Shown: positions 1 through 34,902 of the stretch, piece by piece
Numbering within the stretch: the stretch's first letter is position 1
Layout of the letters: every line of letters starts with the position of its first letter
From: a virus
DNA: 34,902 bases
Virus record (IMG/VR): IMGVR_UViG_3300043395_002563
Location: 1-34,902 of that record
Direction: 5' to 3' (one strand)
Position numbers and translations under genes: made by a program
The notes under the pieces: model-generated
Told to the model about the DNA's origin: nothing
The model's input: only the letters and a program-made list of their open reading frames with translations
The model's database searches: none

Positions 1-127
1 TTCATAGGTGCTACACCTGGGATAGGTGCATCGAAACCTTTCTCTAGGTACTTTCTGCGAGACATGTCTAAGATCTCTTGATCCATGTCAGGCTCGACTA
101 CTCCACCGTCAGCGTAGTTTTTTTTTT
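1..127. repeat. terminal direct repeat, left copy (contig overlap)
   Basis: Bases 1-127 are identical to 34776-34902; both copies end in the same run of ten T. The length of 127 equals a common largest k-mer size of de Bruijn assemblers, so this is most simply the overlap left when a circular or circularly permuted genome is written as a line. It lies inside one open reading frame that continues in frame across the join, which argues against a real non-coding packaging repeat. Confidence 0.95.
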
Positions 128-1268
128 GGTTACGGGCTTTAAGCACCTTGGAATAACTAGGTTCCTCGTCCCAGTCGTCTAGGCTATCGATGAAGGACTT
201 TGCAGCTTTTTTAGAACTAGCCGCAGACCTAGGAATGACAATCTCACCAGGGCTGAGGTTAGCTGGCACAATGTCGTTTTTAGGATGGTCGCCAGCTACA
301 GGTGCCTCGCCCTTAATGCGCCCACCGTCATAGGCCATTAAACCTTTGGTCGCGACAGCTGCGGCACCTTGACTTGCTCCACCAAGCACACCGCCCAAAA
401 TACTAGCCGCCATTTGCCTATCACCAGCAGCAGCAGCCTGATTAGCCGCCTTAATTTTCATTCTAATTTCGTTTTCGCTCATTCCGGTTTGGGCTTGTAG
501 CTGCCTAATCCCAGTATCAGAGCTGGCTAGAATACCCAGGCGTTTTAAAGCCGCATCGCTTGTAGCCGTTGCTTGCGCAATATCCTGGCCTCTCATTTGG
601 CCTAGTACATCAGCACCTTTAGAGCCAAGTGTTGCCGCTTGCCCGGAAAGCTGGCCTAACAACTGTTGAGCGGCTAATTGTTGCTGAAGTCCCAAGATGC
701 CAGCTTGTTGAGCAGTTTGACCGCCTAGCTGCGCTGTCTGCTGAGCAGCATACCTAGCAGCTAGGGCAGGGCTTAAACCACGCTGGCTAGCAAGCTGCGA
801 GCGCACACCGGCAATATTTTGACCAAGACCTTGCTCTAAAATCTTTTGAGCTAAAGAACCTCCAGGTCCGAAATCTCCAGCTTGTTGACGTTGTAAAGTG
901 CCAATTAGTCCAGAAAGCCCACCAGCGCCAGTGCCGTACAAACCTCTGAGTGCTTCAGCAAAACTAGCTTGCCCACCTGCTGTTTGTTGCGCCTGAGTAA
1001 AATCAGGTGCCATGGATTGCCCAAGTGCAGCCTTTAATTGCTCCTCATAAGGATTCTGCACTTGAACAGGTTTTAAAAAATCTTCTGCAATAAGCGGAGT
1101 GCTTCCAAAAATGTTTTTACCGCTAGGCAAAGCAATACCAGTAGGGCCTCCGCCTACGGTAGGTCCACTAATGTCACCTTCTTGTATTACTGGCTCTCTT
1201 TTCTTTTGACCAAACCAGGAACCTATTTCGCCAGTTACTTTTTGCAAACCAGGCATAACAAAAGCCAT
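1..1268 (-). CDS. internal virion protein, N-terminal part (gene continues at 34775..33953)
   Basis: The reading frame opens at ATG 1268 and runs without a stop off the left edge. Across the circular join it continues in frame to the stop at 33953, giving a 696-aa protein. The part here is rich in Gln, Ala and Gly: helical Gln-rich segments (AQQTAQLGGQTAQQAG and similar, about residues 165-205), a Gly/Ala stretch near residue 300, then YDGGRIKGEAP and GDHPKNDIVPANLSPGEIVI, a motif I know from phage virion proteins, and finally YADGGVVEP. It follows the nozzle gene and precedes two further large Gln/Ala-rich proteins, the position of internal core or ejection proteins in short-tailed phages. 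The function is inferred from order and composition; no enzymatic domain is visible. An A10 run falls at the codons for QKKN near 118-127. Confidence 0.8.
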   Translation of the reverse strand, partial: MAFVMPGLQKVTGEIGSWFGQKKREPVIQEGDISGPTVGGGPTGIALPSGKNIFGSTPLIAEDFLKPVQVQNPYEEQLKAALGQSMAPDFTQAQQTAGGQASFAEALRGLYGTGAGGLSGLIGTLQRQQAGDFGPGGSLAQKILEQGLGQNIAGVRSQLASQRGLSPALAARYAAQQTAQLGGQTAQQAGILGLQQQLAAQQLLGQLSGQAATLGSKGADVLGQMRGQDIAQATATSDAALKRLGILASSDTGIRQLQAQTGMSENEIRMKIKAANQAAAAGDRQMAASILGGVLGGASQGAAAVATKGLMAYDGGRIKGEAPVAGDHPKNDIVPANLSPGEIVIPRSAASSKKAAKSFIDSLDDWDEEPSYSKVLKARNQKKNYADGGVVEPDMDQEILDMSRRKYLEKGFDAPIPGVAPM

Positions 1269-1271
1269 ATA

Positions 1272-4200
1272 TCACCCCACTGATTTGGAAGCTGGAAGTT
1301 TGTTGAGACCACGTTTTACACCGATTTCCAACGCTAGGTTAGACAAGGCAAAAGCTTCATCCCAAGTCCCTACAGTTGGAGTTAAATCTTGGATGGTAAA
1401 TTTAATTGCAGTGCATTTTTGACGAGTGAGGAATACCCTAAATTCATAGGGCACTGTAGAAGTCGGAACATCGATAACAGTGGTTTGCGTTACTGTATCA
1501 ATAAAATCATAAGACACCTCAACTTGTAAACGATGAGGTGATTTATATTCTCCAAGAATTAAAAGCTTGTAGACTCGCTGAAACCCTTGCATATCCGCAA
1601 ATGACAGCCAGCCAGTAGTAAACTTAAGAGAATACCCCGACACATTTTTACGATATGACGTGCTTTCTAAGTTTATTTTATTAGAATTAACCGATGCTAA
1701 TAAATTGTATAACTGTGATCCATCAGCGCCCGTCATAATATTAATTTGCAACACTGTAATATCAGAAGTTGTCCAGGCAAATGTAGACCATTGGCTAAAG
1801 TAATAGTTATAAACTAGGACAGTCCCATTATCTAAGCCAAACCAGACTTCATTCTTGTCATATTTTAGGTTGCCTGATGTGCACTCGATGGAGTTGTAGT
1901 TTTCTACAGCTGCACCCAAATACGAGACACTCAAAGATCGATCGCATAGGTAAAAACCTTTAGGCGACTGAAACATGACGCCTAAAGGCATAATTACTAC
2001 AGAGCGACCATACAAACACCCTGTGTCGCTAACCACCAATTGTGGGGTTGTAAAATCATCTTGAGTGCCATTGTTTGCCGGTCCCTCACCAACCATGACA
2101 GATAGCGAGTTAGCTTTAAAAATGAGGAGTTTGTCATCTAGCTGCACTGTCGCTGTAACAGGTCCACCGCGCTCGTCTACAGATTTGACAAACTCAGCCG
2201 CGAAAGACACAGGACTACCAATAGCCCCAGCTGTAGCTGGAATGATGTCTTTGGAATACCAAAAGCTATTAGAATCTTCGGAGGGTGCTACAATCAATCT
2301 TCGCTTATAGACCGACACATATGTACACGCAGGAGCTGAAAAGTTATTCAGCTCGCCACCAACAGTGTAAAGCAAAGGCCTACTAATTATGTTGGCCTGA
2401 GGTGTGTTGTCGATATAAGTGATGGTTGGAACGGTTTTATCATTTTTCTGTAAACTTCCAATACCACCAGCTAACTTATAAAAATTAAGGCCATCATTAG
2501 ATCTATATATTTCTATGTATACATCACCAATTTTATTAGTGAGTTTTAAAGTAGAAATATCTAATTGTACTTGCGATGCACCTGCTAGTGTTATGCTTGT
2601 CGGATTAGACACACCGCTTTGATGAATTTGCCCATAGGCATCTTGCCATACATAAATTGCACAATAATAATATGTCCCAGCGCCTACACTGCCAGCGCCT
2701 ACATTTGTAGGGTAAACTTGTAGAGGGTACTGAAAGAAATTATGCTCAGCAAACTCTACCCCGTCAAACATGCCAAGGTAGCCGCCTGTCACGTGCAAGT
2801 TATTAGCTAGCTCGGCCATAACAGTTTGACCAGCTTTACTAATAACGCAAAGGCTACTGTTACCAGCATACTCTTGAACAAGCCCAAAGAAAGCTTGACC
2901 AAAAGCACCAGCTTTACCCGTACCTCTCCCAGGCACAAAGAAAATATAATCAGGGTGCCCTCCAGAAGCCGTGTAATAAATTGACGTAGCATTTAAATCA
3001 TAAAATTTAGCTGCTACGTAAAGGTTAGGTGGGCTACTAAAGACGTTGGCATTAAAATATTCTATCAAATATAATGTATATACACCGTTATACCCACCAG
3101 TAGCATTACCATCATATTGTTGAATCATCTTTATGGGCAAGTAGCCCTTTTTTGCATTAGATTCAGTAAAAACAAGCGTAGTACCACCGATTCCACCACC
3201 CTGCAAAAATACGCGCTGAGCGGTTAAAGTGCCTGTCGATGTTACAATCGCCTCTTCAATTTTAGGCTGCTGGGTGATCAACGCTCCTGCGCTAGTCAAG
3301 GTAGTTGTGAAGATATGTTTGATTGTAGCAACACTGCTATCTCCTATCACAACCCCACTAAAAGCTTGGCTAGCACCAGCTGTCATGACAGTGCGAGAAA
3401 CCGCCACAACACTTGTCAAAGTAGAATTGTATACAATAGTTTTAATCGTCAGCTTATCATTAAAAGCAAACATAATATCATTGCTTGCAAATGAAATTGC
3501 CGAACCATATCTTGAAGTCAAACCTGACAATAATACGGACGTTGGGGCAGTAAATCCTACGTATGTAGCAGGGAATACGGCGATTCTAGAATCAGCTGCG
3601 CTAGGCAACGAACCACAAGACCAACAAATATAGGCAGTTTTTGGATTAACCTCAACTTGGTCTGCTATTAGGCTAAAACCATATTGAGAATAATTTGTAA
3701 CACCAGTCGCCAATGTTACGGTAGCTTGAACAGACCACAGGCTTTTATCAATTGCAGCAGCTTTTAAAGTAAAACCAGTTGATTGATCCTCATACACAAT
3801 CAAAAAATAATCCATGCCAATGCCAGTGACAACTTGAGGTTTAGTGGCGTTTGTTGCTAGCACTGTTTCTGGTTTTAAAATAGTATTGGTTTTGGCATAC
3901 ATGACCATATACTTGGTTGTGTAATTGCCAAGCCCGTCATTTTCAGCCCATACGTGCATAATGGTGTTTCCACTACGATCGTATGCTGTACAAGGGTAGC
4001 TTGCGTTTTGATTAACAGCTGCAAACTTTTCTATCTTGAAATTTCCATATCTTCCGACTGAAGCATATCGGTTGATGCCGTATGAATAGGTATACGCTGC
4101 ATCATCTGTTAGGAAAAAAATGTTTTCTTTCAGTGAGCCAATTGAACGACTATTATTTACAATCGTATATTCTTGATAGCCGTTAGCTTTTCTTATTTCG

Positions 4201-4325
4201 CCGCTTTTTAACAAAACAGCGTTTTCAAGAACGGTCATTTTTCCAGCTGCTAGCTGTTTTGGATCGCTCTTAGTGTCAATCCCTTGAGCTAAAGCGATAG
4301 GGACCTTATTTTTTTCAAGTGTCAT
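1272..4325 (-). CDS. tail nozzle / tail tubular protein, 1017 aa
   Basis: This is a very long, beta-rich protein of low charge, dominated by Thr, Ser, Val, Tyr and Asn, with no signal peptide. The N-terminus (VPIALAQGIDTKSDPKQL, then a segment about gene products laid out with VLENAVLLKSGEIRKANGY) matches the usual opening of podovirus tail nozzle proteins (P22 gp10 / T7 gp12-like role), which extend the portal-adaptor channel. The frame opens at a TTG at 4337, but ATG 4325 is the better start because GAGGG lies six bases upstream. It follows the small 102-aa gene closely and ends three bases before the next leftward gene. The assignment rests on the N-terminal pattern, length and position between adaptor and internal virion proteins; a receptor-binding role for its distal part cannot be excluded. 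Confidence 0.72.
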   Translation of the reverse strand: MTLEKNKVPIALAQGIDTKSDPKQLAAGKMTVLENAVLLKSGEIRKANGYQEYTIVNNSRSIGSLKENIFFLTDDAAYTYSYGINRYASVGRYGNFKIEKFAAVNQNASYPCTAYDRSGNTIMHVWAENDGLGNYTTKYMVMYAKTNTILKPETVLATNATKPQVVTGIGMDYFLIVYEDQSTGFTLKAAAIDKSLWSVQATVTLATGVTNYSQYGFSLIADQVEVNPKTAYICWSCGSLPSAADSRIAVFPATYVGFTAPTSVLLSGLTSRYGSAISFASNDIMFAFNDKLTIKTIVYNSTLTSVVAVSRTVMTAGASQAFSGVVIGDSSVATIKHIFTTTLTSAGALITQQPKIEEAIVTSTGTLTAQRVFLQGGGIGGTTLVFTESNAKKGYLPIKMIQQYDGNATGGYNGVYTLYLIEYFNANVFSSPPNLYVAAKFYDLNATSIYYTASGGHPDYIFFVPGRGTGKAGAFGQAFFGLVQEYAGNSSLCVISKAGQTVMAELANNLHVTGGYLGMFDGVEFAEHNFFQYPLQVYPTNVGAGSVGAGTYYYCAIYVWQDAYGQIHQSGVSNPTSITLAGASQVQLDISTLKLTNKIGDVYIEIYRSNDGLNFYKLAGGIGSLQKNDKTVPTITYIDNTPQANIISRPLLYTVGGELNNFSAPACTYVSVYKRRLIVAPSEDSNSFWYSKDIIPATAGAIGSPVSFAAEFVKSVDERGGPVTATVQLDDKLLIFKANSLSVMVGEGPANNGTQDDFTTPQLVVSDTGCLYGRSVVIMPLGVMFQSPKGFYLCDRSLSVSYLGAAVENYNSIECTSGNLKYDKNEVWFGLDNGTVLVYNYYFSQWSTFAWTTSDITVLQINIMTGADGSQLYNLLASVNSNKINLESTSYRKNVSGYSLKFTTGWLSFADMQGFQRVYKLLILGEYKSPHRLQVEVSYDFIDTVTQTTVIDVPTSTVPYEFRVFLTRQKCTAIKFTIQDLTPTVGTWDEAFALSNLALEIGVKRGLNKLPASKSVG

Positions 4326-4333
4326 GATGTCCC

Positions 4334-4642
4334 TCAAAATACGTAGAGGTCTACTGACATATTAGCCGAAGCGACTAACCTAAGAAAAAGCGCAGGGCTT
4401 GGGTTAGTGTCCTGGGTGTCGTACACCGTTCCAGCCGCCCGTTGCCTTACTATAAACCAGCCTATAAGATTTCTATTAAGCTTGTGGGCTACATCATTAG
4501 AACCAGTTTTTAAAGCTACATTCTTAAGAATCTGGCCCTGCACAATTTCTAGTGAGCTATATGGATCCAAAATATTACTGACGTTGTCTTGAATCATGTT
4601 CAAAACCCTGTCAGCCGTTTGGATGCGCTGTAGCTTTGGCAT
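4334..4642 (-). CDS. small virion-module protein, 102 aa (possible head-tail/tail completion)
   Basis: This compact mixed helical/beta protein starts MPKLQRIQTADRVLNMIQDN and ends in a beta-like LVASANMSVDLYVF. I do not recognise a named domain. Its start overlaps the upstream adaptor stop by one base (TAATG), and its stop lies just ahead of the nozzle start, so all three are probably translationally coupled. Small proteins in this slot in podovirus genomes are usually head-tail or tail components; that role is inferred from context only. Confidence 0.75.
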   Translation of the reverse strand: MPKLQRIQTADRVLNMIQDNVSNILDPYSSLEIVQGQILKNVALKTGSNDVAHKLNRNLIGWFIVRQRAAGTVYDTQDTNPSPALFLRLVASANMSVDLYVF

Positions 4643-5367
4643 TAGTACGTACCCCAGTTAGTGCCAGCACCGGAGCCAGTGGGGAACCAGAAGTCTGCAT
4701 ATAGGTTGTCAGACACTTTCGCGGGGCTACCAGCATCCCGGCTTTCAGCCATGGCGTTGATACGAGCAATCAGCTGCTGCTTTTGCATCATCAATGCGGA
4801 AACATCCGATTCTTCTTTTTGCATGGCTTTGATAGCGGCATCGACGATGATGTACTCGGTCCAGCCAGAAATACCCTCTACAGTGGCGGCATCAGTATCT
4901 AGTGTGCTCATACGTGGCACATACCAAAGCCTAATCCTTTGGTTTGCAGCTGGAATAGGCGTGAACCAGATTTTATCGCCATTCAGCCTATAGCGCAGGT
5001 TTGTTAACCCATAAAAACTCTGGAAGTTAGGCACTGCATAACGGTTGCGATCAATAAACTCGAAAGGACGTATAGTAACGTAGCTATCAGCAGTGTTAGA
5101 CAAGCCAAGGTCAACACCCAAAAGCTTATACACCGCAGGGCTAGTAGGAAGCGCATATTGATCGTCAGTGCCGTTAGTAGTCAAAATATAGGCAGGAGCT
5201 ACATAATAGTTGTCGCCGTATTTAGAAACCAGCAAGTCATATAGCTCAAAATAGCTCTGGTTGATGTAGCTATTGAATTCTGCATCGGTGACAAACTGGC
5301 TATTAACCATGTCTGCACGTTGCCGCGCGGCATCTCTCAGCTGCGCTAGTGTCATAGTGGTTGCCAT
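4642..5367 (-). CDS. head-tail adaptor-like protein, 241 aa
   Basis: The N-terminus is strongly helical (TLAQLRDAARQRADMVNSQF, then DAEFNSYINQSYFELYDLLV), followed by a beta region with repeated Tyr/Trp (KIWFTPIPAANQRIRLWYVP) and a C-terminal helical stretch. This is the pattern of phage adaptor proteins that bind below the portal dodecamer in short-tailed phages. It starts at ATG 5367, downstream of a terminator that separates it from the capsid genes, and is followed by the 102-aa gene with TAATG overlap. The position between capsid and nozzle genes supports the role; the family assignment is by pattern, not search. Confidence 0.7.
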   Translation of the reverse strand: MATTMTLAQLRDAARQRADMVNSQFVTDAEFNSYINQSYFELYDLLVSKYGDNYYVAPAYILTTNGTDDQYALPTSPAVYKLLGVDLGLSNTADSYVTIRPFEFIDRNRYAVPNFQSFYGLTNLRYRLNGDKIWFTPIPAANQRIRLWYVPRMSTLDTDAATVEGISGWTEYIIVDAAIKAMQKEESDVSALMMQKQQLIARINAMAESRDAGSPAKVSDNLYADFWFPTGSGAGTNWGTY

Positions 5368-5380
5368 GTTAACCCCTTAG

Positions 5381-5416
5381 TAAAAAGGGCTATGGCATGA
5401 AACCACACCATAGCCC
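5381..5416 (-). terminator. rho-independent terminator after the capsid genes
   Basis: Reading leftward, GGGCTATGG (5416-5408) pairs perfectly with CCATAGCCC (5395-5387) across a 12-base loop and is followed by TTTTTA (5386-5381). It lies in the 75-bp gap between the acidic 83-aa gene and the adaptor gene. Confidence 0.8.
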
Positions 5417-5442
5417 ACAACCCCAGTAAAACGCGCGTCTAG

Positions 5443-5694
5443 TTAATACTCTTCTTCTTCCTCTTCCTCGCCCTCGTATTCCTCGTGGGGCTCGGCATCT
5501 ACTTTCATGAAAATAGCCCTCAGTGCGTTGTAGGCACCCATGGCATCTTTCCCTGAAATCGCATCTAGCAAGTCTTGGCCCAAAGCTTCACACTCATCAC
5601 GGTCTGAGCCTTCGGATTCAGGAGTTTTTAAATCCTGACCGTGCATCGTCTCGATGATGATTGTGGCAGCTTTTTTCTTGTCAGGGATAATCAT
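5443..5694 (-). CDS. small acidic protein, 83 aa
   Basis: This unrecognised protein has a basic start (MIIPDKKKAATIIIETMHGQ) and an extremely acidic tail of Glu and Tyr (EEYEGEEEEEEEY) at the C-terminus. AAGGGG precedes ATG 5694, and the gene starts directly after the stop of the 194-aa gene. It is the last gene before the terminator at 5381-5416, in the capsid block. A head-assembly or DNA-mimic-like role could be imagined from the acidic tail, but nothing in the sequence proves it. Confidence 0.75.
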   Translation of the reverse strand: MIIPDKKKAATIIIETMHGQDLKTPESEGSDRDECEALGQDLLDAISGKDAMGAYNALRAIFMKVDAEPHEEYEGEEEEEEEY

Positions 5695-5695
5695 C

Positions 5696-6280
5696 TTATT
5701 CCCCTTTGTCTTTCACGCCCGAGTTACGCAGCTTAACAGTGAAATACATCACAGAGCCAGAAGCTGGATCTGTAGCAGCACCGGAAGCATTTAGCGTTTT
5801 GAAGTACACGTAGGCACCTTGAACGCTTGGGCTTAGCATGAGCTGAGGATTGCCTAGGAGCTCGCTGACAAAAATACCGCTAGAGCCAAGGGCTTTAGCT
5901 GTACCAGTGCCGGAACCTGCACCTGTGGCCACGAAGCTCACGCCTACAGCTGCCGTTACACCAGAGGGTAGCCCAATAGCTGCCCAATCAGTGTTACCTA
6001 GAGCTGTAATCTCGTAGGCAGTGCCAGAGGCAAAAGAACCAGCTGTTACATCGGAACCAGTGACTGGTGCCTCAAATGTAACGTCTAGGCCATAAAAGCG
6101 GTAGTAGTTGTCCTCTAGCTTCAGTGCGTAAACACCTTGAGCTAGGCGGGTAAGGCTAGCAACACCAGCACCGACTAGTGCACTAGTAGCACCAGAGGCT
6201 CCGATTGTGGCTCGGCCGTGTAGCGTCACTGGGTAGTGCGCTAGGCCAAAGCTGAATTGTTGAAAAAATCTATTTGCCAT
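5696..6280 (-). CDS. capsid-block structural protein, 194 aa, with a Gly/Thr repeat module
   Basis: ATG 6280 follows AAAGG nine bases upstream; a longer form would need a TTG at 6301. The protein is beta-rich. Residues about 105-145 hold the module AYEITALGNTDWAAIG... followed by VGVSFVATGAGSGTGTAKA, a recurrent sequence I know from many phage structural proteins. The N-terminus (MANRFFQQFSFGLAHYPVTL) and C-terminus (GSVMYFTVKLRNSGVKDKGE) look like a compact virion domain around it. Its place right after the major capsid gene suggests a head decoration or minor capsid role. A hairpin terminator lies between it and the capsid gene, so its dose may be lower. Confidence 0.72.
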   Translation of the reverse strand: MANRFFQQFSFGLAHYPVTLHGRATIGASGATSALVGAGVASLTRLAQGVYALKLEDNYYRFYGLDVTFEAPVTGSDVTAGSFASGTAYEITALGNTDWAAIGLPSGVTAAVGVSFVATGAGSGTGTAKALGSSGIFVSELLGNPQLMLSPSVQGAYVYFKTLNASGAATDPASGSVMYFTVKLRNSGVKDKGE

Positions 6281-6299
6281 GTGTGTAATCCTTTTAGGC

Positions 6300-6330
6300 A
6301 AAAAGGTACACCCGGTTAGAGTGTACCTTT
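6300..6330 (-). terminator. hairpin terminator after the major capsid gene
   Basis: Reading leftward, AAAGGTACAC (6330-6321) pairs with GTGTACCTTT (6311-6302) across a nine-base loop, and the T run extends to 6300. It starts 12 bases after the capsid stop. The U tract is short and partly inside the stem, so read-through to the next gene is likely. Confidence 0.65.
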
Positions 6331-6342
6331 CGCATTAATTAA

Positions 6343-7578
6343 TTAGGCAGACAGAGTGACGTTTGCATTGTAGCCCGGTGCGTTACATGCAAGGTTAGCA
6401 TAGTAACCGATACGAACTTCACCGGCATCAGCGTTGGAAACCCGGAGCATCTCAAGTCCATCACCGTAACGGAGGATTTGAGGAGCGTCGCCAAGGCTGT
6501 TAAGCGTCCAGCTGTTCATTTGCAGCAGGTAGCCGGTTTGTGCCTGACAGTTACGGTCTGGGAAGACCTTAATCATGCTATTGGCACCGTTAATCATGAT
6601 ACCCCGGAAAGCGATCTCAGCCGGGCCTTTCATGTCAACGTATTGCACTTTGGAGCCTAGCGATTTCTCAAGGGCTGCATAAGATGCAAAGTTAGTGATG
6701 CAAACATCAGGCTTTCCACCTTCTCGGGCTAGCAAGGAGCTAGCATCGATCAAGGATTCTTCGATCGATTGAGCTGCACCATTGTAGCGCACACCGGCAA
6801 GACGGGTTACGTCTTGGCTACGGTCTACACCAAAAAAGTTATCGCCCGAGGTAGGTGCGGTAACAGGAAGCCATGCAGCCAAGCCTTTGACTTTTGCGTT
6901 AACGTCACCTTGGACGAGAAGGTAGTCGTTTGCAGCCCATGCCGATGGGGTAGCAGCGGAGCCGCCAAGGCCAGAGGATGCAACGGTTACGGTGCCAGCT
7001 GCCCGGTTAACGGCAATTACGTAGCCGAGGGCTGCACGAGGGGAGCCGCCATCAGTGGCATTAGCTTGGAGCACTTGGTTGACTTCAAACTGGACCACAT
7101 CAGCAGGGTTGCTGAGGGTAATGACACCAGAAGAAATAGAGCCCACTTGGCCGATGGAGCCCGTTCCAGAACGGAAAAGGGCGGAGGCCAAGGAGTTGGT
7201 CAATGAACGGAATGCACCGTCGATCACCAGTTTGGCACCTTCCAAGAACGACATTTTGTCTGTCCGGGAAGCGAGCATCGTTTGGTTGTCGATGGTTGCG
7301 ATGGAGTAATCGCTAACTCGGGTTAGCAAGTAGGATTGAATTTGAACAGCAGACTGGTTTCCTTGAGCGTTCGAGAAGGTAGCGGAACGACCTTGGGAAA
7401 CACCGGTGATGATCGGGATTGGCTTATACTTGCCACCGAAGTCCGTTTTTTTGGGAACCATAGCGAGGAAAGGGTTATCAGAGTAGACAAGGTTCTCGAC
7501 TACCTGCCCATCATAAAGCTCCTTAAGAGCCGCGTTCATTGCCGTTAGGTTTAAATAGCCTGGTGCTGAGTAAGCCAT
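6343..7578 (-). CDS. major capsid protein, 411 aa
   Basis: The position directly after a coiled-coil scaffold gene and portal gene, the length and the composition identify the major head protein. The N-terminus (SAPGYLNLTAMNAALKELYD, then SDNPFLAMVPKKTDFGGKYK) is typical of the tailed-phage capsid proteins found in many environmental phages, presumably HK97 fold. A central beta domain (GSISSGVITLSNPADVVQFE onward) carries a Gly/Ser-rich stretch near residues 175-215. The C-terminus is a spine-like LEMLRVSNADAGEVRIGYYA. The start at ATG 7578 has a clear AAAGGGA upstream. A terminator follows the stop. Confidence 0.88.
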   Translation of the reverse strand: MAYSAPGYLNLTAMNAALKELYDGQVVENLVYSDNPFLAMVPKKTDFGGKYKPIPIITGVSQGRSATFSNAQGNQSAVQIQSYLLTRVSDYSIATIDNQTMLASRTDKMSFLEGAKLVIDGAFRSLTNSLASALFRSGTGSIGQVGSISSGVITLSNPADVVQFEVNQVLQANATDGGSPRAALGYVIAVNRAAGTVTVASSGLGGSAATPSAWAANDYLLVQGDVNAKVKGLAAWLPVTAPTSGDNFFGVDRSQDVTRLAGVRYNGAAQSIEESLIDASSLLAREGGKPDVCITNFASYAALEKSLGSKVQYVDMKGPAEIAFRGIMINGANSMIKVFPDRNCQAQTGYLLQMNSWTLNSLGDAPQILRYGDGLEMLRVSNADAGEVRIGYYANLACNAPGYNANVTLSA

Positions 7579-7597
7579 GTGAATATCCCTTTAATTG

Positions 7598-8437
7598 TTA
7601 TAGGTCTAAAGCAGCTAAAGCACGAGCCATGCGGTCGGACTCAACTTTGGGAGCGACCAGTGATGGAGTGCTAGAAGTGTATTGAGAGTTGCTAAGGGTT
7701 TTTCGCGGCTCTGCGGTAGGTTTCGCAACTGGTTGGCCTGGCTCTGTAGGCCTAGGCAATTTTGTTGATAGCTTTTTCGTCGCTAGTGATTTCTCAACTT
7801 GCTTTTCGAGATAGGCTTCAACAAGGTCACAAGCTTCCGGGATCGATAGCACTTTATTTGTTTTTGCAAAATATTCTTCGACTGTATCGTACACTAGGTC
7901 TGCTGAATCATACAAGTTTGTTAGCTCGTACTTTTCTTTTTCCCTGCCTAAGAAATTGCCAATCTCAGATTTAAATTCGGTGATTACAGCTGCCTCGCGT
8001 TCCTCGGCTGCGCGCTTAGCTCTCTCTTGAGCCTCCTGCCTATCTAGCTCGCGTTGCTTTTCTACACTCTCTAGCTTTTCTTGTAGGGCTTTAATCTGAC
8101 TCTCAGTGCTCACCGTATTATTGTTCAAAATATAATCAGTGAGCTCTTTATAGCTAAGGCCATGGTCTTCAAGCATAGCCAAAGGATTTTGACGGTAGCT
8201 CGACTTGCGAGCCTTGACCGACTCAATTTCCTTTTTCATAGCCTCAATTTCAGCGCGCTGTTGAGCTAAGGCATCGTATTGGCTTTTTAGCTCTTGCTTA
8301 GCCTTTACTAGTCCAGCTTCTTTTCGAGCCAAGAAAGCAAACCTGTCAGACGCTCGTTCGGGCTTGGCTTCGGCTTGTGGCACTTCCTGTGGCACTTCTA
8401 CTTGTTCAATACTTTCGGTAGCTTGCATTTCTTCCAT
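7598..8437 (-). CDS. scaffolding protein, 279 aa
   Basis: This highly charged, almost wholly helical protein has a Glu/Pro-rich start, a long coiled coil (about residues 35-75, KQELKSQYDALAQQRAEIEA), a second one (about 110-155, rich in EKLESVEKQRELDRQEAQER), and a basic Lys/Pro segment towards the end (KKLSTKLPRP). Acidic, helical proteins encoded between portal and capsid are scaffolds that direct procapsid assembly and leave before or during packaging. AAGGAA precedes ATG 8437; the gene is 10 bp from the portal stop and 19 bp from the capsid start. Confidence 0.85.
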   Translation of the reverse strand: MEEMQATESIEQVEVPQEVPQAEAKPERASDRFAFLARKEAGLVKAKQELKSQYDALAQQRAEIEAMKKEIESVKARKSSYRQNPLAMLEDHGLSYKELTDYILNNNTVSTESQIKALQEKLESVEKQRELDRQEAQERAKRAAEEREAAVITEFKSEIGNFLGREKEKYELTNLYDSADLVYDTVEEYFAKTNKVLSIPEACDLVEAYLEKQVEKSLATKKLSTKLPRPTEPGQPVAKPTAEPRKTLSNSQYTSSTPSLVAPKVESDRMARALAALDL

Positions 8438-8447
8438 GATATGTTCC

Positions 8448-10304
8448 TTACGCTACTTGTGGCACTAGTTCGGAGGCAGGGATAGGCAAAGCAGGAGCCA
8501 TAGGCTCGGCCATAGGTTGAGCAGCCGATAGGGCCATCTGTGAGAGTTGGTCAATCTCACTGATAAAGTCTCTGAGGAGTTGAATATTTTCCTCAGGTGC
8601 TCCTTGGGTTTTTGCAAAGGGCAAATACTGTAGGGCGAGCTCTCTAGCCAAAGCTAGATCATCGTCAGGCTCTGGGTGATACACAGTGCCGTTGTCGATC
8701 ATGTCCTCGATAACTTTGTGTAGCCACTCCTCTTGGGAGTTAGCTAGGTCTTCTGCTCGTTCGAGATCAGGGAAATCAAGGAGACGACGACCAGCACGAG
8801 GGCTGAGAAACCCCGCTTGGATATATTCGGTAATAGTTTGCAGCTGGCCAGCAGGATCAGAAGGAAGCTTAGAAACAGGATAGATCTTAAGAGTGTACTC
8901 GTCGTCTTCAAGATGGATATTTTTCCAGTCTAGTTGATCTAGGAATTTCTTACCCGGTGTATTAACCCGGTAAGATTTGTCTCTTGAGTAAATATCCTTT
9001 ACCACACTAATAGCTAGCTTGGCTGTTTCAATAAAGAAATTTTCATAAACGTGGCCTACGTTCATGAAACGCTCTGTCTCAATGTCATTGTACTCACGTA
9101 GGGCTTTGCCAGAGTTTAGGCCAGCTGGCTTTTGGCTAGTGGCTGATAGCTGCGAGATACCAGCTTGCTCAAAGGCTTGTTGTTTCAGTGTCTGGAGATG
9201 AGCGTAAATCTCAGGCGGGACGATAGGAGGGCTAACATACTGGGGTGGGGTGCCGGTATAGTTAATCAGGACACCGATATCGTTTGAGATGTGCTCTTTT
9301 ACAATCTTAGAGCCATGCTCAAGAAACACCTTGAACGTGCCAGCCATATGCATCGAGCGTTGAATCACCCACAGGAGCTTATTGATTTCCAGCTGAATGT
9401 TTTGGATTTGCTCAGCTAGGCCTTGTCCCCAAAAGCCGTATAGGCGGTCCGACCACTGAAGGAAAGCAAATGGGAAGAACGGCTTTTCATACTGTTCTTT
9501 AAATAGGACGTACTCACCAATACTGATTACATGGAGCCCGTCTTTAGCATCCCTACCACTAGGCAAATGCCAGGATTCGCATACCGTGATTTGATCGGCA
9601 ATATTCTGATAGGTGCCAGTAATATCTATAGTAGCCGCATCAGCCCTATAGATAACATCTTTGTGTTCTGGGTAGAGCTCGGCTAGGACGTCCCGGTCCA
9701 CGTTCTTTACCCGGTGCATCTGTCTAGGATGCCCGTAAAAGCTTTCCATCTGATCGACATACATCTCCGATGGAATGACGCGCTCAAACTTACACCGTCC
9801 CTCATGCTCAAACACATGGAGGACACCACTACCCCATACAAGACTATCTCTAAAGATTTTAGGTGCTAGATTGTAGAGATTGTTTTCATAAAAAATACCG
9901 TCGACAAACTTGTCTAGGTCCTTAGCCTTGCGCTGGACCTTCCAAGTAGCGCCTGAAGTGATGAAGCTGGGCTTAGGTCTATTTTTCGATATTTTAGATA
10001 CGAGGGTATCGACGCAGCTTTGAATTACGTTGTAGCTAACCCTGTCTTTCAATGTAGCCTGGGTTGCCATGATCTTAGAAAAACTAAGGCCATTGATACC
10101 CATGATGTTGGTGTTGCCGTATAGCCGAGCTGAGATTTGATACTGAGTTTGCCGTTTGGCATCACCAGCTGCCAGGCTAGTAACAGTGCCCACGATTGCA
10201 TTAGCCATTTCCTTTGGATCTTTAAGTGTCCACCACTTCCTTGTGTGGTCAAAAGGTGTCAGTGCTTCACCATTTTGATTAAATGACTTGTAATCTATAG
10301 GCAT
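8448..10304 (-). CDS. portal protein, 618 aa
   Basis: The length and pattern fit the large portal proteins of podoviruses, which form the dodecameric DNA channel at one capsid vertex. Recognisable parts are an aromatic early domain (RVSYNVIQSCVDTLVSKISK, about 100), a wing region with FERVIPSEMYVDQMESFYGH, and a central long helix (LAEQIQNIQLEINKLLWVIQ) followed by GISQLSATSQKPAGLNSGKA. The C-terminus is helical. ATG 10304 is preceded by GGAG at six bases, overlapping the end of the 84-aa gene. It is followed by scaffold and capsid genes, as in most tailed phages. Confidence 0.88.
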   Translation of the reverse strand: MPIDYKSFNQNGEALTPFDHTRKWWTLKDPKEMANAIVGTVTSLAAGDAKRQTQYQISARLYGNTNIMGINGLSFSKIMATQATLKDRVSYNVIQSCVDTLVSKISKNRPKPSFITSGATWKVQRKAKDLDKFVDGIFYENNLYNLAPKIFRDSLVWGSGVLHVFEHEGRCKFERVIPSEMYVDQMESFYGHPRQMHRVKNVDRDVLAELYPEHKDVIYRADAATIDITGTYQNIADQITVCESWHLPSGRDAKDGLHVISIGEYVLFKEQYEKPFFPFAFLQWSDRLYGFWGQGLAEQIQNIQLEINKLLWVIQRSMHMAGTFKVFLEHGSKIVKEHISNDIGVLINYTGTPPQYVSPPIVPPEIYAHLQTLKQQAFEQAGISQLSATSQKPAGLNSGKALREYNDIETERFMNVGHVYENFFIETAKLAISVVKDIYSRDKSYRVNTPGKKFLDQLDWKNIHLEDDEYTLKIYPVSKLPSDPAGQLQTITEYIQAGFLSPRAGRRLLDFPDLERAEDLANSQEEWLHKVIEDMIDNGTVYHPEPDDDLALARELALQYLPFAKTQGAPEENIQLLRDFISEIDQLSQMALSAAQPMAEPMAPALPIPASELVPQVA

Positions 10305-10307
10305 AAA

Positions 10308-10562
10308 TTACTCCGGCGGTTCGGCTTTGATTTTTTCATCGAAGGATGTTGACCAGTATAGTAGCTCATCCTCAGTCGGCATACTATCCGCGCCTAAACT
10401 TTCTTGAGGCATTACAGGCTTTTCAGGGTAAAACTCCGCATATACGTTTTGCCCATCCTTCCAAGCAAAGCTAAATTTCTTAAGACGTAGACGCCTTGCT
10501 AGCTCTAGCATTTGCTCAGTTTCAGAAATCGTCGAACCCGGTTGCCCAGTTGATGGGATCAT
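10308..10562 (-). CDS. small protein between terminase and portal, 84 aa
   Basis: I do not recognise this protein. It has a helical N-terminal half (ETEQMLELARRLRLKKFSFA), then a beta-like AWKDGQNVYAEFYPEK and an acidic tail. The start at ATG 10562 lies inside the large-terminase gene (41-bp overlap) and is supported by AAGGAAG six bases upstream; ATG 10511 is an alternative. Its stop lies within the portal ribosome-binding region, so it is translationally linked to the portal. A packaging-related role is only suggested by position. Confidence 0.72.
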   Translation of the reverse strand: MIPSTGQPGSTISETEQMLELARRLRLKKFSFAWKDGQNVYAEFYPEKPVMPQESLGADSMPTEDELLYWSTSFDEKIKAEPPE

Positions 10563-11985
10563 CTGTGTCTTCCTTCAATGCTCGTTCTAATGCGGCTATG
10601 ATTTCCTGCTCTTGCTTGGCTTGCCAATCGACACTACCGGGAATAGGTGTAGGCTCAGGGACTACATGGCTAACCCAGTGTAATGATTCCCTGAAAGCAT
10701 ATAATACGGCATCGGCAATATCTGAGTGATAGGCATCACTTATCACCAGCCTATCCCCATTATTTTTAGCCCGGTCCCATTCTATAAGCTGCGTGTCTTG
10801 AGCAAATAGACCATCGGCTTTGGCTAAAAAGGTGCCAGTACGTAGGGCATCATTCAGGAGCTCGATGTACTCAAACTTGCGAGACTTCTCGGCTGCCTTG
10901 ACTGGTAGCCCATAGCGCCTACGCAGCTCCTCGACAATCTTTTTGCCTAGTCCACCGGCATCAATGACCACGGCGATAGGCTTATAGTGGGCGACCAGCT
11001 TGTCTAATTGTGTGGCTAGCTCGGTGATGCCCTGCTTTTCTGTCGCTTTCTCGTACACCAAATGGACCGGGCTAGCCTTAGCCTCGGCACCTGTGTAATG
11101 CGTAGCCTGATTCCAGCCTAGGACAGCTATAGCATCAGCGTCATTAAATCCAAGGTCCACACCAATAACATAGCTAGGGTTTTTAGAATCAAACTTAATA
11201 AAGTCATTTTTGACTTGGTCATACTTAAACACCAGGCTTGTGCTGTCTGTCACCCACTTGCCAAAGCATTCTCTTTGGATCTTGGGATCAGTAGGCAGTA
11301 CACCCATGCGCTTGCAGTCACGAAGGATTAAGTCCATAGGCTTTTTGCCTGACTTGCGCTCAAGCCATGGGTTTTGAATCATGGTCCAGCCATGGTGTGA
11401 CCATGTGGACTGCTGGCTAGCATTGTAGAAATAGCCTACAGGGACAGGGCCTGGGGTGCCGATTAGGCATAGTGTCCCATCATAGTCAAACAGCGACTTA
11501 GATAGGACATCATCAACTAGACTTTCGATGTAGGGCCTGAATGCTTGGGCTTCGTCGATATAGACTTTGACCAGCGGGAAGCCTCGGTATTTCTCAACTT
11601 CCGTCTTATCCTTAGCGCCTGAAAAGTAAATGATATGTCCGTTAGGAAATCTAATAGATAACTCAGTCTCATTAGGTGTCCCGCCTAGCTCATGCTTACG
11701 GTTAATCTCAAGGATTTCTGCCCATATGATTCGCTTAGCATTTAACCGGCTAAGGGTAATATATAGGCTAGCGCATTTAGGCTTATTTAAAGCTGTATCT
11801 AATAGGTCTACAGCACAGGCTATAGTTTTACCGGCACGACGAGAACACACTGCAACCTTGTAATTAGCAGGATCGCGAATAAATTTAATCTGCTCTTCAA
11901 AGCAAAAAGCCTCGACACTAAACACAGGCGGACGCCGTGCTAGTTCTTCGAGAGCTATTCTTAAATCGTCGTCGTTTATTTTCAT
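10522..11985 (-). CDS. terL: terminase large subunit, 487 aa
   Basis: This packaging motor has an N-terminal ATPase with Walker A CSRRAGKT (residues 47-54), Walker B VYIDE (141-145) and a coupling-like CLIGTPGP near 173-180. The C-terminal RNase H-like nuclease has GVDLGFNDADA (Asp277 region), VVIDAGG (Asp342) and a late YHSDIADAV acidic pair. The FEEQIKFI segment before Walker A is typical. The start is ATG 11985, but there is no ribosome site: the four bases TATT separate it from the CCA end of tRNA-Asn. After tRNA cutting, the message would begin almost at the AUG. Its end overlaps the 84-aa gene. Confidence 0.93.
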   Translation of the reverse strand: MKINDDDLRIALEELARRPPVFSVEAFCFEEQIKFIRDPANYKVAVCSRRAGKTIACAVDLLDTALNKPKCASLYITLSRLNAKRIIWAEILEINRKHELGGTPNETELSIRFPNGHIIYFSGAKDKTEVEKYRGFPLVKVYIDEAQAFRPYIESLVDDVLSKSLFDYDGTLCLIGTPGPVPVGYFYNASQQSTWSHHGWTMIQNPWLERKSGKKPMDLILRDCKRMGVLPTDPKIQRECFGKWVTDSTSLVFKYDQVKNDFIKFDSKNPSYVIGVDLGFNDADAIAVLGWNQATHYTGAEAKASPVHLVYEKATEKQGITELATQLDKLVAHYKPIAVVIDAGGLGKKIVEELRRRYGLPVKAAEKSRKFEYIELLNDALRTGTFLAKADGLFAQDTQLIEWDRAKNNGDRLVISDAYHSDIADAVLYAFRESLHWVSHVVPEPTPIPGSVDWQAKQEQEIIAALERALKEDTDDPINWATGFDDF

Positions 11986-11989
11986 AATA

Positions 11990-12065
11990 TGGCTGCCAAG
12001 GCAGGGCTCGAACCTGCGACCTAGTGATTAACAGTCACGTGCTCTACCGACTGAGCTACTTGGCA
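11990..12065 (-). tRNA. tRNA-Asn (anticodon GTT), CCA encoded
   Basis: The molecule folds fully. The acceptor TGCCAAG pairs with CTTGGCA, then discriminator G and encoded CCA (11992-11990). The D arm is GCTCAGTCGGTAGAGC, the anticodon stem closes around loop CTGTTAA with anticodon GTT, and the T arm is GCAGG-TTCGAGC-CCTGC. It sits in the late operon between the 70-aa gene stop (12071) and the large-terminase start (11985), with five bases before it and four after. It reads in the same direction, so it is cut from a shared transcript. Confidence 0.96.
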
Positions 12066-12070
12066 ATAGG

Positions 12071-12283
12071 CTAATCCTCTAAATCAGCTAGGGCAGCTTT
12101 GAGAGCTGCGATCATAGCCGGTTTAAATTTTTCGTGGGTTTCGTAAATCACTGCGCGGGATCTAGCCGTGACCTTATAACGGCTTGTCATCAAGTCCTCG
12201 CAGGTTATATCGAAAAACCCACAATTATCTTTGACCATGATCCTGCGATCAGGGTGATATCTAAGCTCGTAGTAGGATTTCAT
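12071..12283 (-). CDS. small protein upstream of tRNA-Asn, 70 aa
   Basis: This unrecognised, mostly basic small protein has a beta-like first half (SYYELRYHPDRRIMVKDNCG) and a helical Ala/Lys end (MIAALKAALADLED). ATG 12283 overlaps the TGA of the previous gene as ATGA, which favours it over the ATG at 12298. It ends five bases before the tRNA. Confidence 0.65.
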   Translation of the reverse strand: MKSYYELRYHPDRRIMVKDNCGFFDITCEDLMTSRYKVTARSRAVIYETHEKFKPAMIAALKAALADLED

Positions 12284-12606
12284 TTTAACTTTACCCATAA
12301 AATATCTGGCATTCCTACAATGTAGTTACCGGCTGCGATCTTGATATAAACCCCATGCTCAACCAAAACCATGTCGGCATTGTCTACATCAGCGTCGAGG
12401 CTATTTCGAACGCGGTTGCCTAGTTGTACCCCAGTGTGAAATTGAACACGTTGCACTGGCTTGTAACGCGATTCAAAACGGTTAACGATTAGCTTTTGCG
12501 CGTCGTCAATAAGATCGTATGGCACGTCAACTTCCACTTGGCTCTCCTCAGCTCTCAGCTTTGGGGGTCTTCCACGTCGTCTAACTGGGATCGGTAATGG
12601 CTCCAT
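12280..12606 (-). CDS. small protein with AT-hook-like N-terminus, 108 aa
   Basis: Residues 9-16 read RRRGRPPK, the core of an AT-hook that can lie in the minor groove of A/T DNA; such motifs are also common and non-specific in phage proteins. The rest has a helix (VPYDLIDDAQKLIVNRFESR) and a beta end (AGNYIVGMPDILWVKLK). The AT-hook region is encoded in the 52-bp overlap with the 3' end of the GNAT-like gene, in another frame. The gene lies just upstream of the terminase block. DNA binding is plausible; nothing more can be said. Confidence 0.7.
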   Translation of the reverse strand: MEPLPIPVRRRGRPPKLRAEESQVEVDVPYDLIDDAQKLIVNRFESRYKPVQRVQFHTGVQLGNRVRNSLDADVDNADMVLVEHGVYIKIAAGNYIVGMPDILWVKLK

Positions 12607-13040
12607 ACATGCCTGTCTAAAATGTAGGGATTAAAATACAGATTTGTATATTTATTCATTAGAGTTTGGGCTGAATATGTAAAGAAAGGAAAGAATACTT
12701 GTTTGGGAGCGCATGGGAAAACATGCTGAAGTAGGATCTTCGCTATGCCCATCTCCCGAAAGGCTTTCTTGATATAGACGTAGTAGATTGTCTCTATCTC
12801 AACGTTAGCCCAAATATATCCCAGGACAATATCGGGATCAGACTTGAGGGCTACAAACTTGAGCACGTTGCCTTTACGTTCTAGGCAGCGTGTAATGATG
12901 TTGTGCAGCTCATTATAGTAGTTGATGTCATGGATATACTTCGTATGAGCACTACCATGCTTATAGTGGTGTAGGAACGAATTATAGAAGAACGGCAAGT
13001 CATTCTCAGTCCCGTCCCTGATGATAATCTCGTCCCTCAT
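12555..13040 (-). CDS. GNAT-like acetyltransferase-fold protein, 161 aa
   Basis: The order of elements fits a GNAT fold: an N-terminal beta strand and helix (EIIIRDGTENDLPFFYNSFL), central strands (VLKFVALKSDPDIVLGYIWA), then IYYVYIKKAFREMGIAKILL, which resembles the acetyl-CoA pyrophosphate-binding motif A (R/Q-x-x-G-x-G/A), here REMGIA. The second Gly of the classic motif is Ala, so activity is uncertain. Such proteins are often found beside terminase genes in phages and their targets are unknown. It starts four bases into the end of the small-terminase gene (ATGA overlap). Confidence 0.68.
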   Translation of the reverse strand: MRDEIIIRDGTENDLPFFYNSFLHHYKHGSAHTKYIHDINYYNELHNIITRCLERKGNVLKFVALKSDPDIVLGYIWANVEIETIYYVYIKKAFREMGIAKILLQHVFPCAPKQVFFPFFTYSAQTLMNKYTNLYFNPYILDRHVWSHYRSQLDDVEDPQS

Positions 13041-13417
13041 CCCACTTTCTCTTTTACTAGCCGGATCAGCTCGCTGGTAGGTAGGCTTTTAATCTTATCG
13101 GCTTTGGTTTGATCGTCCGGTAGTGGCTCTTTGGCTTCGCGCCACTGACAGCGCGTCTTTAGCCAGAACGTGGTCATAGCTGGCTGCTGGCCGGATACTG
13201 CCATATCGTAGGCGGTCTGCATCACTTTGATCGCCGAGTGAGCTCTACCTACTTCAATGGCTGCCGCGAGCTCAGGATAGAATTCTAGGTGATTTTGAAA
13301 GGTTCTTTGTTCTTCACCCATCAAATAGGCTAGCTGCTTTACAGTTGCACCTAGGCCAGCATACCGCCCGGCTATATCGATTTCTTCCTGGGTATACTCT
13401 CTGCGTTTACTCGGCAT
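13037..13417 (-). CDS. terS: terminase small subunit, 126 aa
   Basis: The N-terminus is a helix-turn-helix-like DNA-binding region (REYTQEEIDIAGRYAGLGAT, then VKQLAYLMGEEQRTFQNHLE). It is followed by a helical oligomerisation segment (YPELAAAIEVGRAHSAIKVM) and FWLKTRCQWREA, a pattern known in small terminases that recognise the packaging site. ATG 13417 has AGAGG at six bases and lies inside the previous gene's end by 11 bp; the longer frame would need a TTG. It heads the packaging block GNAT-like, AT-hook-like, tRNA, large terminase. Confidence 0.85.
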   Translation of the reverse strand: MPSKRREYTQEEIDIAGRYAGLGATVKQLAYLMGEEQRTFQNHLEFYPELAAAIEVGRAHSAIKVMQTAYDMAVSGQQPAMTTFWLKTRCQWREAKEPLPDDQTKADKIKSLPTSELIRLVKEKVG

Positions 13418-13739
13418 TGTCGCCTCTGTAATCAAAGTCAGGTTTATTGCACTCAGGTAAATAGAATAGCAGGGTAGGATCCCTGCGTTCTAATATTTTA
13501 CAGTGTTTTGCAAACTCGGCTGGTATCTCGTCGCTTGCGTCTACACTAATCATAATGACGTCAAACGAGCGTTCTCTAGCCCAAGTATGCTCGTAGCCAC
13601 ATAAAACTAGACACTTGCCGTTAAAATACCGTGTCTTGTCTCTGTAAAAAGTGCCCATAATATTCCAGAGGTAAACCTCTCTAGCATCGATGTGGCGCAA
13701 CCATGCTAGAGAGGGAACCGTGAGCAAGAACGTGCGCAT
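13407..13739 (-). CDS. unknown protein upstream of small terminase, 110 aa
   Basis: I recognise no domain. The core looks alpha/beta (SFDVIMISVDASDEIPAEFA, then LLFYLPECNKPDFD), with three or four Cys. ATG 13739 lacks a clear ribosome site; ATG 13658 (a shorter 83-aa form) is possible. A strong nested hairpin (13667-13714) lies between these two starts and could control which is used. It is the first gene of the late leftward run and overlaps the small terminase by 11 bp. Confidence 0.62.
   Translation of the reverse strand: MRTFLLTVPSLAWLRHIDAREVYLWNIMGTFYRDKTRYFNGKCLVLCGYEHTWARERSFDVIMISVDASDEIPAEFAKHCKILERRDPTLLFYLPECNKPDFDYRGDNAE
13667..13714 (-). repeat. nested inverted repeats in the first late gene
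   Basis: CCTCTCTAGCAT (13676-13687) is perfectly inverted as ATGCTAGAGAGG (13703-13714) across 15 bases. The first arm also pairs with AGAGG (13667-13671) across TAAA, so the two hairpins exclude each other. This lies just upstream of the alternative ATG at 13658. Confidence 0.7.
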
Positions 13740-13826
13740 ATCACGTGCTAGGCTCGGTTCATTGCTGCAAGTATTCTTTAATTCTGGTAAATTCTCTCAG
13801 ACTAGAAAAGCATGGAAGTCAAGTGT

Positions 13827-14048
13827 ATGCAACAGAAAATGATTGATGAATTAGTTAAAGCTTTTGTAGAGATAGCTAAAAGCACGTGGGGGTATCATGA
13901 GCCTTATGAGCCATATGGTCCCTGGCCACAATATTATGGGCCAAAGCAGGAATGGCACTATCGCAGGGACTATGAAAGGTCTGCTAGGAATGAGGCTTCC
14001 ATCCTAGATAGCCAGCCTTTCAGCACGGGTGGTGTATATGGGTATTGA
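13827..14048 (+). CDS. small Tyr/Pro-rich protein, 73 aa
   Basis: I do not recognise this protein. After a helix (MQQKMIDELVKAFVEIAKST) it becomes Tyr-, Pro- and Trp-rich (YHEPYEPYGPWPQYYGPKQE) and ends in VYGY. GGAAG lies eight bases before ATG 13827; an in-frame ATG at 13812 would add five residues. Its stop overlaps the start of a small membrane-protein gene. The pair is divergent from the late block. Confidence 0.68.
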   Translation: MQQKMIDELVKAFVEIAKSTWGYHEPYEPYGPWPQYYGPKQEWHYRRDYERSARNEASILDSQPFSTGGVYGY

Positions 14049-14187
14049 GCTCGATTACTTAGCTATGGGTGTTACAGCTGGGCTGGTGGTTTACTGGGTA
14101 GGCTATTACTTTGGACACAAGGCTGGCATGAAGACTGGCGCTTGGATTGCCAGCGTTGATCCTAATGCAAAGCACTGGTGGCGCTAG
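14038..14187 (+). CDS. small membrane protein, 49 aa
   Basis: ATG 14038 overlaps the end of the previous gene, and the frame runs to TAG at 14187. The protein has one hydrophobic segment (about residues 6-25, DYLAMGVTAGLVVYWVGYYF) followed by a short basic/aromatic tail ending in HWWR. With one membrane span and this size it could be a holin-like, spanin-like or host-membrane protein; no family is recognised. The ribosome site (GGTGGTG) is weak, so coupling to the gene before it is likely. Its stop overlaps the stop of the opposite lipoprotein gene. Confidence 0.62.
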   Translation: MGIELDYLAMGVTAGLVVYWVGYYFGHKAGMKTGAWIASVDPNAKHWWR

Positions 14188-14714
14188 AGCACGTTAGCAT
14201 ATGCAATCTTAATGCCAAGGTCTTCCACTTGTGCCCAAATATTAGGGATCGTCAAAGACTGAGCGCATAGCTTTGCTGTCACTTTGACGTTTTGCGCCCC
14301 GCTGATGTTATTGGCCTCTAGTAGGTCGCACCCTTCAGTTGTCCAGCCTAGCCATTGGATCACCACGTTAGGCAGGATCACACCTGTGAGTTTCCGGAGC
14401 TCTTCTAAATATTCAAGCTTGAGGACTTCACGTGGGATCTTCTGGACAGAGTTGATAGGCACCTCGCCTACCGTCAGTTTGACGTAGCCGGTGAGCCTGA
14501 GTGTAACCTCGTTGTCATCCATGGCTTCCACCACGGCTAGAATCTCCGAGTCCTTTACTACCCGGCTGCTCTCGCTAGTAACATATTTATACCGCCACTG
14601 TTGGCCCACTTCCAGCTTGGCAGGTTCACTAGCCATGATCTCTGTCTTGGTTTTAGCCTGAAAGAGTCCACAGGATACTAACAGGATGGCTAGCAAGATA
14701 GCTAACTTACGCAT
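14184..14714 (-). CDS. phage-encoded lipoprotein, 176 aa
   Basis: The N-terminus is a lipoprotein signal: MRK, a hydrophobic core (LAILLAILL) and lipobox LVSC with the acylated Cys at residue 15. The mature part is mainly beta (VGQQWRYKYVTSES, later EVTLRLTGYVKLTVGE) and contains two further Cys late on. It would be processed by the host lipoprotein pathway and anchored in a membrane. Phage lipoproteins are known in other systems to block receptors or DNA entry for rival phages, but this one is not recognisable as such. Its start codon directly follows a hairpin that pairs its ribosome site. It stands between a rightward pair and the leftward genes at 15 kb. Confidence 0.82.
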   Translation of the reverse strand: MRKLAILLAILLVSCGLFQAKTKTEIMASEPAKLEVGQQWRYKYVTSESSRVVKDSEILAVVEAMDDNEVTLRLTGYVKLTVGEVPINSVQKIPREVLKLEYLEELRKLTGVILPNVVIQWLGWTTEGCDLLEANNISGAQNVKVTAKLCAQSLTIPNIWAQVEDLGIKIAYANVL

Positions 14715-14749
14715 GTTACACTCCTTTTGTGTTGTGGAGCTATTGTAAC
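14715..14749 (-). promoter_or_regulatory. hairpin masking the lipoprotein ribosome site
   Basis: In the leader, GTTACA (14749-14744) and CTCC (14739-14736) pair with GGAG-TGTAAC (14724-14715). There is a four-base bulge and an 11-base loop. GGAG is the ribosome site, six bases before the AUG at 14714, and it is fully paired. Control of translation is an inference. Confidence 0.6.
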
Positions 14750-14808
14750 ATACTCAGCTTTGTGTTTATATAAATGCCTAATAAGGTAATGATCTAAAGT
14801 GGTTAGCT

Positions 14809-14814
14809 ATTATA
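14809..14814 (-). promoter_or_regulatory. possible -10 element for the lipoprotein gene
   Basis: A perfect TATAAT reads leftward here in the 114-bp gap before the lipoprotein gene. The region 17 bases upstream (TTAGCT) is only a weak -35 match, so the call rests on the -10 and position. I see nothing else in the gap beyond the hairpin. Confidence 0.4.
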
Positions 14815-14828
14815 CGGAGAATTATCCC

Positions 14829-15080
14829 CTAAGCTAACCCCCAATTAATCTTAACCAGCGACTTGCCCTCATCATCAGCTTCCAATGCCATAGCTTCATA
14901 GCCTAAAGCCGTCAAAGCCTCGCAAACACCCCTAGAATCGACTTCCCTCAGTAGTACCCAGTCGGAGTATAGGCCCTTCCTTGCAGCCGATCCTACAGAC
15001 CTTAGCGCCTTCTCTAAGGCCTTTTCTACATCAGGGGCATTTACACCGTCTGCCAGCTGTCTTGCTTCTTCGGCTTTCAC
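14829..15080 (-). CDS. unknown small protein, 83 aa
   Basis: It starts at GTG 15080 inside GTGA, the stop of the previous gene, with GGAG eight bases upstream, so the pair is coupled. It is a helical N-terminal part (MKAEEARQLADGVNAPDVEK) followed by WVLLREVDSRGVCEALTALG and an acidic beta end. The composition is Ala/Glu-rich and no family is recognised. It lies between the putative origin region and the lipoprotein gene. Confidence 0.7.
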   Translation of the reverse strand: MKAEEARQLADGVNAPDVEKALEKALRSVGSAARKGLYSDWVLLREVDSRGVCEALTALGYEAMALEADDEGKSLVKINWGLA

Positions 15081-15472
15081 TTCTTATCTCCACCACATAC
15101 ATGGACGATGGGTTCACTATTTTTACCAAGTGCCCAGTTTTCACCCTTATTGATAAACATCGGCAACCAATGAGGTTTTTTATATTTAAAACTTTTTTTA
15201 GCTAATGGGAAACCAAGCAATTTTCCATCAGCGTAATAAGAAAATACCGTGCAAGGATCCAATCTAATCGTTTTGCTACGCATCAACTCGTCCAAAGCTT
15301 CAGCGTAAGCCTCAGTAACCTCACACCAAATTACAATGTTTTCACCCTTGGGATGGAATATAGAAAAGTCTCCCTTTACAGGGATTACATTGACTAGCTC
15401 AGCAAAGGTGACTTGCCCTCGGTGTTCATCGAGGTGCTTCACTATTGCTTGCTTGATTTCTTCTTTGTTCAT
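15077..15472 (-). CDS. unknown protein, 131 aa
   Basis: I recognise no family. It begins with a helical KEEIKQAIVKHLDEHRGQVT that could form a small winged-helix-like start, then beta segments (IVIWCEVTEAYAEALDELMR) and a Lys/Trp-rich stretch (SFKYKKPHWLPMFINKG). It is the first gene left of the repeat-rich region and is probably read from the TTGACG/TATACA promoter at 15711-15739. DNA binding to the repeats is one possibility to test. Confidence 0.7.
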   Translation of the reverse strand: MNKEEIKQAIVKHLDEHRGQVTFAELVNVIPVKGDFSIFHPKGENIVIWCEVTEAYAEALDELMRSKTIRLDPCTVFSYYADGKLLGFPLAKKSFKYKKPHWLPMFINKGENWALGKNSEPIVHVCGGDKK

Positions 15473-15550
15473 CCATCCCTCCAGTGTGCACCCTACCTAC
15501 CACACCCCTATCACCTGTTCAATATTTAACCATTTCTTATGTTTGACATC

Positions 15551-15575
15551 TGACAGATTTTAAAAATATCTGTCA
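15551..15575. repeat. inverted iteron pair TGACAGAT / ATCTGTCA (copy 1)
   Basis: TGACAGAT (15551-15558) and ATCTGTCA (15568-15575) form a 25-bp A/T-centred imperfect palindrome. A third half-site ATCTGTCA follows at 15580-15587. Confidence 0.8.
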
Positions 15576-15680
15576 TACAATCTGTCAGCAACTTTTTTTT
15601 AATCTTCTTAACTACTTATACCTATGTTTGACAGTTTGACAGATGATGTATGTATATGAGTATATGTATGTATGTGTGTA

Positions 15681-15719
15681 TAGGGTATAGGGGTGTATGT
15701 AGGGTATAGGTGTATAGGG
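15681..15719 (+). repeat. G-rich tandem repeat, possible G-quadruplex
   Basis: The unit TAGGGTATAGG(GG)TGTAT occurs twice in tandem (15681-15699 and 15700-15717). Four G tracts (15683-85, 15690-93, 15702-04, 15717-19) are separated by 4, 8 and 12 bases, which would allow a long-looped quadruplex on this strand. A related complementary C-rich stretch lies at about 15488-15512. Confidence 0.6.
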
Positions 15720-15739
15720 TGTTGAAAAAAACCCGTCAA
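15711..15739 (-). promoter_or_regulatory. leftward sigma70-like promoter
   Basis: TTGACG (15739-15734) is followed after exactly 17 bases by TATACA (15716-15711). Transcription would begin near 15704 and read to the 131-aa and 83-aa genes, across several TGACAGAT-type half-sites. Confidence 0.55.
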
Positions 15740-15758
15740 ACCGTCAAACATGCCTAAG

Positions 15759-15780
15759 CTTTTGTTATTAATAACAAAAG
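15759..15780. repeat. perfect 22-bp palindrome
   Basis: CTTTTGTTATT (15759-15769) is followed immediately by its exact reverse complement (15770-15780). It is non-coding and 4 bp from the second iteron pair; likely a dimer-binding site or cruciform. Confidence 0.85.
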
Positions 15781-15784
15781 TGCA

Positions 15785-15810
15785 TGACAGATATTTTAGC
15801 CTATCTGTCA
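15785..15810. repeat. inverted iteron pair TGACAGAT / ATCTGTCA (copy 2)
   Basis: TGACAGAT (15785-15792) and ATCTGTCA (15803-15810) repeat the arrangement of copy 1 with one more base between arms. The related ATCCGTCA follows directly (15811-15818). Confidence 0.8.
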
Positions 15811-15838
15811 ATCCGTCATACATCGCCAATGTTTTAAA

Positions 15839-15857
15839 GATATTTTAATAAAATATC
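15839..15857. repeat. A/T-rich palindrome after the helicase stop
   Basis: GATATTTTA and TAAAATATC are mirror arms around one base (15839-15857), next to the helicase stop at 15859. It could be a weak terminator or an unwinding element. Confidence 0.6.
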
Positions 15858-15858
15858 A

Positions 15859-17397
15859 TTACTTGTCGATGCACTCAACGAAGCGTTCTTTCTCTGACAG
15901 TTGCTTCACAATATACCGGCTGGCAGTCGTGGCACCCTTCGGCTCAAAGTTGTAGCCACGAATGACAGTGCCTCTGCCAAAGCTATGTCGAAACTCGTAG
16001 ACATCCCATGAGACGAATTTAGCGAGCTCTGATTTGATTTTTTTACCGAGGGACACTGGAGAGGCATTTTTTAAATTGCAGTGCTTTTGATACAGGTCTT
16101 GCAGGACTTCATTAGATATCCACCAAGATACTTTTGTAACGTCCTGTTTTTTCTCGAAATAATTATATTCACCATGGCTGGTGTATTTGGACAGGGCTAG
16201 GATGAAAATGTCTTCCCACCAATTATTTCTATCCGAATCAATGAGTGTCTGGCCTTCTTCAATATAATTGCCCATCTTTTTATCAGAGCACAATTTGCTA
16301 AGGATGCTGGCCTCCCACTCTGGGAAACGGATGGAAGCTTTCTCGTCAACATTAGGCTGGCTGAGTATATGGAGGATGTCAGCCATGATAGCCTCACGGT
16401 GCTCCTTGATGAATGCCTCTACTCCACTTTGCCATGTACAGTGTTTGTCACCTGGGTTAGCCAAATAGATAGGCACCGACCTAGTAGCCATGTCTGCCGA
16501 TACACTGGGATCATTTACAGTGACTACTATTGTAAAATGATTCCGTATAGTTATGTCGCCTACATACATCAAATGACCATTGATGGTCTGAGCGGTTACT
16601 AGGCTTTCGACAAATTCACTAGACCAATTCTGCTGTTTCACGTTGTCGAACAGGATGATTCTAGAATTTCGGTGTATAGCGATTCGCTTTTGTGCCTGAA
16701 ATTCATCCATGCGAGCCGACAAACTGATAGGCGTACAGCTGTATAGGTATGACAGGAGCTTTGGGATGGTTGATTTCCCAAAAGCCATCTTACGACCTAT
16801 CCAATTGGGATCAGACTGAATGACAAAAATTGGCCGCTTGCCATCACCATTACCCCAAGCGGGTGAAATAAAAAGAGCCTTTAGCAAAGCCGCAGAGTAT
16901 TCATCGAGTGGTTTAAAATGACTTAGGAGCTCATCTAAAGCACCAGTGGGTGCCGGTACAATAGGAGGGCAGGTGTAATACACCTTGTCCTCTATCGGCC
17001 AAGTGGGTGTAACCGAGATAGATGTAAAATCATCTGACAGCCTCGTCATGGCGCTGTAAATGTCTTTTTTACTGGCTGCGCCTGGGAAGCTTTTAAAAAC
17101 AGTGTAATAACCTAGCTGCTGAAGCTGAGAAAAAAGATCAGTGTCATTCTTAAGTACGTGCAGCTTATCGTTGAAATTAGCGTGTAAAACTCCGTTAATC
17201 TTAACGATTTTTTCAATCGGCTTTATTTTGTCAAGGATAGCATTGAGGTCTAAAGGTAGGGTTTCTTTATCAGCATCTGTGTAATTACTAATAATTTTTG
17301 CAATGCGTTCTTGTTTTATTTGGCTGTCTAGCTTTTGTTTTTCTCGCGCTTTTTCAATATCAAAAACTACTTTTTCCTTGCTTTCATCAACAGGCAT
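15859..17397 (-). CDS. SF3/D5-like replicative helicase (AAA+), 512 aa
   Basis: The second half is an AAA+ ATPase: a Walker A-like stretch IGRKMAFGKST (Lys208, Ser209; the first Gly is one residue further away than in the classic motif), Walker B IILFDN (247-252), sensor-1 Asn near 295 (VVTVNDPS) and an arginine-finger candidate Arg306 (MATRSVPIYL). The first 150 residues are charged and unlike any domain I know. This arrangement matches phage and plasmid D5/P4-type helicases that partner an AEP primase; here the primase is encoded separately just upstream. It unwinds DNA at replication start. ATG 17397 is preceded by AAGGAA. The C-terminus extends to the iteron region. Confidence 0.75.
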   Translation of the reverse strand: MPVDESKEKVVFDIEKAREKQKLDSQIKQERIAKIISNYTDADKETLPLDLNAILDKIKPIEKIVKINGVLHANFNDKLHVLKNDTDLFSQLQQLGYYTVFKSFPGAASKKDIYSAMTRLSDDFTSISVTPTWPIEDKVYYTCPPIVPAPTGALDELLSHFKPLDEYSAALLKALFISPAWGNGDGKRPIFVIQSDPNWIGRKMAFGKSTIPKLLSYLYSCTPISLSARMDEFQAQKRIAIHRNSRIILFDNVKQQNWSSEFVESLVTAQTINGHLMYVGDITIRNHFTIVVTVNDPSVSADMATRSVPIYLANPGDKHCTWQSGVEAFIKEHREAIMADILHILSQPNVDEKASIRFPEWEASILSKLCSDKKMGNYIEEGQTLIDSDRNNWWEDIFILALSKYTSHGEYNYFEKKQDVTKVSWWISNEVLQDLYQKHCNLKNASPVSLGKKIKSELAKFVSWDVYEFRHSFGRGTVIRGYNFEPKGATTASRYIVKQLSEKERFVECIDK

Positions 17398-17423
17398 GAT
17401 ACTTGTTCCTTGCTTACAATGTT

Positions 17424-17479
17424 GTGGCGAAAGCCACCTAGATTGGTCAGACCTTGCCGGGATCTGGCCAATTTTTTTT
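17424..17479 (+). terminator. plus-strand hairpins with T8 (terminator) between helicase and primase genes
   Basis: On the plus strand, GTGGC-GAAA-GCCAC (17424-17437) is a perfect stem with a GNRA-type loop. It is followed by TTGGTCAGA (17443-17451) pairing with TCTGGCCAA (17463-17471) with one G-T pair, then eight T (17472-17479). This has the form of an intrinsic terminator, but both flanking genes lie on the other strand, so it would end an antisense transcript. The rest of the 80-bp gap is empty. Confidence 0.6.
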
Positions 17480-18278
17480 ATGAATCTGCAAACGCTTTTA
17501 ATGCGCTGGCGTAGGTGGACTCTAGTTCGTGGTCTGAAAACTCCCGCCTATCAAACGGCGAAGCGCGCAAAAGTTCAAGTACTTTTTCAGGGTCAACCGA
17601 TGCTTTTAATAGTTCTAATGTACTGACATAGACCGATATATTCCTACCCTCACCAAACGGTATACCTTTTTTAATAAACATATCGACATGATTGGAAATT
17701 TTATTAGGATTGTCAGAAAAAAACGTATTAGCAACTGCATACATATTTTTCTTTTCCTTGATTACCTGATGTACTGGCTGCGGATATCCCGAGAAATTGT
17801 GAAAAACTATGCGAGTGCAAGGGTAAAAAGGCCTAGCACCATCCACACATGAACCGTCAAAGTGTTCATTGTATTTTACTATTTTCCGCATATTAAATTC
17901 ATATTCCTCTAGGCTTTCTATCCTCCTAGCCCAACGTGTAATAATCCTAAACCTATCAGCTGGTGGGTATGTGGTGTTTGCCGTAGTTTTTGGCAGCTGA
18001 TGGCTCTTAGTGGTCGCAATGATCACCTCGCTATCCATCCAATCAACTATCGCTTGACCTAGCGGGTATTGCTCATGCCCGTTGTTATCGACATCAAAGG
18101 CAGTAAACTCGCTATAGAGAAAATTGATCTTGTTTCTGTAGTGATCTTTAAAAACTATCGGGCTCCACGTATAGCGACAGGCTATGGCACCTAGTAGCTT
18201 GATATCGCATGGGTTCAACGGTACAAAATCACTAGCGAATTTATAAATTCCACTGTTTAGTTTATGATAGCTAGGCAT
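17478..18278 (-). CDS. AEP-type primase (primase-polymerase-like), 266 aa
   Basis: The catalytic core of the archaeo-eukaryotic primase fold is visible: EFTAFDVDNN with metal-binding Asp62 and Asp64, TTKSHQ with His93, then ADRFRIITRW (about 107-116) and the third acidic region VDGARPFYPC. The C-terminal part (FGEGRNISVYVSTLELLKAS, about 215-235) resembles PriCT-like domains that follow such primases. It would make primers for the host polymerase, with the helicase encoded next. No separate polymerase is present in the genome. It starts at ATG 18278, only 26 bp from the divergent resolvase gene. Confidence 0.78.
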   Translation of the reverse strand: MPSYHKLNSGIYKFASDFVPLNPCDIKLLGAIACRYTWSPIVFKDHYRNKINFLYSEFTAFDVDNNGHEQYPLGQAIVDWMDSEVIIATTKSHQLPKTTANTTYPPADRFRIITRWARRIESLEEYEFNMRKIVKYNEHFDGSCVDGARPFYPCTRIVFHNFSGYPQPVHQVIKEKKNMYAVANTFFSDNPNKISNHVDMFIKKGIPFGEGRNISVYVSTLELLKASVDPEKVLELLRASPFDRREFSDHELESTYASALKAFADS

Positions 18279-18304
18279 AATTACCCTCCAGGTGGGAGCT
18301 ATAT

Positions 18305-18808
18305 ATGCTAGTCGCTGGCATTGATCCAGGGAAAGCGGGAGCCATTGCAGTCGTCAAAAACGGCAAGTTAATACATAAAACCCTACTAAAAGATTGTGTG
18401 GCTAGATATTGGCTAAAAGAGCGCGGTGTAAAGGTAGTTTACATCGAGCAAGCCCAGTCATTTCCCAAACAGGGCATCGCCTCGGCTTTCAACTATGGAC
18501 GAGACTTTGGCTACCTACTTGGCACACTGGCAGGTAGTGGTATGGCTATACATATGATTAGGCCAGCCGTGTGGGCTAAAAGGATACATGTAGCCGCGCC
18601 TAAAATGGACGATGCTAAAGAGAGGAGCCTGTGGTGTGCCAGACACCAGTGGCCGCAAGAGACATGGCTAGCTACGCCTAAAAGCACAAAACCGCATGAT
18701 GGGCTCATCGATGCGGCTTTAATAGCATACTACGGGTATCTCAATGAGCTATCCCCTTCAGGCGCTCAGACCCACGCAGAAGACCTCGACGCTCTAACTC
18801 GAGGTTAA
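18305..18808 (+). CDS. RuvC-like Holliday junction resolvase, 167 aa
   Basis: An RNase H-fold resolvase: GIDPGKAGAIAV with Asp7, VVYIEQAQ with Glu48, and KPHDGLIDAALIA with Asp132 and Asp136 form the acidic metal-binding set of the RuvC family. Length fits. It would cut branched recombination or replication intermediates before packaging. GGGAG lies seven bases before ATG 18305. The gene stands alone on the plus strand among leftward genes, and its last 68 bp overlap the 3' end of the opposite SNase-like gene. Confidence 0.88.
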   Translation: MLVAGIDPGKAGAIAVVKNGKLIHKTLLKDCVARYWLKERGVKVVYIEQAQSFPKQGIASAFNYGRDFGYLLGTLAGSGMAIHMIRPAVWAKRIHVAAPKMDDAKERSLWCARHQWPQETWLATPKSTKPHDGLIDAALIAYYGYLNELSPSGAQTHAEDLDALTRG

Positions 18809-19085
18809 TGGTTTTGCCTTCATGCAACACGTCAGCTGTAATCTGTCCTTCCTCATTCTGGTGTGTTTCAATCACACCAAAATCTGACTCGGTAAAACAC
18901 TTTTCCATGAATTTACAGGCCTGTTCTTCACGCTTTAGGTCGGCTTTAGTTGGGTGCTCTGGTAAATCAATCCCAGTTAGCCTAACGGCTGCCATTGTCC
19001 AAATATAAAAACCTAAATCGATGTAGAGTAGCAGGGTGTCACCATCCACAACTTCTACAAACCGGCACTTATAGCTATACATCAT
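18741..19085 (-). CDS. staphylococcal nuclease-like protein, 114 aa
   Basis: The first half is an SNase barrel: FVEVVDGDTLLLYIDLG (Asp14, Asp16) and VRLTGIDLPEHP with Arg35, Asp40 and Glu43 in the catalytic spacing. The later conserved Arg of the family (YGR) appears as Gln81 (EEGQITADVL), so activity is uncertain. The helical end (INLELERRGLLRG) fits the family. ATG 19085, six bases after GGAG and one base beyond the upstream stop, is preferred to the longer frame. No signal peptide: the enzyme would act in the cell. Its end overlaps the resolvase gene antisense. Confidence 0.8.
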   Translation of the reverse strand: MMYSYKCRFVEVVDGDTLLLYIDLGFYIWTMAAVRLTGIDLPEHPTKADLKREEQACKFMEKCFTESDFGVIETHQNEEGQITADVLHEGKTINLELERRGLLRGSERLKGIAH

Positions 19086-19086
19086 A

Positions 19087-19338
19087 CTATTCTCCAGCCA
19101 AAGGCTCTTGGGTAGTACAAAGAACAGGCATACCTTGCGGATCAACGTGCAGGGTTACAGCGTTATTTTGGGTAATAAGATACTCGGTGCCAGCTTTGGA
19201 GCAGAAGTATTCGACTATTGTGTTGAAGGGTGCGGTTTGGCTTTGCTTTATTGTCCCGTCTAAAGTGCCAAAAAGAACGTGGAGGACAACAAACGTAGCC
19301 ACAAAAGCCAAGACTATGGTGATGTAGCTTTTTATCAT
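19087..19338 (-). CDS. single-span membrane protein, 83 aa
   Basis: Residues 4-24 form a transmembrane or uncleaved signal segment (YITIVLAFVATFVVLHVLFG), followed by an outer domain with two Cys (EYFCSKAG, PVLCTTQ) that could pair. GGAG lies seven bases before ATG 19338; the frame could also open at GTG 19350. It follows a terminator and precedes the SNase-like gene with a one-base gap. Not recognised; a spanin-like or envelope-modifying role is possible. Confidence 0.75.
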   Translation of the reverse strand: MIKSYITIVLAFVATFVVLHVLFGTLDGTIKQSQTAPFNTIVEYFCSKAGTEYLITQNNAVTLHVDPQGMPVLCTTQEPLAGE

Positions 19339-19350
19339 TTTAGGCTCCAC

Positions 19351-19382
19351 AAAAAAAGGTTAAGGATTACAAACCCTTAACC
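19351..19382 (-). terminator. rho-independent terminator
   Basis: Reading leftward, GGTTAAGG (19382-19375) pairs with CCTTAACC (19365-19358) across nine bases and is followed by seven T (19357-19351). It closes the CAP/small-protein operon after the 63-aa gene. Confidence 0.85.
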
Positions 19383-19411
19383 CTACCACGGAGGAGGTCT
19401 AAACCATGAAA

Positions 19412-19603
19412 CTACTCGTCATATTCTAACAGATCAATGACCGCATCCGTTAATGTTTCGGTAAATTCTTCATCATCAGTATCCTCCGCCCACTCTTGAG
19501 CCGCTCGGCATACTGCAATCATGCGAGTGAGGACCGACCTATGTACGCTAGTCATTTTAAAAGGCTTGTCGCTAAAAAGGTCTACAATGTCGTCAACGCT
19601 CAT
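19412..19603 (-). CDS. small acidic protein, 63 aa
   Basis: It is strongly acidic and helical, beginning MSVDDIVDLFSDKPFKMTSV and ending TDAVIDLLEYDE. Its ATG overlaps the stop of the 58-aa membrane protein gene as ATGA, so the two are coupled. Not recognised. The small size, charge and early-type operon would fit a host-interaction protein, but that is only a guess. Confidence 0.7.
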   Translation of the reverse strand: MSVDDIVDLFSDKPFKMTSVHRSVLTRMIAVCRAAQEWAEDTDDEEFTETLTDAVIDLLEYDE

Positions 19604-19776
19604 GCCTCTGGTGCTTTCACTTCCGCGGGTTTCAGTTTGCTTAGCTCAGCGCTGGCAACCAGTGCACATTTTTGGGCGGCTTTGTCCAAGACGACGACTA
19701 CCGGTTTTAGAACTACAACCACGAGTTGAGCCAACACATAAAGAACAGCGCTAACGATGCACTTTAACTCAGACAT
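19600..19776 (-). CDS. small membrane protein, 58 aa
   Basis: ATG 19776 has an excellent ribosome site (AAGGAG, seven bases) and the frame ends in TGA overlapping the next gene's start. Residues about 6-31 are hydrophobic (CIVSAVLYVLAQLVVVVLKP, then VVVVL), followed by an Ala/Lys-rich soluble tail. One span with a basic tail is compatible with a small holin or membrane regulator; no family is recognised. Confidence 0.78.
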   Translation of the reverse strand: MSELKCIVSAVLYVLAQLVVVVLKPVVVVLDKAAQKCALVASAELSKLKPAEVKAPEA

Positions 19777-19804
19777 AGGTAACTCCTTGGTTTTTTTAAA
19801 AAGT

Positions 19805-20095
19805 TTAGCAGTCGTCAGATTCTATGTCTAGTACAGTGATCGACATTAAATCACCCTTGGCGGGTTTATAAATCACCTCATCAAACCTGTTTTTAACGAC
19901 TAGGTAAGATTGATCGTAGGTGCTTTTAAATAGGGCTACACCAAAGCCTATGTCAGTGCCCACGTAATTAATTTTGCGTTCATATCGGTCTACAAGGGAT
20001 AGCCTATAAATGCCGCGCGTGAGCTCGCGAACGGTCACCCTTTGAGGAGGTTGCCACGGTATTAGAAGTGTGACGGTGTAAACCCTGGGGTACAT
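19805..20095 (-). CDS. unknown beta-rich protein, 96 aa
   Basis: It is mainly short strands (MYPRVYTVTLLIPWQPPQRV, then RGIYRLSLVDRYERKINYVG) with an acidic ESDDC end. There is no signal peptide or known motif. It lies seven bases after the CAP-domain gene and before the 58-aa membrane protein in the same operon. Confidence 0.68.
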   Translation of the reverse strand: MYPRVYTVTLLIPWQPPQRVTVRELTRGIYRLSLVDRYERKINYVGTDIGFGVALFKSTYDQSYLVVKNRFDEVIYKPAKGDLMSITVLDIESDDC

Positions 20096-20102
20096 ACTAG
20101 CC

Positions 20103-20549
20103 TCACTGGCTTAAAACTATTGTGTAAAATCTCCTTGAATCTTTCAATGCTGGCCCTGCTGCACCTACGCCAATCGTTCGTATATATGGGTTTAACAAGG
20201 CTTGGCGGTGTGGTGGGCTATTCAGCCAGCCTTGTATGGCTGCATTTATGTCAGGGTAGCCGCAAGCTACAATTTCCCAAGTCTGGCTATAGATTCGTCC
20301 GTCACAGAGAGCTACACGTTGCCAAAACTGCTGGCCGGTCTGAGGATCAACGTGCCCACATATATTTAGACGCCATATTCTTTTTGACCATGTAAGAGCA
20401 GCACACGACAGGTCTACACGTAGGGCGACAGGCTGTAGGCCATACTGCGCCCTAGTAGCGTTGACAGCTGCCAGCATAGCTTCCCGTGTCTCATAAAGAG
20501 GCTCATCAGCTAGATCTTGCACTATCGCGCTAGGATAATCACCCACCAT
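20103..20549 (-). CDS. CAP-superfamily protein 2 (SCP/YkwD-like), 148 aa
   Basis: The bacterial CAP pattern is clear: an N-terminal helix (TREAMLAAVNATRAQYGLQP), the PVALRVDLSCAALTWSKR segment, GHVDP with the conserved His, WEIVACGYPDINAAIQGWLN with the Glu, then SPPHRQALLNPYIRTIGVG. These are the residues that line the CAP cavity. No signal peptide is visible from ATG 20549 (GGGGGA upstream), and the frame could also open at GTG 20582. It overlaps the end of the first CAP gene. CAP proteins are mostly secreted lipid or surface proteins; a role in a phage is unknown. Confidence 0.8.
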   Translation of the reverse strand: MVGDYPSAIVQDLADEPLYETREAMLAAVNATRAQYGLQPVALRVDLSCAALTWSKRIWRLNICGHVDPQTGQQFWQRVALCDGRIYSQTWEIVACGYPDINAAIQGWLNSPPHRQALLNPYIRTIGVGAAGPALKDSRRFYTIVLSQ

Positions 20550-20935
20550 AAATCGTCCCCCGCTACTCCTATTTTTTGCCACGCATGATCTCTAAGTATC
20601 CGGTATTCCTTAGGATATACGCCTAGCGTGTTAAACCAGGCGTCCTCTGTCAAATATTGGCAAACAAGCAATTGTTCGCCCATAGTCCAGGGATAACCGC
20701 ACGTTATAGCCCTATCTCGCACCGTTTGACCTTGTGGCCCTACTGATGTGCAAGCTCGTGCTTTCAAAATGTAATCGAGATGATATTTAGCAGCGCAGGA
20801 AAGTCTGTAGTCTTCTAGTAGGGCTTTTGCATTCCATTCAGAGCGGTAGTCATTAATAAGTACAGTCAGGGTATGGCTCTTAGGTCCCCATCCTAAAAGC
20901 AAGTAACTTATGACAAATATTCCAAGCCATCGCAC
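20522..20935 (-). CDS. CAP-superfamily-like protein 1 with N-terminal signal/anchor, 137 aa
   Basis: From GTG 20935 (GGGG six bases before) the protein begins with a hydrophobic signal or anchor (RWLGIFVISYLLLGWG). The rest follows the CAP layout: VLINDYRSEWNAKALLEDYR, then LSCAAKYHLDYILKARACTS, WTMGEQLLVCQ with the Glu, AWFNTLGVYPKEYRILRD and KIGVAGDDLWWVIIL. The conserved His of the GH motif is not seen (CTSVGPQG instead). Three or four Cys could pair outside the cytoplasm. The promoter at 20966-20976 lies just upstream, which argues against the longer frame from 21064. Paired with CAP protein 2 by a 28-bp overlap. Confidence 0.68.
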   Translation of the reverse strand: MRWLGIFVISYLLLGWGPKSHTLTVLINDYRSEWNAKALLEDYRLSCAAKYHLDYILKARACTSVGPQGQTVRDRAITCGYPWTMGEQLLVCQYLTEDAWFNTLGVYPKEYRILRDHAWQKIGVAGDDLWWVIILAR

Positions 20936-20965
20936 ATAAACCCCATCTTGTTTATAGATAGGGAT

Positions 20966-21053
20966 AGTATACCACAAATTTTGGGATTTTAGATTGCATC
21001 GAGTACTAGGAAGGAATATGCGGAGATGGGATAGGTCTAATCTGTGGTATACA
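20966..21053. promoter_or_regulatory. divergent extended -10 promoter pair
   Basis: TGTGGTATACT reads leftward at 20976-20966 and TGTGGTATACA reads rightward at 21043-21053; the 10-bp core is an exact inverted repeat. Both have TGn before a TATACx -10, with no good -35. The left one fits the CAP operon and the right one the RecT operon. Confidence 0.55.
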
Positions 21054-21064
21054 TCATGAGCCAC

Positions 21065-21077
21065 TTATGTTACATAA
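21065..21077. promoter_or_regulatory. 13-bp palindrome, operator candidate
   Basis: TTATGTTACATAA (21065-21077) is perfectly symmetric about its centre and lies just after the expected start of the rightward transcript, before the 126-aa gene. Confidence 0.45.
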
Positions 21078-21110
21078 ACACTCCGCTTAGGCAACATAAA
21101 AGAGGATTTT

Positions 21111-21491
21111 ATGACTGACGAGTGTAAATGGAGCTATACAAAAGACGGAAAACACAGGGAGTTTACCCTGCCAGGTCCCTTTGCAAACGCTGAAGGGAAA
21201 AAAGTATGCCAAGACTGCCTAAAGTATCTCGGCCTAGTGAACCCTGCGCCTAAAGAAGTTACGGCTGTTACAGAAAAAGACGTAACTCACCTAAAATTGC
21301 TTATAAATGGGACACTGACTGAGTGGGAAACTAAATTCCTGAATGATATTAAGAGCAAGACTGAATGGACTAAAAATCAACGTACCACGTTCGAAAAAGT
21401 CCGTGACAAGTATTTTAAACAATCTGAGGCAGCACAACCGAAAACCGAGGCAGTCACCTATGACATCCCAGATGATTTCAACCTATTCTAA
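21111..21491 (+). CDS. unknown early protein before RecT, 126 aa
   Basis: It starts after AGAGG. The N-terminus carries Cys5, Cys33 and Cys36 (KKVCQDCLK), a possible partial metal site. The middle is a charged helix (TEWETKFLNDIKSKTEWTKN). The end is acidic with a terminal aromatic (YDIPDDFNLF), resembling the C-terminal tails of single-strand DNA-binding proteins that recruit partners. The last 32 bp overlap the RecT-like gene in another frame. A partner role in recombination is inferred; it is not a recognisable OB-fold SSB. Confidence 0.75.
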   Translation: MTDECKWSYTKDGKHREFTLPGPFANAEGKKVCQDCLKYLGLVNPAPKEVTAVTEKDVTHLKLLINGTLTEWETKFLNDIKSKTEWTKNQRTTFEKVRDKYFKQSEAAQPKTEAVTYDIPDDFNLF

Positions 21492-22290
21492 TTCTTTGCC
21501 TAGCGCTAGTGATTGGCAGCTACTTAAAGAACAGGCTCAAAGCCTACTGGTTTCAGGCTATTTGCCAAAGGGCATCACCAAGCCCGAGCAAGTGATTCTA
21601 ATTATGCTAAAGGGTAGGGAGCTTAATATCCCACCCCTACAAGCCTTGAGCCACATCCATGTAATCAACGGCAAGCCCTGCATGTCGGCTGAGCTGATGC
21701 TAGCCCAAATTTATAGGCTACACCCTAAGACTGTGTTTAAGTTTAAAGAGCGGTCTAACGAGCGGTGTATCCTTGAGGCTAAGCGGGAAAACCACGGGGT
21801 AGAGACTTTTCAGTGGTCGCTTGAGGATGCCAAGAAAGCTGGCCTACTGCAAAACCCTACGTGGTCTAAATACCCTAGGGCTATGTTACACGCTAGGGTA
21901 GTGTCTGAGATGGCTAGATCGCTGTTCCCAGACGCTATAGCTGGGGTGTCGTACACACCTGAAGAGATGGGTGCCGAAGTAGACGAGGAAGGCCAGATTA
22001 TTGATGCTACCTATGAGCATCAAGAAGAGAAAAAAGAGCTACCACCCCCAAAGCCTACACCCCCACCGCCTCCGCCTACCCCGGCTGAAAAGCCTAAAGT
22101 GCTATTCACCAAGCAAAACCCTAATGCTGTAAAAATTGCTAAAGAACAGCTAGGCAAGGCTTTGGATGAAAAGGGTGTAGAGAGGGCTATTGAGCTCCTG
22201 GAAGGTCGGACCTTTGATAAACCTACGTTCCTAGAAGTGATCGAAGCCGTAAAACTGGAAAAGGAAATTTACGAGGTATTCGCAAATTGA
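21460..22290 (+). CDS. recT: RecT-family single-strand annealing protein, 276 aa
   Basis: The family core is recognisable: YLPKGITKPEQVILIMLKGR, ELNIPPLQALSHIHVINGKP, CMSAELMLAQIYRLHP, later LLQNPTWSKYPRAMLHARVV and FPDAIAGVSYTPEEMGAE. RecT proteins anneal complementary single strands and usually work with an exonuclease; none is encoded next to it here. After the core comes a Pro-rich linker (about residues 195-220) and a helical C-terminal domain. GAGG lies nine bases before ATG 21460. The gene overlaps the 126-aa gene and is followed by a TTGA-coupled small gene. Confidence 0.86.
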   Translation: MTSQMISTYSNSLPSASDWQLLKEQAQSLLVSGYLPKGITKPEQVILIMLKGRELNIPPLQALSHIHVINGKPCMSAELMLAQIYRLHPKTVFKFKERSNERCILEAKRENHGVETFQWSLEDAKKAGLLQNPTWSKYPRAMLHARVVSEMARSLFPDAIAGVSYTPEEMGAEVDEEGQIIDATYEHQEEKKELPPPKPTPPPPPPTPAEKPKVLFTKQNPNAVKIAKEQLGKALDEKGVERAIELLEGRTFDKPTFLEVIEAVKLEKEIYEVFAN

Positions 22291-22496
22291 TAACGCTAAC
22301 AGTAAAAGAAATGATGCAACTACATGGCCTCAAGCTTACAGCTGAGGCTATGCTCAAGATGGAACGCACTGAGCCCTACATATTTAGCCATGATGATGTA
22401 GCTGTATTAACTAAAGTCCTAGAAAGCTTTAATACTGCTGGCAGTGTAAAGCTCAGGCTCAGGAACCCCAAGCGTCAAGCTCAGCCCAAAATCTGA
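22287..22496 (+). CDS. small early protein, 69 aa
   Basis: It opens at TTG 22287 overlapping the RecT stop (TTGA), with GAGG ten bases upstream; ATG 22311 is an alternative. Helical first half (TVKEMMQLHGLKLTAEAMLK), then a basic tail (KLRLRNPKRQAQPK). Not recognised. The last 38 bp overlap the end of the endolysin gene on the other strand. Confidence 0.68.
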   Translation: MITLTVKEMMQLHGLKLTAEAMLKMERTEPYIFSHDDVAVLTKVLESFNTAGSVKLRLRNPKRQAQPKI

Positions 22497-22917
22497 GGAT
22501 CCCATTTGATTTAACTAGAGCCTCGGCTACTACGAGGCTCGGTTTATTTCGCCATTCATAGTGTGGACCATCAAAGTTTTTAAAAGTCCCACCCCAAATT
22601 AGCTTATCACTATTGAAATGCTTGGCTACAGCTTTGGGATCAAAGTCCCAAGACCATCGCCCGTCTATATTTAGGGCTATATCAAAGGCCACACCAAATT
22701 GATGCCAGCTTTGCCAGGCTTTAGAGTTAGAGACAATTTTACCTGGTGCTGTTCTGCCTTGGGCATATATTTGGTCCTGTCTTTGAGGTGTTCTAAAAGT
22801 CTCAAATACAGCGATGGGAATCCCCGCCTTATTCGCTGAATTTACGCCCGAGAGTAAAACGTCCACCATTGGACGATACAATAAATTGAGCGAATTAAGG
22901 CGGGTGGGTTCCTTCAT
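22459..22917 (-). CDS. endolysin, L-alanyl-D-glutamate-type peptidase (M15/LAS family), 152 aa
   Basis: The zinc-peptidase signature is complete: FETFRTPQRQDQIYAQG (39-55), SWHQFGVAFDI with His72 and Asp79, and DGPHYEW with His119. These match phage peptidases such as T5 endolysin that cut the L-Ala-D-Glu bond of peptidoglycan. No signal peptide or wall-binding repeat is seen, so release would need a holin. It begins by ATGA overlap with the 57-aa gene and is the last late gene. A plus-strand terminator is encoded within its coding region. Confidence 0.9.
   Translation of the reverse strand: MKEPTRLNSLNLLYRPMVDVLLSGVNSANKAGIPIAVFETFRTPQRQDQIYAQGRTAPGKIVSNSKAWQSWHQFGVAFDIALNIDGRWSWDFDPKAVAKHFNSDKLIWGGTFKNFDGPHYEWRNKPSLVVAEALVKSNGILRFWAELDAWGS
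22518..22549 (+). terminator. plus-strand terminator for the RecT operon, inside the endolysin gene
   Basis: GAGCCTCG (22518-22525) pairs with CGAGGCTC (22533-22540) over a seven-base loop and is followed by GG and TTTATTT. It begins 21 bp after the end of the rightward operon. The T tract is broken by an A, so strength is moderate. Confidence 0.6.
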
Positions 22918-23087
22918 AGCACACCGATAATGACTTCGTAAGCACTTTTGAACACTTCAGCTGCCTTATCATCAATAGGCGACGAGGTGTCTTTTACAGC
23001 TTTATCCAAGGCTTTGAAGATGCTGGCCTTAGTGTTGGGATCAAGTAGGATCTTTTTCAGCTGTCCTATGAGCCATGCTTGAAACAT
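22914..23087 (-). CDS. small protein before the endolysin, 57 aa
   Basis: ATG 23087 follows the previous stop by four bases; longer in-frame starts (23102, 23174) lack ribosome sites. The protein is an amphipathic helix start (MFQAWLIGQLKKILLDPNTK) and a second helix (KAAEVFKSAYEVIIGVL). The ATGA overlap with the endolysin suggests coupling. Its position would suit a holin, but no clear membrane span is visible, so I leave it unassigned. Confidence 0.65.
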   Translation of the reverse strand: MFQAWLIGQLKKILLDPNTKASIFKALDKAVKDTSSPIDDKAAEVFKSAYEVIIGVL

Positions 23088-23091
23088 GATG

Positions 23092-23430
23092 TTAATACCC
23101 ATTGGTTTTAAGGTGAACGCGCAGGGTGCCGGTGCCTGAGGCATGATCCCAAAAAATCCTAACCCAGTTAGCACACACTTCTTGGAAGCTATAGGCTTGA
23201 AGATCAGCGCCTGTTAAATCAGCACCAGAGCCAAAAGTTACAAAGTTTGTAGGGTTAGTAGAGCCAATAGGATCACAAGAAACTTGGAAATAAGCTTTAC
23301 CTTTCGCAGTGCCGCTTAAAACATGAGCATGCATACCCATAGCAAATACCGACGAAATCTCAATAGGATCACTATAGGCATCAGCTGTAGCCGTAATTTC
23401 TGCCAAGGGCTCATATTGGATAAATCTCAT
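23092..23430 (-). CDS. small beta-rich virion protein, 112 aa (paralogue of the protein at 29180-29515)
   Basis: The pattern is short strands with late aromatic and Gly/Thr motifs: KAYFQVSCDPIGSTNPTNFV, CANWVRIFWDHASGTGTLRV. It matches the 111-aa protein at 29180-29515 in length, order and the ending (Arg-x-x-(Tyr/Trp)-x4-SG(S/T)GTL). AGAGGG lies before ATG 23430, which overlaps the previous stop (ATGA). A structural or tail-fibre accessory role is inferred. Confidence 0.72.
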   Translation of the reverse strand: MRFIQYEPLAEITATADAYSDPIEISSVFAMGMHAHVLSGTAKGKAYFQVSCDPIGSTNPTNFVTFGSGADLTGADLQAYSFQEVCANWVRIFWDHASGTGTLRVHLKTNGY

Positions 23431-23870
23431 TTTACCCTCTTTTTCAAAGCCGCGACGATAGACATCTCATCATCAGGGTTATACTCAGGGGTTACATCCC
23501 TTTGGCCTAGGTGCTCTAACACTGGTGATTTGTAGTCTGGGCTATTGTGATAAGTATAGCTTAGACCGGCTGGTGAGTCAGGCCCTTGGTTAGGAAAATT
23601 TTGGGCTTTGCGTTCTTCAGCATGGGGTTCGCCTGTAGTGTCGATTCTCTCAGGTAGTGGCTGCTTTAGGTCCCAAGACTGGTTGTCAGGTGCTGCCCTA
23701 CCTTGCTCACCTTCTATTCTACCGCCCATCCATTTACCTGCCCTTTTCTTAGCTTCCTTGGCTTTAGACAAAGCGATGGCGATAGCTTGGTTTTGAGGTT
23801 TACCCGAGCTCATCTCAGTTTTGATATTTTTAGAAATGCTTTTTTGAGAGTATCCCATTTTGAGAGGCAT
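23427..23870 (-). CDS. basic phage protein with SKNI...MSSGKPQNQAIAIALS motif, 147 aa
   Basis: The N-terminal QKSISKNIKTEMSSGKPQNQ followed by AIAIALSKAKEAKKRAGK is a recurring short basic helix in phage proteins of unknown function. The rest is hydrophilic and probably disordered (Pro, Asn, Asp, Gln rich), ending VAALKKRVK. AAGGAA precedes ATG 23870. It lies between the fibre genes and the lysis genes. Confidence 0.72.
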   Translation of the reverse strand: MPLKMGYSQKSISKNIKTEMSSGKPQNQAIAIALSKAKEAKKRAGKWMGGRIEGEQGRAAPDNQSWDLKQPLPERIDTTGEPHAEERKAQNFPNQGPDSPAGLSYTYHNSPDYKSPVLEHLGQRDVTPEYNPDDEMSIVAALKKRVK

Positions 23871-23881
23871 ATAGTTTCCTT

Positions 23882-24970
23882 TTAAAATTCAGATTGCGCT
23901 ACCCAATGTCCATTTATCCACGCTGGCACCCAAGCTCCTCCGACATTCCCATAAACAAGGCCACCAGACATTCCTATCCAAGTTTTAGTCAAAAGTGCGT
24001 TAGTAATTGTCCCGGATCCACCGTTTCGTCCATAATCCCATCCATCGGCGCCCGACCTTGTATAAGCAGTAAAAACACTAGGAGTAGCCCTTTTCATGAC
24101 TTTAAAATATATAGTAGGTCCAAGATTGAGCCCATTATCACTACCACCTAAATGATACATAACTCCAACATCGGTAGCAGTGCCTGGAGCAACGTCATAG
24201 TTATAGCTTTTTTCATAATATCTTTGGCATTGAGCTAATTGAATATGAAAAGGCAAGTATTCAAATGCAGTAGGAATAGAGCCTGGTTCTAGTTGGACTC
24301 CAGTGATAGCAAAAATATTGCCGTTGGAAGCAATATTGTTTACAGGTGTACCGCTTCCATATTGTCCAGAGCTATTCCAAACTCCGCTAGTGCCTCCAAG
24401 GAAACTAGAACCTAAAGCAGCATAAAAATATAAAGCCAAACCTATGCCGTTTGTCGTATTCCAGGTGCCATCCGGACACCCAGGTAATGTAACAGTTTTA
24501 AACTCCCAGGTATTAGAGTTGTCTATTGTATAACTAAATGGACAAATTCTTGTAGCTGACTCATTATAAATATTCGCAGTGTAAGACCCTGTAACAGTAG
24601 CTTTTACCCAAAACTGAATTGTTACACTGCGAGCGTTAGCTGTCCCAAAACCAAGATCTCTAATATTGTAGCCTTCAATTCTTTGATTAATTGCAGAATA
24701 TTCAGTTGCCCCAATACTTGCGTCTCCAACCGAAATTGTATTCCTTAAAGAATAATTAAAACCAAATGGAGCATCAGTGTTTTGCGCTATAGATTCAGTA
24801 GCTCCATTTACTTTTGTAAACAGCCAATGGTCTAGCGCAAATGAACTATTTGTAGTACTTGCCGCTTGCCTTTGATAGATAGACATATCACCATTGATGA
24901 TTCGGTTGCGAAACATCAAACCAACATTACTTGTATCACCATACCCGCCTAATTGTGCTACGTTAGCCAT
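23882..24970 (-). CDS. tail fibre / receptor-binding-type protein, 362 aa
   Basis: The layout is one I know from many phage fibre tips: a start with FRNRIINGDMSIYQRQAAST and YxLDHW-like ALDHWLF, a carbohydrate-binding-like beta core (RSVTIQFWVKATVTGSYTAN, EFKTVTLPGCPDGTW), then FAITGVQLEPGSIPTAFEYL and LAQCQRYYEKSY, and a beta end. It probably contacts the host surface. It is the last of the leftward fibre genes, with a good ribosome site before ATG 24970. Confidence 0.78.
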   Translation of the reverse strand: MANVAQLGGYGDTSNVGLMFRNRIINGDMSIYQRQAASTTNSSFALDHWLFTKVNGATESIAQNTDAPFGFNYSLRNTISVGDASIGATEYSAINQRIEGYNIRDLGFGTANARSVTIQFWVKATVTGSYTANIYNESATRICPFSYTIDNSNTWEFKTVTLPGCPDGTWNTTNGIGLALYFYAALGSSFLGGTSGVWNSSGQYGSGTPVNNIASNGNIFAITGVQLEPGSIPTAFEYLPFHIQLAQCQRYYEKSYNYDVAPGTATDVGVMYHLGGSDNGLNLGPTIYFKVMKRATPSVFTAYTRSGADGWDYGRNGGSGTITNALLTKTWIGMSGGLVYGNVGGAWVPAWINGHWVAQSEF

Positions 24971-24977
24971 GTTTCAC

Positions 24978-26870
24978 CTAATATGCCCAAGTGGGTTTAG
25001 AACTAAGCACCACTTCACCAGAAAAATAATATTTTGTTGTAGTTGAAGAAGAATGATCTATTTGAAATCTATTATTAGATACATAACTAGTAGCAGTAAG
25101 AGGAGAAGTGCTGGTCAAACCATATACACCTTGTAAAGTACCGACAGAAATACCAACAACGTCTAAGGCAGCTAATGTTCTTACGGCACTAGATACCGTG
25201 ACAACAATGCTAACTTTTAATTTCCATGTGCCATCTTGTGTCTGATAAGGCATAAAACTACCTAAATCGACAGAAGACAGTGTACCGCCCCCTCCTCCTA
25301 AAGTAATTGTAGGCGCAATCCCACCATTATACGTGGTTCCATGTAGGTATTGCTTTAACCCCAACCTAGTAGCCGTAGCATCATCTAGGTTGCTATTGCT
25401 AACAGGGAGTAGACCAGCACTTTGGCTACTAACAATCCCAAAGCCTACAGCTGCGCCAGCTGAGGATTTACGGACGCGCCAGCGCCAGCCGGTGGTTGCC
25501 AAAGTGTTCCATGCGCTTTGGCCCGAAGCAGCTGATGCAAATAACACAGAAACATCTGTAGTTGTTCCAGATACTGGACGAATTAATTGACCATAACCAA
25601 CAGAAGCCGCATCGTTTGTTAAATATGCACCAAGAGCTTGTTCAGCTTGTGTCCAATTTACTCCATTAAAAACCTCTAAAATTACAGCATCTGTTGTTTG
25701 TATTGGTGTTTGAAAACGAACACGTTTTTCTATGGTATTGACACCGCTAGGAGCCATTGCGGTGAAAGCTACACCAGCAGGTCCATAAGCAAAACTAGTA
25801 GTATCTGATGTAGTAGTAGTCGAGGAGTTGAACGCAAACTCCGTATCATTCTGCGCTAGCTGTACAGTGCCTGAGCCGGACCATTCGGCTATGGGCACAC
25901 GAGCGGTTAAAGTTAATCCTAAAGTACCAGCTGATGAAAGAGACCCTGTAGTAGATCCCCAATCTAAATTATTGTTTGCATCATTAAATAATTGCATTGT
26001 GACATATGTTGGAGAAGCAACAGACTCAACAGCTGCAAGCGCAGAAAATGTAGATGTACTAGTATTTAAAAAACCAGAACTAAATAAATACCCGTTTCGA
26101 TAAGTATCTGACGCCTCTCTATATCTAGTAAGATCAACGGTTAAACCAGTGGGCAAAGGCAGCCTGTAATTTCCAGACCCCGCCGATCCAGCGCCTGTCT
26201 GATAATATTCCCAACGTATAATTGCATCAGAGCCTTCTCTAATTACTTCTCTGAAATAAGCGGCACCCGCTCCTGTCGTAGGCGGTGTAATTGATGCGCC
26301 AATAGTAAAAGTAGTATCTCTACTATATAAGCTAACAACAGCCCCCTGAGGCTGTATCCCAGGCCCTACAATCAGGTTAGTAAAACTAAGGGTACTAGTC
26401 CCACTTCCTGCATATCTAGTGAGTCTCACATAAATCCCACTACCAGTGTCCATGTCGAACGTAGTCGTGTAGGTGCCAGTGAGTGCAGGTAGGGCACTTA
26501 CACCAGAGCTATCAGTACTCAGGGTATACCGGGTAGATCCATCGCTTTTTAGTACGTCTACCTCCCACGTAGCTGTATCAGCACACTGGATATACAGCTG
26601 TACTTTTAATTTCCGGTTTCTCAGTGTAGCCGGGACAGTGAGTAGGCTGGTTTGTACGTAGCTATTGGTGCTAGTGGTAGAGCTAGCTGTAAAACCAGTA
26701 GGGATCACTGGGCTTAGAACACCAGTGGTAGACCTAGTGAGTGTAGCGCTTGATGTAGTCCAACTACTAACATCATTTTCTGCTATGGGGTTAGTGACAA
26801 GGTTGATCTCACCTTGCTGAGTGCTTAGTGATGTTAGGGTAATATTGGGATTGTATGATGATGAGCTCAT
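24978..26870 (-). CDS. large tail fibre / adhesin protein, 630 aa
   Basis: It is Ser/Thr/Gly-rich and all-beta. Residues about 20-160 (EINLVTNPIAENDVSSWTTS, LRNRKLKVQLYIQCADTATW, SFTNLIVGPGI) resemble a carbohydrate-binding jelly-roll seen in phage adhesins. The middle has an interrupted repeat of long strands, and the end (TWKLKVSIVVTVSSAVRT... YYFSGEVVLSSKPTW) resembles a trimer-tip domain. AAGGTG lies before ATG 26870. Placed in the fibre cluster; sugar binding is inferred. Confidence 0.74.
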   Translation of the reverse strand: MSSSSYNPNITLTSLSTQQGEINLVTNPIAENDVSSWTTSSATLTRSTTGVLSPVIPTGFTASSTTSTNSYVQTSLLTVPATLRNRKLKVQLYIQCADTATWEVDVLKSDGSTRYTLSTDSSGVSALPALTGTYTTTFDMDTGSGIYVRLTRYAGSGTSTLSFTNLIVGPGIQPQGAVVSLYSRDTTFTIGASITPPTTGAGAAYFREVIREGSDAIIRWEYYQTGAGSAGSGNYRLPLPTGLTVDLTRYREASDTYRNGYLFSSGFLNTSTSTFSALAAVESVASPTYVTMQLFNDANNNLDWGSTTGSLSSAGTLGLTLTARVPIAEWSGSGTVQLAQNDTEFAFNSSTTTTSDTTSFAYGPAGVAFTAMAPSGVNTIEKRVRFQTPIQTTDAVILEVFNGVNWTQAEQALGAYLTNDAASVGYGQLIRPVSGTTTDVSVLFASAASGQSAWNTLATTGWRWRVRKSSAGAAVGFGIVSSQSAGLLPVSNSNLDDATATRLGLKQYLHGTTYNGGIAPTITLGGGGGTLSSVDLGSFMPYQTQDGTWKLKVSIVVTVSSAVRTLAALDVVGISVGTLQGVYGLTSTSPLTATSYVSNNRFQIDHSSSTTTKYYFSGEVVLSSKPTWAY

Positions 26871-26878
26871 TTGTCACC

Positions 26879-28186
26879 TTAACCAACGCGAGTGTATTTG
26901 ATGTATCCGGACATTGTAGAAGTGCCAAGCGATGAAAAGTTATATTGGCCAATTAAATAAACAATAGTGCTTGTGCTAACATTCAAGTCTAAAGAATATG
27001 TACTGAGCGCACCGTTTTGTGCAGCACTGGCAGTCAATCCTAGAACATATCTGTTCGTTCTGAGTGTAGCCGATGTTGTGTTGATATCAAAAATAAACCC
27101 GGTGTTACCCGCTACAGTGCCCACAGCAAAAAAACCAACGCCTTCTACTTTCCATCTGCCAGCTGGAATAGAAACACTACCAATATTAAAAGGAATGTTA
27201 GAAGTAACAGCCGATGTAGGTCCTACAGCTGTTTCTAAAAAGTAACCAATTTGATCAGAACCAAAAGCACCACCACTTGTTCTACCCTTAATTTGCACCC
27301 CATTTGTACTGGTGTACTCGTTAATGGTGTCTACTGTCGGGGTTCCACCTACAACGTTAGTCCCGGATACACTAAGGGGGAATGCCGTACCTACAGCGGG
27401 AGCATTTAGAGCGTAGTTGAATATGGCGCTAGAAAAGCCGGTGACATTAGGCATGGTGTATTGAATCACACCGCCCGATGTGATGGTGATGCTAAAACCA
27501 GCAGGAGGGGTATCGCCTACAGTTTGATAGCTTAGGTTATAATTAGAACCTGCACCGTTTTTAGCAAACTGAGCCGATACGTAAAACCTATAATCTGTCG
27601 TAGCATCAATGTATACCCACCCTACAATCTCACCAGCATCGTAGGAGGACATGTTTTGGATGGGAGCCGTGGTGTTGTTAGATAGGCTAATCTGTGTCCT
27701 AGCATTAGTAGAGCCTATGCTCATGCCACGAAAGTTGAAGAACTGGAAAGACGTGGTGCTTTTTGCTACACCGAGGGGCTTAGAGACGTAGCCTACGTTA
27801 GTTGGCTCTGTCGCTGTTACTTTCCCGGCTGTGGTAGCACTGAGAAAGTAGGCTTCACCTGCTGTCAGGCTACCACCACCCTCTAAGAAGTTTGCACCTA
27901 CTGTCGGGATTTCTCCCGATGTAGAAATACGCAGGGTATTACTATCAAGGACAGCATAAATAAACCCGGCTACTTCAGCCTTAACCGCCGTATCAGCTTG
28001 AGCCAGTGTCCAGGTGGTCCCACTTAGATACAGTGGTCGTCCGACATCAGAGCTAGTAAAACCGTGGCTAGCCTGAGTAACGGTAATTTTATCGCCATTA
28101 GTAAGCGATAGGTCATTCCTATCAACCAAGTCACCGCTATTAATAAGCTTGGCATTACTGCCCGACCATATAATTGGCTTTCCCAT
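26879..28186 (-). CDS. tail fibre protein with jelly-roll C-terminus, 435 aa
   Basis: Residues 30-150 hold a common fibre-base domain (KITVTQASHGFTSSDVGRPL, WTLAQADTAVKAEVAGFIYA, FLSATTAGKVTATEPTNVGY, FQFFNFRGMSIG). The last 130 residues look like a trimeric jelly-roll tip: SIPAGRWKVEGVGFFAVGTV, TYSLDLNVSTSTIVYLIGQY, GYIKYTRVG. Such proteins connect the tail to the receptor. AAAGG precedes ATG 28186. Confidence 0.78.
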   Translation of the reverse strand: MGKPIIWSGSNAKLINSGDLVDRNDLSLTNGDKITVTQASHGFTSSDVGRPLYLSGTTWTLAQADTAVKAEVAGFIYAVLDSNTLRISTSGEIPTVGANFLEGGGSLTAGEAYFLSATTAGKVTATEPTNVGYVSKPLGVAKSTTSFQFFNFRGMSIGSTNARTQISLSNNTTAPIQNMSSYDAGEIVGWVYIDATTDYRFYVSAQFAKNGAGSNYNLSYQTVGDTPPAGFSITITSGGVIQYTMPNVTGFSSAIFNYALNAPAVGTAFPLSVSGTNVVGGTPTVDTINEYTSTNGVQIKGRTSGGAFGSDQIGYFLETAVGPTSAVTSNIPFNIGSVSIPAGRWKVEGVGFFAVGTVAGNTGFIFDINTTSATLRTNRYVLGLTASAAQNGALSTYSLDLNVSTSTIVYLIGQYNFSSLGTSTMSGYIKYTRVG

Positions 28187-28208
28187 ATCAGTACCTTTCG
28201 GTAGTGCC

Positions 28209-29183
28209 TTAGCTTAAGGCAGTGATAATGATTCGCCCGGACGTGGCGTTAACATCTAGGGCTTTAATTGCGATCCTAGAACCAGAGGTAATATTGAGCT
28301 CGTAGGGTGCTTCGTTACCGCCTGGACCTATGTAAAGCTTATCAACTTCCGATCCTGCACCGCCTACAGCTAGAATAATCGCAGAGCCGGATGTATCCGC
28401 GATATAGAGCCTATTAATGTCACCGGTGGTCGAGGCTACTACCTGCACGTAGGCAGAAGTAGTAACGTTCACGCTGGCATAATTGTTTGTATACAAGAGA
28501 ACGGTAGACCTACCACCACCAGCTGGTAGGCTAGCAATGGATACCGGCTGGGTTACAGCTGATCCATCTACCTTTAAAGCGTTGGAGGCTGTTACAGTAG
28601 CGCTATTACCGCCTTGGTTAAGAGTAATGAGCCATGGGGTGGTATTGGCAGTGTTGCCCGGCTGAACCGTCCAAGTGCCTGACTGGGTAGCAGCCACAGT
28701 GCCCGTAACTGTAGCATTAAGGTTGGCAGCTGTAGCTTGTTGTACTGTGACAGTGCCTGATACTGGCTGAGTAACCGCACTACCGTCCACTTTAAGAGCT
28801 ACCATTGAAGCTATGCCCTGGACGGTAATAACATCCGACGAGGCAGTGCCAGCTGTCCCTAAAGTAGGTTGCTTGGCCTCAGTAGCAGCACCCGTGGGCA
28901 AAGATACTGTTCCAGAGATGTTGGTAATATTCCAGGTGCCGCCTTGGTTGGCTGTTACGACATCACTAGAAGTCAGAGCCCTAATAGCTCTAGGATCAAC
29001 TTGAACACCACCTACGTTGACCCCTACGTCTAAGGCGCGTTGGCTGCCAGACACTTGGCTAGTAATAGGGTTAGCTGAGCCGTCATGTAGGTTGACATCA
29101 GGGCTGACGGTAATACTACCCGCGATGGTCACGCTGTCAGTGGCGCTATTAAGAGCCCGGCTAGGGTAACGAATATCAGTCAT
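28209..29183 (-). CDS. fibre-base / tail structural protein with repeated VDGSAVTQPVS, 324 aa
   Basis: It is an all-beta, Gly/Thr/Val-rich protein. LKVDGSAVTQPVS occurs twice (about residues 131-143 and 202-214). The segments GAATEAKQPTLGTAGTASSD and VTVQGIASMVALKV are characteristic of many environmental phage tail proteins. The last 90 residues form another beta domain ending GRIIITALS. It begins by four-base overlap with the previous stop, so it is coupled to the 111-aa gene. Confidence 0.75.
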   Translation of the reverse strand: MTDIRYPSRALNSATDSVTIAGSITVSPDVNLHDGSANPITSQVSGSQRALDVGVNVGGVQVDPRAIRALTSSDVVTANQGGTWNITNISGTVSLPTGAATEAKQPTLGTAGTASSDVITVQGIASMVALKVDGSAVTQPVSGTVTVQQATAANLNATVTGTVAATQSGTWTVQPGNTANTTPWLITLNQGGNSATVTASNALKVDGSAVTQPVSIASLPAGGGRSTVLLYTNNYASVNVTTSAYVQVVASTTGDINRLYIADTSGSAIILAVGGAGSEVDKLYIGPGGNEAPYELNITSGSRIAIKALDVNATSGRIIITALS

Positions 29184-29515
29184 AGCATTTTCCCCGCAAT
29201 GACTACGGTTAATGTGCCGCTACCCGATGTTCTAGTATAAGTAGCGCGGATATAGGGATCAGACAGCTGGTTGAGCTCGATCCTATGGTTTCCACCAGCA
29301 CCTGAGGCAATAGGCGCAGGGACCAAGGCAAGAGGAAACCAGTTAGTTTGGTCTGGTGACACTTCAACGGCAAAGGTGCCAGTAGGTGTGCCGACAAAGC
29401 TAAGATACATAACGATATTATCTAACCAGCGAATATCCGTGGATGCGCTAGTTAGGTTTCCGCTCATGTCACCAGCGGATAGACTTACATATGTAGCTAA
29501 ATTGTTCTTACGCAC
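29180..29515 (-). CDS. small beta-rich virion protein, 111 aa
   Basis: It opens at GTG 29515 with AAGGAG. A beta sandwich is suggested by FAVEVSPDQTNWFPLALVP, HRIELNQLSDPYIRATYTRT and SGSGTLTVVIAGKML, a common pattern in small phage structural proteins. It is paralogous in layout to the 112-aa protein at 23092-23430. Together the two bracket the fibre genes. Confidence 0.75.
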   Translation of the reverse strand: MRKNNLATYVSLSAGDMSGNLTSASTDIRWLDNIVMYLSFVGTPTGTFAVEVSPDQTNWFPLALVPAPIASGAGGNHRIELNQLSDPYIRATYTRTSGSGTLTVVIAGKML

Positions 29516-29549
29516 AATATAGCTCCTTGTGGGTTAAAGGGTTATGGCC

Positions 29550-32336
29550 CTACGCTCGTGCTGTAACTTTTTCAAGACCTGTCTGTGATCTATCGGCTAA
29601 TGATACCTTTCCTAGGCCAGTCTGGCTAGTACGCTGCGCTTCTTCTTGGGCTTTTTGTCCTGCTAAACCGGCTAGTGCCATTTGGTTTCTACTAATTAAA
29701 TCCGGTTTAAAACTACTGTCTAAAGGCATCTCTAAAAACCGGCTAAGCACTATGCGCCTTTGATAAGGGATCACACCTTTTTTCTCTACCTGCTCGGCAA
29801 TATTGTTTAAAAGCTGAGTTTTTAGCTCACCGTAAAAAGCGGGATATACTTCGCGCAGTGTTTCTAGGCTTTCTTTGGGAACGTAGTTTTCTTCTAGCTG
29901 TTTGAGAACGACTGTAGGATTTTCCACAACATCAACGTATCGGCCAAAGGTAAGCATTTCCGCTTGGCTCGGTTCGTAGGGGGCATCGAGTATACTCTGA
30001 TCGATAGGCTGTGGCATTTTCTGTAGGAGGAAAGATATTCCCCGGACCGTTGCCATCTGTATTGCTTGCGTAAACTTTGGAGCGATCTCAAAGGTTTCAT
30101 TGGTCGCGTTTTCCAAACTGTCTAGCAAATGGTCTGGCACATCGGTTAGGTTTTTTAGTTTTTCTACATATTTCTTATATTTTTCAGCTCTCTCTACAGG
30201 GCTAAGCTGATCCCACATCACACCAATACCGCGCGTAGGCGGTTTTACTTTTTCAAAAATTACTTTTGTAGCTTTATCAACCGCCTTGCTAGTAGCCTGG
30301 GACCACTTCTCTACTTTGCTTAGGCCTTTGATGATGTTTTCTGGTTTTGTGAAAGCCGTACCGATTTGGGCAGCCATGCCGCCTAGCCCACCAGACTTAG
30401 CAGCATCCATCAAGTCCCTAAAAAACCCATAGCCGCCAAAAGCCTCTGATACGTACTGCTTAGCTGCCAAGGCTTCATCAGATAGCTTGCCAGTAAAATC
30501 TTTAAGAGCCTTAACATCCATTTTAACATCAGGAGCATTCTTAATAGACTCTTCAGCTTGCTCAATAAATTCACGGAAAGATTTTAAAAAGTTTGTAGTT
30601 GATAGGGTTGGAATTTTAGTGCGGTAATCATTAATCTGGTTAAACATGGTGTTCACCTTTACAGGGTTCACCACGTAAATAGGTGTAGCCTCGCCTAGCG
30701 AGACTTTTTTCATAATGTTTTTTTCTAGGGCTGTAGTCCATTTAAGCAAAGAGCTAAATTTCTCGTTATAGGCTGATTGTCGAGCACCAGCTTCACCCCA
30801 TATATTTTGATCCGTTAAGCTATCTTTAATAGAAACACGTAATGGAGTAATAAATTCATTCAGGGCTTTTTGTTCAGCTCTTGGCAAGTCTTGACGAGGT
30901 TTTTCAAATCTTTCTAAATCTTCTAATAGCCTTCTATTTTCTACTAAATCATCATATACAGCGTAGCTATTTTTAAAGCCTTTCTGTACATTTTCATCCA
31001 TGCGCTCAACAATTTTTTCCGCCGTTCTCACAATACCTGGATCGTAAAGTAAAGGCTCTTTTTTCATTTCATTTACAGCGTTTCGCAAACCATTAGCCGT
31101 ATCAACGTATTGCGCTAATGGTCGATCAATAGCAATGTCTTCAAGTAGCCCAGACATTTCTTGTGGTCGGACATTTTTAGACATGGATTTGGTAAGTTTT
31201 TTAGAAACATTATAAATTTGCTCAATATTCTCGCCAAATACCTTAACCTTAGCGTCTTTTTCAGCGGTAGTTAAGACAATCCGTTTGGGATCCATTTCAG
31301 CGGCAAATTTTTCTAGAATTTCTTCCTCAGGGATTCCAGAAGTAACACTAGAGGCTTTAGCTAGCTTTTTAGTGAGAATCCCAGGTTCAAACACTGGCTG
31401 TCCAGCTGCTTGAGCTTCTTCTTCAGCTAGCTGTTTAGAAAGCAAAGAAGTAACTTCATCGTCTAAATCATCGCCTAGCTCAGCTACATTAAAACCAGGG
31501 ATACCAGCTTGCTCGCCTACAGCCTTGGGACCAACAACGGTTTTACCCACAAGGTTTTCAAAAGCTGACTGGTATACCTTCTTAGCTTTTTCTAGTGTCT
31601 TTTTGGCAGCTAGCGAGCCTACTTTAAAACCAGCGCCAAGAGCTCCACCTAAGATAGCTGACTGGCCTAGATGCCCTATAACGTTCTCAGCTGTTAGATC
31701 AGGATCGCCTAGGGCAGCCTCTGACACGGTTTGGCCTAGACCGAAAGCCAACCCCTCAATAGCACCACCAAGGGCTTTACCGCCTGTTTCTACAGCTGTA
31801 CGGGCTATAGCATTAGCCATAGCGGACTTGGGCAATAGGCTTGCAGCTTGGCCTACAGCTGCCGCCTCAGCTGCCCTAGCACCTTTGACAGCTAGCCCGG
31901 CAGGTGTAAAACTAAAGGGCGCCGTAGCTACCGCACCGCCTAGCTCTCCAATTAGGGACGTGCCAGGAAAATACTCTTTAAGAGCGGATAAGTGCTCCGG
32001 GCTAGTTAAACCAGTTTTGACGGCTAGGTAGTCTGATACCCCAAAGGTTCCACCACGAGCGGCACCAGCCAAACCGGCTTGTAGCTGCATGGTGTCAGAA
32101 CCATATTTAAAATCCCGACCTAGCTTTCTAAGCTCGTCGGGTTGCGGCATCCTATATCCATATCGGGCTATATTTTCCTGCACGTCTTCAGCCGGGACAA
32201 ACACTAGCTCGCCTGTAGGATTTAAAAGAACACCCTGCCCAGCAGGAGGCAGGTGTGTCCCAGAGGCTAAGCCCTCTGTCAGCTGTACAGGATCTAGCTC
32301 CTCTGGCTCACCAGTCTTGATGTTAATAGCTGCCAT
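29550..32336 (-). CDS. large internal virion / ejection protein, 928 aa
   Basis: The start (INIKTGEPEELDPVQLTEGL) is short and polar. Residues about 80-245 are rich in Ala, Gly and small hydrophobics (LAGAARGGTFGVSDYLAVKT, SAILGGALGAGFKVGSLAAK) and could enter a membrane. The rest to about residue 720 is charged and helical with several coiled coils. This pattern is typical of ejection proteins that form a conduit for DNA through the envelope in short-tailed phages. No lytic domain is seen. GAGGAA precedes ATG 32336. It follows two other internal-type proteins. Confidence 0.72.
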   Translation of the reverse strand: MAAINIKTGEPEELDPVQLTEGLASGTHLPPAGQGVLLNPTGELVFVPAEDVQENIARYGYRMPQPDELRKLGRDFKYGSDTMQLQAGLAGAARGGTFGVSDYLAVKTGLTSPEHLSALKEYFPGTSLIGELGGAVATAPFSFTPAGLAVKGARAAEAAAVGQAASLLPKSAMANAIARTAVETGGKALGGAIEGLAFGLGQTVSEAALGDPDLTAENVIGHLGQSAILGGALGAGFKVGSLAAKKTLEKAKKVYQSAFENLVGKTVVGPKAVGEQAGIPGFNVAELGDDLDDEVTSLLSKQLAEEEAQAAGQPVFEPGILTKKLAKASSVTSGIPEEEILEKFAAEMDPKRIVLTTAEKDAKVKVFGENIEQIYNVSKKLTKSMSKNVRPQEMSGLLEDIAIDRPLAQYVDTANGLRNAVNEMKKEPLLYDPGIVRTAEKIVERMDENVQKGFKNSYAVYDDLVENRRLLEDLERFEKPRQDLPRAEQKALNEFITPLRVSIKDSLTDQNIWGEAGARQSAYNEKFSSLLKWTTALEKNIMKKVSLGEATPIYVVNPVKVNTMFNQINDYRTKIPTLSTTNFLKSFREFIEQAEESIKNAPDVKMDVKALKDFTGKLSDEALAAKQYVSEAFGGYGFFRDLMDAAKSGGLGGMAAQIGTAFTKPENIIKGLSKVEKWSQATSKAVDKATKVIFEKVKPPTRGIGVMWDQLSPVERAEKYKKYVEKLKNLTDVPDHLLDSLENATNETFEIAPKFTQAIQMATVRGISFLLQKMPQPIDQSILDAPYEPSQAEMLTFGRYVDVVENPTVVLKQLEENYVPKESLETLREVYPAFYGELKTQLLNNIAEQVEKKGVIPYQRRIVLSRFLEMPLDSSFKPDLISRNQMALAGLAGQKAQEEAQRTSQTGLGKVSLADRSQTGLEKVTARA

Positions 32337-32337
32337 G

Positions 32338-33951
32338 TTATTTCCTCAAGAAAATGGATTGCTCTCGGCTGGACCTACCGCTTGGATTAAACCCTTGAAC
32401 GTAGGCGCTATAAACACCATTAAGCTTATTGTTAACTTGCTTAATAATAAAATCCACGGCTTCTTTTTGAGCTTGTGGATTTACTACTTTGCCAATTTGC
32501 GGCACTAAAGGCTCAATTAAAGCAATATCATCTTTAGTCAATGCACCTAGTTCGTTTAGATTTTTAAGCTCTAGCAGCATACTTTGTTGTAAGCGTTCCG
32601 CTTGAGCTTTTCTTGCCGTCATAGGTAGCGTCACACCGCGTTCCATTTCGGTGTAAAATTCACGTGCCAAGTCCCTAATTGGAAAATATACAGCCTGTTT
32701 TTCTTTTACTTTTTGAGCATCAGATGGGCTACCAGTCAGGTAGTAATTTCCGTTTGGCAACTGCACCATTCTCGCTTGAGTTTCTTGGTCAAGTTTAATC
32801 AGATCTTTTGCTGTCAAACCATTTGGATCAGTTAGCCGCGCTTGTTTTGCTGATTCGCCAGCTAACTGATTTTTAATCATGCCCATCTGTACATCCATTT
32901 GCCCTGAAGCTACTTGTGCAGCTGCCAAGGCTTGCTTACTACCCATTTTAGCAGCTTGTTGATTGATTTGGGCTTGAGTGACGGCCATGATTTGCATTTT
33001 AGTAGCCTGAAAAGCTTGATCTAGGCGACCATACTTTTGCAGGTTAAGGCTTAGTAGGTTTTGCTTTTTGCCTAGCTCAGCCTTTTGAGCGTCAATATCC
33101 CGGTCAATGGCATTATTAATTACGTCCATAGCCGGGTTAGATTTGGCACCTGTGAGTCCTTGAGATAGACCACCTAGCAAAAGGCTGATACCAGCTGTTA
33201 CACGGTTGCCGGTGCTGGCATTTGTCCAAATACGATTTGGATCAATCTTTTGGGTAGCAATACCTTTTTGCAGGTCTGCTATTTCACTATCTAGTTTCTC
33301 AGTCTGTTTACGATAGGCAATTTGTTGGAGCTCTAAATCTTTTGCCTGTTCATCGTACAGCCTAGCTTGCTCAATAGCCGCATCAGCATGGGCTTTGGCT
33401 TGTGCCATGGTGCCTTGCTGCATTTTTTCATAGCCAGACCTAATGTCTTCCGGAAGCATGAACGGTGCTGGCTGTCCTCCACCCATGCCAATTTTCATGT
33501 ATGGTGGGACAGTATCAGCTGTAGGCGCGGCAGGTGTAGTAACAGGTGTTTCTGTAGCTCCTGCCCAAGTGCCACTAGCTCCAGTTCTACCTGGGATAGG
33601 CTCAGAAACAGGTGTCATAGGTGTTTCAGGCTGTCCTTTAAACTCACCATAAGGTGCAAATTGCAACCCGCGTGATGTAGGGGCCTGTAATCCGGCTTCC
33701 ATAGCCTCACCGATAGGGCTAGCTACAGCACCAAAAATGTCTCCGATGCCTGATTGAGCTTTAAGACCTGCTTCTAAAGCTGATGGTGCAGGTTCTTCGA
33801 CCATCCCACCATCAGCATAGCCTACACGTGGCAACATCCTAAGCTTTTCCATAAATCCATCATCTAGGCCATATTTTGCGATAGAAAATGAGCTGTCACC
33901 ATTCCCAACCACAAATTTATTATCATCTTCATCTAGTAGATTGTAGTTCAT
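32338..33951 (-). CDS. internal virion protein, 537 aa
   Basis: ATG 33951 is two bases after the previous stop with GAGGA seven bases upstream; a longer frame from 34023 overlaps that gene and is unlikely. The start (NYNLLDEDDNKFVVGNG) leads to YADGGMVEEP near residue 48, the same motif as in the preceding gene. Then come Pro/Gly-rich linkers and long Gln/Ala helices (about residues 175-350), and a helical end with ARKAQAERLQQSMLLELKNL. It is probably a core or ejection protein. Confidence 0.74.
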   Translation of the reverse strand: MNYNLLDEDDNKFVVGNGDSSFSIAKYGLDDGFMEKLRMLPRVGYADGGMVEEPAPSALEAGLKAQSGIGDIFGAVASPIGEAMEAGLQAPTSRGLQFAPYGEFKGQPETPMTPVSEPIPGRTGASGTWAGATETPVTTPAAPTADTVPPYMKIGMGGGQPAPFMLPEDIRSGYEKMQQGTMAQAKAHADAAIEQARLYDEQAKDLELQQIAYRKQTEKLDSEIADLQKGIATQKIDPNRIWTNASTGNRVTAGISLLLGGLSQGLTGAKSNPAMDVINNAIDRDIDAQKAELGKKQNLLSLNLQKYGRLDQAFQATKMQIMAVTQAQINQQAAKMGSKQALAAAQVASGQMDVQMGMIKNQLAGESAKQARLTDPNGLTAKDLIKLDQETQARMVQLPNGNYYLTGSPSDAQKVKEKQAVYFPIRDLAREFYTEMERGVTLPMTARKAQAERLQQSMLLELKNLNELGALTKDDIALIEPLVPQIGKVVNPQAQKEAVDFIIKQVNNKLNGVYSAYVQGFNPSGRSSREQSIFLRK

Positions 33952-33952
33952 A

Positions 33953-34902
33953 TTAATCCTCGTCTTTCTTATTTTTGTCCCAGAATTTTTGAGATTCTGT
34001 TTGTCTTTGTTTTTTTGCATCAAATGGAGTTAATGGACCTTCGCCCTTTGGAAGTTCTCTAACTTTTTTTAACTTTTCCAATTCATCGGTAAGTTTAAGA
34101 TCTTTTTTATTATCTTTCAAAGTTTGATATAGGTTTATTTTTCTTTGCTCAAAAGCATTAAATATATTTCTAACATTTATATTACTTAAAGGTTTTGTTT
34201 CATTTGGTTGTAAAAATCTCATGGCTTCGGTTTTTGCCATAGCCATTTTTTGATACTCATCCCAAGCTTTTGCTACTTTTTTATTATTAAGATTGTCTTG
34301 GGCCAAATTTTCTAAAATATCAGTGGAAAAACCAATATCTTGTTTTGCCTTAGGAGAAGGGTTTTCAAAAATATTTTGAACAGCATTTTTTGCCGTTTGA
34401 GCGCTTTCATGAATTAAATCCATAGTTTTTGAACGTAGTTTTTCGCCTTCTTGTTTTAGTTTTTGTTTTTCATACTCTTTGGATATTTTTTTAAATTCAG
34501 CCAGCGATGGTAGTTTGGAGATATCAACATCATCAGCTGCCATTTGTTCTAATAGCTGCGCTGCTTTTCCTTCTTTGATTTGCTTAGCTGCACCACGTCC
34601 AAGCTTGGCACCGGGTAAAGGTAAAAGCGTTCCAGCTAGATCAGCGGCAGTGCTAGGGATCAAAGCCTCCGCCAGTGTGCTAGGCACCGTTGCCATAGCT
34701 GCGCCTAGTGTAGGGTAGCCAGCCTTTGCCATAGGCTCGACTACCCCTCTCGTTAGCATTTCATCTAGGCTTTGTTTCATAGGTGCTACACCTGGGATAG
34801 GTGCATCGAAACCTTTCTCTAGGTACTTTCTGCGAGACATGTCTAAGATCTCTTGATCCATGTCAGGCTCGACTACTCCACCGTCAGCGTAGTTTTTTTT
34901 TT
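33953..34902 (-). CDS. internal virion protein, C-terminal part (gene begins at 1268)
   Basis: This is the continuation of the 696-aa gene that opens at 1268; bases 34776-34902 repeat 1-127. The frame is open to the right edge. An internal ATG at 34861 is preceded by YADGGVVEPD in the same frame and is probably not the start. The section holds an Ala-rich hydrophobic stretch (TLGAAMATVPSTLAEALIPS), then a Lys/Asn/Gln-rich coiled tail (EFKKISKEYEKQKLKQEGEK, KKVRELPKGEG) ending KNKKDED. The A/T content rises near the end. Its stop abuts the next internal protein. Confidence 0.8.
   Translation of the reverse strand, partial: KKNYADGGVVEPDMDQEILDMSRRKYLEKGFDAPIPGVAPMKQSLDEMLTRGVVEPMAKAGYPTLGAAMATVPSTLAEALIPSTAADLAGTLLPLPGAKLGRGAAKQIKEGKAAQLLEQMAADDVDISKLPSLAEFKKISKEYEKQKLKQEGEKLRSKTMDLIHESAQTAKNAVQNIFENPSPKAKQDIGFSTDILENLAQDNLNNKKVAKAWDEYQKMAMAKTEAMRFLQPNETKPLSNINVRNIFNAFEQRKINLYQTLKDNKKDLKLTDELEKLKKVRELPKGEGPLTPFDAKKQRQTESQKFWDKNKKDED
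34776..34902. repeat. terminal direct repeat, right copy (contig overlap)
   Basis: Exact second copy of bases 1-127. Removing one copy gives a 34,775-bp circle. The repeat ends in T10 (A10 on the coding strand), so nothing beyond it is unique at this edge. Confidence 0.95.

Follow-up and report, generated by a model that had tools for sequence, protein, structure and literature searches.

The noncoding region at positions 15473-15858 is most probably (roughly 85%) a phage replication origin of the SaPI/PICI satellite kind, which would be opened by the phage's own initiator helicase; this assignment draws on the layout of the sequence. The window, meaning the whole stretch of DNA that was analysed, is an entire IMG/VR virus record (IMGVR_UViG_3300043395_002563; 34,902 bases, classed as linear) from a freshwater phage. 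Its genes encode terminase, portal, major head protein, endolysin, RecT and a RuvC-like resolvase. The 386-bp region fills precisely the space between two ORFs on the minus strand, one for a helicase-like protein of 512 aa and the other for a protein of 131 aa. The gene order is primase, SF3-like helicase, repeats, 131-aa gene. The features of the locus are, by position:

15077..15472, minus strand: gene for the 131-aa protein, phrog_7134 (E 1.1e-16, residues 1-108, nearly the whole length)
15473..15858, no strand: putative replication origin, all noncoding sequence between the helicase and 131-aa genes (from the ORF gap, the repeat score and the mirrored pairs)
15544..15587, no strand: left distal site cluster (TGACAT>, TGACAG>, <CTGTCA, <CTGTCA), with the 25-bp palindrome at 15551-15575
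15627..15642, plus strand: left proximal tandem iteron pair, TTTGACAG TTTGACAG, with 8-bp pitch and directed towards the core
15641..15731, plus strand: core, a C-free run of 91 nt (G, T and A only) between the proximal pairs; presumed site of melting and helicase loading
15674..15726, plus strand: TATAGGG-type tandem repeats within the core, containing TGTATAGGGTATAGGG
15733..15748, minus strand: right proximal tandem iteron pair, reading TTTGACGG TTTGACGG along the minus strand, mirroring the left pair with 94 bp between the arms
15759..15780, no strand: perfect 22-bp palindrome, CTTTTGTTATTAATAACAAAAG
15785..15818, no strand: right distal site cluster (TGACAG>, <CTGTCA, <CCGTCA), with the 26-bp palindrome at 15785-15810
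15835..15861, no strand: A/T palindrome over the helicase stop codon
15859..17397, minus strand: SF3/AAA+-like helicase of 512 aa, presumed origin-binding initiator (phrog_10537, E 7e-8; DUF5906 below cut-off; motifs)
17478..18278, minus strand: small AEP-type primase of 266 aa, directly upstream of the helicase (AEP motifs by eye; weak profile support)

Every repeat that an earlier note had listed for this region is present. Half-sites occur in both orientations, and six of the seven exact TGACAGAT copies of the window fall here; 0.84 copies are expected in the window, and none of 100 shuffles reaches seven. Pairs of TGACAGAT form the 25-bp and 26-bp palindromes. The tandem repeat is CCGTCAAA at 15733-15748, the perfect 22-bp palindrome and the G-rich tandem repeat lie at 15759-15780 and 15674-15726, and the A/T palindrome is 92% complementary. 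TGACRG sites number ten, where their frequency in the remainder of the window predicts 0.46. The region was also said to be unlike any other, and this holds: its 8-mer pair score is 75, compared with 18 for the next best 386-bp stretch in the window and at most 16 in 300 shuffles.

The key element had been overlooked. It consists of two tandem 8-bp iteron pairs which face each other across the C-free core. The left pair, TTTGACAGTTTGACAG (15627-15642), points right and the right pair, CCGTCAAACCGTCAAA (15733-15748), points left; 15 of the 16 arm bases are complementary, and the 94-bp spacing is that between the scored 16-nt arms. This arrangement is found once in the window and in none of 500 shuffles. 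The core at 15641-15731 is the longest C-free run in the window (the next is 47 nt); measured over 15645-15731 it is C-free and G-rich, with A/T at 57 of 87 positions. The distal TGACRG clusters, which include the two half-site palindromes, lie outside each proximal pair. Low-complexity TATG and TAGGG repeats in parts of the core would suit a degenerate, repeat-rich spacer produced by chance, or a packaging or recombination site. Such an origin for the repeats is very improbable, as counts exceed those of shuffles in every test and many independent helicase loci have such an arrangement in the corresponding place; against packaging, the terminase genes are 2-5 kb away. No Rfam family matched the region, and the GC-skew plot that had been proposed as a check gives no clear turn at 15473-15858.

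An operator or promoter region was also considered. A dimeric regulator, perhaps the 131-aa protein, would bind the TGACAGAT palindromes and control the leftward operon starting at 15472. The inverted TGACAGAT pairs do resemble dimer operators, TTGACA doubles as the -35 promoter consensus, and a winged helix is weakly suggested for the 131-aa protein (Pfam MCM4_WHD, E 0.077). Its structural model is poor (pLDDT 48) and shows helix-helix-helix-strand-strand. However, promoter-like sites in 15473-15858 do not exceed shuffles (one found, 2.0 expected), and a search of the same region for a terminator found none. An operator does not need a C-free core, and mirrored tandem pairs about 95 bp apart recur 3' of unrelated helicases at loci without phrog_7134. 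Operator function is thus quite unlikely.

The anatomy follows a published plan. In SaPIs and other PICIs, the origin comes directly after the initiator gene, on its 3' side, and has two iteron sets around an AT-rich region (PMC6092414). SaPI Rep reportedly recognises the iterons through its C-terminal domain, apparently as two hexamers, and the helicase C-terminus of Cch2 is likewise reported to recognise iterons (PMC7581432). The window shares with the SaPI/PICI pri-rep-ori module an origin directly 3' of the initiator helicase gene (which ends at 15859), a small primase gene upstream, and two iteron sets around a melting region, here the mirrored pairs and distal clusters around a core that is presumed to melt. 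With staphylococcal islands it also has in common a phrog_7134 gene directly downstream of the origin. The SaPI island that was examined has GGGACA iterons at 8-bp pitch and a 68-bp gap. The iterons of the window are TTTGACRG, and its core, C-free and G-rich, is less clearly A+T-rich than that of SaPI/PICI origins. The window is not itself a PICI: its terminase, portal and capsid genes mark it as a complete tailed phage, whereas PICIs lack structural and packaging genes and are marked by an integrase and an stl/rpr regulator.

Other modules resemble the locus less closely. In Streptococcus phage Sfi21, a primase-helicase module has a cis origin near the gene. The same is true of P4 alpha with ori-crr (PMC6092414). 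The crenarchaeal plasmid pRN1 also carries a primase-helicase module with a cis origin near the gene, and 166 bp downstream are reported to be essential. The putative origin of SCCmec Cch2 is similar in that the helicase loads itself and uses its C-terminal domain to bind direct repeats that lie downstream of the helicase gene; it differs in having only three 5-bp iterons and an A-family polymerase-type primase partner (PMC7581432).

The helicase of the window is too diverged for placement in a known family by sequence. The earlier label of SF3 helicase draws on visible motifs and a sub-threshold match: Walker A (GKST), Walker B (RIILFDNV) and a sensor-1 asparagine (VVTVNDP) are present in order and align with DUF5906 helicases, but the match to Pfam DUF5906 (21.9 bits, E 3e-4) is below the gathering cut-off of 27.6. 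Neither the whole protein nor its C-terminus matched VapE and DUF5906 profiles built in this analysis above shuffles. Comparison with SaPI Rep and PT1028 gave no significant similarity, so it does not class as a PICI Rep homologue. A search of IMG/VR, phages, plasmids and GTDB genomes found no close relatives at the sensitivity used. A C-terminal RHxFGxG motif seemed by eye to be common to this helicase and SaPI Rep; it was significant in no profile test and was discarded. The AlphaFold model, made without homologues, is uninformative (pLDDT 33). The C-terminal end of the primase aligns weakly with the SaPI primase.

On the SaPI/PICI model, the TTTGACRG iterons would be bound by the SF3-like helicase from the adjacent upstream gene, probably via its C-terminal domain, and one helicase ring would assemble on each mirrored iteron set. 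The helicase would then melt the C-free core between the sets, and two forks would start, primed by the adjacent small AEP primase. Core melting and the start of replication would thus both fall within 15473-15858.

The generality of the plan was assessed by a search with the helicase protein alone, which gave 80 VapE-helicase phage loci in IMG/VR; 46 were left after near-duplicates and one locus without downstream sequence were dropped. In the 400 bp past the helicase stop, 23 of the 46 are above the 99th percentile of control repeat scores (Mann-Whitney p 2e-10). An inverted tandem-iteron pair is present within the same distance in 23/46 loci but in only 7/561 control windows (1.2%). The gap between pairs was allowed to range from 40 to 200 bp and is 83-118 bp in 19 of the 23 loci with a pair; these limits are approximate because the rule was set after some VapE loci had been viewed by eye. 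The 94-bp gap of the window is in the middle of this range. VapE-type phage and prophage loci in the IMG/VR sample resemble the window in the inverted pairs of tandem iterons that directly follow the helicase, in most cases 83-118 bp from each other; some have the TATAGGGTATAGGG core as well. Their helicases match VapE; that of the window does not. Many of the VapE loci (L103-L182) have unrelated origin-like arrays with iterons ending in ACA (GGTAACA, GGCAACA, GTTGACA, GGAAACA), which suggests that this ending is a common part of a recognition code.

Exchange of helicase and iterons between related phages is observed in the sequences. The closest syntenic relative, L002, is 82% identical to the window in TerL, 75% in RuvC and 57% in the primase. 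Its helicase has no detectable similarity to that of the window, the 131-aa gene is absent, and the same slot has different repeats, GTTGTTGG/CCAACAAC (38 pairs; 0/300 shuffles), so helicase and repeats have changed together. The iteron pair found automatically in L002 is 188 bp apart. A second relative has a helicase 47% like that of L002 and marginal repeats (16 pairs; 2/300 shuffles). Four staphylococcal islands were also compared. In L201, the helicase C-terminus is 61-65% identical to the others, against 78-79% for the rest of the protein; this island has the most diverged C-terminus of the four, and its iterons are AAGACA instead of GGGACA. Position, mirrored iterons, spacing and the swap in L002 together support the proposal that the origin is read by a phage-encoded initiator beside the primase and helicase. 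The proposal that it is of a new type does not survive, because SaPI/PICI origins with this plan are already in the literature and tailed phages often have it 3' of a VapE helicase.

It is possible to accept the iterons as an origin and still assign their reading to the 131-aa protein, which would then recruit the helicase. Homologues of this protein, 28-35% identical, occupy the same place in staphylococcal islands (SaPIs). In SaPI-type islands, a phrog_7134 gene stands directly after origins that belong to three helicase families: VapE, where the iterons are GGGACA; DUF927, where they are GGGAACT (PT1028); and DUF5906, where they are TAGCTACA (L205, a Bacilli genome). In L002 the 131-aa gene was replaced along with the helicase and iterons, so the swap alone cannot tell which protein reads the repeats. 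Nevertheless, islands with similar 131-aa homologues have different iterons (L201 compared with L046), no phrog_7134 gene was detected in loci L054-L198, many of which have clear iteron arrays, and the iterons of SaPI Rep and Cch2 are the reported targets of the helicase C-terminus (PMC7581432). This variant is unlikely. From the SaPI literature and the failure to detect phrog_7134 at other array loci, we infer that the iterons are read by the helicase and not by the 131-aa protein. The phrog_7134 family is not confined to origins, because it also occurs in Priestia and Lactobacillus plasmids and in L206 without detected helicase or iterons.

The locus is thus best described as a probable SaPI/PICI-type origin carried by a complete phage; its iteron sequence is its own, and the helicase is, by sequence comparison, unusually diverged. 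A wider generalisation, to which we give about even odds, is that complete tailed phages and satellites have one geometry in common: two tandem pairs of 8-bp iterons, mirroring each other at a distance of about 85-118 bp, just past the 3' end of the initiator gene. This geometry would be served by helicase families too diverged to align (VapE, DUF927, DUF5906/D5 and that of the window). The sequence would be swapped as a helicase-plus-iteron cassette with the geometry kept, and the phrog_7134 gene would be an origin-linked partner carried along. The broad reach of the plan in phages is judged from sequence arrangement. In the window and the comparison set, the SaPI-type plan seems common in complete tailed phages, which bears on the source of satellite replication modules, and it appears more widespread than a 2018 survey stated. 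With the spacing rule, such origins could be located in phages that lack annotation, and the helicase and iteron swaps are natural experiments on how initiator helicases read DNA.

The TATAGGGTATAGGG core was spotted by matching the window to Lactiplantibacillus phage H1-Guo. Of its 49 matches in IMG/VR, most lie 100-190 bp past the 3' end of a helicase gene. It was considered as a universal core and rejected: TATAGGG is found 3' of the helicase in one of the 46 independent VapE loci, against 0.9% of control windows, and it is therefore the core of a subset. Where found in VapE-type loci, it is on the other strand relative to the helicase than in the window. Similarly, TGTATAGGGTATAGGG is common to the origins of other phages on the helicase strand and is on the opposite strand in the window. 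The core motif at 15674-15726 thus looks as if the origin cassette had been inverted; this stretch also has four G-runs of at least three, and a G-quadruplex could form. A 14-mer, TRTATAGGGTATAGGG, was not found in print in the literature searched. Among the IMG/VR pattern matches (L054-L102) it shows a strong association with intergenic DNA 100-190 bp 3' of VapE, DUF5906 and DUF927 helicases, where it lies on the helicase strand and is flanked by differing iterons.

Other exact TTTGACRG tandems were examined as candidate origins and are mostly due to chance or within coding sequence. One alone is origin-like: in L183, the window's own TTTGACAG iterons lie directly 3' of a DUF3987-like gene. 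In another phage (L193, 4547-4587), tandem TTTGACGG copies form a minisatellite in a coding region and not an origin. A further phage contig (L195, 405-1994) carries a GroEL-type chaperonin gene (Pfam Cpn60_TCP1, E 8e-59). Elsewhere in the window there is a tRNA-Asn gene (GTT) at 11990-12065, which separates the terminase gene from the small ORF that comes next. Two overlapping minus-strand ORFs at 20103-21064 appear by eye to encode secreted CAP/SCP-domain-like proteins, which are unusual in phage.
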